Under the pieces are notes generated by a model. That model saw only the letters and a list, made by a program, of their open reading frames with translations, was not told where the DNA came from and did not search any database. The position numbers and the translations under genes were made by a program. Shown in pieces: positions 1 through 64,000 of a stretch of 64,000 bases of DNA (the stretch's first letter is position 1; every line of letters starts with the position of its first letter). Location: the NCBI GenBank assembly GCA_958296175.1, contig OY282448.1, positions 620,001 to 684,000 of the forward strand. Reading direction: 5' to 3'. Origin of the DNA: an uncultured Chloroflexota bacterium. Its GTDB lineage: Bacteria > Chloroflexota > UBA11872.

Positions 1-1
1 C

Positions 2-772
2 GGCTGGGCCTCGCTGGCCGGCGTAACGATGGCCGCCGTGGACGCCCCGCGCGGCGTGCTCACCCCGGCGCTGCTGCGCGCCGCGGCCAAGCCCGCCAAC
101 GTGCACCTGGTGACCCCGCATCTGGTCTGGGTCGAAAACACGCACAACACCGCCGGCGGCACCTGCACCAGCCCGTTGCAGATGGACGCGCTGGTGGACG
201 CCGCCCGCGCGCTGGGTCTGCGCGTGCACGTGGACGGCGCGCGCATCTTCAACGCGGCCGCCGCGCTGGACGTGGAGGTCGCGCGGCTGACGGCGGGCGC
301 CGACAGCGTGCAGTTCTGCTTGTCCAAGGGCCTGGGCGCGCCGGTCGGCTCCCTGCTGCTGGGCGGCGCCGACTTCATCCACGAGGCGCGGCGCGTGCGC
401 AAGATGGTGGGCGGCGGCATGCGCCAGGTGGGCGTGCTGGCCGCCGCCGGTCACGCGGCGCTGGACGAGATTCCGCCGCTGCTGCGCCATGACCACGACA
501 ACGCGCGCCTGCTGGCCGAGCTGCTGAGCGACGTGCCCGGCCTGGGCGTCGACCTCGGCCTGGTCGAAACGAACATCGTGTTCTTCGACCTGGCCCCGCG
601 GCTGGGGCCGCCCACGGCCTTCGCGGCCCGCCTGGAAGAACGCGGCGTGCGCGTGGTGGGGTTCGACGACGCGAACCGCTGCCGCGCGGTCACCTACCAC
701 CAGGTGACCACCGACGACATGCGCCGCGCCGCCGAGGTCGTGGCCGCCGCCGCGGCCGACGGCCTGAGCTGA
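2..772 (+). CDS. ltaE: Low-specificity L-threonine aldolase, 5'-truncated by window edge
   Basis: The protein is a PLP-dependent aldolase that splits L-threonine or allo-threonine to glycine and acetaldehyde. The frame is open to the left edge, so the N-terminus lies outside the window. The segment ENTHNTAGGT, the aspartate in HVDGARIFNA and the PLP lysine in SKGLGAPVGS (Lys codon at 325) are typical of the beta-eliminating lyase/threonine aldolase fold. The visible part covers about three quarters of the usual 340-350 residues. An SDR gene starts 1 bp after its stop, so the two are probably co-transcribed. Confidence 0.9.
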   Translation, partial: GWASLAGVTMAAVDAPRGVLTPALLRAAAKPANVHLVTPHLVWVENTHNTAGGTCTSPLQMDALVDAARALGLRVHVDGARIFNAAAALDVEVARLTAGADSVQFCLSKGLGAPVGSLLLGGADFIHEARRVRKMVGGGMRQVGVLAAAGHAALDEIPPLLRHDHDNARLLAELLSDVPGLGVDLGLVETNIVFFDLAPRLGPPTAFAARLEERGVRVVGFDDANRCRAVTYHQVTTDDMRRAAEVVAAAAADGLS

Positions 773-773
773 C

Positions 774-1835
774 GTGGACGTTCTGGTCACCGGCGCCACC
801 GGTCACCTGGGGCCGTTCGTCATTCAGGCGCTGCGCGCCGACGGCCATCGCGTGCGCGCGCTCGTTCGGTCGGGCAGCAACCGCAGCTGGCTGGAGGCCA
901 ACACCGTGGCGGCGGTGGAGGGCGACATCCTGGACCCGGCCACGCTGCCGGCGGCCGCTGCGGACATGGCCGCGGTGGTGCATCTGGCCGGTCTGCACGA
1001 CTCCTGGGCCAAACGCCGCAGCGACTTCGCGCGCGTGAACGTCGACGGCGCGCGGCACGTGCACGACGCCGCCGCCGCCGCCGGCTGCCGCCGGCTGGTG
1101 TTCGTCAGCAGCGGCGCAGCCATCGGCGAAGCCGAAGAAGAGGTCGGCGACGAGACCACCCAGCGGCGCGGCTACGCGCTGAGCGACTACGAACGCTCCA
1201 AGGTCGCGGCCGAAGCCGCGCTGCTCCAGGCCGGCGCGCCGCCCGACGTTGTAATCGTGAATCCCGGCACCGTCTACGGACCCGGCGACGCGTCGGGCAC
1301 GGGGCAGGCCCTGATTGGCGCGCTGAGCGGGCGGCTGGCCGTGTCGGTGGACGAACCGGCGCCCTGGGTGTTCGTGGAAGACCTGGCGCGCGGCATTGCG
1401 CTGGCGCTGGTGCGCGGGCGTCCCAGTCAGCGCTACATCCTGTCCGGCCAGAACCTCTCGCGGCTGGCGTTTCTGCGCCGCGCGGTGGAGCTGGCCGGCC
1501 TGGATCACGAGATCAAACCGGCCGCGCCGCTGGCCTGGCAGGCATTCACGCTGCTCTACGGCCTGCAAGCCTGGCTGACCCGCCGCCGTCCCACCATCTC
1601 GCGCGCCGCCGTGCGCATTGCCCTGCACGGCAGCCAGCTGGACGGATCGAAAGCCGAGCGCGATCTGGGCCTGGCCTACACGCCGCTGGACGACGGGCTG
1701 GACGTGACGCTGGACTGGCTGCACGACGCCGGGCTGGTGGACCTGCCGGAGGACGATGACCCGAACGACGCGCCCGCCAGCGGCGGCGGCTCCCAGGTGC
1801 GCCCCGATACCAGCCCGCCGACCCGCGATGTCTGA
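774..1835 (+). CDS. NAD(P)-dependent epimerase/dehydratase (extended SDR, DFR-like)
   Basis: This is an extended short-chain dehydrogenase of 353 residues. It has the Rossmann glycine motif TGATGHLG at residues 7-14 and a YxxxK catalytic pair in YERSK near residue 139. It resembles dihydroflavonol-reductase or 3-beta-HSD-like oxidoreductases, but the substrate cannot be read from the sequence. A GTG start one base after the preceding stop fits tight coupling. Its last 8 bp overlap the ATG of the next gene. The C-terminal tail is Asp/Pro-rich and probably disordered. Confidence 0.85.
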   Translation: MDVLVTGATGHLGPFVIQALRADGHRVRALVRSGSNRSWLEANTVAAVEGDILDPATLPAAAADMAAVVHLAGLHDSWAKRRSDFARVNVDGARHVHDAAAAAGCRRLVFVSSGAAIGEAEEEVGDETTQRRGYALSDYERSKVAAEAALLQAGAPPDVVIVNPGTVYGPGDASGTGQALIGALSGRLAVSVDEPAPWVFVEDLARGIALALVRGRPSQRYILSGQNLSRLAFLRRAVELAGLDHEIKPAAPLAWQAFTLLYGLQAWLTRRRPTISRAAVRIALHGSQLDGSKAERDLGLAYTPLDDGLDVTLDWLHDAGLVDLPEDDDPNDAPASGGGSQVRPDTSPPTRDV

Positions 1836-2535
1836 CCCGCCTGACGTCGAAGCCGACACGCGGGCCTACTACCGGGCGCGCGCCTCCGAATACGAGCAGT
1901 GGCTGCGCCGCCAGGGCCGCTACGCGCACGGCCCCGACGACGACGACGACTGGCGCGGCGAACTGCGCACGCTCTCGCAGTTCGCCGGCGCGGCCGCGGG
2001 CGGGCGCGTTTTCGAGATTGCCTCGGGCACCGGCTGGTGGACGCGCGTGCTGGCGCGGGGCGCGCGCGTGATTGCCTCGGACTACGCCCCAGAGATGCTG
2101 GCCGAGGCGCGGCGCCGAGACCCGGCCGGGGCGCAGGTGCAGCGCTGCCGCTGCGACGCCTACCGGCTGCCCGTGCGCTCCGCGTCCTGCGACGGCTGCG
2201 TGTTCGGCTTCTGGCTCAGCCACGTGCCCGTGCCCCGCGCGGCCGCGTTCGTGCGCGAGGCGGCGCGCGTCGTGCGGCCCGGCGGGCGCATCCTGCTGCT
2301 GGACTCGCGCCAGGACCCGCAGTCCGGCGCGCACGACCAGCGCACGGCCGGCCCGCGCGTGCAGCGGCAGCTGCGGCGGCTGAACGACGGGCGCGAGTTC
2401 CACATCTGGAAGATCTACTGGACCCCCGCCGACCTCCACTTCCTGCTCGGCCTGGTCTGCCGCCAGGTGGAGGTCATCCAGACCCCGCGGTTCTTCATCG
2501 GCGCGCGCGGGATCGTCGCCGGCGCCGCCCGTTGA
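1828..2535 (+). CDS. Class I SAM-dependent methyltransferase
   Basis: The protein of about 235 residues is a small-molecule or protein methyltransferase of the Rossmann type. Motif I is FEIASGTGWWT at about residues 61-71, followed by an acidic residue in VIASDYAPEML that would contact the SAM ribose. The later motif VVRPGGRILLLDS is typical of the family. I chose the ATG at 1828, which overlaps the stop of the upstream SDR gene. A longer frame begins at 1756, but that extension has low complexity. The substrate is unknown. Confidence 0.8.
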   Translation: MSDPPDVEADTRAYYRARASEYEQWLRRQGRYAHGPDDDDDWRGELRTLSQFAGAAAGGRVFEIASGTGWWTRVLARGARVIASDYAPEMLAEARRRDPAGAQVQRCRCDAYRLPVRSASCDGCVFGFWLSHVPVPRAAAFVREAARVVRPGGRILLLDSRQDPQSGAHDQRTAGPRVQRQLRRLNDGREFHIWKIYWTPADLHFLLGLVCRQVEVIQTPRFFIGARGIVAGAAR

Positions 2536-2678
2536 TGCGGCCGCCGCCCGTGCATGCCCTGGCCGCGCCGCCAGAAACGCGCCGCCCCGGCCCGCAGCGC
2601 GCGGCGTCCGCGCGGCCTGGCGAACGCCCGGCGCGGCGGGTCGGGCCGTGCGCCGCCGGCCGCGCCCGACCGCGCGCG

Positions 2679-2963
2679 CTAGGCCCCCGCCAGCGCCTCG
2701 ATCTCGTCCAGCAAGGCGAAGTCCTTCCCGGTCACCCCGCCCTCGCTGTGCGTTGCCAGGGTGAAGGTGATGCGCCGGTAGTTGATGAACATGTCCGGGT
2801 GGTGGTCGGCGGCCTCGGCCTTGGGGGCCACGGCGTTCACCAGCGCCACCACCGCCATGAAGTCGTCCAGCTCGAACTGCTTGACCAGGGCGCCGCCCTC
2901 GTAGGCCCATCCCGGCCGCTGGAGCAACCGCGCTTGAATCTCTTCGCCCGTAAGCACCGCCAT
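2679..2963 (-). CDS. phhB: Pterin-4a-carbinolamine dehydratase
   Basis: This 94-residue protein matches the short single-domain 4a-hydroxytetrahydrobiopterin dehydratases. The signature DHHPDMFINY carries the two catalytic histidines and is followed by the strand RRITFTLATH. The ATG at 2963 is preceded by a GGAGGG ribosome-binding site at good spacing, so the longer upstream frame is rejected. These enzymes recycle pterin cofactor; in bacteria without phenylalanine hydroxylase they are often linked to molybdopterin enzymes. It is a lone minus-strand gene between plus-strand genes. Confidence 0.9.
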   Translation of the reverse strand: MAVLTGEEIQARLLQRPGWAYEGGALVKQFELDDFMAVVALVNAVAPKAEAADHHPDMFINYRRITFTLATHSEGGVTGKDFALLDEIEALAGA

Positions 2964-3103
2964 TGCACCCTCCCGCATCTGGCGCCCGAGCGCAGCGGCT
3001 GCGCCCGCCGCGCGCGGCGTCGTCCGCGTGGCGACCCGCAGCGCGTGCGCCAAGTGTTCCACGTTGCCGCAGCGGCCCGCTCCGTGCGCCGCGGAGGCCG
3101 CCG

Positions 3104-4063
3104 ATGCGCGCGCTGATCACCGGCGCCGCCGGCATGTACGGCATCACGCTCACGCGGCGGCTGCTGCGCGACGACCCCGGCGCCTCGGTCGTGGCGGTGG
3201 ACGACTTCTCCCGCGCCTTTCCCGGCGGCGAGCCGCTCACGCCCGAGGTCGAGGCGGGCAAGCCCATCACCATCGTGAAGCGCGACTATGCCGACCTGTC
3301 CACGCGCGAGCTGGAGCACTGGGCGCCCGACGTGATCGTGCACTTCGCCGCCCGAGTCTCGGTGCCGGAGTCGATGGACGTGCCGCACGCCTATTTCGCG
3401 GCCAACGAAGCGGGCACGTTTCGCTTCGCCCACGCGGTTGCGGCCATGCGGCGGCCGCCGCTGCTGATCTACGCCTCGTCGCCCGAGGTCTACGGCGCAC
3501 CCACGCGCACGCCCATGGACGAAGACCACCCCATGCGCCCCGTCACCGTCTACGCCGTGTCGAAAGCGGCCAGCGAGCTGCACTGCATGGCGCTGCACCG
3601 CTGGTGGGGGCATCCGGTGATCGTGATTCGGAACTTCAACACGTTTGGCCCGCACCAGAACGTGGACGGCTATCCGGCCGTCATCGCCACGTTCGTGCGG
3701 CGCGCCCTGCGCAGCCAGCCGCTGCGGCTGGAAAACGGCGGGCGCCAGACGCGCGACTTCATGTTCGTGGACGACGCCGTGGACGCCTACGCGCGCGTCA
3801 TCGCGCGGGGGGCGGCGCTGGCCGGCTCGGTCTTCAACATCGGCGCCGGCCGCGAACGCGCCATTCGCGACGTGGCGCGCACCGTGCTGGACGTCACAGG
3901 GTCGACCAGCGAGGCCGTGCTCGCGCCCGGGCGGCGCGCCGACCTGCCGTCCCTGTGCGCCGACACGCGGCGCATCCGCAAGGCCACCGGCTGGCGCGCC
4001 GCCACGCCCTTCGAGGAAGGGCTGCGCCGCACCGCGGCCTGGCTGCGCGCCGTGGATCGGTGA
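3104..4063 (+). CDS. NAD-dependent sugar-nucleotide epimerase/dehydratase (SDR)
   Basis: This is an extended SDR of 319 residues. It has an N-terminal TGAAGMYG dinucleotide motif, the strand ASSPEVYGAPT and the catalytic YAVSK tetrad segment. The phrase NFNTFGPHQNVDG is typical of dTDP- or UDP-sugar epimerases and dehydratases. The ATG at 3104 follows a GGAGG site; the longer frame from 2963 has no family similarity. It sits directly before a second SDR of the same kind, so the pair probably makes or modifies a nucleotide sugar. The substrate is not assignable. Confidence 0.88.
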   Translation: MRALITGAAGMYGITLTRRLLRDDPGASVVAVDDFSRAFPGGEPLTPEVEAGKPITIVKRDYADLSTRELEHWAPDVIVHFAARVSVPESMDVPHAYFAANEAGTFRFAHAVAAMRRPPLLIYASSPEVYGAPTRTPMDEDHPMRPVTVYAVSKAASELHCMALHRWWGHPVIVIRNFNTFGPHQNVDGYPAVIATFVRRALRSQPLRLENGGRQTRDFMFVDDAVDAYARVIARGAALAGSVFNIGAGRERAIRDVARTVLDVTGSTSEAVLAPGRRADLPSLCADTRRIRKATGWRAATPFEEGLRRTAAWLRAVDR

Positions 4064-4086
4064 AGCCGCTCGACGTGGAGCGCGTG

Positions 4087-5028
4087 GTGAGCGCGCTGGT
4101 CACGGGCGGCGCCGGGTTCATCGGGCGCCGCGTCGTGCGCGAACTGCTCGACCGCCGCGCGGCCGTGCGCGTGCTGGACGACCTCTCGCGCGCGCGCCCC
4201 GGCAGCCTGGACGCCTTTCAGGGCCGCGACGGCTTTCTGGGCCTGGTGCAGGGCAGCGCGGCGGACCCGGCGGCCCTGCAGCGCGCGCTGCAGGGCGTGG
4301 ACACCGTGTTTCACCTGGCGGCCGCGGTGGACGTGGGGGCCAGCGTGCGGCGGCCCGCGGCGGCTGCGCGCGCCAACCTGCTGGGCTCGCTCGACGTGAT
4401 CGAGGCCGCGCGCGCCGCCGACCTGCGCGCCGTGCTGGTCAGCACCTGCCACGTGTACGGCCCCGCCCGCGGCCCGCAGGACGAGCAGGCGGCCGAGCGC
4501 CCGGCCTCGCCCTACGCGGCCTCTAAACTGGCGGGCGACGTGCTGGCCGAGGGCTACCGCCAGGCCTTTGGGCTGCGCCACACCATCGTGCGGCCCTTCA
4601 ACGTCTACGGCCCCTGGCAGCGCGCCGACCTGGAGGGCGGCGTGGTGGCGCGCTTCATCCAGGCCGACCTGCGCCAGCAGCCGCTGGAGGTGCACGGCGC
4701 GGGCGCCCAAACGCGCGACTTCCTGTTCGTGGACGACGCCGCGCGCGGCATCGTGGACGCCGCCGCGGAGACCGCCGTGGGCCGCACGATCAACCTGGCC
4801 ACCGGCCGCGAGACCAGCATCCTGGAACTGGCCGCCCTCGTCGACGCCGGCGCGGGCCGCGTGCGGCGGGTCGAGCATCCGCACCCCCAGGCCGAGGTGG
4901 ACCGCTACCTGGGCGACGCGTCCCTGGCGCGCGCCTTGCTGGGTTGGCGCGCCGAGGTCGACCTGCGCGGCGGCCTGGCGCGCACGCGCGCGTGGTTCGC
5001 CGCCCAGGCCAACCGAGCCAGCCGCTGA
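4087..5028 (+). CDS. NAD-dependent sugar-nucleotide epimerase (SDR)
   Basis: This second extended SDR has about 313 residues. It opens with VTGGAGFIGRRVV and contains STCHVYGPA, YAASK (catalytic Tyr/Lys) and RPFNVYGPWQR, all typical of UDP-glucose 4-epimerase-like enzymes. The GTG at 4087 has GGAG six bases upstream. An alternative GTG at 4060 would overlap the upstream stop as GTGA. Both paralogues carry the phrase TRDF(L/M)FVDDA, pointing to a shared origin and probably to sequential steps in glycan precursor synthesis. Confidence 0.87.
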   Translation: MSALVTGGAGFIGRRVVRELLDRRAAVRVLDDLSRARPGSLDAFQGRDGFLGLVQGSAADPAALQRALQGVDTVFHLAAAVDVGASVRRPAAAARANLLGSLDVIEAARAADLRAVLVSTCHVYGPARGPQDEQAAERPASPYAASKLAGDVLAEGYRQAFGLRHTIVRPFNVYGPWQRADLEGGVVARFIQADLRQQPLEVHGAGAQTRDFLFVDDAARGIVDAAAETAVGRTINLATGRETSILELAALVDAGAGRVRRVEHPHPQAEVDRYLGDASLARALLGWRAEVDLRGGLARTRAWFAAQANRASR

Positions 5029-5081
5029 GTCCCCCGCGCGGGCCGCGCCGTCACGCGCGCGGCCGTCCGCGCGTTCCAGAC

Positions 5082-5669
5082 GTGCACAGGACCGCCGCCG
5101 CCGCCGTGCTCGTGGACGCCGAGCTCACCGAATCGCAGCTGAATGACCTCATCCAGCAGGCCGCCGCCCTCGACCGCGAAGCCTTTGGCCAGCTCTACCG
5201 GCGCTACGTCACCCGCATCCACCGCTACATTGCCTATCAGATCAACGACCGCGTGCTGGCGGAAGACCTCACCAACCAGGTCTTCCTGCGCGCCATGCAG
5301 GCCATCGGGCGCTACGAGCACCGCTCGGTGTCCGAGTTCAACGCCTGGCTCTACCGCATTGCCAAGAACGTGGTGGTGGACAACTGGCGGTCGCGCCGCG
5401 ACACCGTGCCGCTGGACGAGGCGCTGGTGGCCGAGCGCGGTGAAACGCTGGACGCGCACTTCGAGTCGCTGGCCCGCCGCGACGAACTGCGCCAGGCGAT
5501 GGCGCGGCTGACCGACGACCAGCGCCAGGTGCTGACCTACCGCTTTGGCCTGGGACTGACCCACGGCGAAGCCGCCCGCCTGCTGGGGCGTAACGAGCCC
5601 GCCGTGCGCGCGTTGCAATTTCGAGCGGTATCCGCCCTTCGCAAAATCATGGCCAGGGACGACGAGTGA
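5082..5669 (+). CDS. RNA polymerase sigma factor, ECF/sigma-70 family
   Basis: The protein of about 195 residues has a sigma-70 region 2 (DLTNQVFLRAMQAIGRYE, then the aromatic segment NAWLYRIAKNVVVDNWR) and a region 4 helix-turn-helix (LTDDQRQVLTYRFGLGLTHGEAARLLG). It would direct RNA polymerase to a small regulon. The start is uncertain: GTG at 5082, 5106 and 5112 are in frame, and none has a clear ribosome-binding site. Its stop overlaps the GTG of the next gene, a membrane protein that fits a regulatory partner. Confidence 0.88.
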   Translation: MHRTAAAAVLVDAELTESQLNDLIQQAAALDREAFGQLYRRYVTRIHRYIAYQINDRVLAEDLTNQVFLRAMQAIGRYEHRSVSEFNAWLYRIAKNVVVDNWRSRRDTVPLDEALVAERGETLDAHFESLARRDELRQAMARLTDDQRQVLTYRFGLGLTHGEAARLLGRNEPAVRALQFRAVSALRKIMARDDE

Positions 5670-7699
5670 CGGCCGACCATTCCGCGGCCTTTCACGAGTC
5701 GCTCGACCGCCTGCTGCGCGGCGAAGCGACGCTGGACGAGTGCGTGCGCGCCTACCCCCAGCACGGGGAGGAGCTGCGGCAGTCGCTCGTCATTGCGCTG
5801 GACCTGCAGGCCATGACGCCCGTGCCGCTGGAGCGGGCGGCGGTGGAGCGCGGCGCGCGGCTGATCGACGACGAGTTGCAGCGCTACCGCGCGCGCGCCG
5901 CGCGGCAGCCGGCGCCCGTCGGCCCCTGGCGGCGGCTGCTGCAGGCGCTGCCGCGTGTGCCGGCCGTGCGCATGGCCAGCCTGGCCGCCGCCTGCGCCCT
6001 GGCCGTTCTGGCCTACGGCGGCGTGACCCTGGCCGCCGTGACCAGCGGCCCCGACAGCGCCCTGTACGGCTATCGGCTGACCCTGGAAGAGCTGCGCATC
6101 GGCTTCGCCCCCGACGCCGAAAAGGCCTATCTCTATCTGGACACGGCCGAGCAGCGGCTGCGCGAGATCGAGTCGTCCGCCGGGTCGGGCGACGTCACCG
6201 CCGTGGCGCGGGCCAGCACGGCCTACCAAGACCTGGTGCGCAAGGGCGTGGATGCGCTGGGCGCCACGGTCAGCCAACCCTCCCGCGCCGGCGGCCGCGC
6301 GCAGGAGGTGGCCGGGGACTACCGCCGCCGTCTGGCGGAGCACGACACGCGCTTCGGCGCCCTGACCTCCACGGCGGCCGCCGCGGTGCGCGAACCGCTG
6401 ACGCGCGCGCAGTCGCTGGTGCAGGCCGGGCTGATCGACGTCTACAGCGGCCCGATCCTGGCCGCCGCCCCCACCACGGCGCCAACCGCGCCGGCCGCCC
6501 AGCCAGCCGCGGCCCAGCCGCCCCCGCCGTCCCCCGCCGCTGCGCCGTCGAGCGCGCGCCCGGCGGCGCCTGCGCCGACCCCGGCGGCGGCCGGCGCCGC
6601 GGCCGCCGCGGCCAGCTCCACTCCCGCGCCGCAGCCGACCTCCGAACCAGCGCCCGCCGCAAGCGCCGTCGATCCGGTTGGCAGCGCCGTGATCGTGACT
6701 GGCGAACTCGTCGACCTGGGCGGCGAACGCCTGGTGGTGGCGGGCATCTCGCTGCGGCGCGGCGCGCTGGCGCTGGACGGCGCCGCCCCGGGCGCGCTCG
6801 TCCGCGCCCAGGCGGTGGTCACCAGCGGCAGGGAGCTGGAGCTGGTGGGCCTGTCGCCGCTGGACCCTGCGCCGGCCGCTTCCGAGGCGGCGCAGCCGCC
6901 GGGGCCGACGCCCGACCCTCAGCCGCCGGCCGCGCAATCTCCCGCGCCAGCCGAGCCGCCCGCACCGGCAGCCAGCGAGACGCCGGCCGCCGAACCCTCG
7001 CCCGTGCCCGAGGCCTCCCCGACGCCCGCACCAGCGGCCCCGCCGGCGGAGAGCGCCGCGCCGCCCCCAACACCCACGCCGCCGCCATCGCCCACAGCGC
7101 CGACCCCGCCGGCGGCGGAGAACGCGCCGTCTGCGCCGGCAGCCAGCGAGACGCCGGCCGCGGCGCCAGCGCCCGAAGCTTCCCCGCCGCCCGCGCCAAC
7201 GGAAGCGCCGCCCGCCCCCGACCGGGCCGAGCCGCGGCCGGCCCCAACCGTGCAGGGCGTCCTGGTCGAGCTCGACCCCTTCGCCGTGCGCGTGGGGGCC
7301 GTCGTCCTCAGCCGACCCATCGACACCCCGCTGGTAGTGGACGGCCCCATGACAGCGGGCAGCGTGGTGCTGGTGCAGTACGAGGCGCTGCGCGCCGCCG
7401 CGTCCTACGTGCTGATCGCGCGCCGCGTCACGTCCGTGAGCCCCGACGCCCGCACCCTGCCCCTGCGGCTGCAAGGTTTCGTGGACGCCGCAGCCCCCGA
7501 TGCGCTCACCATCAACGGCGTGCGCATCCCGCGCGTGGAGGAGGCGCTGGACGCTGGCCTCGACGACGGTCTGGCGGTGGGCGCGCTGGTCGAAGTCGAC
7601 CTGGCCGACGGCCTCGACCCGCCGGCCGCCCGCGCCATCCGCCTCATCGCCGCCGGCATTCGCTCGTTCGACAGCCTGCGCGGCCCACCGTTGGGGTGA
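5666..7699 (+). CDS. DUF5667-like membrane protein, putative anti-sigma partner, with Pro/Ala-rich linkers
   Basis: This 677-residue protein starts with GTG overlapping the sigma-factor stop. Residues 1-100 are cytoplasmic and helical, residues 101-125 form one membrane segment, and the segment GPDSALYGYRLTLEELR (from about 128) resembles the extracellular DUF5667 domain of actinobacterial and Chloroflexota proteins. Two long Ala/Pro-rich linkers (about 265-330 and 405-525) contain repeated AASETPAA units. They separate small beta-rich domains at about 335-400 and 530-677 that resemble DUF5666-type OB folds. I infer a membrane sensor or anti-sigma factor for the upstream sigma factor; a cell-surface structural role is the alternative. 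Confidence 0.7.
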   Translation: MTADHSAAFHESLDRLLRGEATLDECVRAYPQHGEELRQSLVIALDLQAMTPVPLERAAVERGARLIDDELQRYRARAARQPAPVGPWRRLLQALPRVPAVRMASLAAACALAVLAYGGVTLAAVTSGPDSALYGYRLTLEELRIGFAPDAEKAYLYLDTAEQRLREIESSAGSGDVTAVARASTAYQDLVRKGVDALGATVSQPSRAGGRAQEVAGDYRRRLAEHDTRFGALTSTAAAAVREPLTRAQSLVQAGLIDVYSGPILAAAPTTAPTAPAAQPAAAQPPPPSPAAAPSSARPAAPAPTPAAAGAAAAAASSTPAPQPTSEPAPAASAVDPVGSAVIVTGELVDLGGERLVVAGISLRRGALALDGAAPGALVRAQAVVTSGRELELVGLSPLDPAPAASEAAQPPGPTPDPQPPAAQSPAPAEPPAPAASETPAAEPSPVPEASPTPAPAAPPAESAAPPPTPTPPPSPTAPTPPAAENAPSAPAASETPAAAPAPEASPPPAPTEAPPAPDRAEPRPAPTVQGVLVELDPFAVRVGAVVLSRPIDTPLVVDGPMTAGSVVLVQYEALRAAASYVLIARRVTSVSPDARTLPLRLQGFVDAAAPDALTINGVRIPRVEEALDAGLDDGLAVGALVEVDLADGLDPPAARAIRLIAAGIRSFDSLRGPPLG

Positions 7700-7882
7700 C
7701 CGCCCATCCTGGATGCGCGCCGTGCTCTATGGCGCGGCGGGCCCGCGCGCGGCGTGTTGGGGTTACCACTTTTTCCCTGGTGCGCGCCCGGCGGCCGGCG
7801 GGCAGGTCGGGGGCGGGGAGAGCGGCGGGGAACTCAGTAGACTTGCCGCCGCTGTATTACGGCTCGAGCGGAGGGTTTGGCG

Positions 7883-8086
7883 GTGGCAAGCACCCACAAC
7901 GGCGACCACGAGCATGTCTTTCAGGAAGTGTTCCTCAGCGACGCCGTTGGCATCACCGAGGAAAAAACCCACGGCAGCATCACCCTCGAGTTGTTCGAGC
8001 GCGGCTTCGTCATCCACATGGACCGCGACGAGAGCCTGGAACTGGCGCGCGCGTTTACGGCGCTGGCGCGCTATCTGGAGGACTGA
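7883..8086 (+). CDS. Small conserved-looking protein of unknown function
   Basis: This short frame of 67 residues begins at a GTG with GGAGG eight bases upstream. It reads as a real acidic/amphipathic protein (for example DAVGITEEKTHGSITLELFERG and MDRDESLELARAFTALARYLED) rather than a GC-rich shadow. The composition, with many Glu, Phe and Ile residues, differs from the Arg-rich opposite frames. Its end overlaps the end of the convergent amidohydrolase gene by 16 bp. I do not recognise the family. Confidence 0.55.
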   Translation: MASTHNGDHEHVFQEVFLSDAVGITEEKTHGSITLELFERGFVIHMDRDESLELARAFTALARYLED

Positions 8087-9300
8087 GCCGGGCGGCGGGA
8101 CCAGCCCATCGGCCGCGAGGACAAGGCCACGGGCAGCTCCTCCGAGGCGCCGAGCTGGTCAGGATCGAGCCGCTCGCCGCGGCGGTAGGTGTGCGTGGCC
8201 CGCAGCCGCCGGTCCCAGGCGAGCTCCTCGCCCAGGCAGTCCTCCAGCGTGACGGGGCCTTCCTCCACCGCCAGCACCGCGATATCGGCCTCGGCGCCCA
8301 CTCGCAGCGTGCCGGCGTCCAGCCCCAGCTTCCTGGCCGGCGCAATCGTGCAGCGCTCCACGATGTCCGGCAGCGCCATGCCCAGCCGCCAGAACTTGGT
8401 CATCACCGTGGGCAGGTCGTAGGCGGGGCCGTGCACGCAGCCCCGGTGCAGGTCGGAGCTGATGAAGTCCGGCGGGAACCCCGCGTCCAGCGCGGCCCGC
8501 GCCGTGTCCCAGCCAAAGCTGCTCTTGCCGTGGCCAATGTCGAACAGCACGCCGCCCGCGCGCGCCTCCACGGCCGCCGGCGAGAGTTCCAGCGCGTGCG
8601 TGTCCACCGGCCCGCCGTTCAGCGGCGTGTAGCAGTGGGTCAGCACGTCGCCCGGGCGCAGCCGGGCCAGCACGTCGGCAATCGGTTCGGGCGTCAGGCC
8701 AACGTGCACCATCAGCCAGGTGCCGGAGCGCTCGGCGGCTTCCACCGCGGCGGCCAGCGCCGCGCGCGCCTGGTCACCTTCGCCCACGGTCGTGTCGGAA
8801 TAGCGAATCTTGACCCCAACCGCCGCGCCGCGGCTCGTCTCGATGGCCCGCACCGTGCCCTCCACGTCCACGTAGCGCGGATCGAGCAGCTCCCCCAGGT
8901 TCGTGACCAGGCCCGCCGTGCAGACGTGCACCAGCGCCCGGATGCGCGTGCGCGAAGGCTCGATGACGTAGCGCCGCAGCCCGGGCAGCGTGATGGCCCC
9001 GGCGCTGCCCGTGTCCAGAAACGAGGTCGTGCCGCCGGCCGCGCCGATCTTGTCGGCCTCCAGCCCCCAGACCGTGGCGCCCCAGTAGACGTGCACGTGA
9101 AAGTCCACCAGGCCGGGCACGACATAGGCGCCGCGCGCGTCCACGACCTCGCGCGCGCCGCCCGTCAGGGCTGGCCCAACCGCCGCAATGCGGCCGTTGG
9201 CCACGGCCACGTCGGCCGTAATCGGCGGGCCGGCCGCGGGGTCGATGACGGCGCCTCCGCGGATCAGCAGGTCGAAGGCTGCGGCCGGCGCGTTGGACAT
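8071..9300 (-). CDS. Amidohydrolase/deacetylase family metallohydrolase
   Basis: This is a metal-dependent hydrolase of the dihydroorotase-like amidohydrolase superfamily, about 409 residues. It shows the N-terminal beta-sandwich phrase DLLIRGGAVIDPAAG, the HxH metal motif in VPGLVDFHVHVYWG, and later histidines in VHVGL, LTHCYTPL and FISSDLHRG. The carbamylated-lysine position is probably the lysine in VGVKIRYSD. It is closest to the family annotated as EF_0837/AHA_3915-like amidohydrolases. The ATG at 9300 was chosen over the 35-residue extension. The groES promoter lies divergently upstream. Confidence 0.85.
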   Translation of the reverse strand: MSNAPAAAFDLLIRGGAVIDPAAGPPITADVAVANGRIAAVGPALTGGAREVVDARGAYVVPGLVDFHVHVYWGATVWGLEADKIGAAGGTTSFLDTGSAGAITLPGLRRYVIEPSRTRIRALVHVCTAGLVTNLGELLDPRYVDVEGTVRAIETSRGAAVGVKIRYSDTTVGEGDQARAALAAAVEAAERSGTWLMVHVGLTPEPIADVLARLRPGDVLTHCYTPLNGGPVDTHALELSPAAVEARAGGVLFDIGHGKSSFGWDTARAALDAGFPPDFISSDLHRGCVHGPAYDLPTVMTKFWRLGMALPDIVERCTIAPARKLGLDAGTLRVGAEADIAVLAVEEGPVTLEDCLGEELAWDRRLRATHTYRRGERLDPDQLGASEELPVALSSRPMGWSRRPAQSSR

Positions 9301-9369
9301 GGAGCTGCCAAACTGCTGCGGCGCGGGCTGGAATAGCGTATCATTCTGCCTTGTGAGCGTCCGCAGGCG

Positions 9370-9399
9370 TTGAGTCACCGCGGGCGAGTCGGCTATGAT
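9370..9399 (+). promoter_or_regulatory. groES-groEL promoter
   Basis: A sigma-70-type promoter can be read as -35 TTGAGT (9370-9375) and -10 TATGAT (9394-9399) with an 18-bp spacer. The CIRCE operator begins at the end of the -10 box, so a bound repressor would block the transcription start. Confidence 0.7.
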
Positions 9400-9425
9400 T
9401 AGCAATCGCTGCCCTCGACTGCTAA
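9399..9425 (+). promoter_or_regulatory. CIRCE operator (HrcA binding site)
   Basis: The inverted repeat has arms TTAGCAATC (9399-9407) and GACTGCTAA (9417-9425) separated by exactly 9 bp. The CIRCE consensus is TTAGCACTC-N9-GAGTGCTAA, so 16 of 18 arm positions match. Its place at the groES promoter is the classical position for HrcA repression of chaperonin genes. hrcA itself is not in this window. Confidence 0.92.
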
Positions 9426-9499
9426 CTCACCTCGGCAGCTGGAGTTCACAACGGCGCACGGAATCCGATCCTGCGTCGGACTGCGATGGAGGAGATTGC

Positions 9500-9802
9500 A
9501 TGGCCAAGGTCGCAACCAACGTCAAGCCGCTTGGCGACCGCGTGCTCATTCAGCCGGAAGACCGCGAAGCCACCACGGCCAGCGGCCTGGTGCTTCCCGA
9601 CACGGCCAAGGAAAAGCCGCAGGAAGGCACCGTGCTGGCGGTGGGCGCCGGTCGCACGACGGACGACGGCGCCACGATTCCGTTGGAAATCAAGGAAGGC
9701 GACAAGGTCCTGTACGCCAAGTACGCCGGGACCGAGTTGCGCCTGGATGACGAGGATTACCTCATCGTCAGCGAGCGCGACATCCTCGCCATCATCAGCT
9801 AA
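9500..9802 (+). CDS. groES: Co-chaperonin GroES
   Basis: This is a 100-residue Hsp10 that caps the GroEL cage during protein folding. The strand [16 protein letters not shown] is the GroES signature, the mobile-loop region [20 protein letters not shown] is intact, and the end [15 protein letters not shown] is typical. A strong GGAGGAG precedes the ATG. It is the first gene of a heat-shock operon under CIRCE control, with groEL only 7 bp downstream. Confidence 0.97.
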
Positions 9803-9809
9803 CCCTCGC

Positions 9810-11498
<1,689 letters not shown>

Positions 11499-11524
11499 CC
11501 GTCCCAGGCGCCCCACGCCGCACC

Positions 11525-12721
11525 GTGGCTGATCGCTTTGACTTCGCCCCGCTGCTGAGCGGCGACGCCCAACGCCGCGCCGCGCCGGGGCGCCTGGTCT
11601 CGGCGTCCGACGCGCCCGCCGACGTCGTGGCCGACCTGGTGGTGGGGCAGCCCGCCCCCGAAGCGCTGCCGCTGCAAGCCATGGTGGAAGCCGCCCAGAC
11701 CAGCCTGCCCGACAACCCGGCCGCCCTGCTCTACGGCCGCCGCCAGGGGCACCTGGAGCTGGTGGACGCGGTGCGCGAGAAGCTGCGCGTGTTCGAAGGG
11801 CTGGACGTCGACCGCGACCAGATCCTCATCACCAACGGCTCCAGCCAAGCTCTGGACATGGTGCTGCGCGCCTTCGTCGACCGCGGCCAGCTGGTGGCGC
11901 TGGACGAAGCCTCGTTCGGCGCCCTCTTCGTGCACCGCGTCACCGACCGCGGCGCGCATGTTCCCTGGGACGCGCAGGGTCCCCGCGCCGACGATCTCGC
12001 CCGCCTGTTCGAAACGGAACGACCGGCGCTGTTCTACACCATCCCCACCTTCCAGAACCCCATGGGCGCCACCACCAGCCTGGCGCGCCGCCGCGAGCTG
12101 CTGGACCTCTGCCGCCGCCACCAGGTCCCCGTGCTGGAAGACGACGCCTATTACGAGCTGCACTACGACGGCGAGCGGCCGCCCTCCCTCTACGAGCTGG
12201 ACGGCGGCACGGGGCTGGTGGTGCGCGCGGGCACGTTCTCCAAGATTCTGGGCGCGGGCATCCGCCTGGGCTGGATTCTCACCGCGGCCCCGCTGGCCGA
12301 GCGCATCCTGCCGCTCAAACCCGACGGCGGCACCAGCCCGTTTTCCTCCACGCTGGCCGCCGCCTTTATGCGCCGGCACATGCGCGAGCAGATGACGCGC
12401 CTCTGCGCCATCTACGGCGCGCGCCGCGACCTGATGCTGGAAACGCTGGACGAACACGTGGGCGCTCGGGCGCGCTGGAGCCGGCCCAACGGCGGCTTTT
12501 TCGTCTGGCTCACGCTGCAACGTCCCGAGCTCGCCGCCGAGGTCATCGACCGCTGCCGGCGCAACCGCGTGCTGGTGCGCGGCGGCGCGGAGTTCCGCAT
12601 GGACGGCAATGATCTGGGCGCCATCCGCCTGGCCTTCAGCCACGCGCCAACCGCCGACATCCAGGCCGGCGTGGAAGTCCTGGGCCGCGCCATCGCCGCC
12701 GCCGCCGCCGCCAACCCGTGA
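11525..12721 (+). CDS. PLP-dependent aminotransferase, class I/II (MocR/LysN-like fold)
   Basis: The protein of about 398 residues is a fold-type I aminotransferase. The segments LYGRRQGHLELVDAV and LITNGSSQALDM, the cofactor-binding YTIPTFQNPMG and EDDAYYELHYDG, and the PLP lysine in TFSKILGAGIRLGW match 2-aminoadipate or multi-substrate aminotransferases. There is no N-terminal HTH domain, so it is an enzyme rather than a MocR regulator. It starts with GTG and its stop overlaps the next gene's GTG. Its neighbours are two 2-hydroxyacid dehydrogenases, so it may interconvert amino and keto acids. Confidence 0.87.
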   Translation: MADRFDFAPLLSGDAQRRAAPGRLVSASDAPADVVADLVVGQPAPEALPLQAMVEAAQTSLPDNPAALLYGRRQGHLELVDAVREKLRVFEGLDVDRDQILITNGSSQALDMVLRAFVDRGQLVALDEASFGALFVHRVTDRGAHVPWDAQGPRADDLARLFETERPALFYTIPTFQNPMGATTSLARRRELLDLCRRHQVPVLEDDAYYELHYDGERPPSLYELDGGTGLVVRAGTFSKILGAGIRLGWILTAAPLAERILPLKPDGGTSPFSSTLAAAFMRRHMREQMTRLCAIYGARRDLMLETLDEHVGARARWSRPNGGFFVWLTLQRPELAAEVIDRCRRNRVLVRGGAEFRMDGNDLGAIRLAFSHAPTADIQAGVEVLGRAIAAAAAANP

Positions 12722-13782
12722 CCGCGGCCTTCGCCCAGGCCAAACCCGGCCCGCGCGTGCCCATGCCGCGCATGCACGCCTTCGCCCGCCAGGTCATGCA
12801 GGCCGCCGGCGCGCCCCAGGATCGAGCCGGCCTGATTGCCGACGTGCTGGTGGAAGCCGACGCGCGCGGCGTGTTCTCGCACGGGATCACGCGCCTGACG
12901 CCCTACACGGACGAAATCCGCACCGGCCTGGTCGTGCCCGCGGCCGAGGTCCTGCCGTTGCGCGAACGCCCGGCCACCGCCGCGCTGGACGCCCAGGGCG
13001 CGCCCGGCGCCGTGTCGGCGCAGGCCGCCATGACGCGCGCCATCGAGCTGGCGCACGCCGGCGGCGTCGGCGTGGTCAGCGTGCGCAACGGCCGCCACTT
13101 CGGCCCCGCCGCCCACTGGGCGCTGCAAGCCGTGGACGCTGGCTGTATCGCCTTCGTCACCAGCAGCGGCGGCGGCGCGTCCGGCGTGCTGGCCTACGGC
13201 AGCCGCGCCCCTGCCCTCACCAACGGTCCCATCGCCTGGGCGATTCCCGCCGGCCGCCGCCATCCCGTCGTGGCCGACATGGCCGTGGGCTTCTCCGCCC
13301 TGGGCAAAGTGCGCGTGGCCGCCGCCACCGGCCAGGCCATCCCCGCCGACGTGGGCGTGGACGCCGACGGCGCCCCCACCACCGACCCAGCCCAGCTGGT
13401 CTGGCTGAACCCCTTCGCGGGGCCCAAAGGCTTCGGCCTGGGCATCGTGATGGAAACGCTGGCCGGCATCATCGCGGGCGCCACCCCGGCCGTGAACCGC
13501 GGCCCCGAGCATCCGGGCGTCGTTGGCCAGGTGTTCGCGGTGGTACACATCGAAGCCTTCCGCCCGCTGGCCGACGTTGCCGCCGACGTCGACCGCACCA
13601 TCGACGCCATCCACGCGCTGCGCCCCGCCGAAGGCTTCCAGCGCGTGCTGGTGCCGGGCGAACCGGAATGGCTCAACCGCGCCCAGGCGCAGGCGCACGG
13701 CATCGGCTATCCGCGCGGCCTGCTCGACGCCGTGGCGCACACCGCCGCGCAGTACGGCGTTGCCCCGGTGTGGGACGCATGA
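12718..13782 (+). CDS. Ldh2/YlbC-family malate/L-lactate-type dehydrogenase (copy 1)
   Basis: This 354-residue NAD(P)-dependent 2-hydroxyacid oxidoreductase belongs to the Ldh2/MDH-like fold, which is unrelated to classical LDH. Family marks are the early GVFSHGITRL (catalytic His region), NGRHFGPAAHWALQAVDAG, TNGPIAWAIPAG and the Lys in GPKGFGLGI. Members reduce 2-keto acids such as oxaloacetate, sulfopyruvate, ureidoglycolate or delta-1-piperideine-2-carboxylate; the substrate is not certain here. It overlaps both neighbours by 4 bp in an aminotransferase-Ldh2-Ldh2 unit. Confidence 0.87.
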   Translation: MTAAFAQAKPGPRVPMPRMHAFARQVMQAAGAPQDRAGLIADVLVEADARGVFSHGITRLTPYTDEIRTGLVVPAAEVLPLRERPATAALDAQGAPGAVSAQAAMTRAIELAHAGGVGVVSVRNGRHFGPAAHWALQAVDAGCIAFVTSSGGGASGVLAYGSRAPALTNGPIAWAIPAGRRHPVVADMAVGFSALGKVRVAAATGQAIPADVGVDADGAPTTDPAQLVWLNPFAGPKGFGLGIVMETLAGIIAGATPAVNRGPEHPGVVGQVFAVVHIEAFRPLADVAADVDRTIDAIHALRPAEGFQRVLVPGEPEWLNRAQAQAHGIGYPRGLLDAVAHTAAQYGVAPVWDA

Positions 13783-14849
13783 GCGAGCGGCTGCACTACG
13801 CCAGCGGCGGCCCGCGCGTGCCCGCCCCGGCCATGCACACCTTCGCCGCCGCGGCCTTCGCCGCCGTGGGCGTGCCCGACGACGACGCGGCGTTCGTGGC
13901 CCAGACCCTGGTGCACGCGGACCTGCGCGGCGTGCACTCGCACGGGCTGCGGCTGATGCCCGGCTACCTGGACCAACTGGCCGACGGCGTGATCGAGGCG
14001 GCCCCGACCATCCAGAATCTGAGCACGGCCCCAGGCGCCGCGGCGCTGGCCGGAGACCGCTCCCTGGGCCAGATCGGCGCGCGCGCGGGCATGCGGGCCG
14101 CCATCGACATCGCCCGTCAGCGCGGGGCGGGCGCGGCGTCCGTCGCGGACACCGGCCACTTCGGCGCCGCCGCCTTCTGGGCGCTGCAAGCCGCCGACGC
14201 CGGCCTGATCGGCATGGCCACCAGCAACATGGCCGGCCCCTGCATGCTGGCCCACGGCAGCCGAGAACCCGCCAGCGGCAACACCCCGCTCGCCTGGGCC
14301 TTCCCCAGCGGCGACCCCTACCCCACGGTGCTGGACATGGCCGCCGGCGCCTACGCCCTGGGCAAACTGCACCTGGCGGCCACCGTGTCCGACACCCTCC
14401 CCGCCGGCGCGGCCGCCGACGCCGACGGCGCCCCCACCACCAGCGCGGCCCAGCTGGCCTACGTGCTCCCCGCCGGCGGCCCCAAGGGATACGGCGTGGG
14501 GCTGGCGCACGACCTCATCGCCGGCGTGCTCAGCGGCGACGGCGCCACGCTCACCAAAGGACCCTACGACCCGGCCGCCGGGCCGCGCGGCAGCCTGTTC
14601 TTTATGGCCATCGATGTCGAAGCCTTCCTGCCGCTGCGCGACTTCCACGCCGCCATGCGCCGCCAGACCGACGCCGTCAACGCCCTGCCCCCCGCCGAAG
14701 GCGTCACCCGCGTCCAGATGCCCGGCCAACCCGAATGGGACGCCTACCGAACCAACACCGCCCACGGCATCGCCTATCCCCCCGGCGTGCTCGAATCCCT
14801 CACCCCCGCCGCCGCCCGCCTCGACCTCCCCACCCCCTGGCGCCCCTGA
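13779..14849 (+). CDS. Ldh2/YlbC-family malate/L-lactate-type dehydrogenase (copy 2)
   Basis: This tandem paralogue of the preceding gene has 356 residues and an ATGA overlap. It keeps the family marks GVHSHGLRLMPGY, DTGHFGAAAFWALQAADAG, GNTPLAWAFPSGDP and GPKGYGVGLAHD. Differences in the substrate loop, such as SREPASGNTP against SRAPALTNGP in copy 1, suggest distinct substrates or co-expressed subunits. It ends the operon and is followed by a repeat-bearing spacer. Confidence 0.87.
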   Translation: MSERLHYASGGPRVPAPAMHTFAAAAFAAVGVPDDDAAFVAQTLVHADLRGVHSHGLRLMPGYLDQLADGVIEAAPTIQNLSTAPGAAALAGDRSLGQIGARAGMRAAIDIARQRGAGAASVADTGHFGAAAFWALQAADAGLIGMATSNMAGPCMLAHGSREPASGNTPLAWAFPSGDPYPTVLDMAAGAYALGKLHLAATVSDTLPAGAAADADGAPTTSAAQLAYVLPAGGPKGYGVGLAHDLIAGVLSGDGATLTKGPYDPAAGPRGSLFFMAIDVEAFLPLRDFHAAMRRQTDAVNALPPAEGVTRVQMPGQPEWDAYRTNTAHGIAYPPGVLESLTPAAARLDLPTPWRP

Positions 14850-15421
14850 CCTCCACCCCAGCCGCCAGAGGCGCCGCGCCGCGGTTCGCCGCCAGCGGCC
14901 GGTGACGCCCAGCCCACCGCCAACGGTGCGCCGAGCTGCCCGTTGCCAGCGGTGAGCCGAGCTGCATGCCGCCAGCAGCGAGTGGCCAGCGGTTAGCGAC
15001 CGGCAGCCACCACAAACGCCTTCTTCCTCTTTCTCTCCCTCTTCCTCTTTCCCCTCTCCCTCGAGGGAGAGGGCAGGGTGAGGGTGAGAAGCCGGCGGCG
15101 ACTCCCCGCGCAGGAACGAAGCCCACGGCCGCCAGCATCAGCGCCGCCCGCCGCCCAGCTTCGCCCCCGCGCACCGGGCCCAATGTTCACCACTGCGGCA
15201 CCACTGCCACAATCGTGCGCTTCGCCCCCGCGCACCAAGCTCGATGGCCGCACCGCACGGGGCAGCTCGGCGCGCCGAGCCTTTGCCCCCGCGCGAGGCG
15301 ATTCGCTGCCGCCCAAGCGCGAGAGACCGAGTACTGCCGCCTTCGCCCCCTGAGAGGCGGGCCGCCCCTCCAACCCTGCGCGTCACACACGCAGATTTTC
15401 TGAGATTCTTCGTCACAAACC
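14850..15421. other. Long intergenic spacer with low-complexity and repeat sequence
   Basis: No convincing coding frame lies between the Ldh2 operon and the hsp20 promoter. The spacer holds degenerate copies of a GCCAGCGG motif near 14880-15000, a palindromic repeat near 15049-15090, and several spaced copies of TTCGCCCCCGCGCAC between about 15160 and 15350. It looks like decayed sequence. Confidence 0.6.
15049..15090. repeat. REP-like palindrome (copy 1)
   Basis: CCCTCTCCCTCGAGGGAGAGGG is followed by a CAGGGTGAGGG tail. The same stem plus tail recurs near 23732, 50624, 57130, 62591 and 62712 with different central bases, so it is a dispersed extragenic repeat family. Confidence 0.8.
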
Positions 15422-15422
15422 C

Positions 15423-15474
15423 TTGACAGTCCACCACTCAACTCATATGCTTCTCTCGTAAGCAATTCCTGCTT
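15423..15474 (+). promoter_or_regulatory. hsp20 promoter with dyad at the start site
   Basis: A perfect -35 TTGACA (15423-15428) and -10 TATGCT (15446-15451) are separated by 17 bp. Just downstream, at the expected start of transcription, lies a dyad AAGCA-N5-TGCTT (15460-15474). It is not a CIRCE element. It may be an operator for a different heat-shock repressor or a leader hairpin close to the ribosome-binding site. Confidence 0.65.
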
Positions 15475-15492
15475 GCTGTTGGAGGTATCGCA

Positions 15493-15945
15493 ATGCAGCA
15501 CATCGTTCGCCGCGGGCGGCCCCTGGCGCGCCAGCACGACCTGTTCGCGCCGTTCTTCGCCGACGACTGGTTCTTCCGGCCGTTCCGGCTGGCGTTCCCC
15601 GACGCGGAGGCGGAGGGCTGGCGGCCGCCGGTCGACGTGGAGGAGACCGACACCGAGATCGTCGTGCGCGCGTCGGCCCCCGGCTACGCGCCGGAGGACA
15701 TCACGGTGACCACCGACGACGGCGACCTCGTCATCGAGGGCGCGCGCGACGCCGCGCGGGACGACGAGGACGCGCGCTACGTGGTGCGCGAGCGGCGCTC
15801 GGGGCGCTTCTACCGCCGCATCCCCCTGCCCGCGGCCGTCGCCGCCGCCGACGCCAGCGCGCGCTACGCGCAAGGCGTCCTGACCGTGCGCATCCCCAAG
15901 GCCGCCGAGGCCCGCACCACCGCGATCGAGGTCGAAAGCGCCTGA
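15493..15945 (+). CDS. Small heat-shock protein Hsp20/alpha-crystallin
   Basis: This 150-residue holdase chaperone prevents protein aggregation. The alpha-crystallin domain spans about residues 40-145, from PPVDVEETDTEIVVRASAPG to the signature YAQGVLTVRIPK. GGAGG lies seven bases before the ATG. It is monocistronic, with its own promoter upstream and a strong hairpin downstream. The N-terminal arm is rich in Phe, as usual for substrate binding. Confidence 0.93.
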   Translation: MQHIVRRGRPLARQHDLFAPFFADDWFFRPFRLAFPDAEAEGWRPPVDVEETDTEIVVRASAPGYAPEDITVTTDDGDLVIEGARDAARDDEDARYVVRERRSGRFYRRIPLPAAVAAADASARYAQGVLTVRIPKAAEARTTAIEVESA

Positions 15946-15952
15946 CCCCCGC

Positions 15953-15986
15953 GGCCCGGCCTGCCCACCCGCGGGCAGGCCGGGCC
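15953..15986 (+). terminator. Strong GC-rich hairpin after hsp20
   Basis: A perfect 14-bp stem, GGCCCGGCCTGCCC pairing with GGGCAGGCCGGGCC, has a 6-nt loop and lies 8 bp after the hsp20 stop. It has no clean T tract, only a pyrimidine-rich CTCCTTCCTTTC. It most likely ends the hsp20 transcript. The remaining spacer to 16242 shows no gene. Confidence 0.7.
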
Positions 15987-16242
15987 CTCGCCCCTCCTTC
16001 CTTTCAGCGGCCGGTGCGCCGCCCGTCATTCCCGCGAACAGCCGCCTCCGCCCGTCTCTGCCTGCCGCCAAGCCAAGAACCCCCCGCTGACGGCAGCCAT
16101 GCCCTGCCCCCTGCCCGCCTCCGCCTCGCCTCTGCCTGCCCCGTGAGCGAGACGGGACCGTGGTGCTTGGGTTCGTTGTGGAACCGTACCCGCCGCCCAG
16201 GCGCGTTAGGCTTGCGTCCCCGTTATTTCAGCGAGCGATGCC

Positions 16243-17463
16243 GTGGGGTCCGAATCTGCCGCCGTGTGCCTGCGCTGCGTGGATTGCGCGGCCGACCACG
16301 CGCTGGAATACCGGCTGGCCTGCGCGGCGTGCGGCGGGTTGCTGGAGATCGTTTACGACCTGGCGCGGCTGGCGGACGCGCCGCTGACGCAGGCGGGGCG
16401 CACGGGGGTGTGGCGCTTTGCGGCCTGGATGCCGGTGCACGACGCCGCCAACTTCGTGACCCTGGGCGAGGAGCCGACGCCGCTGCTGGCGGCGCCGCGG
16501 CTGGGCGCGGCGCTTGGCATTCCCCGACTCTGGCTGAAGTTCGAGGGCGCGCTGCCCACGGGCACGGTCAAAGACCGCTCCAGCCAGACCGCCGTGGCCT
16601 GCGCGCGGCAGTTTGGATTCGACGCCGTGGGCGTGGTCTCCACCGGCAACGCGGCCTCGTCCATCGCCACCTACGCCGCCCGCGCCGGGCTGCGCGGGGT
16701 GGTGTGCTGCTACACGCGCAGCACGGCGGCCAAGATGGCGCACCTGCACGGCGTGGCCAGCAGCGTGGTGTGGTACGACGGCGTGTACGACGACATGATT
16801 CGGCCGTTCGACGAGGCGGTGGAACGCCGCTGGCTGTTCGACGGCGGCGCAACGCGCAACGCCTTCAAGCAAGAAGGCAAGAAGACGGTGGCGCTGGAAG
16901 TCTTCGACCAGCTGGGGCGCGCGCCGGACTACATGGTGTATCCGGTGGGCATGGGCGAGACGCTGCTGGCGGGGCAGCGCGCCTGGAAGGCGCTGGAAGC
17001 CATGGGCCGCATCGCGCGCGCGCCGCGCCCGGTGTCGGCGCAGTCCCGCGAGGCCAACACCATTGCGGAGGCCTGGCGCTCGGGCGGCCCGCTGCGCCCC
17101 AAGACCATTGGCTACACGGTGGCCGAAGGCACGGCCGTGGGCGACATGGGCGCCAAAGGCCGCCTGACGCTGCGCCGCATTCGCGAACAGGACGGCCTGG
17201 CCGGCGACGCGGCGGACGAGGAAACGCTGGCCATGCAGCGCCGCCTGGCGCGCACGGAGGGCCTCTGGGCCGGTCCCACCGGCGCCGTGCCGCTGGCCGC
17301 GGCGGCGCGCCTGGCGCGCGAGGGAGCGCTGGACCCCGACGCGGAGGTGGTCTGCATGGTGTCCGAATCGGGCCTGAAGGGCGACTGGCCCGCGCCGGAC
17401 GTGCGGGGGCAGCAGCCGAGTTTGGACGTGATTCGGCGCGCCCTGGGGCGCGGGGATTGCTGA
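16243..17463 (+). CDS. thrC: Threonine synthase
   Basis: This 406-residue PLP enzyme converts O-phospho-homoserine to threonine. An N-terminal zinc-ribbon-like segment (CLRCVDC and CAACGG) is followed by the fold-type II core: the PLP lysine in GTVKDRSS, the cofactor-phosphate loop VSTGNAASS, and YPVGMGETLLAG. The overall pattern matches the archaeal/Chloroflexota ThrC branch. Start is a GTG at 16243. Cysteate synthase-like or other PLP lyases of the same fold are a less likely alternative. Confidence 0.85.
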   Translation: MGSESAAVCLRCVDCAADHALEYRLACAACGGLLEIVYDLARLADAPLTQAGRTGVWRFAAWMPVHDAANFVTLGEEPTPLLAAPRLGAALGIPRLWLKFEGALPTGTVKDRSSQTAVACARQFGFDAVGVVSTGNAASSIATYAARAGLRGVVCCYTRSTAAKMAHLHGVASSVVWYDGVYDDMIRPFDEAVERRWLFDGGATRNAFKQEGKKTVALEVFDQLGRAPDYMVYPVGMGETLLAGQRAWKALEAMGRIARAPRPVSAQSREANTIAEAWRSGGPLRPKTIGYTVAEGTAVGDMGAKGRLTLRRIREQDGLAGDAADEETLAMQRRLARTEGLWAGPTGAVPLAAAARLAREGALDPDAEVVCMVSESGLKGDWPAPDVRGQQPSLDVIRRALGRGDC

Positions 17464-17641
17464 TCGTGGGTCGTGGATTGGCGCTTGTGGACGGCGGATC
17501 GACGAGAACGAGCGTCCACAAGGGCGGGAAGGAAAGCGCGTAGGCAGGCGGTTCTCCGGCGGGCGCGCGGGGCGTGGTTCGGGAACACGGACAGCAATGC
17601 CTGCAGCCGCGAATCTGGGCCCGCCGGGTGTCCCTCGCCCT

Positions 17642-17798
17642 CTAGAAGGCTGCGTCCCTGGATTCGTGCGGCCCAAGCCACCGGCCATTCCGACGCGGGG
17701 CGCCGCCCCTGCCCGCTCCGTCGTTGCAGTGTCCGCACGCGGCCTCCGTGCACCAGCGCCTTGTCGTTTGGCCAGTTCTCGTAGACCCAGAACCGCAT
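17642..17798 (-). pseudogene. Frameshifted small CxxC protein (YENW motif) remnant
   Basis: On the minus strand an ATG at 17798 opens with MRFWVYENW followed by NDKALVH. At about 17748 the sense jumps to another frame, which continues TEAACGHCNDGAGRG and then NGRWLGPHESRDAAF before a stop at 17642. Joined, the two parts resemble small zinc-ribbon-like proteins that I recall with a YENW start and a CxxCN core. Restoring one frame needs two extra bases. It lies in the 500-bp gap between thrC and the cupin gene, where I see nothing else. Confidence 0.55.
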
Positions 17799-17961
17799 GA
17801 CGTCTCGCTTCTGAACCGTATGGCGTACGGCGATTCTGCGCCTCGCCGACCTGTGCGTCCCGACGAATGGCCCGGCCCCGCGGTGTTCCCGAGCCGACAG
17901 GGCGGGGCGAGGGGTTGCGACAATGGCGGGGCGAGGGACTTTTTAGGGAAGGAGCGAAAGC

Positions 17962-18288
17962 GTGCCTACGACTTCGCGGGAGCAGCGGCCTTTGGTCGAG
18001 ATGATGGCGGGGGTGCGGCGGCGGTCGATGCTGTGGGGCGACGCGCTGCTGCTGGCCGAGATTCATCTGGAGACGGGCGGCGTCGTTCCCCGCCACGACC
18101 ACCCCTACGAACAGATTGGCTATTGCATCGAGGGAACGTTCGAGCTCGACATTGGGGGCGAGGTGCACGCCATCGGGCCGGGCGGCTCGTGGCTGGTGCC
18201 GTCGGGCGTTCCCCACGAGGCCGCGGCCACCAGCCCCTGCTTCCTGGTCGAGGTCTGGAGCCCGGCGCGGGACGACTACAAGGACTGA
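17962..18288 (+). CDS. Cupin-domain protein
   Basis: This is a single beta-barrel cupin of 108 residues. Cupin motif 1 is PRHDHPYEQIGYCIEG (two His, one Glu as probable metal ligands) and motif 2 is VPSGVPHEA (third His). The GTG start follows a GGGAAGGAG site seven bases upstream. Proteins like this bind a metal and act as small dioxygenases, isomerases or sensors; no specific function can be assigned. Confidence 0.8.
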   Translation: MPTTSREQRPLVEMMAGVRRRSMLWGDALLLAEIHLETGGVVPRHDHPYEQIGYCIEGTFELDIGGEVHAIGPGGSWLVPSGVPHEAAATSPCFLVEVWSPARDDYKD

Positions 18289-18337
18289 GCGCGCCCGTTC
18301 CTCCGGCGGCCGGCGCGGCTCGACGGCGGCGGCGGCC

Positions 18338-19669
18338 GTGACGTCCGGACTGCGCGCGCCCAATCCCCAGGCGGCGCGTACGGCGGGTTCGGCGTCCGCG
18401 CCGCGCACGGCGGGGTCCATCGTGCGCGACAACGGGACGCTGCTGCCGTTCTTGCTGGTGAGCAGCGGCGCCACGTCGGCGTTTCAGCTCGTCATGGCGC
18501 GGCAGTTGGCGCCGGCGGACTACGCGGAGGCGTATGCGGTGCTGGGCGCGCTGTCGCTGCTGGTCACGCCGGCGCAGGTGGTGCAGACGCTGGTGGCGCG
18601 GCGGGCGGCGGCGCTGGCCGCGGCGGGGCGCATCGACGCGCTGCGCCAGACCGCGCGCGCCGCAGTTGGCCGGGTGGGGCTGGCGGCGCTGGCCGCGGCG
18701 CTGCTCATCGCGGCCGGCGCGCCGGTCATCCAGTCGATCTTGCAGCTCGACTCGCCCTGGCCGGTGGCGGCGGCGGGGGCGGCGGCGGGAGTGCTGATCT
18801 TCGAGCCGGTGGCGCGCGGGCTGGTGCAGGGCGCGCGCGACTTCGTGGGCCTGGGCGCTTCGCTGGCCGCGCACGGGCTGGGGCGGCTGATCGTGGGCGC
18901 GGCGGCCGTGTTTGCGGGCGGCGGTCCCACGGGCGCGCTGCTGGCCAGCCCGGCGTCGGCGCTGGGCGGCATCGCGGTCGGCTGGCTGTTCGCGCTGCGC
19001 ATCCTGCGGCGGCCATCCCGCGGCCAGCGCCCCGTGCCGCGTCTGAGCGGGGTTTCCGACCATGCGCGCGTGGCCGTAATCCTGTTTGCGCTGGCGGGGC
19101 TGCTGCATCTGGACGTGCTGGCGGTGAAAGCCGTCTTTCCGGCGCAGACCGCCGCCCAGTACGCGGCGCTGGCGCTGGTGGGGCGCATCGTGTTCTGGGG
19201 CGGCACGGCCGTGGGCGCGGTGCTGCTGCCCTCCGTGGTGTGGCGCGCGGCGACCGGCGCGGGAGTGATGCGCGCCTACCTGGCAAGCCTGGCGCTGATG
19301 GCCGCCATCGCCGGCGGAGCGGCGCTGGTCATCCTGGGGTGGCCGGACGTGGTGTACGGGCTGATTTTTGGCGGCCGCTATCCGCCCTACACCGAGCTGC
19401 TGCCGCTGTACGCGGCGGCGGCGGGGCTGCTGGCGGCGGCGGCGGTGACGGCCAACCTGCACGTGGGCGCAGGGCGCCTGCGCGTGTGGCTGGGCCTGGC
19501 GGTGATTCTGGCCGCCACGGCGGCGGGCTACGCGCTGCACAACGACACGCCGCGCGCGATTCTGACCGTGCTGCTGGTAGGCACCGCAGCGGCGGCGGCG
19601 TACCTGGCGGCGGAGGCGCTGGCGCTGGCGAGGGGAAGCGGAGCGCAGCTTGCGGCGCACGCTGCGTGA
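18338..19669 (+). CDS. Polysaccharide-biosynthesis flippase-like membrane protein (MATE/Wzx fold)
   Basis: This protein of about 443 residues is almost entirely hydrophobic, with around twelve predicted membrane helices. It resembles Wzx-type oligosaccharide flippases: a first helix NGTLLPFLLVSSGATSAFQL followed by ARQLAPADYAEAYAVLGALSLL, as in other members. GTG at 18338 was chosen; GTG at 18422 is possible and would remove an Ala-rich tail. It lies next to a convergent sugar-nucleotide cassette, which fits export of a lipid-linked glycan. Confidence 0.75.
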   Translation: MTSGLRAPNPQAARTAGSASAPRTAGSIVRDNGTLLPFLLVSSGATSAFQLVMARQLAPADYAEAYAVLGALSLLVTPAQVVQTLVARRAAALAAAGRIDALRQTARAAVGRVGLAALAAALLIAAGAPVIQSILQLDSPWPVAAAGAAAGVLIFEPVARGLVQGARDFVGLGASLAAHGLGRLIVGAAAVFAGGGPTGALLASPASALGGIAVGWLFALRILRRPSRGQRPVPRLSGVSDHARVAVILFALAGLLHLDVLAVKAVFPAQTAAQYAALALVGRIVFWGGTAVGAVLLPSVVWRAATGAGVMRAYLASLALMAAIAGGAALVILGWPDVVYGLIFGGRYPPYTELLPLYAAAAGLLAAAAVTANLHVGAGRLRVWLGLAVILAATAAGYALHNDTPRAILTVLLVGTAAAAAYLAAEALALARGSGAQLAAHAA

Positions 19670-19804
19670 ATCGCGGCGCGCAGACGGCGGGCGGCCCCTG
19701 ACCAGCAGCTTGCGGGCCGCGGGCAGCAGGGGGACGGCGGGCGCGGCTGATCATCACGCCGCCGCTGATCACGAACCACGGGCCGCTGGCCGCGGCCCAC
19801 GTCG

Positions 19805-20179
19805 TTACGCTTCGGTCGTGCCTTCGCGGCCGTAGTCGTCGGAGAGGCGCACCACGTCGTCGGGGTGGGGGGTGGAGACTTCCAGAACGCGGACGGGGCC
19901 GTGGGGGGCCTGGTAGCGGTGCACCTGGCCGGGAGTGACGCGCACGCTGGCGCCGGGGTCGAGGTCGCGCGTCGTCAGCGCGTCCTCCGCGCCGCCGATA
20001 ACCAGCCGCAGCGTGCCGTCCAGCACGTAGATCGTTTCGTCCTTGCGCTGGTGGTATTGCAGGCTCAGACGCGCGCCCTGGTCGATCTCGATGATCTTGC
20101 CGATGTACAGCTCGGTGGCGGCGTAAATGACTTCGCGGCCCCAGGGTTTGTCCACGATGGTTACGGGTCGATTGGTCAT
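19805..20179 (-). CDS. Stand-alone mannose-6-phosphate isomerase-type cupin
   Basis: The protein of 124 residues matches the C-terminal cupin domain of type II phosphomannose isomerases/ManC: KPWGREVIYA, then LQYHQRKDETIYVLDG and PGQVHRYQAP with metal-binding histidines. It lacks the nucleotidyltransferase half found in bifunctional ManC proteins. Its start overlaps the end of the phosphohexomutase gene as ATGA, and it closes the gmd-rmd-mutase operon. It probably interconverts fructose-6-phosphate and mannose-6-phosphate. Confidence 0.8.
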   Translation of the reverse strand: MTNRPVTIVDKPWGREVIYAATELYIGKIIEIDQGARLSLQYHQRKDETIYVLDGTLRLVIGGAEDALTTRDLDPGASVRVTPGQVHRYQAPHGPVRVLEVSTPHPDDVVRLSDDYGREGTTEA

Positions 20180-21627
20180 GCGTCAGCCGCCTCCAGGCCA
20201 ACGGCGCGGGCGCCGACGTGCAGCAGCGCGCGCATGCGGTCGGGGTCGGTGGTCTCGGTGTAAACGCGCAGCAGCGGCTCGGTGCCCGAAAAGCGGATCA
20301 GCAGCCAGCTTTCGTCGTCCAGGTAGTGCTTGAAGCCGTCCAGCTCGTTGCGGCGCCGCACGGCCGCGCCGTCGATGGCGTTGGGCGTCCAGGCCTGCGC
20401 GCGCGCCTCGATCTCCGCGCGGGCTTCGGCGGGAAAGTCCAGGTCGAGGCGGCCATAGTGGTATTCGCGGCCGAGCCGGGCGAACAGCATGGCGACCAGC
20501 TCGCTGGGGGTCTTGTCTTCGCGGGCCATCAGGTCCAGGAAGTAGAGACCCGCCGCCACGCCGTCGCGTTCGGGCATGTGGGGGCGGAACACGTACCCGC
20601 CGCTTTCCTCGCCGCCCATCATGGCGTCCAGCTTGCGCATGGCGGGGGCGACGTATTTCATGCCGACGCCGACTTCCGCCACGGGCACGCCGTACATCTG
20701 GCCGAGGCGCTCGAGCATGGAGCTGGTGGTGAGCGTTTTGACGATTGGCCGCCGCATGGCGCGGTGTTCCAGAAAGTAGTAGGCCAGCAGGGCGATGGTG
20801 CGGAGCTGGTCCACGTATCCGCCGCGCTCGTCGATGACGCCCAGCCGGTCGCCGTCGCCGTCGGTGACGATGCCCACGGCGGCGGCGCGGTCGCGCACGG
20901 CGGCGGAGGCCTCGTCTGTTTGGGGCGGGATGGGCTCGGGACGCGCCAGGCCTGGGAAGCGGGGGTTCCACTCGCTGTGGATTTCCTCCACGTGCAGCCG
21001 GCCGCCGTGCAGGAGGCGCGGCAGCCAGCCGGCGGCGGCGCCGTACATGGCGTCGACCACGACCCGCAGATCACGCCGCCGCAGGCCGTGCAGGTCCACC
21101 AGGGCGGCGACGTGTTGCAGATAGGCGTCGTCAGGCTGGAACTCGGCCCACAGGCCGGCGGCGGTTGCGGATGCGCGGTCCAGGCGCGCCACGGCGTCGC
21201 CGTCGACCTGGGCGACGGCGGCTTCGATCATGGCCAGGCGGTCGGGCGGCACGGCCGCGCCGCTGGCGCTGCGGACTTTGAAGCCGTTGTCGGCCGGCGG
21301 GTTGTGGCTGGCGGTAATCATCACGGCGCCGGCGGCGTTCCGCGCGGCGGCGCTGAAGGCCGCCACCGGCGTGGGGCAGGGGCGGTCCACCAGCCAGGCC
21401 GGAACGCCGTTGCCGGCCAGCACCGAGGCGGTGTGCGCGGCGAAGCGTTCGGAGCCGAAGCGGCGGTCGTAGCCCACCACGATGCCGCGCTGCCAGGGCC
21501 ACTGCCGGCGCACGAAGTGCGCGAACCCCTGCGCGACCCGCCCGACGTTGCGGAAGGTGTATTCGTCGCCGATGACGGCGCGCCAGCCGTCGGTGCCAAA
21601 GCGGATGGCCGTTTCGCCGAGCGGCAT
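20176..21627 (-). CDS. Phosphoglucomutase/phosphomannomutase family protein
   Basis: This 483-residue alpha-D-phosphohexomutase moves phosphate between C6 and C1 of a hexose. It starts with AIRFGTDGWRA, carries the phosphoserine loop ITASHNPPADNG, the Mg-binding DGDGDRLG and the sugar-binding GGEESGG, and ends with the phosphate-binding segment LIRFSGTEPLLR. It sits between rmd and the PMI cupin, so mannose-6-P to mannose-1-P for GDP-mannose is the likely role. The GDP-mannose pyrophosphorylase is not in this window. Confidence 0.92.
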   Translation of the reverse strand: MPLGETAIRFGTDGWRAVIGDEYTFRNVGRVAQGFAHFVRRQWPWQRGIVVGYDRRFGSERFAAHTASVLAGNGVPAWLVDRPCPTPVAAFSAAARNAAGAVMITASHNPPADNGFKVRSASGAAVPPDRLAMIEAAVAQVDGDAVARLDRASATAAGLWAEFQPDDAYLQHVAALVDLHGLRRRDLRVVVDAMYGAAAGWLPRLLHGGRLHVEEIHSEWNPRFPGLARPEPIPPQTDEASAAVRDRAAAVGIVTDGDGDRLGVIDERGGYVDQLRTIALLAYYFLEHRAMRRPIVKTLTTSSMLERLGQMYGVPVAEVGVGMKYVAPAMRKLDAMMGGEESGGYVFRPHMPERDGVAAGLYFLDLMAREDKTPSELVAMLFARLGREYHYGRLDLDFPAEARAEIEARAQAWTPNAIDGAAVRRRNELDGFKHYLDDESWLLIRFSGTEPLLRVYTETTDPDRMRALLHVGARAVGLEAADA

Positions 21628-21628
21628 G

Positions 21629-22579
21629 TCAGGCGTCTCCTCGGGTCTGCGTTGCGGCGCGCCATTGTCGCGCCTGCGCCAGCGCGTCGCGCAAGGAGGT
21701 GTCCAAGTCGATGCGCGGCCGCCAGCCGGTGTCACGGTGGAGCCGCGCGGCGTTGCCGACGATGGCGCGCGCGCGCCGGCCGGCCGGCCGGCCGGGTCGT
21801 TCGCACAGCTCGACCCGCGCGCCGCTGAGGGCGATGAGACGCTCGACGACCGTGCGCAGCGGCATGGCGCATCCCGAGGCCAGGTTGTAGACGGCCCCCG
21901 CCCGCCCCCGGCGGGCGGCGGCCACGAGCGCGGCGGCGGCGTCGCGCACGTCCGTGAAGTCACGCGCGCCGCTCAGGCTGAACGTGTGCACCGCCGGTTC
22001 CGCCCCGCCGTCCAGGATGGCCGCCAGCTGGTGCACCTGATTCCCCGGGAAATACGCCGCCGAGCGTCCGGGGCCGATGGTTCCGAAAATGCGCACGCGC
22101 ACGGTGTCCAGGCCGTCGGACAGGTGGTATTGCAGGGCCTGGAGGTCGGCGGCGGCTTTGGTGGCGGCGTAGACGCTGCGGGGTTGCAGCGGCGCGCCTT
22201 CGTCGATGGGCTCGTCGGATTCGACCTCGCCGTAGACCTCGGAGCTGCTGGCGGTCAGCAGCCGGGCCGCCGGCGCGCGGCGCTGGACGGCTTGGATCAG
22301 GCGCAGCTGGCCAAGCACGTTGACCTCGTAAGCGCGCCGCGGGTTGGCGGCGGCGGCGCCAGGATTGGCCACGGCGGCCAGATGCACGACCACCGAGGGC
22401 CGCACACGCGCCAGCAGGCGGTCGACCTGGTCGTCATCGCACACGTCCAGGCGCTCGACGCCGTCCCGCGCCTGTCCGTGGACGGCCGCAACGACGGGAT
22501 GCCCCGCCGCTCGGAAGGCCGCGGCGGCGTGGGCGCCGATAAACCCCGCGGCGCCCGTGACGAGGACCGGCCCGGCCAC
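21629..22579 (-). CDS. rmd: GDP-6-deoxy-D-mannose reductase (GDP-4-keto-6-deoxymannose reductase)
   Basis: This extended SDR has 316 residues with VTGAAGFIGAH, the active-site SSSEVYG and the YAATK catalytic pair. It follows gmd in the same direction with a 12-bp gap. Gmd-Rmd pairs convert GDP-mannose to GDP-D-rhamnose. Starting with GTG, it lacks the epimerase features of Fcl (GDP-fucose synthase), though that alternative is not excluded without alignment. Confidence 0.82.
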   Translation of the reverse strand: MAGPVLVTGAAGFIGAHAAAAFRAAGHPVVAAVHGQARDGVERLDVCDDDQVDRLLARVRPSVVVHLAAVANPGAAAANPRRAYEVNVLGQLRLIQAVQRRAPAARLLTASSSEVYGEVESDEPIDEGAPLQPRSVYAATKAAADLQALQYHLSDGLDTVRVRIFGTIGPGRSAAYFPGNQVHQLAAILDGGAEPAVHTFSLSGARDFTDVRDAAAALVAAARRGRAGAVYNLASGCAMPLRTVVERLIALSGARVELCERPGRPAGRRARAIVGNAARLHRDTGWRPRIDLDTSLRDALAQARQWRAATQTRGDA

Positions 22580-22591
22580 GTCCGCGACGGT

Positions 22592-23593
22592 CTAGCCGGA
22601 GCGGCGGCCCGCGGCCAGTTCGGCGTGAGCCAGCTCGTCGGCCACCAGGTCGAGGTCCGCGTCCACCATGATGCGCACCAGCTCCTCGAAGGTGACCGAG
22701 GGTTCCCAGCCCAGGTCCTCGCGGATGGCGCTGGGGTCGCCAATCAGGTGCACGACCTCGGCCGGGCGCAGGAAGTCCTCGCTAGTCGTGATGTGGTCGC
22801 TGGCGTTGCGGCCGAGATGCCCGAAGGCCAGGTCCGCAAACTCCAGGCCGGAATGGGTCTCGCCGGTGGCCAGCACGTAATCGCGCGGTTCGTCGCGCTG
22901 CATCATCATCCACATGCCGCGCACGTAATCGGGCGCGTAGCCCCAGTCGCGCGTGGTGGTCAGGTCGCCGAACGGCGCCGACTGCACCGCGCCGTGATGC
23001 ACGCGCGCCGCCAGGTAGCTGAGCTTGCGCGTCACGAACTCCAGCCCGCGCCGCGGCGACTCGTGGTTGAAGCAGATGCCCGAGCAGGCGAACATGCGGT
23101 AGCTCTCGCGGTAGTTGATGGTGATCCAGTGCCCGTAGAGCTTGGCCACGCCGTAAGGGCTGCGCGGGTAGAACGGGGTCGATTCGCGCTGCGGCCACTC
23201 CTGCACCATGCCGAACATCTCGCTGCTGGAGGCTTGGTAGAACTTGATGGCGGGGTCCACGGCGCGGATGGCCTCCAGCATGCGGGTCACGCCCAGGGCC
23301 GTGACCTCGCCGGTGAGCACGGGCTGCCGCCAGGAGGCCGCCACGAACGACTGCGCCGCCAGGTTGTAGACCTCGTCCGGCCGATGCCGCTGCAAGATGT
23401 CGATCAGCGAGAACTGGTCGTGCAAGTCCCCAGGTTCCAGGACGAGGTCGTCCTGCAAGTGGGCGATGCGCCCGTTGTTCTCCGTGCTCGTCCGACGCAC
23501 GACTCCGACGACCTTGTAGCCCTTCTCCAACAGGAACTCGGCCATGTACGAGCCGTCCTGGCCGGTGATGCCGGTGATAACGGCGCAGGGCAT
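22592..23593 (-). CDS. gmd: GDP-mannose 4,6-dehydratase
   Basis: This 333-residue enzyme converts GDP-D-mannose to GDP-4-keto-6-deoxy-D-mannose. Diagnostic segments are ITGITGQDGSYMAEFLL at the start, the NADP-binding VGVVRRTST, NLAAQSFV, YQASSSEMFG, and the Tyr/Lys pair in RSPYGVAKLYGHW. The ATG at 23593 has GAGG upstream; the 27-residue extension is rejected. It is the first gene of a four-gene minus-strand operon for a 6-deoxyhexose donor. Confidence 0.96.
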   Translation of the reverse strand: MPCAVITGITGQDGSYMAEFLLEKGYKVVGVVRRTSTENNGRIAHLQDDLVLEPGDLHDQFSLIDILQRHRPDEVYNLAAQSFVAASWRQPVLTGEVTALGVTRMLEAIRAVDPAIKFYQASSSEMFGMVQEWPQRESTPFYPRSPYGVAKLYGHWITINYRESYRMFACSGICFNHESPRRGLEFVTRKLSYLAARVHHGAVQSAPFGDLTTTRDWGYAPDYVRGMWMMMQRDEPRDYVLATGETHSGLEFADLAFGHLGRNASDHITTSEDFLRPAEVVHLIGDPSAIREDLGWEPSVTFEELVRIMVDADLDLVADELAHAELAAGRRSG

Positions 23594-23995
23594 GCGCAGC
23601 CTCGCTTTCCAAAGACGTCGTAGTAGTGTACGCGCGGCGCCAGCCGAAGGGCGCGGCGGCGGCGCTTTTCCCACGCCCTGGCAAGAAGTGCACCATCATC
23701 GACACCTCCCCGCACGCGGCCGCGCCTCTTTCCCCTCTCCCTGGCCAGGGAGAGGGTTAGGGTGAGGGTCGGGGCGCGGGGACGGACCCCTCATCCCTGC
23801 CCTCTCCCACCAGAGACCTATGCGTAACCTCCAGGCAAGGGGTCCGGTATCGACGAACCATCGCCCGCACCGGTGGGCCTCGCGCCTCCCGGATTCCGGA
23901 CCCGTATCGAGTGCCGGGCGGGCCTTCCGCCACAATGACGGATTATGCAAAGGCCCCTGCCAGGGAGAGGGCGTCGTAAGCATTGGGACGTTCAT
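23594..23995. repeat. Divergent intergenic spacer with REP-like palindrome (copy 2)
   Basis: The 400-bp gap between the divergent gmd and yqeC-like genes carries the repeat at 23732-23770, with stem CCCTCTCCCTGGCCAGGGAGAGGG and tail TTAGGGTGAGGG. No coding frame is convincing. Promoters for both directions should lie here, but I cannot pick them with confidence. Confidence 0.65.
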
Positions 23996-24829
23996 ATGGA
24001 TGATGACAGGAATGCCGCAGGCGGCACGGGAAAGGCGCCGCCGGGCGTGAGCGCCGCGGCGCGTCAGCGCATCGACCTGGGCGAGATTGCGGGGCGCGGC
24101 GACATTGCGGCCATCGTGGGCGCCGGGGGCAAGACCTCCACCATGTTCGCGCTGGCCGCCGCGGCGGCGGCGCGCGGCCTGCGCGTGGTGACGACCAAGT
24201 CGACCACCATCCACCCGCCGTCGATGGCGCGGTCGCCGCGGCTGGTGGTCTCGCCTCCCGCACGCTGGCGCGGCGACCTGCCGGCGGCGCTGGCCGCGCA
24301 TCCCGTCGTCACCGTGGTCACGGCCGCACCCAGCGAGCGCAGGTTCGACGGCGTGCCCCCCGCCCTGGCGCCGGATCTCCTGCGCGCATCTGGCGCGGAC
24401 CTGTTGATCGTCGAGGCGGACGGCGCGCGCCGCCGTCTGCTCAAAGCGCCCGCCGCGCACGAACCCGCCATGCCCGCCGGCGCGTCGCTGGTAGTGCCGG
24501 TGGCCTCGCTGGCCGCCGTGGGCCGTCCGCTGGACGAGCGCCGCGTGCACCGCCCCGAGCTGGCAGCCGCGCTGCTGGGCGTCACGCGCGGCGCCGCGCT
24601 CACGGTTCGGCACGCCGCCCGCCTGCTGCTGGACGACCGCGGAGGTCTCAAACACGCCCCGCCCACCGCCCGCATCTGGCCCACGCTCACCGCCACCGGC
24701 CGCATCGACCCGGCAGCGCTGGCCGACCTCCGCACCGCCCTGGCCGCCCACCCCCAAGTCACCGGCTGGATCGAAGCAGACGCCCAGTGGACATTCACGG
24801 CCTGGCGCTGCGGCCTGGCCCAGACGTAG
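23996..24829 (+). CDS. yqeC: YqeC-like selenium-dependent hydroxylase accessory protein
   Basis: This protein of about 277 residues has a P-loop-like VGAGGKTSTMFALA and the phrases VTTKSTTIHPP and VEADGARRRLLKAPAAHEP. These are hallmarks of the YqeC family, linked to selenium-dependent molybdenum hydroxylase maturation. No such hydroxylase is visible here, but an AOR-family molybdopterin enzyme occurs at 59-61 kb. ATG at 23996 was preferred over 23945. The neighbouring PIN gene converges on its 3' end. Confidence 0.75.
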   Translation: MDDDRNAAGGTGKAPPGVSAAARQRIDLGEIAGRGDIAAIVGAGGKTSTMFALAAAAAARGLRVVTTKSTTIHPPSMARSPRLVVSPPARWRGDLPAALAAHPVVTVVTAAPSERRFDGVPPALAPDLLRASGADLLIVEADGARRRLLKAPAAHEPAMPAGASLVVPVASLAAVGRPLDERRVHRPELAAALLGVTRGAALTVRHAARLLLDDRGGLKHAPPTARIWPTLTATGRIDPAALADLRTALAAHPQVTGWIEADAQWTFTAWRCGLAQT

Positions 24830-24945
24830 GGTGGCATCCCTGTTCGGAGCCGACGGGTCGATCCTGCGTCCAGGAGGCCGACGCGGCCCTGGTAGAGGTG
24901 CGACGGCTCGGGTGACTCATTTGCTCCACACAGGCGCCCGCGGGT

Positions 24946-25481
24946 TCAGGAAAGCCACCCTTCGCGCACGACCAATGCCTCCAACGGAATCCACGGCACG
25001 CCTTCGGCTTCGCATACATCCGGAATTTTTGGTAGTTCACACGGCGAGACGAAAGTCGCTTCGGCATTTCCGAGGTCAAGACCGTCCACCCGTAGACGCT
25101 GGCGTAAGCGATGAGCCAGGGATCGGCGGGGTCCTTAGAGGAGTCATCCGGCACAAGCCTTGGGTGCGCGGTGTCGAGGCGCCGATATGCGGTCACCACG
25201 TCGGAGCTCAGCGGCTGAACGCGGAAGCCCTGGTGAGCCGTAAGCCTTTGCTCGCCTGCAGGGTCGAGCCTCTCCAGTTCCTGCCGGACGGCAGGGACCA
25301 GTTTGAGCCGCTGTGCTCGGACGAGCCCTTCGATACCTGCCCAAATCTTCTGCGCGTCGGCCGGCGGGAACTTCGGAGGCGGGCGGGGCGCGCCCGGCAC
25401 GACCACGTGCGAGTCGTTCAAGTCCATCACGCAGCAGGTGTCGATCGCGTAGACCGGCGGGGTGCTGCTCGACAAGATCAC
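24946..25481 (-). pseudogene. DUF4411-like PIN-domain protein with a frameshift
   Basis: The gene starts with GTG overlapping the upstream stop as GTGA. The N-terminal part reads YAIDTCCVMDLND (first PIN acidic residue), a Lys/Glu-rich middle, and DDSSKDPADPWLIAYASVYG with the later acidic pair. At the T5 run 25026-25030 the frame is lost. One extra base would restore a typical end IPDVCEAEGVPWIPLEAL and a stop at 24946. Without it the frame runs on to 24795 and into the yqeC-like gene. Family members are putative RNase toxins partnered with XRE-ImmA/IrrE proteins, as here. A sequencing error in the homopolymer is possible. Confidence 0.8.
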
Positions 25482-26674
25482 GCCGGCAGGGCGTGCGCAC
25501 GCTGACTTTGCGCCGCGAGCTCTGCAAACGTGTCCAGCGATTTGTGGTTCAGGTTGAGGATGGCGCTTGCATCCCGTGTATCGATAACCTCGGCCTGCAG
25601 GGCTTTCAGGAAGGCGTCAGCCACTTCCGGGCCGACTTCGTAGAACCGCGCTCGTCCTGGCGAGCGGCGGAACGGCCTGGCTGGACCAGGCGGCTGGGCA
25701 TGGGGCTCGATGTCCCTTGCCTGGATGAGATGCGCCATCCGATCGATGGCGTCGGTTACCCCGCATTGCTTGAGCCGGATACCGGCAGCCATGTAGCTGA
25801 CCCGAAACCGCGACGCAATCGAGCCGACGTGCGACAGATCCCACTGCCACGGCTTCAGGTCGGCGTGTCGGGACGCAACCACGGAGAGCAAGACGTCGCG
25901 AGGCATGAGCATGGCGGCCGCGACTCGGTTGCACCATTGTTCGACGGGCAGGTGCGGCCCGGACCGCACCTGCTGATCGGAAACCCCCGGACGGCGCAAC
26001 AGAAGATGCGCGTATTCGTGGAACAGGGTGAACGAGCGCGCCTGGTAGTTCTGCCGATCGGTGTTGACGATGATGACCGGGGGTCGGTCTGCGTCAAGCA
26101 GCGACACGCCGAGGCCCTCGCTGCGCGGCCATTTCTTCTGGAAAACCAGAATGCCGCGGCGTTCCAGCAGACTGCGGCAGGCTTGGTAGACCTGGGCCGC
26201 GGAGGCGTGCGACGGAAGGTCAGGATCGAGTCCCAGGGCTTTCCGCTCACGCTTCGCCGCCTGCTCGACGTCGTCGTCCAGGGTGCAGGTCGTGACGTCG
26301 GCGCGCGGGAATAGGCCGGGGTCCACCTCCAGCATGTCGGCCAGCGCCCGCTGAATTCGGCGGGCTTCGCGCACGACCAGCAGGACGTCCTCGGAGGCGG
26401 TGAGTCGTGCGCTTCCCACAGATCGGAAGTCTTGCGGAGGAGGCGCGGCGGCGGGCGGCGATGCGCGCAGCAATGCGGAGCGTGTTTGCTTGTAGGCCTG
26501 CGCGACCAGATCCAGGCGCCCGAGACTGATCGGGTTCTGGCCCGTTTCGAGCGCTGCAAGCTCGGACGGCGGCACGCCAATCGCGTCGGCGGCTTTCTGC
26601 AACGAGTAGCCGCGCAGGCCGCGCGCCCAGCGAAGGACGGGCCCGCTAATCTGAATCTGCTGTCGTGCCGCCAT
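25478..26674 (-). CDS. XRE-family HTH plus ImmA/IrrE metallopeptidase
   Basis: The 398-residue protein has an N-terminal helix-turn-helix (about residues 10-65; GYSLQKAADAIGVPPSELAALETG) and a C-terminal zinc peptidase domain with HEYAH at 219-223. Proteins of this COG2856-XRE architecture act as antitoxins or as stress-activated repressor-cleaving proteases. The adjacent, overlapping PIN gene makes a toxin-antitoxin-like pair. It probably autoregulates through the HTH. Confidence 0.88.
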   Translation of the reverse strand: MAARQQIQISGPVLRWARGLRGYSLQKAADAIGVPPSELAALETGQNPISLGRLDLVAQAYKQTRSALLRASPPAAAPPPQDFRSVGSARLTASEDVLLVVREARRIQRALADMLEVDPGLFPRADVTTCTLDDDVEQAAKRERKALGLDPDLPSHASAAQVYQACRSLLERRGILVFQKKWPRSEGLGVSLLDADRPPVIIVNTDRQNYQARSFTLFHEYAHLLLRRPGVSDQQVRSGPHLPVEQWCNRVAAAMLMPRDVLLSVVASRHADLKPWQWDLSHVGSIASRFRVSYMAAGIRLKQCGVTDAIDRMAHLIQARDIEPHAQPPGPARPFRRSPGRARFYEVGPEVADAFLKALQAEVIDTRDASAILNLNHKSLDTFAELAAQSQRAHALPA

Positions 26675-26908
26675 CGCAATACCCTGGTGCAGGCCGCAGT
26701 GCGGCCTTCTTCATCTGTTCTACCCGCAGATCGGGCACGCCCTTGCGCCGCTGCAACCGCGCAGCGCACCGCTCGAGGATACCTGCGCACGCCTGACGCC
26801 GCCTTCATCGAGACGAACCACGGGGGATCAACCTTGCGGCGGCATAGGCGAACGCGGCGGCGGTGCGTCAGAATGCGGGGCGGGTGTTGGGGGGAGGCTG
26901 GGGTGCTG

Positions 26909-28042
26909 ATGAGTGGTGACGTTGCGCGGCCTGATGCGGGCGGCGGGTCTGTGGTGATCGATGCGGATCGGTTGCTGGATACGTTTCTGGCGCTGTTGTC
27001 GGTGGACAGTTACTACGGCGACGAAGAGCGCGTGGTGGCCGTCATCAAGCCTCGCATGGAGGGGCTGGGTATCGTATGGCGCTCCGACCCGCATGGGAAT
27101 CTGATCGGCGCATGGCCGGGTCGGGAGCGCGACGGCGAGCCGATCGTGCTCAACGCGCACATGGACACGGTGCGCCCCACGCCCGGCATGGTTCCGGTGG
27201 TCAAGGACGACGGGGTGTATTCCGACGGGTCGTCGGTGCTGGGCGCGGACGACAAGGCGGGGGTGGCGGCGATTATGGAGGCGGTGCGCGCCGTGCACGC
27301 GTCTGGCCAGCCGCACGCGCCGATCGAGCTGGTGTTCACGGTGGGCGAGGACGTGGGGCACATTGGCTCCAAGGCCTTCGACCCGAGCGAGGTGCGCGGG
27401 CGCCGGTGTTTCGTGCTGGACGCCGGCGAGGCGGTTGGCGGCGTGGTGACGCGGGCGCCGGGTCAGCGGCGCTTCGAGTTCACCTTCCGCGGCACGGCGG
27501 CGCACGCGGGGGTGGAGCCCGAACTGGGGGTCAGCGCGATTGCCATGGCGGCCCGCGCCATCGACCGCATGCCGCTGGGGCGCGTGGACGCCATCACGAC
27601 GGCCAACGTGGGCACGATCCAGGGCGGACAGGCCTACAACATCGTGGCGCCGGAGGCGGTGGTCAACGTGGAATGCCGCAGCTTGTCCGAGGCGCGCCTG
27701 GAACGGCAGGCGGCCGACGTGGCGGGCGCCGCCCGCCAGGCGGCGGCGGACTTTGGCGGCGCGGTGGACATCGAGACGCACACGTTCTACACCGCCTACC
27801 AGCTGGACGACGACGATCCGGCGGTGCGTCTGGCGGACGCCGCCATCGAAGCCGCCGGCCTGGAGCCGCGGCACGTCAGCACGGGCGGCGGCAGCGACGC
27901 GCACGAGTTCAACGAGAAGGGCATCACCTCGGTGTGCCTGGGGGTGGGTTACGTGGACGTGCACACCGTGACGGAGTTCATGCCGCACGAGGCGCTGCGG
28001 GACGTTACCCGCGTTACGACGGAGCTGATCCGGCTGGCGTAG
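26909..28042 (+). CDS. M20-family metallopeptidase (PepT/ArgE/DapE-like)
   Basis: The protein of about 377 residues is a zinc aminopeptidase or deacylase. Metal ligands are seen in LNAHMDTVRP and GADDKAG, the catalytic Glu pair in VGEDVGHIG, and the late GGGSDAHEFNEKG. The dimerisation domain lies at about residues 185-290 (HAGVEPELGVSAI). The best match is the PepT-like branch (tripeptidase or YgeY-like). GTG at 26903 is an alternative start. It is followed by a 700-bp non-coding stretch. Confidence 0.87.
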   Translation: MSGDVARPDAGGGSVVIDADRLLDTFLALLSVDSYYGDEERVVAVIKPRMEGLGIVWRSDPHGNLIGAWPGRERDGEPIVLNAHMDTVRPTPGMVPVVKDDGVYSDGSSVLGADDKAGVAAIMEAVRAVHASGQPHAPIELVFTVGEDVGHIGSKAFDPSEVRGRRCFVLDAGEAVGGVVTRAPGQRRFEFTFRGTAAHAGVEPELGVSAIAMAARAIDRMPLGRVDAITTANVGTIQGGQAYNIVAPEAVVNVECRSLSEARLERQAADVAGAARQAAADFGGAVDIETHTFYTAYQLDDDDPAVRLADAAIEAAGLEPRHVSTGGGSDAHEFNEKGITSVCLGVGYVDVHTVTEFMPHEALRDVTRVTTELIRLA

Positions 28043-28312
28043 GGCGACCCCGCCGGGCGCGGCGAACCGTGTCGGTCTTTCTTCCTCGGTCCGACCAGTT
28101 CCCCGGCTTGCTGACCTTCCTCCATTTCTTGGCTAGGCCCACGTTGATTTACCAGTCTGTGATGTATTCTTGCAGTATCGCGGGGAAAGGAGGCATCTGC
28201 TAGTTAATCCAGCTGCACGCCTACAGCGTGTTGCCATCGTGGATTGACAGCAACTCCCGAATGCCCAACCGTTGAGGGCAAAGCAACAGAAGTGATTTGC
28301 TTTCTCAACTGA
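28043..28312. other. Non-coding stretch with an orphan ribosome-binding site
   Basis: After the M20 gene there is a promoter-like TTGATT...TATTCT (28144-28170, spacer short at 15 bp) and a strong AAAGGAGG near 28186-28193, but no start codon follows and an in-frame TAG comes at once. This may be the truncated front end of a lost gene. A hairpin lies at 28271-28309. Confidence 0.4.
28271..28309 (-). terminator. Hairpin directly downstream of the tRNA-like gene
   Basis: Two stacked stems, GTTGAG/CTCAAC and AAAGCAA/TTGCTTT, are separated by a 3-nt bulge and close a 10-nt loop. It begins 4 bp after the tRNA 3' end on the minus strand. It could end or process that transcript; there is no U tract. 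Confidence 0.45.
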
Positions 28313-28408
28313 TGGCGGAGGGCGGCGGACTCGAACCGCAACGGCTGTTGGAGCAGCCGACCTGGGATGTCTAAGGTCCCGGACGCGCGCCTGTCGTCTT
28401 CACCCTCC
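28313..28408 (-). tRNA. Unusual 96-nt class II tRNA, 8/4 acceptor/T-stem, anticodon UAG
   Basis: Read on the minus strand, the acceptor stem GGAGGGTG pairs with CGCCCTCC over 8 bp (one G-U). The T stem is only 4 bp (GCGG/CCGC) around the standard loop TTCGAGT. The D stem GACG/CGTC has a loop with GG. The anticodon stem GGGA/TCCC plus a C-A pair holds the loop CTTAGAC, giving anticodon UAG at 28371-28373. A 6-bp variable arm CGGCTG/CAGCCG follows. The discriminator is G and CCA is encoded. Bacterial tRNA-Leu has A at the discriminator, so Leu identity is doubtful; the long arm plus G fits SerRS. 8/4 tRNAs are known as rare allo-tRNAs. It could also be a decayed gene. Confidence 0.72.
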
Positions 28409-28418
28409 GCGTATAGCT

Positions 28419-28461
28419 GACCCCAGGCTTGGTTGTGGCAAGCCTGGGGTCGCTGCTTTTT
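28419..28461 (+). terminator. Strong hairpin with T run, intrinsic-terminator-like on plus strand
   Basis: A perfect 13-bp stem GACCCCAGGCTTG/CAAGCCTGGGGTC with a 7-nt loop is followed six bases later by TTTTT (28457-28461). On the plus strand it would stop transcription from the M20 gene. On the minus strand it sits 10 bp upstream of the tRNA-like gene and may instead be a processing signal. Confidence 0.6.
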
Positions 28462-28742
28462 CCACTCGCGAATCCGCTTGGTCGTGTGGGAGCCACCTAC
28501 GCAAGCCTGCCGGATAGAGCACCCCCTCGAAGAGTGTGACTCTGGCCGGAACAGGAGACACGCTGACTTAGGCGTTTGAGAGTAGCAGACCGACCACCAC
28601 ATTTGGACGTCATCCCAATCGTCCCCCTACATCTTGTAGGCCAAACGCTCGGGTTCCACTCAATCCCGCGTAGTTGCACTTCGCAGCTAGCACTATCGAC
28701 CATGCCCGTAGCCGTGGTCATGCGACGCGGCGTTTCAGTTCG
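28462..28742. other. Non-coding stretch downstream of cimA
   Basis: I find no coding frame, tRNA or repeat in this 280-bp stretch. The base composition is less GC-rich than that of neighbouring genes, and several short frames lack family features. It may be the cimA 3' region or part of an inserted element together with the tRNA-like gene. Confidence 0.4.
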
Positions 28743-30302
28743 CTACACAGGACCCGAGACGAGCAGGGCGTATTCGTAGCTGTCCATCAGGGCGAGCCAG
28801 GAGGCTTCGATGATGTTGGTGGAGCTGCCGACGGTGCCCCATTCGCGTTCGCCGTTGCTGGATTGGATCAGCACGCGCACGCCGGCGCCGGTGGCGGAGC
28901 CCGAGTCGAGGATGCGGACTTTGTAGTCCACCAGCTGGGTGCGGCGCAGTTCGGGGAAGAAGCGGTCGAGCGCCTTGCGCGCGGCCTGGTCCAGCGCGTT
29001 GACGGGGCCGTTGCCTTCGGCGGCGGTGTGGAACATTTCGTCGCCAACGCGGATTTTGGCCATGGCTTCGGACAGCATGTCGCGCCCGCCGCGCGTTTCG
29101 ACCAGCACGAGGAAGTCGACGAACTGGAAGGGGGCGCGGTAATCGCCGCGCCGGCGGCGCAGCAGCAGCTCGAACGAGGCTTCGGCGCCTTCGAACTGGA
29201 AGCCGCGGTCTTCCAAGTCTTTGACGGCGGCCAGCGCGGCGCCGACGTCGGCATCGTCGGCGGCCAGCCCGAGCTGGCGCACGCGGGCGGCGATGGTGCT
29301 GCGGCCGGCCAGTTCGGAGATCAGGATGCGGGGCTCGTTGCCCACCACGCCGGGGTCGACGTGCTGATAGGCGCGGGCGTGTTTGCTCATGCCGCTGCCG
29401 TGGTAGCCGGCCTTGTGCGCGAAGGCGCTGCGGCCCACGTAGGGCATGAACGGGTCGGGCGGCGTGTTGGCCAGCTCGCCGACGTAGCGCGAGAGGTCGG
29501 TGGTCTGGCGCAGCTGCGCCGGGGTGACGCAGGCGCAGCCGAGTTTGAGCTGCAGCGTGGGGATGAGGGTGGTGAGGTTGGCGTTGCCGCAGCGTTCGCC
29601 AAACCCGTTGATGGTGCCTTGCACTTGCCGGGCGCCGGCCGCCACGGCGGCGATGGTGTTGGCGGCGGCCAGGTCGGCGTCGTTGTGGGTGTGCACGCCG
29701 AGCGGCGCGTCCGTCCAGCCGGCGGCGGCGCGGGTGGCGGCGCCAACCTGGTCGGGCAGCGCGCCGCCGTTGGTGTCACAAAGCACGATCCAGTCGGCGC
29801 CGGCCTCGCTGGCGGCTTCCACGCAGGCGCGCGTGTAGGCCGCGTCGTCCTGGAAGCCGTCGTAGAAGTGCTCGGCGTCTACGAGCACTTCGCGCCCGGC
29901 GCGCTTCAGGTGCGCCACGGTGTCGCGAATCATGGCCAGGTTTTCGTCCGTGGTGGTTTCGAGCACCGTCTCGGCCTGAAAGCGCGAGAACTTGGCCACG
30001 ATGGTGACGGCTGGCGTCCGGCAGTCCAGCAAGGCGGCCACCGTGGGGTCGTCGTCCACCCTGCGGCCCTTGTAGCGCGTGGCGCCGAAGGCCGTGATGC
30101 GGGCCTGGCGCCAGGACATTTTGGCCGCGCGCTGGAAAAACTCGCGGTCTTTGGGATTGGAGCCGGGGAAGCCGCCTTCGATGTAGGCCATGCCGTAGGC
30201 GTCCAGCCGTTCGGCGATGCGCAGCTTGTCCTCGGTCGAGAACGAAACGCCTTCGGTCTGCGCGCCGTCGCGCAGCGTGGTGTCGTAAAGCGAGAGGTGC
30301 AT
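28743..30302 (-). CDS. cimA: (R)-citramalate synthase
   Basis: This 519-residue enzyme of the DRE-TIM metallolyase family condenses pyruvate and acetyl-CoA to (R)-citramalate, giving a threonine-independent route to isoleucine. Marks are LYDTTLRDGAQTEG at the N-terminus, the metal-binding HTHNDADLA, the NGFGERCGNANL segment and the SAFAHKAGYHGSG signature. The C-terminal LeuA-type regulatory domain (about 370-519) is present for feedback control. The length and the GAQ variant of the motif separate it from leuA in the same operon, of which it is the last gene. Confidence 0.93.
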   Translation of the reverse strand: MHLSLYDTTLRDGAQTEGVSFSTEDKLRIAERLDAYGMAYIEGGFPGSNPKDREFFQRAAKMSWRQARITAFGATRYKGRRVDDDPTVAALLDCRTPAVTIVAKFSRFQAETVLETTTDENLAMIRDTVAHLKRAGREVLVDAEHFYDGFQDDAAYTRACVEAASEAGADWIVLCDTNGGALPDQVGAATRAAAGWTDAPLGVHTHNDADLAAANTIAAVAAGARQVQGTINGFGERCGNANLTTLIPTLQLKLGCACVTPAQLRQTTDLSRYVGELANTPPDPFMPYVGRSAFAHKAGYHGSGMSKHARAYQHVDPGVVGNEPRILISELAGRSTIAARVRQLGLAADDADVGAALAAVKDLEDRGFQFEGAEASFELLLRRRRGDYRAPFQFVDFLVLVETRGGRDMLSEAMAKIRVGDEMFHTAAEGNGPVNALDQAARKALDRFFPELRRTQLVDYKVRILDSGSATGAGVRVLIQSSNGEREWGTVGSSTNIIEASWLALMDSYEYALLVSGPV

Positions 30303-30389
30303 GGGGGTTCACTCGGGACCCGCGGGCGGGGATGGGTCGGGCGGGTGGAAAGAGACGCGCCGCCCCCGCGGGGCGATGGATGGGGGCTG

Positions 30390-31481
30390 TCAGCCGGCGG
30401 CGGGACCCTCGAGGCGGGCAATGACCGCCGCGGTCATGGACGTGGTGTCCACGAGGCGCGTACCCTCCTCGAAAATGTCGCGGGTTCGGAACCCGTCGTC
30501 GAGCGTCCGTTCGACGGCCGCCTCGATGGCGTCGGCCGCCTGCGGCTGGTCGAACGTGTGGCGAAACAGCATAGCCACGCTGAGGATTGTAGCCAACGGA
30601 TTGGCGATGCCTTGCCCGGCAATGTCGGGGGCGCTGCCGTGCACGGGTTCGTAGAGCGCGCGGCCGTCGTCGCCCAGGCTGGCCGAGGGCAGCATGCCCA
30701 GCGAGCCGGTGAACATGCCGGCTTCGTCGCTGAGGAAGTCGCCGAAGGTGTTTTCGGTCACCACCACGTCCCACTCGGTTGGCCGCGCCACCAGCGCGGC
30801 GGCGAAGGCGTCGGCCAGCATGGAGCGGAACTCGACGTGGGGGTATTCGGCCGCCACCTCGGTTGCCACGCCGCGCCAGAAGCGCCCGGTGACCAGCACG
30901 TTGAACTTGTCGACGGACAGGACGCGGCGGCGGCGGCCGGCGGCCCACTGGAAGGCGCGTCTGACGATGCGTTCGACCTCGCTGCGACGGTAGACCAGAG
31001 TGTCGACCGCGCCGGGTTCGCCGTCGATCTGGCGCATTTCCTTGGGTTGGCCGAAGTACAGGCCGCCGATCAGCTCGCGCAGAATCACCAGGTCGGTGCC
31101 GCGCGCCACCTCGGGGCGCAGCGGCGAGCAGCCCAGTAGGGCGTCGTGCACGCGCACGGGGCGCACGTTGGCGTAAAGCCCCAGACTCTTGCGCAGCCGC
31201 AGGACGCCTTCTTCGGGGGTGGTCTGCACGTAGGGCGAGTCCCAGCGGGGGCCGCCCACTGCGCCTAGCAGCACGGCGTCGGCGTCCAGCGCGTCCTGCA
31301 CGACTTCGTCGGTGCAGGGGACGCCGAACCTGTCGATGCTGGCGCCGCCCAGGGGCCGCTCGGTTTGCACCACGCGCAGCCCAAAGCTGCGGGCGGCGTG
31401 GTCGAGCACCTCGGCGCCGCTGGCAATGACGTCTGGCCCAATGCCGTCGCCGGGGGTGACGACGACGCGCCAGGGATTCAC
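30390..31481 (-). CDS. leuB: 3-isopropylmalate dehydrogenase
   Basis: This 363-residue NAD-dependent decarboxylating dehydrogenase makes 2-ketoisocaproate in leucine synthesis; it may also act on the citramalate-derived 3-methylmalate. It has PGDGIGPDV, LRKSLGLYANVRPV (substrate loop), SVDKFNVL (catalytic Lys) and ENTFGDFLSDEAGM (metal-binding Asp). The start is GTG. It lies between leuD and cimA, 62 bp after leuD. Confidence 0.96.
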   Translation of the reverse strand: MNPWRVVVTPGDGIGPDVIASGAEVLDHAARSFGLRVVQTERPLGGASIDRFGVPCTDEVVQDALDADAVLLGAVGGPRWDSPYVQTTPEEGVLRLRKSLGLYANVRPVRVHDALLGCSPLRPEVARGTDLVILRELIGGLYFGQPKEMRQIDGEPGAVDTLVYRRSEVERIVRRAFQWAAGRRRRVLSVDKFNVLVTGRFWRGVATEVAAEYPHVEFRSMLADAFAAALVARPTEWDVVVTENTFGDFLSDEAGMFTGSLGMLPSASLGDDGRALYEPVHGSAPDIAGQGIANPLATILSVAMLFRHTFDQPQAADAIEAAVERTLDDGFRTRDIFEEGTRLVDTTSMTAAVIARLEGPAAG

Positions 31482-31542
31482 CCGGCGCTCCGGCGGCGCT
31501 GCCCCGGCGGCGCTCCCAGGCGCGGGCCGCAGCGGCCGCGCG

Positions 31543-32157
31543 TCACGGGCGGCGCCAGCCGCGGACGTAGGGCAAGCGCCGGTAGACGGCGTGAATCTCG
31601 TCGTCCGATTCCTGCAGCGCAGTCAGCGCGTCCCAGGCGCCGGTGGTGAAGGCCCGCCGAACGGGTTCCGGCATCTGGCCCTGGTAGGCGGCGCGGCCGG
31701 CCGTGATCGCGCCGCTGGCAATGTCGATGGCGATCACCACGGCCGGGTCTTCCTCGATCAGGCTTTGCAGCGACTCGATTTGCGCGGCGGGCAGGGTCAG
31801 GCAGGGAAGGCCGATGGCCTGGCAGTTGCCGAAGAAGATTTCGGCAAAGCTTTCGCCCACGATGGCGGCGATGCCGCCCCGCAGGAGCGCCTGCGGGGCG
31901 TGTTCGCGGCTGGAGCCGGAGCCGAAGTTGCGGTTGACCACCAGCACGCGGGCACCGGCGAAGCGCGGGTCGTCGAAGGGGTGGCGGCCGCGCAGCTGCG
32001 CGCGGTCGTCCTCGAAGGCGTGCGGCCCCAGGTTCTCGAAGGTGATCTCGCGCAGGTAGCGCGCGGGAATGATGCGGTCGGTGTCGATGTCGTTGCCGCG
32101 CACCGGCACACCGGGGCCTTCCACGCGGGCGATGCGCGCCAATGGCGTCTCGGTCAT
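31543..32157 (-). CDS. leuD: 3-isopropylmalate dehydratase small subunit
   Basis: This 204-residue swivelling-domain subunit of isopropylmalate isomerase has the phrases [27 protein letters not shown] and [11 protein letters not shown]. It works with LeuC, whose stop overlaps its ATG by 4 bp, keeping the two subunits in equal amounts. It also probably hydrates citramalate-derived citraconate in the isoleucine branch. Confidence 0.95.
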
Positions 32158-33569
32158 GGCGCCCGCACCTGCGCCAGCGCGCGCACGTCGGTCACCTCGC
32201 CGGCGACGGCGGCGGCGGCCACCATGGCCGGGCTCATCAGCAGCGTGCGGCCCAGCGGGCTGCCCTGGCGGCCCTTGAAGTTGCGGTTGCTGGACGAGGC
32301 GCAGACCTGGTCGTCCACCAGCTTGTCGGGGTTCATGGCCAGGCACATGGAGCAGCCGGCGTCGCGCCACTGGAACCCGGCGGCGCGGAAGACGTCGTCC
32401 AGGCCTTCCGCCTCCGCCTGCGCTTTGACGCGCTGGGAGCCGGGCACCGCCAGGGCGGTTACGTGCGCGGGAACGCGGCGGCCGTCGGCAACGCGCGCCG
32501 CCTCGCGCAGGTCGGACATGCGGCCGTTGGTGCAGGAGCCCACGAAGGCCACGTCGATGGGCGTGCCGGCGATGGGCGCGCCGGGCGCCAGCCGCATGTG
32601 CGCCAGCGCCTCTTCCACGGAGTGCCGGTCCGGGCCCTCCAGCTCGTCGGGCGAAGGGATGCGCGCGTCCACGCCGGTGACCTGGCCGGGATTGATGCCC
32701 CAGGTGACCATGGGCGGGACCGCGGCGCCGTCGATCTGCACGTGGTCGTCGTAGGCCGCGTCGGCGTCCGAGGCCACCGAGTCCCACCACTGCCGCGCCG
32801 CCTGGAACTCCGCGCCTGCGGGCGCGTATTCGCGGCCTTCGACGTAGGCGTAGGTGGTTGCGTCGGGGTTGACGTAGCCGACGCGCGCGCCGCCTTCGAT
32901 GGACATGTTGCACACCGTCATGCGCTCGTCCATGGACATGGCCTCGAAGACTTCGCCGGCGTATTCGTAGGCGAAGCCCACGCCGCCCTGCACGCCCAGG
33001 CGGCCGATGATGGCCAGGATCACGTCTTTGGCGTAGACCCCGGGCGCCAGCGCGCCGCTGACCTCGATGCGGCGGCAGCGCGGCTTGGCCGCGGCCATGG
33101 TCTGGGTGGCCAGCACGTCGCGCACCTGGGAGGTGCCGATGCCGAAGGCGATGGCGCCAAACGCGCCGTGCGTGCTGGTGTGGCTGTCGCCGCAGGCGAT
33201 GGTCATGCCGGGCTGGGTCAAGCCCAGCTCCGGGCCGATCACGTGCACGATGCCCTGGCGGCCTGTGGCGCGGTCGAACAGCGGGATGCCGGCACTGGCC
33301 GCGTTCTGCTCGATGGCCGCGAACATCTGCTCGGCCATCGCGTCCACGTAGGGCCGCAGCGCGCCGTCGGTGGGGATGATGTGATCCACGGTGGCAAAGG
33401 TGCGGTCGGGGTAGCGCACGCCCAGGCCGCGCTCGGCCAGCATCTGGAAGGCCTGCGGGCTGGTCACCTCGTGCACCAGGTGCAGGCCGATGAAGAGTTG
33501 CGTCTGCCCGTTGGGCAGCTCGCGCACCGCGTGCGCGTCCCAGACTTTGTCGAGGAGCGTGTGTCCCAT
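32154..33569 (-). CDS. leuC: 3-isopropylmalate dehydratase large subunit
   Basis: This 471-residue aconitase-family subunit carries the [4Fe-4S] cluster. The cysteine ligands lie in VGSCTNGR and GCSMCLAMN. The start [20 protein letters not shown] and [13 protein letters not shown] are typical. It lies 6 bp after leuA and overlaps leuD. Confidence 0.96.
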
Positions 33570-33575
33570 GGCTGC

Positions 33576-35153
33576 TCAGACTCCCGGCACGCCGGCGGCT
33601 TCGACCACGGCGTGCGCTTCGACCGGCGTGCCCCAGTCCTTGCCCAGGCCGGCCAGCAGGCGGTTCAGCGCGTTGACGTAGGCCTGGGCGCTTGCGACCA
33701 GGATATCGGTGTCGGCGCCGTGGCCGCTGAAGACCTTGGCGTCGCTCTCGATGCGGATAGTGACTTCGCCGATGGCGTCCACGCCTTCCGTCACCGAGGT
33801 GACGGAGAACTCGATCAGGCGGTTGCGCACGCGCACCAGGCGGTTGATCGCCTTGTAGATGGCATCGACGGGCCCTGTGCCGATGGCGGCGTCGAAGTGC
33901 TCGGCGCCGTCGTCCGAGCGCAGGCGCACGGTGGCGGTTGGCATGGCGCCGGTGCCCGTGCTGACCTGCACGTGCAGCAGCTCGAAGGTCTGGTGGAAGG
34001 CGCGGTGCTGCTCGTTCTGGACGATGGCTTCCAGGTCGCGGTCGGTGATGGTCTTCTTGCGGTCGGCAATTTCCTTGAACGCGCGGAAGGCGTTGCGGAA
34101 CTCCGCGTCGGCCAGCGCGTAGCCCAGGCGCTCCAGCTTGTCGCGGAAGGCGTGGCGGCCCGAGGTCTTGCCCAGCACGATGCTGCTGTCGTCCACCCCA
34201 ATGTCCGAGGGCGCCATGATTTCGAAGGTGGTGCGCTCCTTGAGCATGCCGTCCTGGTGCAGGCCCGAGGAGTGGGCGAAGGCGTTGGCGCCGATGACGG
34301 CCTTGTTGGGCGGCACGACCATGCCCATGTAATTGGCCACCATGCGGCTGGAGCGCGCGAGTTCGGCGGTCTGGACGCGCGTCGGCGCCTGGTAATAGTC
34401 GCTGCGGGTGCGCAGGGCCATCACGATTTCTTCCAGCGCCGCGTTGCCGGCGCGTTCGCCCACGCCGTTGACCGTGCACTCCACCTGCGCGGCGCCTTCG
34501 GCCACCGCGGCCAGCGAGTTGGCCACGGCTTGGCCCAGGTCGTCGTGGCAGTGCACGGAGAGCACCGCGTTCTCGATGCCCGGCGTGCGCTGCGCAATAT
34601 GGCGCACCATGCGCGCGAACTCCGGCGGCTGCGCGTAGCCCACGGTGTCGGGAAAGTTCACCACCGAGGCGCCGGCCTGGATGGCCGCGCCGAAGACGTC
34701 GCTGACGAAATCCAGGTCGGAGCGCGTGGCGTCCATGGCCGAGAACTCGATGTGGTCGGTGTACTGGCGGGCATGGCCAACGGCCTCGCGCGTGATGTCG
34801 ATCACGGCCTCGCGCCGTTCGCGCAGCTGGTGCCGCAGGTGGATATCGCTGGTGGAGATCACAATGTGCAGCAGCGGGCGCTCGGCGTGCTTCAGGGCCT
34901 GCCAGGTGGCGTCGATCTGTTCGCGGCGAAAGCCGCTCAGGGCGGCGATTTCCACGCCGCGCAGCTCGCGCGCCAGCAGGTCCACGGCCCGAAAGTCGCC
35001 GGGCGAGGTGAACGGAAAGCCGGCCTCGATGACGTCGACGCGCAACCGCGCCAGCTGGCGGCCGATCTCCAGCTTTTCGTCAATCGTCAGCGCGCCGCCG
35101 GCGGCTTGCTCGCCGTCGCGCAGCGTGGTGTCAAAGATGCGTACGTGCCGCAT
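33576..35153 (-). CDS. leuA: 2-isopropylmalate synthase
   Basis: This 525-residue enzyme commits carbon to leucine by joining 2-ketoisovalerate and acetyl-CoA. It has DTTLRDGEQAAGG, the metal site SVHCHDDLGQAVAN, NGVGERAGNAALEE and SGLHQDGMLKE, plus a C-terminal regulatory domain (about 390-525) for leucine feedback. GAAGGAAG lies before the ATG. The 150-bp leader between ilvC and leuA contains a small frame and hairpins. Confidence 0.96.
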   Translation of the reverse strand: MRHVRIFDTTLRDGEQAAGGALTIDEKLEIGRQLARLRVDVIEAGFPFTSPGDFRAVDLLARELRGVEIAALSGFRREQIDATWQALKHAERPLLHIVISTSDIHLRHQLRERREAVIDITREAVGHARQYTDHIEFSAMDATRSDLDFVSDVFGAAIQAGASVVNFPDTVGYAQPPEFARMVRHIAQRTPGIENAVLSVHCHDDLGQAVANSLAAVAEGAAQVECTVNGVGERAGNAALEEIVMALRTRSDYYQAPTRVQTAELARSSRMVANYMGMVVPPNKAVIGANAFAHSSGLHQDGMLKERTTFEIMAPSDIGVDDSSIVLGKTSGRHAFRDKLERLGYALADAEFRNAFRAFKEIADRKKTITDRDLEAIVQNEQHRAFHQTFELLHVQVSTGTGAMPTATVRLRSDDGAEHFDAAIGTGPVDAIYKAINRLVRVRNRLIEFSVTSVTEGVDAIGEVTIRIESDAKVFSGHGADTDILVASAQAYVNALNRLLAGLGKDWGTPVEAHAVVEAAGVPGV

Positions 35154-35181
35154 GGCGACAACTTCCTTCGCGAGATGCTGG

Positions 35182-35239
35182 GCGGTCGCGGGGGGCGACC
35201 GCGGATAACCCGGGGAATCCCCTCCGTTAGCAGGAGGGG
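35182..35239 (-). promoter_or_regulatory. Hairpins in the leuA leader (possible attenuator)
   Basis: Read on the minus strand, CCCCTCC/GGAGGGG encloses the stop codon of the small leader frame in its loop. A second stem GCGGTCGC/GCGACCGC (35182-35202, 5-nt loop) lies closer to leuA. A GGGGATTCCCC dyad between them allows alternative pairing. No T run follows, so any control may act on translation or through Rho. Confidence 0.4.
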
Positions 35240-35307
35240 CCGGGAAGCGCGAGGCGCACGAGCAGCCGTGCGTCGCGCCGGCGCTGGTCGTTGTCTGGGA
35301 TGTTCAC
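35227..35307 (-). CDS. Candidate 26-residue leader peptide upstream of leuA
   Basis: The frame starts with GTG overlapping the ilvC stop as GTGA and ends in TAA. Its product begins [16 protein letters not shown] and ends LALPGPSC. It has four Leu codons in its second half, its stop lies inside a hairpin loop, and leuA follows after a gap of 73 bp. These are features of attenuation leader peptides, but the Leu codons are not consecutive. It could be a chance frame. Confidence 0.35.
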
Positions 35308-36314
35308 TCGCGTGTCTTGGGAAGCCAGTCCATCATGCCGCGCAGATCGCGGCCCACGACCTCGACGGGATGGATGAGGTCTTTGTTCCGCAGAGCATTG
35401 TACACCGGCCGGCCGGCCTGGTTCTCCAGAATCCACTGGCGGGCGAACTCGCCGTTTTGCACGTCGCGCAGGATGCCGCGCATGGCCTCGCGCGCCGCGT
35501 CGTCGATCACGCGCGGGCCGGAGACCAGGTCCCCGTATTCCGCAGTGTCGCTGATGGAGTGGCGCATGTAGCTGATGCCGCCCTGGTAGATGAGATCGAC
35601 GATCAGCTTCAGTTCGTGCAGGCACTCGAAGTAGGCCAGGCGCGGGTCGTAGCCGGCCTCGACCAGGGTTTCGAAGCCGGCTTTGATCAGGGCCGAGGCG
35701 CCGCCGCAGAGCACGGCCTGCTCGCCGAAGAGGTCGGTTTCGGTCTCGTCCTTGAACGTGGTCTCGATCAGGCCGGCCTTGGCGCAGCCGATGCCTTTGG
35801 CGTAGGACAAGGCGGTCTGGCGCGCGCGCCCGGTGGCGTCCTGGTGCACCGCAATCAGCGCCGGCGTGCCCACGCCGTCCACGAACAGGTCGCGCAGGAT
35901 GTGGCCGGGGCCTTTGGGCGCCACCATCGCCACGTCCACGTGCGGCGGCGGCGTGATCTGCCCGTAGTGGATGTTGAAGCCGTGGGCGAAGAGCAGCATG
36001 TGGCCGGGGCGCAGGTTCGGCTCGATCTGGTCGGCGTAGACCTGCGGCTGGTCCTGGTCGGGCAGGGCCATCATCACCGCGTCGGCGGCGGCCGCGGCCT
36101 CGTCCACGTCCAGCACCAGCAGGTCTTCGGCTTCGGCGCGGGCGCGCGAGGCGCTGGCCGGGCGCAGCCCCACCACCACGTCGGCGTTGGAGTCGCGCAG
36201 GTTGAGCGCATGGGCGTGGCCCTGGCTGCCGTAGCCCAGGACGGCCACGCGCTTGCCCTGCAGCTCGTCGGTGGGAATGTCGGCCTCGTACAGCACTTTG
36301 CTATCCACGCGCAC
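35304..36314 (-). CDS. ilvC: Ketol-acid reductoisomerase (class I)
   Basis: This NADPH enzyme of about 336 residues isomerises and reduces acetolactate or acetohydroxybutyrate. It has [20 protein letters not shown], the VAPKGPGH signature, [10 protein letters not shown] and the knotted C-terminal domain with YECLHELK-like [16 protein letters not shown] at 36314 or 36308 are both possible; both overlap the ilvN stop. Confidence 0.96.
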
Positions 36315-36819
36315 GTCCGTTCCGTGAGGCGGCGCCGTCGCGCGCCATGGCAACCACGCCGGTGCGGGAGATTTCCTCGATCTGGTATTCGGAGATCACG
36401 TCCAGAAACCGGTCGATCTTGGCCTGGCCGCCCGTCATCTGGACGATCATGGACGTCTTGCTCACGTCCACGATTTCGCCACGGAAGATGTCGGTCACCT
36501 CGGCCAGGCCTGGGCGCTCGCCGGCGCTGACCCGCACCTTGATCATGGCCAGCTCGCGCGCCACGGCCGCGCCGGTGGTCAGGTTGCGCACCGACACCAC
36601 CTCGACCAGCTTGTAGAGCTGCTTTTCGCACTGTTTGACGTCGGCCGCGGAGCCCTCCACGGCGATGGTCATGCGCGAGTAGCCCGGCTCTTCGGAGTGG
36701 CCAACCGCCAGGCTGGCGATGTTGAACCCGCGGCGGCGGAACAGGCTGGCCACGCGCGACAGGACGCCCGGATGGTCGGCCACCATGGTGACCAGCGTGT
36801 GCACCTGGGGCGCGCTCAC
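36301..36819 (-). CDS. ilvN: Acetolactate synthase small (regulatory) subunit
   Basis: This 172-residue subunit has an N-terminal ACT domain ([30 protein letters not shown]) that binds valine for feedback inhibition, and a C-terminal ALS_ss domain ([29 protein letters not shown]). The GTG start overlaps the ilvB stop by 4 bp. Confidence 0.96.
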
Positions 36820-38546
36820 CGCGGGTCCTCGATCACGCTGGTCACGCCGGTGCCCGGCACGATCATGGGGTAGACGTTTTCGACCCGGTCCACGTGCAGG
36901 TCCAGCACCACCGGGCCGTCGTGCTCGTGCGCCGCGGCAATCGCGTCCTGCATCTCGCCGCGCGTGGAGGCGCTGATGCCGCGCAGCCCAAAGGCCTGGG
37001 CCACCTTGGCGAAGTCGGGGTTGTCCAGAAAGGCGCCCATGTAGCGGCCGTCGTAGAAGAACTCCTGCCACTGGCGGATCATGCCCAGGTGGGCGTTGTT
37101 GACGATGGCGACCTTGACGTCGATGCCTTCGGCGGCCAGCGTGTTGAACTCCTGGATGTTGATGAGCAGGCCGCCGTCGCCGGTGACGCACCAGACGTCC
37201 TGCGCCTCGTCGGCCAGCTTGACGCCCATGGCGGCGGGCAGCGCGTAGCCCATGGGACCCAGGCCGCCGGCGCTGAAGAACATGCGCGGGCGCTCGTACC
37301 AGAAGTGCTGCGCCGCCCACATCTGGTTTTGGCCCACGTCGGCGACCACGCGGGCCTCGCCGCCGGAGACGTCGTAGATAGCGCGCACGACTTCCTGGGG
37401 CAGCACCGAGTCGGGGCTGTCGGGAATCGCAAGGGAGGGATGGTCGGAGCGCCAGCGGTTCATGCGCTCCAGCCAGGGCTCGCGGTCGCGCGGCTCTATC
37501 AGGGGCAGCAGGCGCTGGAGGGTGAGCTTCAGGTCGCCGACGATGGGCACCTCGGTCTCCAGCACCTTGCCGATTTCCGCCGGGTCGATGTCGACGTGCA
37601 CCACCTTGGCGCCGGGGCCGAATTCGTCCACCTTGCCCACCGCGCGGTCGTCGAAGCGCGTGCCCAGGCCGATGATGCAGTCGGTCTGCCCCATCGCAAA
37701 GTTGGCGTAGGCCAGCCCGTGCATGCCCAGCATTCCGAACGAGAGGGGGTGCGATTCGGGAAACACCCCCACGCCGTGCAGCGTGGAGACCACGGGGATG
37801 TTGGCGCGCACGGCGAGCTGGAACAGCTCCTGGGCGGCGCCGGAAATGTCGATCCCGTGCCCGGCCATGATGATGGGGCGCTCGGCGGCGTTGATGACCT
37901 CGGCCGCGCGCCGCACCATCTTGGCGTTGCCGACCATGGACGGCCGGTAGCCCCGCAGGGTCACGTCGGCGGGGGCAACGTTGGTGGTCGTGTCCAGGAA
38001 CACGTCCTTGGGAATGTCCACGTGCACCGGGCCGGGCCGCCCGGTCGACGCCAAGTGAAAGGCTTCCTGCATCACGCGCGGCAGGTCGTCCACGTCCAAC
38101 ACCAGGTAGCTGTGCTTGGTGACGGGGATGGAAATGCCGGTGATGTCGGTTTCCTGGAAGGCGTCCGAGCCGATGGCCGGCCGCGCCACCTGGCCGGTGA
38201 TGTAGACCACGCCCACCGAGTCCATGCTGTCGTTGGCCATGCAGGTGACCATGTTGGTGGCGCCCGGGCCGGAGGTGCTGGTGGCGACGCCCACGCGCCC
38301 GCAGGCGCGGGCGTAGCCGTTGGCGGCGAACCCGGCGGCCTGCTCGTGCCGGATCAGCACGTGCCGCAGCCGGTCCTGGTAGTGGTAGAGCGTGTCGTAA
38401 AACGGCAGCGACGCGCCGCCGGGCATCCCAAACACCGTGTCGGTGCCGGCCGCCAGAATGGCGTCGCACACCACCTGGCCGCCGCTGCGGGGCGCGCCCG
38501 CGCGGGGCGCGGCGCCGTTGCTGGCCTGGCCGTTGCTTGTGCTCAT
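36816..38546 (-). CDS. ilvB: Acetolactate synthase large (catalytic) subunit
   Basis: This 576-residue TPP enzyme makes acetolactate and acetohydroxybutyrate. The catalytic Glu is in LIRHEQAAGFAANG, the FAD-domain TRFDDRAVG is present, and the TPP motif runs from TGDGGLLINIQEF to VAIVNNAHLGMIRQW. The ATG at 38546 was chosen; the longer frame runs into the T-box leader. It is the first gene of the ilv-leu operon and is controlled by that leader. Confidence 0.97.
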   Translation of the reverse strand: MSTSNGQASNGAAPRAGAPRSGGQVVCDAILAAGTDTVFGMPGGASLPFYDTLYHYQDRLRHVLIRHEQAAGFAANGYARACGRVGVATSTSGPGATNMVTCMANDSMDSVGVVYITGQVARPAIGSDAFQETDITGISIPVTKHSYLVLDVDDLPRVMQEAFHLASTGRPGPVHVDIPKDVFLDTTTNVAPADVTLRGYRPSMVGNAKMVRRAAEVINAAERPIIMAGHGIDISGAAQELFQLAVRANIPVVSTLHGVGVFPESHPLSFGMLGMHGLAYANFAMGQTDCIIGLGTRFDDRAVGKVDEFGPGAKVVHVDIDPAEIGKVLETEVPIVGDLKLTLQRLLPLIEPRDREPWLERMNRWRSDHPSLAIPDSPDSVLPQEVVRAIYDVSGGEARVVADVGQNQMWAAQHFWYERPRMFFSAGGLGPMGYALPAAMGVKLADEAQDVWCVTGDGGLLINIQEFNTLAAEGIDVKVAIVNNAHLGMIRQWQEFFYDGRYMGAFLDNPDFAKVAQAFGLRGISASTRGEMQDAIAAAHEHDGPVVLDLHVDRVENVYPMIVPGTGVTSVIEDPR

Positions 38547-38734
38547 GGGTCCGAAGCTCCTGGAATTGCGAGAGGTGCGAATACGGGGTGAGTCAGATGC
38601 CGCGGAGACGTCGGCTAGCCGGCGCCTCCGCCGCGTACCGCGACCGCAAGGCCCCCAGCGCGCGCACCCGCCGCGTGTTCCGCGCCGCGTCTCATCGCTC
38701 GCCTTTCCCTCGGTCGGCCGGACGCCCCGGCATG

Positions 38735-38762
38735 AAAAAACCCGTCCCCTGCCAGGGACGGG
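38735..38762 (-). terminator. T-box intrinsic terminator
   Basis: An 8-bp GC stem CCCGTCCC/GGGACGGG with a 6-nt loop is followed directly by TTTTTT on the minus strand. It competes with the antiterminator that contains the T-box sequence. Confidence 0.92.
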
Positions 38763-38990
38763 CATGCAACCCGCGGTACCACCCCGCTTGTCCGCTCGGC
38801 GCTCGAACCATCGTCCGCGCACCGCTCGAACCGCTTCGTTCCCCGATCACGGCGGGTCACCGGACCGGCCTACCAGCATCCGCCTTCGGTCGGTCGGCTC
38901 AGGGGCGACCTTCGGCCCAGGGAACTCACCGGCTCGCACCACACCCGGATCGCTCAGAGTCCCCGGAGAGCCTACTCCTCCCCGTCAACG
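38735..38990 (-). promoter_or_regulatory. T-box riboswitch leader of the ilv-leu operon
   Basis: The minus strand carries the T-box antiterminator sequence GGGGTGGTACCGCGGG (38770-38785). An intrinsic terminator follows: stem CCCGTCCC/GGGACGGG (38741-38762) and a run of six T (38735-38740). Upstream, GAGGAGTAGG opens stem I, GTGTGGTGCGAGCC is the distal loop and GCCCCTGAGCC closes the specifier side. The specifier is probably GUC (Val) at 38907-38909, read one base from an alternative GGU. Uncharged tRNA would pair with the leader and allow read-through into ilvB. Confidence 0.92.
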
Positions 38991-39307
38991 CCCGCGGCTC
39001 ACGCCGCGACCGGCCGCACGAACAGCGGCTGGCGCACTGCCAAGCGCCGCACGCGCTCACCGGTTTGCCAAACCTTACCAACAGCCAACCCCCCGCGGCA
39101 AGCATATTTCCCGCCGCGCCCGCCTTCCCGCTGTTCTCTCCCTCCCCCCTCCGTGCCGTTCCCTTCCCCCTGGACGGAGAGCTTTGCGTAGACCACGGCC
39201 GGGGCGGGTTGCGGCATGCGCGCGGCCAGGGCCGACCGCCCAGGCGTTCAAGACCCCGCGGCTATACTCGACGTGCCGCCCATCGGTCACCTTCGCGCTC
39301 CGCAGCG
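38991..39307. other. Divergent promoter region between the T-box and the unknown cluster
   Basis: This 317-bp gap has no coding frame. A -10-like TATACT lies at 39263-39268 on the plus strand, about 40 bp before the next gene, without a clear -35. The ilv promoter on the minus strand must lie here, but I cannot place it with confidence. Confidence 0.4.
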
Positions 39308-40057
39308 TTGTCGGAGTTCACCATCGCCGTCCAGGAGCCCCACCCCTCCGCGCAGTCGATCGACGCGTTCGTCGTTCCCACCGACACGGGCGCGGCGGTT
39401 CTGATCGACACGGACTACGCAAGCCTGGACGCTCGCCGCGGCCCGTTTCAGATTGCCGTGTACGGCCGCGCGCCCATGTCGCCCGGCGAGCTGGCGCTGA
39501 CGTGCGCCCGCGTGGAGGCCGATCTGTTCACTTTTGCGCGGCGCATGGCGCGGCATGGCCGGCGCTGGCCGCTGGAACTGCTGGTGGGCCTGCTGGAACT
39601 GGGCGCCGCCGGCCTGCTGCTGGCGTTTCTCTTTCTCAACCGTCAGCCCATCCACGCCATCGTGGTCTGGGCCGTGCCGCTGGCGTTTGCGCCGGCGGCG
39701 CTGCACACGCTGCGCGCGCTGCGGCTGCGGCGCACGGGCGCGCGCGCCCGCGCCGCGCTGCTCCACGGCGAGGTGCTGCCCTGGACGGTGGTCGGCCGCG
39801 ACGGCGACGGCCTGGCGCGGCTGCGCGACCTGTGGCGCGCGGCCGACCGCGGCGGCGAAACGCGCGACCTGCTGCGGCTGGAACGCGAAGCGCGGCTGCG
39901 CATGCGCTGGCCGGCCGCCGCACAGCTCTACCGCCGCCTGGCGGGCGCGCCGCCTGCGCGGCCCAGAGGGCGCCTGGCGCGGCTGCGGGCCATGCTGCGC
40001 CCCTGGCCGCCCGCGGAACGGCGGGCGCTCACCTATCTGCTGACGGACGCGCCATGA
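39308..40057 (+). CDS. Unknown membrane protein, cluster gene 1
   Basis: The protein of about 249 residues starts at a TTG (reading SEFTIAVQEPHPS); the upstream frame is non-coding. Residues about 85-140 form two hydrophobic helices (LLELGAAGLLLAFLFLN and AIVVWAVPLAFAPAALHTL) flanked by Arg-rich stretches, and the C-terminal half is charged and helical. I do not recognise a family. It overlaps the next gene as ATGA, and four genes in a row are coupled this way. Confidence 0.6.
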   Translation: MSEFTIAVQEPHPSAQSIDAFVVPTDTGAAVLIDTDYASLDARRGPFQIAVYGRAPMSPGELALTCARVEADLFTFARRMARHGRRWPLELLVGLLELGAAGLLLAFLFLNRQPIHAIVVWAVPLAFAPAALHTLRALRLRRTGARARAALLHGEVLPWTVVGRDGDGLARLRDLWRAADRGGETRDLLRLEREARLRMRWPAAAQLYRRLAGAPPARPRGRLARLRAMLRPWPPAERRALTYLLTDAP

Positions 40058-40794
40058 CGAACCTGGCGTGCTGGGCCGTGCCGGTGCGCGGCGGGTTCGT
40101 GCTGCGCGCCGACCGCTCCGCGGCGGCGACCATGCGGGCGGCCGCGGCGCGCGCGCCGCGCCATTGGGGCTGGCGCATTGCGCTGCTGCAGCCGCAGAGC
40201 CAGCTGTTCTCGGCGCCGCTGGCCGCGCGCGCCGCGGTGCTGGCCATGGACTACGCGCGGCACGACCAGGGGCGGCCTGTTCGTCCCCGCGTGCGCTTCC
40301 GCCGCCGCCGCGCGGGGCTGTGGACGAGCGCGGCGTTGGGGCTGGGTCTGGTCATCGCTTCCGGCGGCCACTGGGCGCCGGCGCTGGCGGGGGTCTGGCT
40401 GCTGGCGGGGCGCCGCTGGCTGCGCTGGCTCTTCGGCCTGGACGCCCCGCTGCCGCTGGCGCCGCTGGCGCCGGCGCAGGAACCCGTCGTGACCTCGGAC
40501 GCCCACGCCGGGCTGGCGCGCATTGCGCAGCGCATGCACGGCATCGAGGACGATGCCGCCGCCTATGCCCTGGGCGCTGCGCAGGCGCGCGCGCAGGGGC
40601 TGGACGACGTTGCCGAGGTCTACGCCGCGCTGGCCGCCGGCGCGCATCCGCCGCGCCTGCCGCCGCACGTGGGCGTGTGGGTGGCCCGCGACGCCGAACA
40701 CGACCCGGGGGGTCCCGCCCTGCCGTCGCCCACGGCGCCCGCGCCGCAGCAGCCGCAGCAGCCGGCCGGCCGGCCCGGAGCGCCGCTCCCGTGA
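40054..40794 (+). CDS. Unknown membrane protein, cluster gene 2
   Basis: The 246-residue protein has a short N-terminal domain (TNLACWAVPVRGGFVLRADR) and a membrane hairpin at about residues 90-125 (SAALGLGLVIASGG then ALAGVWLLAGRRWLRWL). A helical region (YALGAAQARAQG) follows, and the tail is Pro/Gln-rich. It overlaps both neighbours by 4 bp. No family is recognised. The topology suggests a partner of cluster gene 1. Confidence 0.6.
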   Translation: MTNLACWAVPVRGGFVLRADRSAAATMRAAAARAPRHWGWRIALLQPQSQLFSAPLAARAAVLAMDYARHDQGRPVRPRVRFRRRRAGLWTSAALGLGLVIASGGHWAPALAGVWLLAGRRWLRWLFGLDAPLPLAPLAPAQEPVVTSDAHAGLARIAQRMHGIEDDAAAYALGAAQARAQGLDDVAEVYAALAAGAHPPRLPPHVGVWVARDAEHDPGGPALPSPTAPAPQQPQQPAGRPGAPLP

Positions 40795-41699
40795 TCTCGC
40801 CCGGCGTTCGCATCGACATTCCCATCGACGCCGCCCGCTACCAGGAAATCCTGCAGCCGCGGCTCTGGCGGGAGACCGCCGGTGCGCTGGCCAGCGTCTA
40901 CGAGGCGCGCGTGGTGCACGAAGGCGCGGTTGGGGGGTTCGCCGAAGGGCGGATCGTCGAATTGACGGCCGGCAATCTCGACGCCGACGTGCGCCTGGCG
41001 TTCGACGCGGTGGCCGGGTACATGAGCCGCCCGATTCTGGCGGCCAGCCGCTCGGCGGTGCGCGCGCTGGGAACCCCGACGGACGACCGCCGCTTGCTGC
41101 TGGATCGGGCGGTGGTGCGGTTCTACCTGGTGGAACCCGCCTGGGAAGCATCGGAGCTGGCGCCGGTGCGCCCGGCGTTTGGCGTGAGCGGCGCGCTGCG
41201 GCTGCTGGCTTCGCCGCCGCGCCCGCAGGTGTGGACGGCGCTGCGCTTCTCGATCGAGGCCTTCGAGCCGTCGCTTGTGCTGGACCTGCGCGACGGCGGC
41301 GCGGCGCTCCCCGCCCGGCAGTTGGGCCTGCTGGTGCATGCCAGCGGCCAGCGGGCCGACGACGCCAGTCTGGACGAAGGCCGCGCGCCGGTTGGCCTGG
41401 ACGAAGGTGGGCGCATCGCCGCCGAGGTGCGGCGGCGCGGCGTGCGGCTGCTCGACCCGCCCCCCGGCGGGCGGCGGGCGGCGGGCCTGCTGCGGCTGGC
41501 GCCGGGCGTGCTGGGCGTTGCGCCTGGAGGTCCAGCCGACCTGACCTTGGCCTCGCACGCCGTGCACGCCGCCGGCGCCGCGGGGCTGACGGCGGTTGCG
41601 GCTGGCCGCGTCGAACATCAGCGCGCGGCGGCGCTGGCCGCCGCCGCCGGCGCCGTCCTGTCCGTCGGCCCGCACGGCACGCGGCCGGGCGCGGTCTAG
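40791..41699 (+). CDS. Unknown soluble protein, cluster gene 3
   Basis: The 302-residue protein begins with GTG overlapping the previous stop. It has no clear membrane segment. The N-terminal half is acidic and mixed alpha/beta (IDIPIDAARYQEILQPRLWR; LLLDRAVVRFYLVEPAW) and the C-terminal half is Ala/Arg/Gly-rich. I cannot assign a domain. Its place between membrane proteins suggests a peripheral component of the same complex. Confidence 0.6.
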   Translation: MISPGVRIDIPIDAARYQEILQPRLWRETAGALASVYEARVVHEGAVGGFAEGRIVELTAGNLDADVRLAFDAVAGYMSRPILAASRSAVRALGTPTDDRRLLLDRAVVRFYLVEPAWEASELAPVRPAFGVSGALRLLASPPRPQVWTALRFSIEAFEPSLVLDLRDGGAALPARQLGLLVHASGQRADDASLDEGRAPVGLDEGGRIAAEVRRRGVRLLDPPPGGRRAAGLLRLAPGVLGVAPGGPADLTLASHAVHAAGAAGLTAVAAGRVEHQRAAALAAAAGAVLSVGPHGTRPGAV

Positions 41700-43250
41700 A
41701 TGTCCGCCCGCCAACCCGCCGGCCGCGCAACCGCCGCCGCGCACGACCCGGCAGCCGCCGCGCTGGAATACGCGCCGCTGGCGGCTGGCCCTGGGGGCGC
41801 GCTGCTGGTTGCGCACGACCGGCAGCGTCTGCTGGAGGTGGTTCGCCACGGGCTGCCGGCGCGCCGCACGCTGCGCCTGGCGTCGGACCCCGCCCGCGCC
41901 CAGGGGACGGAAGGAGCGCGCGCGGCCGCACCTTCGCGCGACGCCGACCTTGCGGCTCGGATCGAACGCAACGCGCGGCGGCGGGTTCGGCGGCTGCGCC
42001 GCAACGCGCGGGCCGGGCAGGCGGCGCTGGGTCTGGCGGCGCTCGGGCTGCCCTTCCTTGCGGCAGCCCTGCTGGGCCTGCTGGCGCTGCCCATCCGCAG
42101 CATCCCCGCGGTTGGCGGAGCGCTGGCCGACTTCGTGGGGAGCGCGGGCGGATCGCTGGGCGGGCTGCCGCTGGCGGCGGCCATCTGCCTGCTGCCCTCG
42201 GCCTGGCTGCTGCGGCGCGCACGCCGCGCGCTGGCCCGCACCCCGCCGGCCGCCGGCAGCGGCGCGGCGCTGACGGACGCCCCGCTGGAGGTGCGCGGCG
42301 ACCTGGCCGCTTTCCATGCGGCCGCCGCAACCTTGTTGATCGACGTCAGCGGGCTGATGAGCGGGCGCTCCCGCGTGAGCGGCGAGCGCGCCGTGCGGCT
42401 GGCGCAGCGGTTCGAGCGGCTGCGGCGGCTGGCCGCCGTGCACGGCGCGGCCTCCGTGCAGGCCTTTGCGGGCGATCTGGCGGCGCAGTTCCGGCGCGCC
42501 GGCCAGCCGCCGCGCCGGTTGATTCCCGGCCTGTACGCGCGCCGCCCGTCCGTCAGTGTGGCGGCTGCCGTGGCGCCGTACGACCCGGCGGCGGCGCCGG
42601 CGGTGCTGCCGCACGCGGCCTCGCTGCCGGCGCGCGCGCTGCTGGGCGCGGCCGCGGCGCTGGGCGCGTTTGCCGCGGCCGGGGTCTTTCGCCTCGGCGC
42701 TGACGAAGCGCTCATCTTCACGCCCAACGAGGCGCTGCTGGTGCCGGGCAACGCTGCCGTGATTGCCCTGGGCCGCGGCGTCGACGCCCCACCCACGCTG
42801 CGCGGCGACGCGCTGAACGTGGTGGAGGGTCCCGGCCTCTTCTGGGCCTGGCCGCGGCCCATCACCGACCGCCAGCTCGTCCGCCTGGAAGCCCGCAGCG
42901 TGCCGGTGACCACGGCTTTCCCGACCGGCGGCGAGCCCGAGGACCTGGAGGTCGAGTTCCATTACGACGTGGCCGACTTGCGGTCGTATCTGCTGACCGG
43001 CCCGCCGGCCGTCATGGACCAGCTGATTGCCGCCATTCTGACGCAGGGGCTGGGGGAGTTCGTGCGCGCGGCGCGCGAGGCCGCCGCGTCCCAGCCGGGC
43101 GGCGACGCGGCCAGCGCGAACCAGGAACTGCGCTCCGGCATGGGCGCGCTGCTGAATCAGTTCGTATCCATCGCCAACGCGAACCAGCGCGTCGTTGGCA
43201 TGGGCGTGTCGCTGCGCGCGCGGCCCGACTTCAGGTTCCTGCGGTCCTGA
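41700..43250 (+). CDS. Membrane protein with SPFH/Band 7-like C-terminal domain, cluster gene 4
   Basis: The 516-residue protein starts at the base after the preceding stop. Hydrophobic stretches lie at about residues 107-135, 155-175 and 315-335. The C-terminal part has a segment GPGLFWAWPRPITDR followed by EARSVPVTTAF (about 376-402) that resembles the start of SPFH/Band 7 domains of HflK/HflC type. SPFH proteins form membrane rings that regulate proteases or organise microdomains. The match is by eye and weak elsewhere. A 165-bp gap separates it from the rodZ-like gene. Confidence 0.6.
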   Translation: MSARQPAGRATAAAHDPAAAALEYAPLAAGPGGALLVAHDRQRLLEVVRHGLPARRTLRLASDPARAQGTEGARAAAPSRDADLAARIERNARRRVRRLRRNARAGQAALGLAALGLPFLAAALLGLLALPIRSIPAVGGALADFVGSAGGSLGGLPLAAAICLLPSAWLLRRARRALARTPPAAGSGAALTDAPLEVRGDLAAFHAAAATLLIDVSGLMSGRSRVSGERAVRLAQRFERLRRLAAVHGAASVQAFAGDLAAQFRRAGQPPRRLIPGLYARRPSVSVAAAVAPYDPAAAPAVLPHAASLPARALLGAAAALGAFAAAGVFRLGADEALIFTPNEALLVPGNAAVIALGRGVDAPPTLRGDALNVVEGPGLFWAWPRPITDRQLVRLEARSVPVTTAFPTGGEPEDLEVEFHYDVADLRSYLLTGPPAVMDQLIAAILTQGLGEFVRAAREAAASQPGGDAASANQELRSGMGALLNQFVSIANANQRVVGMGVSLRARPDFRFLRS

Positions 43251-43415
43251 GCCGCCGCGCGGCGGTGGACTCCGCAGCTCGACGGGGATAGTGCAGGACG
43301 CGCGGTTGCGCAAGACGCGCGCCGACGGACTGCGTCCCGCGCCCCGGGCGGCGCGGCGGGGCGCCCGAAGCCCCCCGCAAAAGCGCGCGGCGCGCTCCAG
43401 GCCATAATCACGGTC

Positions 43416-44105
43416 ATGGCAACCATGGGTGATCTCTTGCAGGCGGCGCGCGCGAACGCCGGGATGACGACCGAGGCGGCCGCGCTTGCCACCAACATCC
43501 CGCGCCAGCACATTGCCGCCATGGAGGCCAACGACGTGGCCGCGCTGCCGCCCGCGACGTTCACGCGCGGGTTCATCCGCATCTACGCGCGCGTCTTGCA
43601 GGTTCCCGCCGAGCCGATCCTGGCGGCCTACGGCGCGGCGCTGGGCACCCGCACCTACGCCATTGCGGGGCCGGTGCGGCGCGCGCGCCGCCGACGGCGG
43701 CGCGCGCCGTGGCTCGTGCTGGGGCTCCTGCTGCTGGCGGGCGGCGCGGCGGCGCTGGCGCTGGTGGTCACGGCCCCGGGCAGGCAGGACGCCCCAGCCG
43801 CGCAGCCGCGCGCGTCCACGGCGGCGGTGGCGGCCGGGAGCGACCTTCCGGCCGGCGCGACGCTCGAACTGGTGGCGCTGCGCGCGACCGACCTCGAAAT
43901 CACCGTGGACGGCCGCGCGGTGTTCGATGGGCCGGTGACGACGGGCACGCGCCAGCAATGGGCGCCGCGGCGCGTGATCGTGGTGCGCGCCGATGCGCCC
44001 GACGCCGTTGCCGTGGTCGTCAACCGCGCTTCTATCGGCACGCTCGGGCCGCCGGGCGGCCCGTCCCAACGCACCTGGCGCGTGGCCGCCGGCCCGGGGA
44101 GCTGA
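43416..44105 (+). CDS. RodZ-like helix-turn-helix membrane protein
   Basis: This 229-residue protein has an HTH_25 domain (about 4-70; GDLLQAARANAGMTTEAAAL, IPRQHIAAMEANDVAALP), an Arg-rich stop-transfer segment and one membrane helix (about 97-118), then a beta-rich C-terminal domain (about 130-229) like DUF4115. RodZ links the MreB cytoskeleton to cell-wall growth. The adjacent pgsA gene is the usual neighbour in Gram-positive and Chloroflexota genomes. Confidence 0.85.
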   Translation: MATMGDLLQAARANAGMTTEAAALATNIPRQHIAAMEANDVAALPPATFTRGFIRIYARVLQVPAEPILAAYGAALGTRTYAIAGPVRRARRRRRRAPWLVLGLLLLAGGAAALALVVTAPGRQDAPAAQPRASTAAVAAGSDLPAGATLELVALRATDLEITVDGRAVFDGPVTTGTRQQWAPRRVIVVRADAPDAVAVVVNRASIGTLGPPGGPSQRTWRVAAGPGS

Positions 44106-44107
44106 CC

Positions 44108-44725
44108 GTGCCGCGCCCAGGCCCACCCGCCACCCCGCCCGGCGCGCCTGCGCCGCCGCGCCGCCGCGCCGTCGCACTGCCCGCCGTGCCAAATCTGTTG
44201 ACGGGGTTTAGGGTGCTGGCCATCCCGTTTATCGTCTGGCTGCTGCTCTGGGACGGCCAGGCCTCCAACCAGGCCGCGGCCGTGCTCTTCATCGCGGCCG
44301 GCGTGAGCGACGTGCTGGACGGCCTGGTCGCACGCCGTTACGGGTCGGGCACGCAGCTGGGCATCTTCTTCGACCTGGTGGGCGACAAGCTGCTGGTGGC
44401 CGCGCTGCTCCTCGCCACGGTGGAGCTGGGCTGGATTCCGGCCTGGCTGGCGCTGGGGTTCATCGGGCGCGAACTCTTCGTGATGGGCATGCGCGCCTAC
44501 GCCTCCGGCCAGGGCGTTACCGTCCCCGCCGGACATCTGGGCAAAATGAAGATGATGTGGCAATACATTGCGCTCGACGCGCTGATCTGGGACCGCGTGC
44601 CCTTGACCTGGGTGCTGGTGCTGTGTGCGCTGGTGCTGACGCTCAGCTCGGGGCTGCATTACGTGCTGAGCGTGACGCGCCTGCTGCGCGACCGGCCAGC
44701 GCCTGACGTGCCGGACCCCATCTAG
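44108..44725 (+). CDS. pgsA: CDP-diacylglycerol-glycerol-3-phosphate 3-phosphatidyltransferase
   Basis: This integral membrane enzyme of about 205 residues makes phosphatidylglycerol-phosphate. The CDP-alcohol phosphotransferase motif DG-x2-AR-x8-G-x3-D-x3-D is complete in DGLVARRYGSGTQLG plus IFFDLVGD. Several membrane helices follow. GTG at 44108 lies 2 bp after the rodZ-like stop. Confidence 0.92.
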   Translation: MPRPGPPATPPGAPAPPRRRAVALPAVPNLLTGFRVLAIPFIVWLLLWDGQASNQAAAVLFIAAGVSDVLDGLVARRYGSGTQLGIFFDLVGDKLLVAALLLATVELGWIPAWLALGFIGRELFVMGMRAYASGQGVTVPAGHLGKMKMMWQYIALDALIWDRVPLTWVLVLCALVLTLSSGLHYVLSVTRLLRDRPAPDVPDPI

Positions 44726-44728
44726 GCC

Positions 44729-45880
44729 ATGCACGCACGTCCACCGCGGTGGCGGGTTGGCGTGGTTGGCGCCACGGGACTCTTCGCGCCGACCTATCTC
44801 AACGCCGCGCTGGACCTGCCGGAGCTGGAGCTGCGCGCCATTGCCGCGCGCCGGCCGGGGCCGCTGGCCGAAGTTGCCCAGGCCTGCGGGTCCCCAGACA
44901 CGCACCAGGACTGGCGCAGCCTGGTGGCGCGCGACGACCTGGACCTGGTGGCCGTGGTGACCAGCAACGCGCTGCACGCTGACATCTCGATTGCGGCCCT
45001 GGAGTCCGGCAAGCACGTGGTCTGCGAGAAGCCGCTGGCCACCACCGCGGCCGACGCCGCCCGCATGGCGGCGGCCATCCGCCCCGGCCTGGGGCACGGC
45101 GTGGGGCACTACATGCGGTTCAACGAACCGATCCAGGCAGTGCGGCGCCTGATCGAGGAGGGCGACATCGGCCGCGTGCAGGCAATCTTTGGCCGCATCT
45201 GGCAGCCGCGCGCCGAGCACGAACCCGCGCAGTGGTGGATGACCGACGCGGAATGCCCCGCCGGCTCGCTGGGCCTGTTGGGCGTGCATCTGCTGGATCT
45301 CACGCGCTACCTCACCGGCAGCGAGGTCACCGAGGTCATGGCCCATCTGCCCACGGTGGTCGGCGAACGGCCGGATCTGGGAGACATTTCACGCATCGAC
45401 GCCAACCAGTGGTCGGCGGAACACCCCAAGGGAGCGCCGCCGGGCACGCCAACCACGCGCGTGACGGCCAGCGACTTCGGGACGATTCACGGCGTCACCG
45501 ACAGCGGCGCGGTGTTCACCCTCTCCGCCGGCCAAACCACCTTCACGCGCCCCGGCCCCACCCCCGACGTGCAGGTGCACGGGCAGCGCGGCTCGGCGTT
45601 CGTTTACTACGACCAGGGCAACCGCCGCGGCGGCGCGGTGCGCCTGGCGCGCGGCGTCTCGCCGGAGCTCGTCGAGGTCCCCGTCACGCAGCACCCCTCG
45701 CCGCGCGAGCAAAACGCGCGCATGTTCCACAACCACGTCATCCCCGGCCTGCGCGCCCACGCCGCCGGCCGCCCCCACCCCATGCCCAGCTTCCACGACG
45801 GCCTGGCCGTTGCCCGCATCATCGACGCCGCCCTGACGTCCCACAAGACCCGCCGTTGGGAGCCGGCGGCACGTGCCTAA
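44729..45880 (+). CDS. Gfo/Idh/MocA-family oxidoreductase
   Basis: This 383-residue NAD(P)-dependent sugar or inositol dehydrogenase has an N-terminal Rossmann domain with VGVVGATGLFAPTYL (a variant glycine motif), the signature GKHVVCEKPLATT with the conserved EKP, and a C-terminal beta-sheet domain with LGVHLLDLTRYL. It lies 3 bp after pgsA, probably as an operon tail without functional link. The substrate is unknown. Confidence 0.85.
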   Translation: MHARPPRWRVGVVGATGLFAPTYLNAALDLPELELRAIAARRPGPLAEVAQACGSPDTHQDWRSLVARDDLDLVAVVTSNALHADISIAALESGKHVVCEKPLATTAADAARMAAAIRPGLGHGVGHYMRFNEPIQAVRRLIEEGDIGRVQAIFGRIWQPRAEHEPAQWWMTDAECPAGSLGLLGVHLLDLTRYLTGSEVTEVMAHLPTVVGERPDLGDISRIDANQWSAEHPKGAPPGTPTTRVTASDFGTIHGVTDSGAVFTLSAGQTTFTRPGPTPDVQVHGQRGSAFVYYDQGNRRGGAVRLARGVSPELVEVPVTQHPSPREQNARMFHNHVIPGLRAHAAGRPHPMPSFHDGLAVARIIDAALTSHKTRRWEPAARA

Positions 45881-45888
45881 TCTCCTAC

Positions 45889-45953
45889 GCCGACCCGGTT
45901 CACGCCTGCCGAAAACCACGGCGGTGACGCGGGCGATACCGGGTCGATCGTGA
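45889..45953 (+). terminator. Long imperfect hairpin between oxidoreductase and methyltransferase
   Basis: CGACCCGGT and ACCGGGTCG form a 9-bp outer stem about 40 nt apart, with an inner imperfect stem around TCACGCC...GGCGGTGA. It could end the upstream operon, or serve as an operator for the methyltransferase gene that begins 20 bp later. Confidence 0.4.
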
Positions 45954-45972
45954 CTGGCAACGAGTCCCGCAT

Positions 45973-47364
45973 ATGAGCGAACCGAACTGGGCCAACCGCA
46001 CCGTCTGGACGGCTGACAATCTGGACGTGATGCGCGGCATGAACAGCGAGTCCGTTGACCTGATCTACCTCGACCCGCCGTTCAACAGCAACCGGACGTA
46101 CGAAGCCCCCATCGGCTCGAAGGCCGCAGGCGCGGCCTTCAAGGACTCGTGGACGCTGAGCGACGTGGACGACGCCTGGCACGGCGAAATCGCCGAGCGG
46201 CATCCGGCGCTGTACCGCGTGATCGACGCCGCGGAGTTGTCGCACGGCACGGGCATGAAGTCGTACTTGATCATGATGGGCGTGCGGATGCTGGAGATTC
46301 GCCGTCTGCTGAAATCGACCGGCAGCCTGTACGTGCACTGCGACCCGACGGCAGGCCACTATCTGAAGTTGCTGCTGGACGCGGTATTTGGCGCCGAAAG
46401 CTTTCGAAGCCATATCGCGTGGAAGCGGACGAGCGCGCACAGCGACGCACGACAGGGCAGGCGGCAGCATGGCCGCGTGCAGGACTTCATCTTCTTTGTC
46501 ACCAAAGGCGGCGGCTGGACGTGGAATGTGCTGTATTCAGCGTACGATCGGGACTATGTCGATCAACTGTATCGGCACGTCGAGCCGGAAACTGGTCGAC
46601 GGTATCAACTCGACAATCTGACAGGGCCAGGCGGCACAGGCAGGGGCAATCCTGCGTACGAAGTCATGGGCGTCACGCGATCATGGCGATACAGCAAGGA
46701 GCGCATGGAAGAGTTGATTGCGCAGGGGCGCGTCGTGCAGTCCAGGCCAGGCGCGGTTCCTCGCTATAAGCGCTACCTCGACGAAATGCCCGGCGTCCCT
46801 CTGCAAGATGTCTGGACCGACGTCAAACCGATCGGGTCGCGGGCCAGAGAACGCGTCGGGTATCCCACCCAAAAGCCGCTGGCCTTGTTGGAACGGATTA
46901 TCAAAGCATCCTCGAACGAGGGCGACGTCGTACTCGACCCGTTCTGCGGCTGCGCGACGACGCTGGTGGCGGCGCACCGGCTGGGCCGCCAGTGGGCCGG
47001 GATCGACCTGTCCGAGGTCGCCATACGCCTGGTGCACGAGCGGTTAGGGCGGGAAAGCGAGGCGCTCGGTCCGGTACAGGTCCACGCGCGGACCGACATG
47101 CCGCAACGGACGGATTTGGGCGAGCTGCCCGACTACGGAACGCACAAGCATCAGCTTTACGGCAAGCAGGAAGGCAAGTGCGCCGGGTGTCGGGCGTTGT
47201 TCCCGTTCAGAAACATGACTGTCGATCACGTCGTGGCGCGCTCACGGGGCGGCAGCGACCACATGGACAACTTGCAGCTGCTCTGCGGCGCGTGCAACTC
47301 GACCAAGGGCGCTGGAACACAGGAGGCTCTAATCGCACGCCTCAAGATACTCGGAGTGTTGTAG
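45973..47364 (+). CDS. DNA methyltransferase fused to an HNH nuclease domain
   Basis: The 463-residue protein has a beta-class DNA amino-methyltransferase core: motif IV DPPF at 34-37 and, near residue 322, SAM motif I in DPFCGCATTLVA. The phrase PTQKPLALLERIIKASS is a family mark. After a short linker, about residues 400-460 form an HNH domain: GKCAGC, then MTVDHVVARSRGGSDHMDNLQ and LCGACN, with two CxxC pairs for zinc. Methylation and cutting on one chain suggests a type II-like restriction-modification or nicking function. Sequence specificity cannot be read. Confidence 0.88.
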   Translation: MSEPNWANRTVWTADNLDVMRGMNSESVDLIYLDPPFNSNRTYEAPIGSKAAGAAFKDSWTLSDVDDAWHGEIAERHPALYRVIDAAELSHGTGMKSYLIMMGVRMLEIRRLLKSTGSLYVHCDPTAGHYLKLLLDAVFGAESFRSHIAWKRTSAHSDARQGRRQHGRVQDFIFFVTKGGGWTWNVLYSAYDRDYVDQLYRHVEPETGRRYQLDNLTGPGGTGRGNPAYEVMGVTRSWRYSKERMEELIAQGRVVQSRPGAVPRYKRYLDEMPGVPLQDVWTDVKPIGSRARERVGYPTQKPLALLERIIKASSNEGDVVLDPFCGCATTLVAAHRLGRQWAGIDLSEVAIRLVHERLGRESEALGPVQVHARTDMPQRTDLGELPDYGTHKHQLYGKQEGKCAGCRALFPFRNMTVDHVVARSRGGSDHMDNLQLLCGACNSTKGAGTQEALIARLKILGVL

Positions 47365-47478
47365 CTGAGGGTCCATATGGTACGGCTGTCATATACGAGC
47401 TATTGATTTCCTCGGCGGATGCTCGATCTGGTGAGGGTCGAAAGTCATGGGCGTGGCCCTCGGTGGAGCGTGGACGAC

Positions 47479-49278
47479 TTAGCCGGCGACAGGCGCTCGC
47501 AGCGTGTCAGCCGCCTCGGCGCCGTCGCTGGCGGCGCTTTCCAGGCGCCAGCGGGCGGTGAGTTCCTGGCGGTCGACCATGTCGGCGTACCAGCCGCCGC
47601 GCGCCAGCAGGTCGTCGTGGGATCCGGCGGCGGACACGCGGCCGCCGCGCAGCACCACGATGCGGTCGGCGCGGCGTACGGTGGCCAGGCGGTGGGCGAT
47701 GACCAGCGTGGTGCGCTGTTTGGTGAGCCGGTCCAGCGCCTCCTGGATCAGCGCCTCGGTTTCGGCGTCCACCGACGAGGTGGCCTCGTCCAGTACCAGG
47801 ATGGGCGAGTCTTTCAGCACGGCGCGGGCGATGGAGATGCGCTGCTGCTGGCCGCCGGACAGGCGCACGCCGCGTTCGCCGATGCGGGTGTCGTAGCCGT
47901 TGGGCAGGCGTTCGGCGAATTCGTCCACGTTGGCGGCGCGCGCGGCGGCCAGCAGGTCCGCGTCGGTTGCGTCGGGCCGGCCGAAGGCGATGTTGGAGCG
48001 GATGGTGCCGCTGAAGAGAAATACTTCTTGCATGACCATGGAGATGTTGGCGCGCAGCCAGGCTTGCGGCACGTCGCGCACGTTGACGCCGCCCACGCGC
48101 ACCGCGCCGCGCTGCACGTCGTAGAAGCGCGGCACCAGGTGGGCGCAGGTGCTTTTGCCCACGCCGGTCGGCCCGACCAGAGCAATCAGCTCGCCGGCAT
48201 CGGCGCGGAAGGACACGCGCTCCAACACGGGTTCCTGCGACTCGTAGCGGAAGTCGACCGCGTCGAACTCGATGGACCAGGACGGGTTGGCCGGGGCGGC
48301 GGCGTTCGGCTTGTCGCGCAGGTCGGACTCGACGTCGAGCAGCTCGAACACGCGGTCGGTGCTGGCCATGGCTTTCTGGAGGTTTTCGCTGATGGCGGCC
48401 AGGGCAATGATGGGCTGGTAGATATGCCCCAGGTACACCACAAACACGAACAGGTCGGCCACGGGTATCGCGCCGCGCAGCGTCAGGTCGCCGCCCACGG
48501 CCACCACCAGGATCAGGCCAAGCCCGGCCAGCAGCTCGATGAGGCCGGAGGGAATGAGCGAGTAGACCTGGGCGCGCTCGATGTCGTCGCGGAAGCGCCG
48601 CCAGCCGGTCTCGACACGCGCCAGCTGCTGCGGCTCGCGGCCGAAGGCTTTGATGACGGCGTAGCCGGCGATGCCTTCGGTGACGGTGGCGGTCACGTTG
48701 GCCATCGACTCGCGCACCACGCGCCAAGAGCTGCGGATGCGCGGAAACAGATACCGCCCCAGCAGCACGATCACCGGTATGGGCAGCAGCGCCAGCAAGG
48801 CGAGCTGCCAGTTGATGACGAACAGCGCCGTCAACATGGCGGTGGGCAAGGCGACCGCCAGCGCGGTTTCGGGGATGCCGTGGGCCACGAAGTCCTCCAC
48901 CGTCTCCACGTCGCCCACCGAGCGCGACACCAGCGCGCCTACGCGGCGGTCGGTAAAGAAGCGGTGCGGCAGGGACTGCACGTGTCGGTAGAGCGTCACC
49001 ATCATGGCGTGCTGCACGTTGTAGGCCGCCCAGTGCGAGAGCAGGCCGTAGACGTAGCGCGCCAGCGACCGCAGCACGAACGCGCCCACCAGGGCGGCCA
49101 CGACCAGGGCCATGGCGTTGGCGGCCACCGAGCCTTCCTCGTGCCAGATCAGAATCTGCCGCACCAGCAGAGGCGGGACCAGGCCGCTGGCGGTGAATAC
49201 CAGACCGGCGGCCACCGACCCGCCCAAGGTGCGGTGCTCGCCGCGGGTGAAGCGCGAAAGCCGCCGGATGAAGGTCAT
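47479..49278 (-). CDS. ABC exporter, fused permease-ATPase (MsbA/multidrug type)
   Basis: The 599-residue half-transporter has six membrane helices in about residues 15-310 and a nucleotide-binding domain at about 345-580. Walker A is GPTGVGKST, the signature is [14 protein letters not shown], Walker B is ILVLDEATSSVD and the H-loop is in VIAHRLATV. It should act as a homodimer exporting lipids or hydrophobic compounds. It lies between the two DNA methyltransferase genes on the opposite strand. Confidence 0.93.
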   Translation of the reverse strand: MTFIRRLSRFTRGEHRTLGGSVAAGLVFTASGLVPPLLVRQILIWHEEGSVAANAMALVVAALVGAFVLRSLARYVYGLLSHWAAYNVQHAMMVTLYRHVQSLPHRFFTDRRVGALVSRSVGDVETVEDFVAHGIPETALAVALPTAMLTALFVINWQLALLALLPIPVIVLLGRYLFPRIRSSWRVVRESMANVTATVTEGIAGYAVIKAFGREPQQLARVETGWRRFRDDIERAQVYSLIPSGLIELLAGLGLILVVAVGGDLTLRGAIPVADLFVFVVYLGHIYQPIIALAAISENLQKAMASTDRVFELLDVESDLRDKPNAAAPANPSWSIEFDAVDFRYESQEPVLERVSFRADAGELIALVGPTGVGKSTCAHLVPRFYDVQRGAVRVGGVNVRDVPQAWLRANISMVMQEVFLFSGTIRSNIAFGRPDATDADLLAAARAANVDEFAERLPNGYDTRIGERGVRLSGGQQQRISIARAVLKDSPILVLDEATSSVDAETEALIQEALDRLTKQRTTLVIAHRLATVRRADRIVVLRGGRVSAAGSHDDLLARGGWYADMVDRQELTARWRLESAASDGAEAADTLRAPVAG

Positions 49279-49382
49279 GCGCGCAGCCTACCCGACATTG
49301 CGGAACGGCGCGTGACGGGGCCGTTGCCGCGGGCGCCCCAATCCCACTGCACCCGATACAGCCGCACGCGAGCGCGCGCCCG

Positions 49383-49412
49383 TTGACAACCAGCGGGCGC
49401 GGCCTGCATTAT
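49383..49412 (+). promoter_or_regulatory. Promoter upstream of the second methyltransferase
   Basis: A perfect -35 TTGACA (49383-49388) is followed after 18 bp by CATTAT (49407-49412), which matches four of six -10 bases. A palindrome lies about 60 bp downstream. Confidence 0.5.
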
Positions 49413-49472
49413 TCTATGCAAGAGGCTCGCGCGGCAGCGCTGATGACACAAGTACCACCCACAAACGCACGC

Positions 49473-49489
49473 CAAACGATAATCGTTTG
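49473..49489 (+). promoter_or_regulatory. Perfect 17-bp palindrome in the leader of the SPPY methyltransferase
   Basis: CAAACGAT-A-ATCGTTTG is a perfect 8+1+8 dyad between the promoter and the methyltransferase start. It is AT-rich against its surroundings. Operators of controller proteins or autoregulating methyltransferases look like this. Confidence 0.5.
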
Positions 49490-49575
49490 CCTCGAACGCG
49501 CCGTCCGCTGCTCGACACCTGCATCAGACAGGCGTCGGGTTGGAGATTCGTGCGTCCACCGACAGCATTGACGCA

Positions 49576-50424
49576 ATGACCGTACGACCCTTCGACGTGT
49601 CGGCGATGACCGTCGTCGACAACTGCGTCATCCCTGGCGATTGTCTGGACGTGCTGAAAGAACTGCCTTCGAACAGCGTCGACCTGATCGTTACGTCGCC
49701 GCCGTATGCCGACGCCCGGAAACGCACCTACGGCGGCGTCAGCCCAGAGGCGTATGTCGAGTGGTTTTCTCCGCGGGCAACGGAGATGCTGCGCGTGCTC
49801 GCGCCCACAGGTTCGTTCGTGCTCAACATCAAGGAAAAGGCCGTCGACGGCGAGCGGCACACCTATGTGCTGGAACTCATCTTGCACCTCAAACACGACC
49901 TGGGCTTCCGCTGGGTGGAGGAATACGTCTGGCACAAGACGACGGCCGCCCCCGGCAAATGGCGTTACCGCTTCCGCGACGCCTGGGAACGCATCCTGCA
50001 TTTCTCCAAGACCAAAGACGTCAAAATGAACCAGGATGCAGTGAAAGTTCCCGTTGGCGATTGGACGAAGGCGCGCTTGAAGAACATGAGTTCGAACGAT
50101 CTCGTGCGGCGCGAATCGGGGACGAACTCTGGAGTTGGCCGCCGCATCAGCGCCTGGACCGACCGCAAGCTCGTGTATCCCACGAACGTCCTGCACGCAT
50201 CCCCCGTGGCGCACAACACCGGACACAGCGCGCCGTTTCCCGACTGGCTGCCCGAGTTCTTCATTAAGCTCTTCACGGACCCCGGCGACGTGGTCGTCGA
50301 TCCGTTTGCCGGCAGCGGCACCACCGTGCGCACAGCAACGAGGCTCGGCCGGCGCGCCATTGGCATCGAGATTCAGGCCGAGGCGACAGATGTGCCCTGC
50401 GCACAGTCCGCGTTGGCTTCCTGA
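49576..50424 (+). CDS. DNA methyltransferase, SPPY (N4-cytosine-type) family
   Basis: The protein of about 282 residues has the catalytic motif TSPPYADARKRTYGG (SPPY at 41-44) and the SAM motif DPFAGSGTT near residue 240, the order seen in beta-class enzymes. SPPY usually means N4-cytosine methylation. Start ATG 49576 was chosen; ATG 49606 is also possible, and TTG 49540 is less likely. No cognate restriction gene lies beside it, so it may be an orphan, or work with the methyltransferase-HNH protein 2 kb away. Confidence 0.88.
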   Translation: MTVRPFDVSAMTVVDNCVIPGDCLDVLKELPSNSVDLIVTSPPYADARKRTYGGVSPEAYVEWFSPRATEMLRVLAPTGSFVLNIKEKAVDGERHTYVLELILHLKHDLGFRWVEEYVWHKTTAAPGKWRYRFRDAWERILHFSKTKDVKMNQDAVKVPVGDWTKARLKNMSSNDLVRRESGTNSGVGRRISAWTDRKLVYPTNVLHASPVAHNTGHSAPFPDWLPEFFIKLFTDPGDVVVDPFAGSGTTVRTATRLGRRAIGIEIQAEATDVPCAQSALAS

Positions 50425-50623
50425 GGATCGACGAGGGTAAGCGCCCAACGGGTTCACACGGGCCGACGCCGAACAGCATCGGCGCTTCGGCGGAAAAACG
50501 CGGGCGGCGCCTGTGCGTGAACGTCGAGGCTTTGGCGGCTTGGATTTCTTGCCGTTCCGAGGGTGAGACGCTTGGGTGATGCAGGGCTTTTGGGGAGGGT
50601 CTTCCCGTGCGGCATCGAGGCGG

Positions 50624-50664
50624 CCCCTCACCCTAACCCTCTCCCCGCGGCGCGGGGAGAGGGG
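50624..50664. repeat. REP-like palindrome (copy 3)
   Basis: CCCCTCACCCTAACCCTCTCC is followed by a CCGCGGCGCGG centre and GGAGAGGGG. It shares stem and tail with copies near 15049, 23732, 57130, 62591 and 62712. Confidence 0.85.
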
Positions 50665-50732
50665 AAAGAGCGGCGCGGGACGGGGGGAACGGTGCGCGGG
50701 GAGAGAGGAAGGAGTGGCGCGGGACGGGGGGC

Positions 50733-50790
50733 GGTGTGCGTTCGGCCCAGTCTGGCATCATCGCGCGCGGATAGACGACCCAGGCGCGAC
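50733..50790 (-). pseudogene. Fragment of a VOC/glyoxalase-family gene
   Basis: On the minus strand this stretch encodes VVYPRAMMPDWAERTPP, nearly identical to VVFPRAMMPDWAERRPS of the intact VOC gene 1 kb downstream, and the DNA matches over about 55 bp. Nothing else of the gene remains, so this is a relic of a duplication or recombination. Confidence 0.6.
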
Positions 50791-50947
50791 GCCGGGCGCG
50801 GCGCGGGGCGGCCTCAGCGCTGCATGCGGGGAGCGGGTCCGCCGGGCGCGCGGGGCGGCCCCAGCGCTGCATTCGGGGGCGGTCCGCCGTGCGTGCGCGG
50901 CCGCGGGTGTCGGCGCGGTTGGGACGCTGCGGAGGGATTGGCACGGG

Positions 50948-51277
50948 ATGGCGTACGACGAAGGCTTGGCGCAGCGGGTGCGCGAAGCGCTGGCGCACGA
51001 GCAGGGGCTGACAGAGCGGCGGATGTTCGGCGGGGTCTGCTTCATGCTCGACGGCAACATGGCCGTGGGCATTTCCGGCGAAGAGCTGGTGGTGCGCACG
51101 GGCCCGCAGCGCTACGTCGAAGCGCTGGCGCGTCCGCACGCGCGGGTGTTCGACTTTACCGGGCGGCCGATGCGGGGCTGGGTGTTCGCGGCGCCGGCGG
51201 GGGAGGACGAAGACGCGGACTTGCGCGGCTGGGTTGCGTTGGGGGTGGCCTACGCGAGGTCGCTGCCGCCGAAGTAG
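50948..51277 (+). CDS. TfoX/Sxy N-terminal-domain protein
   Basis: This 109-residue protein matches the TfoX_N domain: RRMFGGVCFMLDGNMAVGIS followed by LVVRTGPQRY and a C-terminal MRGWVFAAPAG. The full competence regulator has a second domain that is absent here. Stand-alone versions are widespread and of unknown function. ATG at 50948 is preceded by a GGAGG about 15 bp upstream, which is distant. Confidence 0.82.
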   Translation: MAYDEGLAQRVREALAHEQGLTERRMFGGVCFMLDGNMAVGISGEELVVRTGPQRYVEALARPHARVFDFTGRPMRGWVFAAPAGEDEDADLRGWVALGVAYARSLPPK

Positions 51278-51585
51278 CCGTCGGGGTCGGCAGACCGCGC
51301 CTCCCCGTCATTCCTCTCGGTCACCGTCGGTGTGGAACGCGGCCGCGGTATGCGGGCGCTGAACCTGCGCGCCGCAGACCGTAGGTCCCAGCTCCCGGCC
51401 TACGCGGAGACGAGGCCCGCACGCAGCGCGGCAGCGCCCCAGGCTCCCGATCTACGCAGAGACAGGCCGCCGAGCCCTGCGCGCGAACGCCAACCATCCA
51501 GCCGCCGGCCTACGCGAGGATAGGCTTCGCGGGAATGGCGGATTGCTCCCAGGCCCCTCGCGGGAGAGAGGCCGAAGGAACGCCG
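51278..51585. other. Intergenic spacer with short degenerate repeats
   Basis: Three imperfect copies of a CCTACGCGGAGA-like unit lie at about 51400-51530, the last followed by TTCGCGGGAATGG. These look like decayed palindromic elements. No gene is seen. Confidence 0.5.
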
Positions 51586-51951
51586 TCACACCTGATTCAG
51601 GACGTACTCGTTGCCGTCGGGGTCGCGGAAGTTGACGTAGGTGCCCCAGGGCATCTGCTGGGGTTCCTCGGTGAACTCGACGCCGGCGGCGCTCATGCGG
51701 TCGTAGGCGGCCTGGACGTCGGAGCACTCGAAAACGATGGAGGGGCGGCGTTCGGCCCAGTCGGGCATCATCGCGCGCGGGAAGACGACCAGCCGCGACT
51801 GCGCGCCGGACGGCGCGACTTCCAGCCAGTCGCCGTCGGGGCCCATGCTTTGCCGCTTGCGAACTTCGAAGCCGACGCGCTCCACCCAGAAGCGCTCGGC
51901 CTCTTTCTGGTCGGACACATAGACAGCTGCGGTTGCGATGTTGTCGATCAT
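51586..51951 (-). CDS. VOC-family (glyoxalase/bleomycin-resistance fold) protein
   Basis: The 121-residue protein has the paired beta-alpha-beta-beta-beta modules of the vicinal-oxygen-chelate superfamily: IATAAVYVSDQKEAERFWVE at the start and YVNFRDPDGNEYVLNQV at the end, with the usual C-terminal Glu. Substrates vary widely, and none can be assigned. An AGGA site precedes the ATG. Confidence 0.85.
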   Translation of the reverse strand: MIDNIATAAVYVSDQKEAERFWVERVGFEVRKRQSMGPDGDWLEVAPSGAQSRLVVFPRAMMPDWAERRPSIVFECSDVQAAYDRMSAAGVEFTEEPQQMPWGTYVNFRDPDGNEYVLNQV

Positions 51952-51982
51952 GGCGGGGGTCCTTTCAGACGCGGACGCTGGC

Positions 51983-52021
51983 TTCCCGCGCTCCGTCGCC
52001 GCGGAGCGTGCATCGCGGGAA
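51983..52021. terminator. Two-stem inverted repeat between VOC and aapP genes
   Basis: TTCCCGCG pairs with CGCGGGAA, and inside it CTCCG pairs with CGGAG. The element lies between the 3' end of aapP and the start of the VOC gene, both on the minus strand. It could end the aap transcript, and it resembles the common TTCCCGCGAAAGCGGGAA family of extragenic palindromes. Confidence 0.55.
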
Positions 52022-52065
52022 TGACGGCCGAGCCATGCATCCTCGCATAGGTTTCGTGCGGCGCA

Positions 52066-52878
52066 TCAGAGGATTTGGTCGAGGAACATGCGCGTTCGTT
52101 CCTCTTTGGGGTTGCTGAACATCTGGCCGGGGGAGCCGATTTCGACCAGCATGCCTTCGTCGAAGAAGGCCATGCGGTCGGCGACTTCGCGGGCGAAGCC
52201 CATCTCGTGGGTCACGCAGAGCATGGTCATGCCGGTGGCGGCCAGCTCGCGCATGGCGTCCAGCACTTCCTTGATCATCTCGGGGTCGAGCGCCGAGGTG
52301 GGTTCGTCGAAGAGCATGATCTGCGGCTGCATGGCCAGCGCGCGGGCGATGGCCACGCGCTGCTGCTGACCGCCGGAGAGTTCGGCGGGGTATTTGTCCG
52401 CTTGTTCGGGAATGCCCACGCGCTCCAGCAACTGCCGGGCGGCGGCCTCGGCTTCCTGTCGGGGCACGTGCCGCACGCGCTGCGGGGCCAGCGTGATGTT
52501 GTTGAGCACGGTCATGTGCGGAAAGAGGTTGAACTGCTGGAAAACCATGCCCACCTCGCGGCGGATAGCGTCCAGGTTGCGCACGTCGTTGGTCATTTCG
52601 ATGCCGTCCACCACGATGGCGCCGGTCTGGTGTTCTTCCAGGCGGTTGATCATGCGGATGAAGGTGGACTTGCCCGACCCGGAGGGGCCGAAGATGACCA
52701 CGACTTCGCCGCGTTTGACGCGCATGCTGACGTCGCGCACGGCGCAGAAGTCGCCGAACCACTTGTGCACGTGTTCGCAGACGATGATGTCGTCGCGCTG
52801 CTCCAGCGGCAGCCTGGTCACGGCGTCCATGTCCAGCGCCTGGGCGCCGGGTCCGTTGGATTGGTTGGATGCGGCCAT
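52066..52878 (-). CDS. aapP: General L-amino-acid ABC transporter ATP-binding protein
   Basis: This 270-residue ATPase drives amino-acid uptake. It has Walker [10 protein letters not shown], the Q-loop [15 protein letters not shown], the signature [15 protein letters not shown], Walker [16 protein letters not shown] and the H-loop in CVTHEMGFA. It is the last gene of the aapJ-aapQ-aapM-aapP order, 24 bp after aapM. Confidence 0.95.
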
Positions 52879-52902
52879 GCTGAATCTCCTGCGGCGTTCG
52901 GC

Positions 52903-54366
52903 TTAGCGCCGTCCCACGCCGAGCGCGCGTTCGATGCGCCGGCTCACGAATGACATCGAGAAGGTGAACACCCAGAACACGAGGGCGATGAACACGTAGA
53001 CTTCGCGCCCGTTGTCGAGGAATTCCTGGTTGCCCTGAATGGTCACGCGGCCCATTTCCACCAGGTCCAGCATGCCGATGATGAAGACCAGGCTGGTGTC
53101 TTTGAACAGGCTGATGGACTGGCCCACGATGGCGGGAATGATGTTGCGCAACCCTTGGGGAAGCGTGACCAGCAGGGTGGTTTGCCAGCCGCGCAGGCCC
53201 AGCGCGCGGGCCGCTTCGACCTGGCCCTCCGAGACCGCGGCCATGCCGCCGCGCACGTTTTCGGCCATGTAGGCCGAGCTGAACAGCGTGATGGTGATGG
53301 CCGACAGATAGAGCGCGTCCACGTGGATGTTTGCGGGGAACGTCAGCGGCAGGATGTGGCGGGACATGAAGAGGAGCGTGATGAGGGGCACGCCGCGGAC
53401 CAGCTCGATGAAGCCAACGCAGACCATCTTCACCACCGGCAGGTTGCTTCGGCGCCCCAGCGCCAGCGCAATGCCGAGGGGCATGGACATGACGATGCCA
53501 AAGAGCGCCAGCAGCAGGTTCAGCAACAGGCCGCCGATGTCCTGCGTGTTGACCGGCGTCAGGCCGGGCACGCCTTCGATGCCGCGAATCAGCAGCAGGG
53601 CGGCGATCACGGACACAATGGCGAGGGCGGCCAGGCGCTTGGGGCGGCCGAGGGCCAGCCGCGCCGCCAGGGCGTTCTGCATGGCCGCGGCGCGGCGCAC
53701 CCAGGGGCGGCGCTCCAGGGCCAGCCAGGCCGTCAGCAGATAGCCCAGACCAACGGCGCCGGCATTCAGCAGCCGGGACGCCTGCACGGTCAGCCAAGCC
53801 GCGGGAGGCAGGCGGTTGGGGCGGCGCAGGTACAGGCGCGCCGCCCGCGCATGCAGCGCGGCCGCGACGCGGCGGAACACCGGGAGACGCCCCAGGGTCA
53901 GCCGCGCCGTCAGCAGATAGCCCAGGCCGAGCGCGGCGGTGTTCAGCAGCAGCAGCGCACGGTTGAGCGGCTGCATGCCGTGCGGCAGCAGGCCCACCAC
54001 CAGGAGCACCACGCCCAGCCCCAGGGCGAAGCCGCGCGCCGCGCGCCCCCAGCGCCCCCACGTGACGCCCAGCAGCAGGCAAACCAGCAGCAGCGCGGCC
54101 TGGGGCCGCCAATATTCCGCCGCCGGGTAGAGACCGACCAGATAGAGCGGCGTGCGCGTGGTGACCACCGCCCAGTCGGCGGCAAACAGCAGCCAGCCCA
54201 CCAGGCTGACCAGCGCCCACAGCAGCACCGCGCCCAGCACGACGGTCAGCGCGCTGTTGACTCTGGAGCTGAAGAGGTTCGCGCGCAGCCAGCCGACCAG
54301 GCCCACCGTCATGGCCGGGGGCGGCGGCGGGGGCGGCATGGCCTGGGCGGGCGCGGCGGCGCTCAT
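52903..54366 (-). CDS. aapM: General L-amino-acid ABC transporter permease with internal repeat
   Basis: This 487-residue permease is about 100 residues longer than typical AapM. A Pro-rich start is followed by membrane helices, then two near-identical 47-residue units beginning LNTAALGLGYLLTA (about residue 141) and LNAGAVGLGYLLTA (about 200). The BPD_transp domain (about 280-480) has the EAA-like loop EGQVEAARALGLRG. It overlaps aapQ by one base. Confidence 0.9.
   Translation of the reverse strand: MSAAAPAQAMPPPPPPPAMTVGLVGWLRANLFSSRVNSALTVVLGAVLLWALVSLVGWLLFAADWAVVTTRTPLYLVGLYPAAEYWRPQAALLLVCLLLGVTWGRWGRAARGFALGLGVVLLVVGLLPHGMQPLNRALLLLNTAALGLGYLLTARLTLGRLPVFRRVAAALHARAARLYLRRPNRLPPAAWLTVQASRLLNAGAVGLGYLLTAWLALERRPWVRRAAAMQNALAARLALGRPKRLAALAIVSVIAALLLIRGIEGVPGLTPVNTQDIGGLLLNLLLALFGIVMSMPLGIALALGRRSNLPVVKMVCVGFIELVRGVPLITLLFMSRHILPLTFPANIHVDALYLSAITITLFSSAYMAENVRGGMAAVSEGQVEAARALGLRGWQTTLLVTLPQGLRNIIPAIVGQSISLFKDTSLVFIIGMLDLVEMGRVTIQGNQEFLDNGREVYVFIALVFWVFTFSMSFVSRRIERALGVGRR
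53631..53949 (-). repeat. In-gene tandem duplication (177-bp offset) within aapM
   Basis: The DNA phrase CGTCAGCAGATAGCCCAG occurs at 53731 and 53908, exactly 177 bp (59 codons) apart, and flanking bases are also similar. The duplication keeps the frame and adds a membrane helix plus an Arg-rich stretch per unit. Confidence 0.75.
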
Positions 54367-55535
54367 CAGCCTTTGAACCTGATCGAGCGGTTGTAGAGGT
54401 TTCCGATCAGCGAGTAGGTCAGGCTCATGGCCAGGTAGGTCAGCATCACGATGGCGATCAACGAGATGGCCGGCGCGATTTGGGTCATGGTGCTGGCCAC
54501 GCTCACCAGGTCGGGATAGCCAATGGCCGCCGCGAGGCTGGAGTTCTTGGTCAAGTTCAGGAACTGGCTGATGGTGGGCGGAATGATGACCCGCAGTCCC
54601 TGCGGGAAGGTGACGTAGCGCAGCGTTTGCAGGGCCGACAGCCCGCTGGAGCGGGCGGCTTCCACCTGGCCCTTGCCGACGGACTGAACGCCGGCGCGGA
54701 CGATTTCGGCGATGAAGGCCGCCGTGTACAGCACCAGACCCACCAGCAGCGCCGTGAAGCTGCCGCCCAGCTGTGCGCCGCCTTGAATGCGGCCAAAGCG
54801 CCCTTCCGCACGCGGAATGTCCAGCGTCATGGGCGAGAAGACGAGCAAGGCAATGACGCTGACGACCACGGCGATGGCCGCGGCGGTGAGGATGGGATAG
54901 GTGCTGCGGCCCGATTCGGTTTCGCGCCGCTGCAAGTGACGGGCCGCGATGACGGCAACGGCGATGCCCAGCGCGGTTGCGCCGAGCCACAGCCAGAAGC
55001 CGTCCACGGGGACGGGCCAGGGCAGGTAGAACCCGCTGTTGTTCAGATAGACCGCGTCGAACGCCACATAGCCCTCGCGCACCTGCGGCAGGCTCAGCAC
55101 TACGAGAAACCAGAAGAGCAGCTGCACCAGCAGCGGCGTGTTGCGGAAGGCTTCGACGTAGACCAGCGCCGCCTTGTTGAGCAGCCAGTTGGACGACAGG
55201 CGGGCAACCCCGACCAGAATGCCGAGCAGGGTGGCCAGGATGACGCCCAGCACCGAGGCCTTGACCGTGTTGAGCGCCGCCGCCAGCAGGCCGTAGGCGT
55301 AGCTGTCGGACGGGTCGTAGGGGATGACCGTTTCGCCGATGGGAATCTGGGCGGCACGGGTGAGGAACGAGAACCCGAAGGGGATGTCCCGCGCCTCGAT
55401 TTCGCGAGACACGTTGACGAAGAACAGCGCCACCACGGAGAGCACCAGCACCGCGGACACGAGCTGCGTCACCCAGCGCAGCACCACGATGTTTCGCCAC
55501 ACAGGCACGCCCTGCACGGTGAACAGTCGGGTCAC
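54366..55535 (-). CDS. aapQ: General L-amino-acid ABC transporter permease
   Basis: This 389-residue permease has an N-terminal helix, a long periplasmic segment (about 45-85) and the transport domain with ARLSSNWLLNKAALVYVEAFRN and FPQGLRVIIPPTISQFLNLTKNSS; the EAA loop is VGKGQVEAARSSGLS. The GTG start lies 56 bp after aapJ. It pairs with AapM as a heterodimeric channel. Confidence 0.93.
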   Translation of the reverse strand: MTRLFTVQGVPVWRNIVVLRWVTQLVSAVLVLSVVALFFVNVSREIEARDIPFGFSFLTRAAQIPIGETVIPYDPSDSYAYGLLAAALNTVKASVLGVILATLLGILVGVARLSSNWLLNKAALVYVEAFRNTPLLVQLLFWFLVVLSLPQVREGYVAFDAVYLNNSGFYLPWPVPVDGFWLWLGATALGIAVAVIAARHLQRRETESGRSTYPILTAAAIAVVVSVIALLVFSPMTLDIPRAEGRFGRIQGGAQLGGSFTALLVGLVLYTAAFIAEIVRAGVQSVGKGQVEAARSSGLSALQTLRYVTFPQGLRVIIPPTISQFLNLTKNSSLAAAIGYPDLVSVASTMTQIAPAISLIAIVMLTYLAMSLTYSLIGNLYNRSIRFKG

Positions 55536-55591
55536 GCGCCGCTCCTCACGCGGTCACCACGTCCCAGAGGCGGGGAGCACACGGGCGCTGC

Positions 55592-56656
55592 TCACCGCAA
55601 CGGCGGCGCATACAGCTGGCCGCCGTTGGTCCAGAGGTCGTTGCGTCCGGCGCGGGGCAGACCGAATCCCTGCGCGCCGAGGTTGCGGTCGAAGATTTCG
55701 CCGTAGTTGCCCACGCTCGTGATCACGCCGCGCATGAAGGTGTCGGCCAGTCCCAAGGTTTCCTGGCCGAAGCTGCCTTCCGCGCCCAGCAGGCGCTTGA
55801 CTTTCACGTTGTCGCCGGCGGCCATTGCGTCCACGTTGCCGCTGTGGACGCCGTAGGCCTCGGCGTAAATCAGCCCGGCCATCACCGTCTTGACGACGTC
55901 GAACCACTGCTCGTCGCCGTGCGGCACGATGGGGGTCAGCGGCTCTTCCGAGATCGTCTCCGGCAGGATGACGTGCGCGTTCGGGTCGTCCAGCTGCTGG
56001 CGCAGCACGTAGAGCTGGGTGCGGTCGTGAGTGTAGACGTCGCACTGCCCCTCTTTGTAGGCGTCGAGCAGCACGCTGGAGTCTTCGAACACCACGGGGT
56101 TGTAGGCCATGCCGCTCTGGCGGAAGAAGTCGGCCAGGTTCAGCTCGGTGGTGGTGCCGCTGGCCACGCAGACCGCGGCGCCGCTCAGTTCGCGGGCCGA
56201 GGCGACGCCCAGGCTGGCCGGAACCAGGAAACCCTGGCCGTCGTAGAGCATGGTGATGACGAAGTTGCCCCACTGCGCCTCGCGCGAGGTGGTGCGGGTG
56301 ATAGCGCGCGCCATCATGTCGACCTCGCCGGACTGCATGGTCACGCCCATCTCGGTGGCGTTGACGTGGCGCAGCTCGAGCTTGTCGGGGTCGCCGAAGA
56401 CGGCCGCGGCCACCGCACGGCACAGGTCCACGTCGAAGCCGGAGATGCGCCCGGTGTCGTCCACGAACCCGTAGCCGGGCGTGTCGTTGCGCCCGGCGCA
56501 GACCAGATGGCCGCGCGCCTGGATGGTCTCCAGCCGGCTGGCGGCCGGCGCCGCGGCGTCTCCAGGCGGCGGGCCGGCTTCGCCGCAGGCCGCCAGCGCC
56601 GCGGCGCAGCCCAGGGCCAAGACCGCCAGCAGCCGCCTACACCGCACCGGAGTCAC
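55592..56656 (-). CDS. aapJ: Amino-acid-binding lipoprotein (AapJ-like, copy 1)
   Basis: This 354-residue substrate-binding protein has a signal sequence ending in the lipobox LAAC (Cys about residue 24), so it is membrane-anchored. The SBP_bac_3 domain includes YGFVDDTGRISGFDVDLCRA, VASGTTTELNLADFF and FEDSSVLLDAYKEGQCD. It captures amino acids for AapQMP, with which it forms one operon. Confidence 0.93.
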   Translation of the reverse strand: MTPVRCRRLLAVLALGCAAALAACGEAGPPPGDAAAPAASRLETIQARGHLVCAGRNDTPGYGFVDDTGRISGFDVDLCRAVAAAVFGDPDKLELRHVNATEMGVTMQSGEVDMMARAITRTTSREAQWGNFVITMLYDGQGFLVPASLGVASARELSGAAVCVASGTTTELNLADFFRQSGMAYNPVVFEDSSVLLDAYKEGQCDVYTHDRTQLYVLRQQLDDPNAHVILPETISEEPLTPIVPHGDEQWFDVVKTVMAGLIYAEAYGVHSGNVDAMAAGDNVKVKRLLGAEGSFGQETLGLADTFMRGVITSVGNYGEIFDRNLGAQGFGLPRAGRNDLWTNGGQLYAPPLR

Positions 56657-57260
56657 GCCCGCTCTTGTGAACGCCCTGCACGCGGTGCCTCACCCTTGTG
56701 CACCACGCCGGCAGCGACGCTGGAGACGCGCCGACGATCATACAGGAACGAGCCGCCCCCTCTTCTCTTCCCCCGCTCCCCTCAGCGACCTTTGCAAAAT
56801 CCGTCAGTCCCGCAAACAGCCTGCCCCTGCCTGCGCGGTACGTGACGCGAGGTACCCAATACGGGGCGGGAATCCATCAGCAGCGGCGCTCGGGTTCGGC
56901 TGCGCCCCCAATCTCCTCCCACGCTGCCCGCGCTGCCGGCGCACGGCACGGTTGGGCTCAGCCGCCTTGCGCACCAACCTCTTCCCACACCGACGGTAAA
57001 CGACACAAAAGGCCCCCTCCAGGAGAACCCCGCGCCACTCTCTCCACTGGCAGAGGCCCTCGCATCACCCTCTCCCGCTGGGAAACCCCCGCGTCACTCT
57101 CTCCACAGGGAGAAGCTCCCGCATCACCCTCTCCCTCTGGGAGAGGGCAGGGTGAGGGTCTTCCACGCCGCACGCCGCCCTGGCGGCGACAAAGGAAACG
57201 GGAGGGCGCTCATGCGCCCTCCCGTGATTCCGCGCGGAAGGCGAACCTCCGCGCCGCGGC
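56657..57260. other. Spacer between the two aapJ genes with repeats (REP-like copies near 57030-57165)
   Basis: The 600-bp gap contains several degenerate copies of CATCACCCTCTCCC...GGGAGA, with the best stem CCCTCTCCCTCTGGGAGAGGG and tail CAGGGTGAGGG near 57130-57160. There is no coding frame. It probably contains the promoter of the aapJ-aapQMP unit. Confidence 0.6.
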
Positions 57261-58322
57261 TCAGCGCAGCGGCGGCGCGTAGATCTGCCCGCCGTTGGTC
57301 CAGAGCTCGTTGCGACCGGCGCGCGGCAGGTCGATGCCCTGCGGACCCAGGCTGCGGTCGTAGATCTCGCCGTAGTTGCCCACGCTCCTGATCACGCCCT
57401 GCATGAAGGTGTCGGGCAGGCCCAGCGTTTCCTGGCCGAAGCTGCCTTCGGTGCCGAGCAGGCGCTTGGCCTTCACGTTTTCACCGGCGGCCATCGCAGC
57501 GACGTTGCTGCTGGTGATGCCGTAGGCCTCGGCGTAGATCAGGCCGGCCATCACCGTCTTGACGACGTCGAACCACTGCTCGTCGTCATGGGGAACGACC
57601 GGCGTCAGCGGCTCTTCGGAGATGGTCTCCGGCAGGATCACGTGCGCGTTCGGGTCGGGCAGCGAGTTGCGCAAGGCTGCCAACTGCGAGCGGTCGTTGG
57701 TGAAGACGTCGCACTGGCCTTCCGTGTAGGCGTCCAGAAGGACCGACGAGTCTTCGAACACCACCGCGTCCAGTTGCATGCTGTTCTCGCGGAAGAAGTC
57801 GGCCAGGTTCAGCTCGGTGGTCGTCCCGCTGGTCACGCACACCGACGCGCCGCTCAGGTCGTAAGCCGAGTCGACGCCCAGGCTGGTCGGAACCATGAAG
57901 CCCTGGCCGTCGTAGAACATGGTGTGCGCGTAGTTGCCCCACTGGGCGTCGCGCGAGGTGGTCCAGGTGACCGTGCGCACCAGCACGTCGACTTCGCCGG
58001 ACTGGATGGTCGGCCCGCGCTCGGCGGCGCTGATGTAGTTGACCTGGATGGCGTTGGCGTCGCCCAGCACCGCGGCCGCAATCGCGCGGCAGAGGTCGAT
58101 GTCGAAGCCCACGTTGCGGCCGTCGGCGTCCAGAGAGCCGTAGCCGGGCACGTCGTTGCGGCTGGCGCAGATCAGCGTGCCGCGCGCCTTGACGGTTTCG
58201 AGACGGCTGACGGCGGCGCTCTCCATGGCCGCCTCTGCGGGTTCTTCGCTTTCGCCGCAGGCCGCAAGCGCCACGATCGCGATGATCATGGCAGAAAAGA
58301 TCAGTAACAGCCGCCCTGTCAT
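57261..58322 (-). CDS. aapJ: Amino-acid-binding lipoprotein (AapJ-like, copy 2)
   Basis: This 353-residue paralogue of copy 1 keeps the lipobox LAAC, VTSGTTTELNLADFF, FEDSSVLLDAYTEGQCD and the same C-terminus LWTNGGQIYAPPLR. Charged residues differ around the ligand pocket (for example YISAAERG against HVNATEMG), which suggests another amino acid. The ATG at 58322 has GAGAGGG upstream. It lies 604 bp before copy 1 and may share the same transporter. Confidence 0.92.
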   Translation of the reverse strand: MTGRLLLIFSAMIIAIVALAACGESEEPAEAAMESAAVSRLETVKARGTLICASRNDVPGYGSLDADGRNVGFDIDLCRAIAAAVLGDANAIQVNYISAAERGPTIQSGEVDVLVRTVTWTTSRDAQWGNYAHTMFYDGQGFMVPTSLGVDSAYDLSGASVCVTSGTTTELNLADFFRENSMQLDAVVFEDSSVLLDAYTEGQCDVFTNDRSQLAALRNSLPDPNAHVILPETISEEPLTPVVPHDDEQWFDVVKTVMAGLIYAEAYGITSSNVAAMAAGENVKAKRLLGTEGSFGQETLGLPDTFMQGVIRSVGNYGEIYDRSLGPQGIDLPRAGRNELWTNGGQIYAPPLR

Positions 58323-58657
58323 TGCTTCCCTCTCTTCGAAGATTTCACGCGAGGCATGCAGCCCCCGCGCGGACGCGCTCGACCCGGCGCCCGTTCCATT
58401 GAGGCAGCCATATGCTGCCTGGCGCGCCCAGAGTAGCCTAGTTTGGCGCGGACAAACGAGAAATCGCACAGGATTTTTTTGCCTGCGGCAGGCGTGGGCG
58501 GCCCACGGCGGGCGCCTGGGCGCAGGGTGGGCGCTCGGTTTGGGCGGGGGATTGCCGGCCGCCAGACGCCGCGGCGCAGGCTGCGGTCTGCCGGGCGGGC
58601 CAGTTCGTATGCTCGGCGCTGCGCTGCGCGCTCCGCACCGCCGTTTGGAGAACCACC
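58323..58657. other. Divergent spacer with a short palindrome
   Basis: The 335-bp gap separates aapJ copy 2 from the SRPBCC gene. AGGCAGC-CATAT-GCTGCCT (58402-58420) is a perfect dyad upstream of aapJ copy 2 and is a candidate operator. No gene is seen. Confidence 0.5.
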
Positions 58658-59110
58658 GTGAAGTACACCCGCACGACCGTGATCGACCTGCCGCGCGCGC
58701 GCGTGGTCGAGCTGTTCGACGACCCCGACAACCTGTCCAAGTGGCAGGAGGGCTTGCAAAGCTTCGAGCACCTCAGCGGCGAACCGGGGCAGCCGGGCTC
58801 CACGGCCCGCCTTGTGTACGAGCATCGCGGCCGCAACGTCGAGATGATCGAGACCATCGTCACGCGCAACCTGCCGGACGAATTTTCGGGGACCTACGAG
58901 ACGGAGGGCGTGTGGAACGAGGTGCGGAACTCTTTCGTCGAGGAGGGTCCCAACCGCACGCGCTGGGTCACCGAGACGGATTTCCGCTTCTCCAGCATCC
59001 GCATGCGCCTCATGGGCATCTTCATGCGCCCGCTGTTTGGGCGGCAGACCCAGAAGTTCCTGAACGATTTCAAGGCGTTCGCCGAGCGCGAGGGGCCGGG
59101 CGGCGGATAG
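58658..59110 (+). CDS. SRPBCC (START-like) family protein
   Basis: The 150-residue protein has the START-like beginning TVIDLPRARVVELFDDPDNLSKWQEGL and an alternating beta pattern ending in a long helix (RQTQKFLNDFKAFAERE). Such proteins bind hydrophobic ligands or act in polyketide cyclisation; the role is unknown. GTG start. Confidence 0.85.
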   Translation: MKYTRTTVIDLPRARVVELFDDPDNLSKWQEGLQSFEHLSGEPGQPGSTARLVYEHRGRNVEMIETIVTRNLPDEFSGTYETEGVWNEVRNSFVEEGPNRTRWVTETDFRFSSIRMRLMGIFMRPLFGRQTQKFLNDFKAFAEREGPGGG

Positions 59111-59213
59111 GCGCGCGGCCGGGCGCTGAAGCACGCGCCCGACGGCTCGGGCGGCTCCATCGGGCGGATAGGCGCACGGCCAGGCGCTGAGGTACTGCGG
59201 CGCTGGCGGCGGG

Positions 59214-61064
59214 CTACTCTGCGTGGCCCTCGCCCGACGTGAGGTCGAGGGTGTAGGGCAAGGCGCCGGCGGGCAGCGGGTGCGGCCGTTCGGCCACCAG
59301 CGCGCCCGCCGTCCGGGCGGGAACGTCGATGCCCAGGTGCGCCAGCGTGTCGGCGTACGGCCGGCCCTGCACGGGGTCCCAGCCGTGGTCGCGGTAGTAC
59401 CCGGCCACGAACGCGCGCACCTCGTCCCGCGGCAGGGCGTAGCTGCTGAGCGGGCCGTGCCGAATCGGTTCGTGCAGGCGGTCGGGCAGGCGGTCGTCCG
59501 CGGCGGTCATGCCCTCGCGCAGGTTGAAGAGCCGCGCCATGGTCAGGCCGCGCTCGAACGTTTCGTGCAGCTCGGCCGGCGGCATGTCCCAGCCAGTGGC
59601 GGCGTTGAGCAGTTCCAGCGCCTTGGCGTCGTCGTATTCCAGAAACTGGCAGAGTCCCACGGTGTTGCGCACGGAGGTGCGCTTGAGGCCGGCGCCGGTG
59701 TGGTCGCCGCCGGTGGGCGTGACGGCGTAGTTGTCGCGCATGTCCTTGAGCGCCCGCGGGTCGTGCATGGCCACCTCGAGGCCCTTGACGTGCACGACGC
59801 AGCGTTCGGCGCCGCCGCCAATCGTGCGCGCGGCGCGCAGGGCGCCCTCGGCCAGCAGGTCGCCCACGCCCTGCCGGTAGGCAATCTTTTCGATGACGTC
59901 CAGCACGTCCTGCGCCGACCCGAACTGCAGCGACTGGCCGTCGGTCCAGCGCGCGTCCAGCAGGCCGCGCTGAAACATTTCCATGGCCCAGGCGATGGTG
60001 GCGCCGGCAGAGATGCTGTCCATGCCCAGGTAGTTCAGCATCTCGTTGCCTTTGCAAACGGCCATGATGTCGGTGACGCCGGTGTTGGTGCCGATGGCGG
60101 CCAGGGTCTCGTACTCCGGTCCGCCGTACTTGGGTTCCACGCGCAGCTTGGGGGTGTCGATCTTGACGCGCTTCTTGCAGCGCACGGAGCAGGCGAAGCA
60201 GCGGTCCATGTGGTCGACCACGTTGTCGCGCAGGGCGATGGCGTCGATGTTGGAGGCGCCGTCGAGCTGGCCGTCGCGGAAGTTGTGCACGATCAGGTGG
60301 CCTTCCAGCTGCTTGGAGCGCACCATGGCGCCGGTGCCCCAGGTGTGCAGCCGCTGGTGCGCGCCGCCGTCGCCCAGAGTTTCGCGCGCGACCCAGCGTG
60401 CAGTGGCGCGGACGGGGCCGCGGTCGGCCACGGCCACGCGGCGCCCGCCGCGCACGGCAATGGCCTTGAGATGCTTGGACCCCATCACGGCGCCCAGGCC
60501 GGTGCGTCCGGCGACTTCGTTCAGGTCGTTGACGATGCAGGCGTAGCGCACCAGGTTCTCGCCGGCCGGCCCGATCTGCGCCACGCGGATCTGCGCGTCG
60601 CCCAGCTCGGCGCGGATGGCGTCTTCGACGGGGCCGGTGATCTGCCCCCACAGATGGTCGGCGGCGCGGATCTCCACGCGGTCGTCCTCGATCCAGAGAT
60701 AAACCGGCGCGCTGGCGCGGCCCTGCACCACGACGCCGTCCCAGCCGGCCTGCTTGAGTTCCGACCCCCAGTACCCGCCGGCCTCGGACTCGCCAAACAG
60801 CCCGGTGAGGGGCGACTTGGCGCCCACGCTGTGGCGGCCCGCGCCGGGCAGGGCCACGCCGGTGATGGGCCCCATGGCAAAGATCAGGCGGTTGGCCGGG
60901 TCCAGCGCGTCGACGCCGGCCGGAACCTCGCTGAGCAGGTAATGGGCGATGACGTTGCGCCCGCCCAGGTACTTGCGGAAGAAGGCCGGGCCGGGCGTTT
61001 CCGTCCACACGCGGCGCTCGGTCAGGTCCACGCGCAGGATTCGGTTCTGAATGGAGGTGGGCAT
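59214..61064 (-). CDS. Aldehyde:ferredoxin oxidoreductase family (tungsten/molybdenum enzyme)
   Basis: This 616-residue AOR oxidises aldehydes to acids with a tungsto- or molybdo-bispyranopterin. The N-terminus NRILRVDLTERRVWTE and GGRNVIAHYLL match AOR. The phrase GRHSVGAKSPLTGLFGESEAG binds the pterin. Three cluster cysteines lie in CFACSVRC (289, 292, 296), with a fourth in GLCQFLE near 485. It is preceded in the operon by a MoaD/ThiS-like gene that overlaps it. Confidence 0.93.
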   Translation of the reverse strand: MPTSIQNRILRVDLTERRVWTETPGPAFFRKYLGGRNVIAHYLLSEVPAGVDALDPANRLIFAMGPITGVALPGAGRHSVGAKSPLTGLFGESEAGGYWGSELKQAGWDGVVVQGRASAPVYLWIEDDRVEIRAADHLWGQITGPVEDAIRAELGDAQIRVAQIGPAGENLVRYACIVNDLNEVAGRTGLGAVMGSKHLKAIAVRGGRRVAVADRGPVRATARWVARETLGDGGAHQRLHTWGTGAMVRSKQLEGHLIVHNFRDGQLDGASNIDAIALRDNVVDHMDRCFACSVRCKKRVKIDTPKLRVEPKYGGPEYETLAAIGTNTGVTDIMAVCKGNEMLNYLGMDSISAGATIAWAMEMFQRGLLDARWTDGQSLQFGSAQDVLDVIEKIAYRQGVGDLLAEGALRAARTIGGGAERCVVHVKGLEVAMHDPRALKDMRDNYAVTPTGGDHTGAGLKRTSVRNTVGLCQFLEYDDAKALELLNAATGWDMPPAELHETFERGLTMARLFNLREGMTAADDRLPDRLHEPIRHGPLSSYALPRDEVRAFVAGYYRDHGWDPVQGRPYADTLAHLGIDVPARTAGALVAERPHPLPAGALPYTLDLTSGEGHAE

Positions 61065-61477
61065 CAGCGCGACCCCCCGGCCATGGGCGCCAGCACCTCC
61101 AGCGTATCGCCGTTGCGCAAGCGCGTGGCGCGCGAGGCCAGCTGGCCGTTCACGCCCAGAGTCAGCCGCTGGGTCTGGTCCAGGCCGTGCGCGTCCAGCA
61201 GGTCGCCAACCGTGGCGCCGGGGGCAGCCTCGATCTGGCGCACCCTGCCCTGCCCCGGAAAGAAGCGCGCCAGGTCGGCATACGGATGCACGCGCACGCG
61301 CAGGGCCGGCCGGCCGGCCGTGTCTGGCGGGGCGAGAGGGTCAATCGGATCGGCCGGGTCGGCCAGGTCGGCTGGGGCGGGCGGGTTGGCCGGGGCGGGC
61401 GGATCGTTCGGGTTGGCCGGGTCGGACGAATCGACCAGGTTGGTCGGAGCGGGCGGGTCGACCGGGGCTATGGACAT
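61064..61477 (-). CDS. MoaD/ThiS-like sulfur-carrier protein with low-complexity N-terminus
   Basis: The 137-residue protein has a beta-grasp domain (about 60-137): LRVRVHPYADLARFF, GATVGDLLDAHGL, LGVNGQLAS and RNGDTLEVLAPMAGG. It ends GGSR* rather than the usual GG*, so the C-terminal two residues would have to be removed before thiocarboxylation. Residues 1-55 are Pro/Asp/Ala repeats. It should feed sulfur into molybdopterin for the adjacent AOR. Confidence 0.78.
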   Translation of the reverse strand: MSIAPVDPPAPTNLVDSSDPANPNDPPAPANPPAPADLADPADPIDPLAPPDTAGRPALRVRVHPYADLARFFPGQGRVRQIEAAPGATVGDLLDAHGLDQTQRLTLGVNGQLASRATRLRNGDTLEVLAPMAGGSR

Positions 61478-61830
61478 GCGGCGGCATTCAGGGGGCGGCG
61501 GACGCCGAGGGAGGAAGGTTGGCTGGTACGTGCCACATGGCCGCGCAAACCACCGCAGCGTCAGGCTGACGCGGCCCACTGTACGACGCCGCAGCAAGCC
61601 GCGAACGTCGCCGGCCGGCCGCGCCCAGACATGCGGGGCAGGCCCCTCCCGACACTCCCGTCTCCGCCGGAATGACGGCGTGCTGCAGGAATCCAGGGTC
61701 TGGGATTAGGAATTCCAGCACCTCGGCCGTTGGGCGTTGGATGCCGGCCTTCCTCGCAGCGACGAGGACGCCTACGCTGGCGCTGGCCTTTTTCTTTCCC
61801 TTCCCTGAACGGAGGGAGTGGCCAGGGGGC
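61478..61830. other. Intergenic spacer, no gene seen
   Basis: The 350-bp gap has a degenerate extragenic element near 61670-61710 (GCCGGAATGACGGCG and GGAATCCAGGG phrases) and otherwise nothing recognisable. Confidence 0.5.
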
Positions 61831-62157
61831 CTACCGCGCGTCCGACGCTGGCCAGTCGCCATGCTCCCGGAACGTGAGCACGGCCGCGGGCGGCTCGACC
61901 ACAATGTCGTCGGCCTTCCTAAGGGCCTGCGCCAGGTCGTAGGCCGCCTGCAAGCCGTGCCAAGTGCTCGCGCCGCCGCCAAAGGCTTTGTCGAGCCGAA
62001 TGGCCATCTCCGCAGAAACCCCCGCGCGGCCGTTGACAAGCGCCGACAGCTGCTTGCGGCTGACGCCCAGCAGCTGTGCGCCCTTGGTCACGCTCATCCC
62101 AAGCGGCTCCAGACAGTCATACCGCACCGACAGCCCGGGGTGCGGCGGGTTCTTCAT
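61831..62157 (-). CDS. higA: HigA-type XRE antitoxin
   Basis: This protein of about 108 residues begins NPPHPG, typical of HigA, and has an HTH ([36 protein letters not shown]). HigA neutralises the HigB mRNA interferase and represses the operon. ATG at 62157 was chosen over a GTG at 62163. The cognate higB upstream is truncated, so this antitoxin is orphaned. Confidence 0.88.
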
Positions 62158-62204
62158 CGGCACTTCTGTCTCCTCTCTTATCGATCATGCCAGGTTCGCG
62201 CCTA

Positions 62205-62232
62205 GGTCGGCCGGCAGGCCTGCCGGCCGACC
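62205..62232. repeat. Perfect 28-bp palindrome between higB remnant and higA
   Basis: GGTCGGCCGGCAGG is followed directly by its reverse complement, with no spacer. Such a structure could form a cruciform or act as an operator. It lies between the higB stop and the higA start. Confidence 0.7.
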
Positions 62233-62245
62233 CGGACACTGGACG

Positions 62246-62326
62246 CTAGTGGTAGTCAACTAAGTCCACGTCGCAGGCGTTCCCTGACTCGAAGCGAAAC
62301 ACGATGCGCCAGTTTCCCGACACCTC
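62246..62326 (-). pseudogene. Truncated higB toxin (C-terminal 26 codons)
   Basis: On the minus strand the frame encodes EVSGNWRIVFRF followed by ESGNACDVDLVDYH and a stop. This is the standard C-terminal end of HigB/RelE toxins (NGNWRI..F and DYH). A stop codon lies directly upstream and the rest of the gene is missing, replaced by palindromic repeats. The order toxin-antitoxin is as in higBA operons. Confidence 0.85.
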
Positions 62327-62409
62327 TCAAGTGTCAACCGCGGTCGTCATGCGGCTGACGGCAAGCTGAGCGCGGAAGCCGCCGCCTCTCATGCCGCGCT
62401 CCACGACCT

Positions 62410-62606
62410 CCCCGCGCCGGCGGGGCGGCATGAGGTCGCTGTTGGTGCTTACCTTTCGAGCCAGCCCCACCCCGCGCCGGCGGGGCGAAAGCATTGCGGC
62501 ACAGCGGCGGGGCGGGGTCGAGCCCCCCACCCCGCGCCGGCGGGGAGAGGCCGCCGCCAAACTCATCGCCGCGGCCGTCCTGCCCCCTCTCCCCGCGCCG
62601 GCGGGG
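62410..62606. repeat. Four 16-bp palindromes at regular 60-61-bp spacing
   Basis: CCCCGCGCCGGCGGGG occurs at 62410, 62470, 62530 and 62591. The intervening sequences are 44, 44 and 45 bp and share short flanks such as GCCCC before the palindrome. The last copy extends into the REP-like tail GGGTTGGGGTGAGG. The repeat is too short and too self-complementary for a CRISPR. Confidence 0.75.
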
Positions 62607-62724
62607 AGAGGGTTGGGGTGAGGGGCGGGCGCGAGGCCGGAGGGGAAGACTCTTCCCCAGGCGCCGCTGCTTTCACCGACCGCACTGAGACCCACCCAGC
62701 TTCCCCCCTCACCCTGCCCTCTCC

Positions 62725-62888
62725 CTCCAGGGAGAGGGTAAGAAAAGGGCAAGCCATCCCTTGCCGCCCTGGCGGCGCAGGCGCAGGTCACTCCAGGGAG
62801 AGGGTAAGAAAAGGGCGAGCCATCCGGCCGGGGGCGCCCCCAGGGCGCGCCTGCTCCAGGGAGAGGGTGAGAAAAGGGCAAGCCATCC
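62725..62888. repeat. Three 35-bp direct repeats with 31- and 28-bp interspaces
   Basis: A unit starting CTCCAGGGAGAGGGT and ending AAGCCATCC or GAGCCATCC occurs at 62725-62759, 62791-62825 and 62854-62888. The interspaces are themselves hairpins (for example CCGCCCTGGCGG and GGGGGCGCCCCC). A reverse-like partner TCCCTGGAGGGAGAGG lies near 62928. The spacing imitates CRISPR, but composition and relation to the REP-like family argue for a mosaic of palindromic elements. Confidence 0.7.
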
Positions 62889-63056
62889 CGACTTTCCTGC
62901 TAGGCCGGAATTCAGGCTCGTTCTCCTCTCCCTGGAGGGAGAGGAGAGCGACTGGGGGAGGCGCCGCCGGGCGGCGCCGGTGTGGGAACATCGCCTGCCC
63001 GGCAGCACGGAAGCGCCACGCTGAACGACCCCTCACCCGCCCGCGGCGCTGGGGCC

Positions 63057-64000
63057 GTGGAGTATCGGGCGGCCGGCGACGGCTACTTCGCCAAGCGCAA
63101 GCTGCGGCGTTACGCCGGGGTGTGGTCGCTGTGGGCGCTGGGCGTGGGCGCGGTCATTTCCGGGGACTTCTTCGGCTGGAACTTCGGGCTGGGGGTGGCC
63201 GGCTTCGGGGGCATGGCCGTGGCCACGGCCATCGTGGCGGTGATGTATCTGGGCATCTGCTACTCCATCGCCGAAATGTCGCCGGCGCTGCCGCACACCG
63301 GCGGGGCGTATTCCTTCGGGCGCACCGCCATGGGTCCCTGGGGCGGGTTCGTCACCGGGTTGTCGGAGAACATCGAATACGTGCTTACGCCGGCGGTGAT
63401 CGTGGTGGGCATCGGCGGCTACACCGGCGCGGTGGTCGACAACCTCTTTGGCGTGGATATTCCAGCGCCGGTCTGGTGGCTGATTTTCTACGCGGTGTTC
63501 GTGGGGCTGAACATTGTGGGCGTGGAGGCCGCGTTCAAGTTTTCCGTGGTCATCACCTTTCTGGCGCTGGCGGTTCTGGTCGTGTTCTGGGTGGGCGCAA
63601 TTCCGCATTTCAGCTGGGAGACGGCGTTCGACATCGAGCCGCAGCCCGGCAATTCGCGCTTCCTGCCGTTCGGATGGATCGGCGCGGCGCAGGCGCTGCC
63701 CTTCGCAATCTGGTTCTATCTGGCCATCGAGCAACTGCCGCTGGCCGCGGAAGAAGCGCGCAATCCCCGGCGGGACATGCCCAAGGCGCTGCTGTGGGGG
63801 ATTCTGACCTTGATTGCGGCGTCGGTGCTGACGCTGGTGCTGAGTTCGGGCATTGCGCCGGGGGCGGCGGCGGTCGGAGCCTCCGACGAGCCGATGTTCC
63901 TGGGGTTCGTCACCATCTTCGGCGGCGGGGTGGGCGCGTCGGCGCTGGCGCTGGCGGCGGTGGCGGGGCTGGTGGCCAGTTTTCACACCATCATCTACGC
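63057..64000 (+). CDS. Ethanolamine permease-like APC-family transporter, 3'-truncated by window edge
   Basis: The frame from GTG 63057 is open to the right edge (about 314 codons). It encodes successive membrane helices with WALGVGAVISGDFFGWNFGL, FGGMAVATAIVAVMYLGICY, AEMSPALPHTGGAYSFGRTA and the helix AIWFYLAIEQLPLAAEEARN. These match the ethanolamine permease branch of the APC superfamily. The C-terminal part lies outside the window. No eut genes are visible. Confidence 0.85.
   Translation, partial: MEYRAAGDGYFAKRKLRRYAGVWSLWALGVGAVISGDFFGWNFGLGVAGFGGMAVATAIVAVMYLGICYSIAEMSPALPHTGGAYSFGRTAMGPWGGFVTGLSENIEYVLTPAVIVVGIGGYTGAVVDNLFGVDIPAPVWWLIFYAVFVGLNIVGVEAAFKFSVVITFLALAVLVVFWVGAIPHFSWETAFDIEPQPGNSRFLPFGWIGAAQALPFAIWFYLAIEQLPLAAEEARNPRRDMPKALLWGILTLIAASVLTLVLSSGIAPGAAAVGASDEPMFLGFVTIFGGGVGASALALAAVAGLVASFHTIIY

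What the first reader, a model, noticed from the sequence alone, without database searches (positions are those of the whole stretch)
28313..28408. Non-canonical 8/4 tRNA with long variable arm, G73 and a UAG anticodon
The minus-strand sequence folds with an 8-bp acceptor stem and a 4-bp T stem instead of 7/5. It has a standard TTCGAGT T-loop, a 6-bp variable arm, discriminator G and an encoded CCA. The anticodon reads UAG (codon CUA, Leu), but the long arm with G at the discriminator is the pattern recognised by SerRS, and bacterial tRNA-Leu carries A there. tRNAs with 8/4 branches are known from metagenomes as allo-tRNAs that act as missense or nonsense suppressors, but they are rare. CUA is among the least used codons in such GC-rich genomes, so the molecule could put Ser at rare CUA codons, act as a regulator, or be a decayed gene.
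Basis: partly seen in the sequence, partly recalled or inferred. Interest (0 to 1): 0.9.

Follow-up and report, generated by a model that had tools for sequence, protein, structure and literature searches.

The report
Transposon-linked allo-tRNA with variable anticodon
This is a real, oddly built spare transfer RNA of a known rare type (allo-tRNA); its closest relatives keep the body but change the codon-reading triplet, and three of them sit inside jumping genes, which suggests that such tRNAs are spread by transposons.

Summary
The tRNA at 28313-28408(-) is real. Its minimum-energy fold is the 8/4 cloverleaf described, with G73, CCA, a 6-bp variable arm and anticodon UAG. The genome already has a full canonical set, including tRNA-Leu(UAG), four tRNA-Ser and tRNA-Sec, so this one is surplus. 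It matches published 8/4 allo-tRNAs and is neither tRNA-Sec nor tRNA-Leu. Four relatives were found, all in the same Chloroflexota order. The fold is supported by covariation (95.5% of cells paired; 9 pairs changed on both sides; 0/500 shuffles). The anticodon differs in all five (UAG, GAU, UGG, CAG, GUA) and only the anticodon stem is sloppy. Homology stops at the tRNA ends. Three relatives lie inside IS1595-family transposons, just downstream of a DNA methyltransferase. More broadly, 38 IS1595 elements of the class hold 10 tRNA genes in 104 kb, against 0 in 160 kb of flanks; nine have unusual or mismatched anticodon regions, such as Ser bodies reading UUG or AUA. The window copy is a stranded orphan in a ~700-bp low-GC insert. 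Serylation is likely but untested. CUA still means Leu here. The kind is known (allo-tRNA); recurrent transposon carriage of such tRNAs appears new.

The parts
28313..28408 (-). 8/4 allo-tRNA gene: acceptor GGAGGGTG/CGCCCTCC, long variable arm, anticodon UAG, G73, encoded CCA
   Evidence: ARAGORN; MFE fold; covariance models R1/R2; pair counts
28371..28373 (-). anticodon UAG (CUA codons) in loop CUUAGAC; it differs in every relative
   Evidence: ARAGORN anticodon at position 36; alignment of five
28342..28359 (-). variable arm CGGCTG-CTCCAA-CAGCCG, 6 bp
   Evidence: fold; two V-arm pairs changed on both sides in relatives
28043..28742 (.). ~700-bp low-GC insert holding the tRNA between two converging genes; same-genus relatives have a 65-68-bp junction or an unrelated ORF here
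   Evidence: GC 0.53-0.63 vs 0.71; synteny comparison; apart from the tRNA no similarity in 41 class genomes
28419..28451 (.). perfect 13-bp inverted repeat ending about 10 bp upstream of the tRNA; terminator-like on the + strand
28743..30302 (-). upstream gene: LeuA/citramalate-synthase-like enzyme (HMGL-like plus LeuA_dimer)
   Evidence: Pfam; present in all 19 family genomes
26897..28042 (+). downstream gene: M20/M42-type peptidase
   Evidence: Pfam; next to the same enzyme in same-genus relatives

Best explanation
The gene is an intact 8/4 allo-tRNA of serine type: a surplus tRNA body built to be charged by SerRS, with an anticodon (UAG, a Leu codon) that does not fit that identity. It belongs to a small family, found only in this Chloroflexota order, that travels as a passenger gene in IS1595-family transposons, just behind a DNA methyltransferase. 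The window copy is a stranded orphan left in (or brought into) a 700-bp insert. Shown: structure, surplus status, covariation, anticodon turnover, location of three relatives inside IS1595 elements. Inferred: that the family spreads by these transposons; that SerRS charges it (about 60%); that when charged it inserts Ser at rare CUA codons at low level, a tolerated mistranslation (about 35%). Because selection holds the body and not the anticodon arm, a role that needs the charged or folded tRNA but not a given codon is a live alternative.
For: Structure and covariation; anticodons UAG/GAU/UGG/CAG/GUA on one conserved body; homology limited to the tRNA itself; canonical Leu(UAG), four Ser tRNAs and tRNA-Sec present, so it is surplus; G73 in four of five and GGAG/CTCC acceptor end shared with the genome's tRNA-Ser genes. 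Three relatives lie between IS1595 terminal inverted repeats, 41-72 bp behind an N6/N4 methyltransferase, one with an 8-bp target duplication (TTGTCCTT). Class-wide: 10 tRNAs in 104 kb of 38 elements, 0 in 160 kb of flanks. Published 8/4 and 9/3 allo-tRNAs insert Ser in E. coli whatever the anticodon (review PMC7609411).
Against: The window copy and the G006 copy have no transposase, terminal repeat or methyltransferase remnant nearby, so their transposon origin is inferred. The anticodon stem is imperfect (76% of cells paired), and G006 has lost one acceptor base, which argues against efficient decoding. No promoter-like site was found. One relative (G021b) has U73, not G73. All data are from genome sequences, mostly draft assemblies; no expression or charging data.
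Confidence: 0.62

Rival explanations
1. A tRNA-like regulator, decoy or aminoacyl donor: the folded, perhaps serylated, RNA is used off the ribosome (for example titrating an enzyme, or resisting a tRNA-cutting toxin), so the anticodon is free to drift.
For: Acceptor, D, V and T arms are 100% paired across five sequences while the anticodon stem is only 76% paired and the triplet differs in every copy. The cognate codons in the transposase genes of tRNA-bearing elements sit at ordinary positions, not at conserved Ser or Cys sites.
Against: U33 and a purine at 37 are kept in the loops; the related 7/5 passengers (L154, L164) have well-paired anticodon stems. No partner protein is common to all copies.
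Confidence: 0.22
2. A decaying tRNA fossil: once a tRNA-Ser or a transposon passenger, now without function.
For: Sporadic presence (3 of 19 family genomes), absent at the orthologous site in same-genus relatives, C.A mismatch in the anticodon stem, base loss in G006.
Against: Nine pairs with changes on both sides and 0/500 shuffles reaching the observed values; homology ends sharply at the gene ends while the surroundings have diverged beyond recognition.
Confidence: 0.1
3. A second tRNA-Sec with a sense anticodon: serylated, then converted by SelA to Sec-tRNA.
For: The genome has SelA (527 bits) and a true tRNA-Sec; Ser-charged allo-tRNAs can be turned into Sec carriers by SelA in E. coli (PMC9902344).
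Against: Acceptor branch is 12 bp (8/4), not 13; D stem is 4 bp with a 9-nt loop, whereas SelA recognises a long D stem (PMC7590224); 35.9 bits against 72 for the real one.
Confidence: 0.04
4. A working extra leucine tRNA.
For: Anticodon UAG; lies next to branched-chain amino-acid genes.
Against: G73 instead of A73, 8/4 branch, Ser-type V arm; canonical tRNA-Leu(UAG) present; relatives carry Ile, Pro, Leu and Tyr triplets on the same body; absent from the same place in relatives.
Confidence: 0.02

Closest known systems
8/4 allo-tRNAs (Mukai et al. 2017, read through the review PMC7609411)
   Same: 12-bp acceptor branch split 8/4, long variable arm, Ser identity elements, non-Ser anticodons that vary among copies; a transposon-related neighbour was already noted for an Edaphobacter allo-tRNA(UAU) pseudogene
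   Different: the review names Clostridia, Proteobacteria and Acidobacteria, not Chloroflexota; relatives here are intact genes inside delimited IS1595 elements next to a methyltransferase; D stem is short, unlike the long D stem of 9/3 allo-tRNAs
IS1595-family insertion sequences with passenger genes
   Same: relatives' elements have the DDE_Tnp_IS1595 transposase, zinc ribbon, terminal inverted repeats, in many cases 8-bp target duplications, and methyltransferase passengers
   Different: tRNA passengers are not described in any paper the searches returned; the window copy itself is not in such an element
Bacterial tRNA-Sec
   Same: 8-bp acceptor, long V arm, G73
   Different: 8/4 not 8/5, short D stem, sense anticodon; the genome has a separate true tRNA-Sec
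selC* tRNA-Cys
   Same: 8/4-like branch, long V arm; the G021b copy also has U73
   Different: the window copy has G73 and a Leu anticodon

Membership tests
allo-tRNA (8/4 or 9/3) | 12-bp acceptor branch split 8/4 or 9/3 | tested here: met
   MFE fold; pair 8 covaries while a 7/5 fifth T-stem pair would be U.C or U.U
allo-tRNA (8/4 or 9/3) | long variable arm with SerRS-type identity, G73 | tested here: met
   6-bp V arm, G73; GGAG/CTCC end as in own tRNA-Ser genes. One relative has U73
allo-tRNA (8/4 or 9/3) | anticodon not matching serine, variable across the family | tested here: met
   UAG, GAU, UGG, CAG, GUA
allo-tRNA (8/4 or 9/3) | inserts serine in a translation assay | not testable with these tools
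   needs charging or reporter experiments
tRNA-Sec | 13-bp acceptor branch, long D stem, Rfam RF01852 above cut-off | tested here: not met
   8/4, 4-bp D stem, 35.9 bits vs cut-off 47
tRNA-Leu | A73, 7/5 branch, RF00005 match | tested here: not met
   G73, 8/4, not among RF00005 hits at E<=0.001
IS1595 passenger gene (window copy) | lies between terminal inverted repeats with an IS1595 transposase | tested here: not met
   no PF12762 hit in the genome, no terminal-repeat relic
IS1595 passenger gene (relatives L097, L098, L099) | lies between terminal inverted repeats with an IS1595 transposase | tested here: met
   terminal repeats in all three and TTGTCCTT duplication in L099; PF12762. No target duplication seen in L097 or L098

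The most novel reading that the evidence does not exclude
IS1595-family transposons recurrently carry anticodon-swapped tRNAs, mostly bodies of Ser or Cys type, as working passenger genes: mobile missense-suppressor tRNAs that spread between bacteria, diversify their anticodons, and can be stranded in chromosomes as the orphan allo-tRNAs that metagenome surveys have reported.
Probability: 0.4. Interest if true: 0.85.

Novelty: new variant of a known kind. Interest (0 to 1): 0.66.

Why it matters
The origin and natural role of allo-tRNAs are open questions. A link to a defined transposon family would explain their patchy distribution and mixed anticodons, and makes both testable: elements can be cloned whole and their tRNAs assayed. 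If transposons spread tRNAs that misread codons, mistranslation would be a horizontally transferable trait. Natural 8/4 bodies with many anticodons are also useful starting material for genetic code engineering.

Tried and rejected
Folding energy as proof: z = -0.93 for the window copy, so not used. Dedicated recoding of the elements' own transposases: cognate codons sit at positions where relatives have the standard residue, no excess at Ser or Cys columns. Ser-at-CUA in the host: leuB CUA codons are at conserved Leu; PDB comparisons of three other genes were uninformative because their CUA codons precede the aligned part. Terminal-repeat or methyltransferase relic around the window copy or G006: none (the long tblastx list for G006 is high-GC noise). 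Copies in phage or plasmid records or viral contigs: none. Plasmid relatives of the methyltransferase are not next to IS1595. Phylum hits around 42-52 bits to model R1 are true tRNA-Sec, and weak class hits to R2 are canonical His, Ser and Phe tRNAs. ARAGORN's tRNA-Pro at 40136-40230 is a likely false call (81% GC, poor arms). The original 2017 allo-tRNA paper was looked up by DOI and not found in the library; its content is cited through the review.

Full report
Observation. The minus strand at 28408-28313 reads GGAGGGTG AA GACG ACAGGCGCG CGTC C GGGAC CTTAGAC ATCCC AGGT CGGCTG CTCCAA CAGCCG TT GCGG TTCGAGT CCGC CGCCCTCC G CCA. ARAGORN calls it tRNA-Leu(tag). Its minimum-energy structure is this cloverleaf with an 8-bp acceptor and a 4-bp T stem. 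The general Rfam tRNA model does not list it among the genome's 46 tRNAs and the tRNA-Sec model gives only 35.9 bits.

Genome context. The window lies in a single-contig 3.0-Mb Chloroflexota genome (phylum from the nearest named relative, L056). The genome has canonical tRNAs including Leu(UAG) and four Ser, a true tRNA-Sec at 72 bits and SelA at 527 bits. The 8/4 tRNA is therefore surplus. It sits in a ~700-bp stretch of 53-63% GC, in a 71% GC window, between two converging genes: a LeuA/citramalate-synthase-like enzyme and an M20-type peptidase. In same-genus relatives the same two genes are adjacent with 65-68 bp between them (three genomes) or hold an unrelated coiled-coil-like ORF. The copy is thus a local insertion.

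Relatives. A search of the family finds only two further copies, and a covariance model finds two more in another family of the order. A second model over 400 phylum genomes adds none; other hits are tRNA-Sec. Similarity to the window insert is confined to the tRNA. The five copies carry UAG, GAU, UGG, CAG and GUA. On the Infernal alignment 95.5% of cells pair, nine pairs have changes on both sides, and none of 500 shuffles reaches the observed values. Acceptor, D, V and T stems are 100% paired; the anticodon stem only 76%. Acceptor pair 8 changes from G-C to A-U in G021b, which supports eight rather than seven pairs. The small number of sequences (five) and the use of a model-fitted alignment should temper the numbers.

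Transposons. G003:C2 (L097), G021:C176 (L098) and G021:C181 (L099) each have an IS1595-type transposase (PF12762 with zinc ribbon) and an N6/N4 DNA methyltransferase, twice with an HNH domain, with the tRNA 41-72 bp behind the methyltransferase on the same strand. Terminal inverted repeats enclose transposase, methyltransferase and tRNA in all three; an 8-bp target duplication is present for L099 but was not seen for L097 or L098. IS1595 transposases occur in 26 of 41 genomes of the class and not in the window's genome. Among 38 elements with recognisable ends (104 kb), ARAGORN finds nine tRNAs, plus L098 found by the model: ten, against none in 160 kb of flanking DNA of the same loci. The chance that all ten fall inside is about 9e-5, and about 1.6 would be expected inside from the genome's tRNA density; some elements are related or identical, so these are rough guides.

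Nature of the passengers. Nine of the ten have unusual or mismatched anticodon regions. L154 (CAA) and L164 (UAU) are closest to the tRNA-Ser genes; L142 (UGC) is closest to tRNA-Cys, and L144 (GCU) has Cys-like features, U73 among them, but only a weak nearest match; others have 6- or 8-nt anticodon loops. L154 and L164 are versions of one element whose sequence around the tRNA is mostly 82-99% identical while the tRNA block is far more diverged, yet both versions fold. Outside the class, L228 (other Chloroflexota) has one such tRNA inside its repeats, and a viral-contig element, L267, has a Ser-like body with UCU inside repeats with a duplication AATTATTA. In that viral-contig set only one of 55 elements held a tRNA, so carriage is not general.

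Function. No recoding was found: CUA in leuB is at conserved Leu, and codons matching the passengers are at ordinary positions in the transposases. CUA is rare (0.87 per 1000), so low-level misreading would be tolerated. Published allo-tRNAs insert Ser in E. coli whatever the anticodon (PMC7609411). The best reading is a Ser-type allo-tRNA, spread by IS1595 elements and stranded here; charging, decoding and benefit are inferred. The sloppy anticodon arm keeps a non-decoding role open.

Novelty. Allo-tRNAs are known and one was earlier noted next to a transposon-related gene (PMC7609411). Full-text searches found no report of tRNA passengers in IS1595 elements, but the library lacks most subscription papers. 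Hence 'new variant of a known kind'.

Noticed in passing
L154:974-4542 and L164:672-4713: Two versions of one IS1595 element with highly similar surroundings but different tRNA bodies and anticodons (CAA, UAU) in the same slot: possible cassette exchange or rapid diversification.
   Followed up: partly
L142:1905-4868 and L137:650-3233: Elements with two tRNA genes, one near each terminal repeat; some have 6- or 8-nt anticodon loops, as in frameshift suppressors.
   Followed up: partly
L144:4760-5215, L228:3030-3458, L096:7517-7756: Small proteins next to the tRNA: HARE-HTH domain in L144, a below-cut-off HARE-HTH match in L228, no Pfam match in L096.
   Followed up: no
L267:5483-5577, L261:373-581, L306:5577-5660: Viral-contig IS1595 loci with odd tRNAs near the transposase: Ser-like body with UCU, 6- and 8-nt loops, Leu-like body with UGU.
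   Followed up: partly
L097:1450-2671: The methyltransferase of the tRNA-bearing element in G003 is split into two overlapping reading frames, so it may be broken.
   Followed up: no
window 24795-26674: DUF4411 protein next to an HTH plus M78 peptidase protein: a probable toxin-antitoxin pair close to the insert.
   Followed up: no
window 40136-40230: ARAGORN tRNA-Pro(ggg) call of 95 nt and 81% GC; most likely a false positive.
   Followed up: yes
G000:C1:976933-977026 and 1978160-1979491: True tRNA-Sec and SelA genes: the organism probably makes selenocysteine.
   Followed up: no
same-genus loci L073, L075, L077-L080, L082, L083: The junction that holds the tRNA in the window holds an unrelated, fast-evolving coiled-coil-like ORF in most same-genus relatives; the site may favour insertions.
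   Followed up: no
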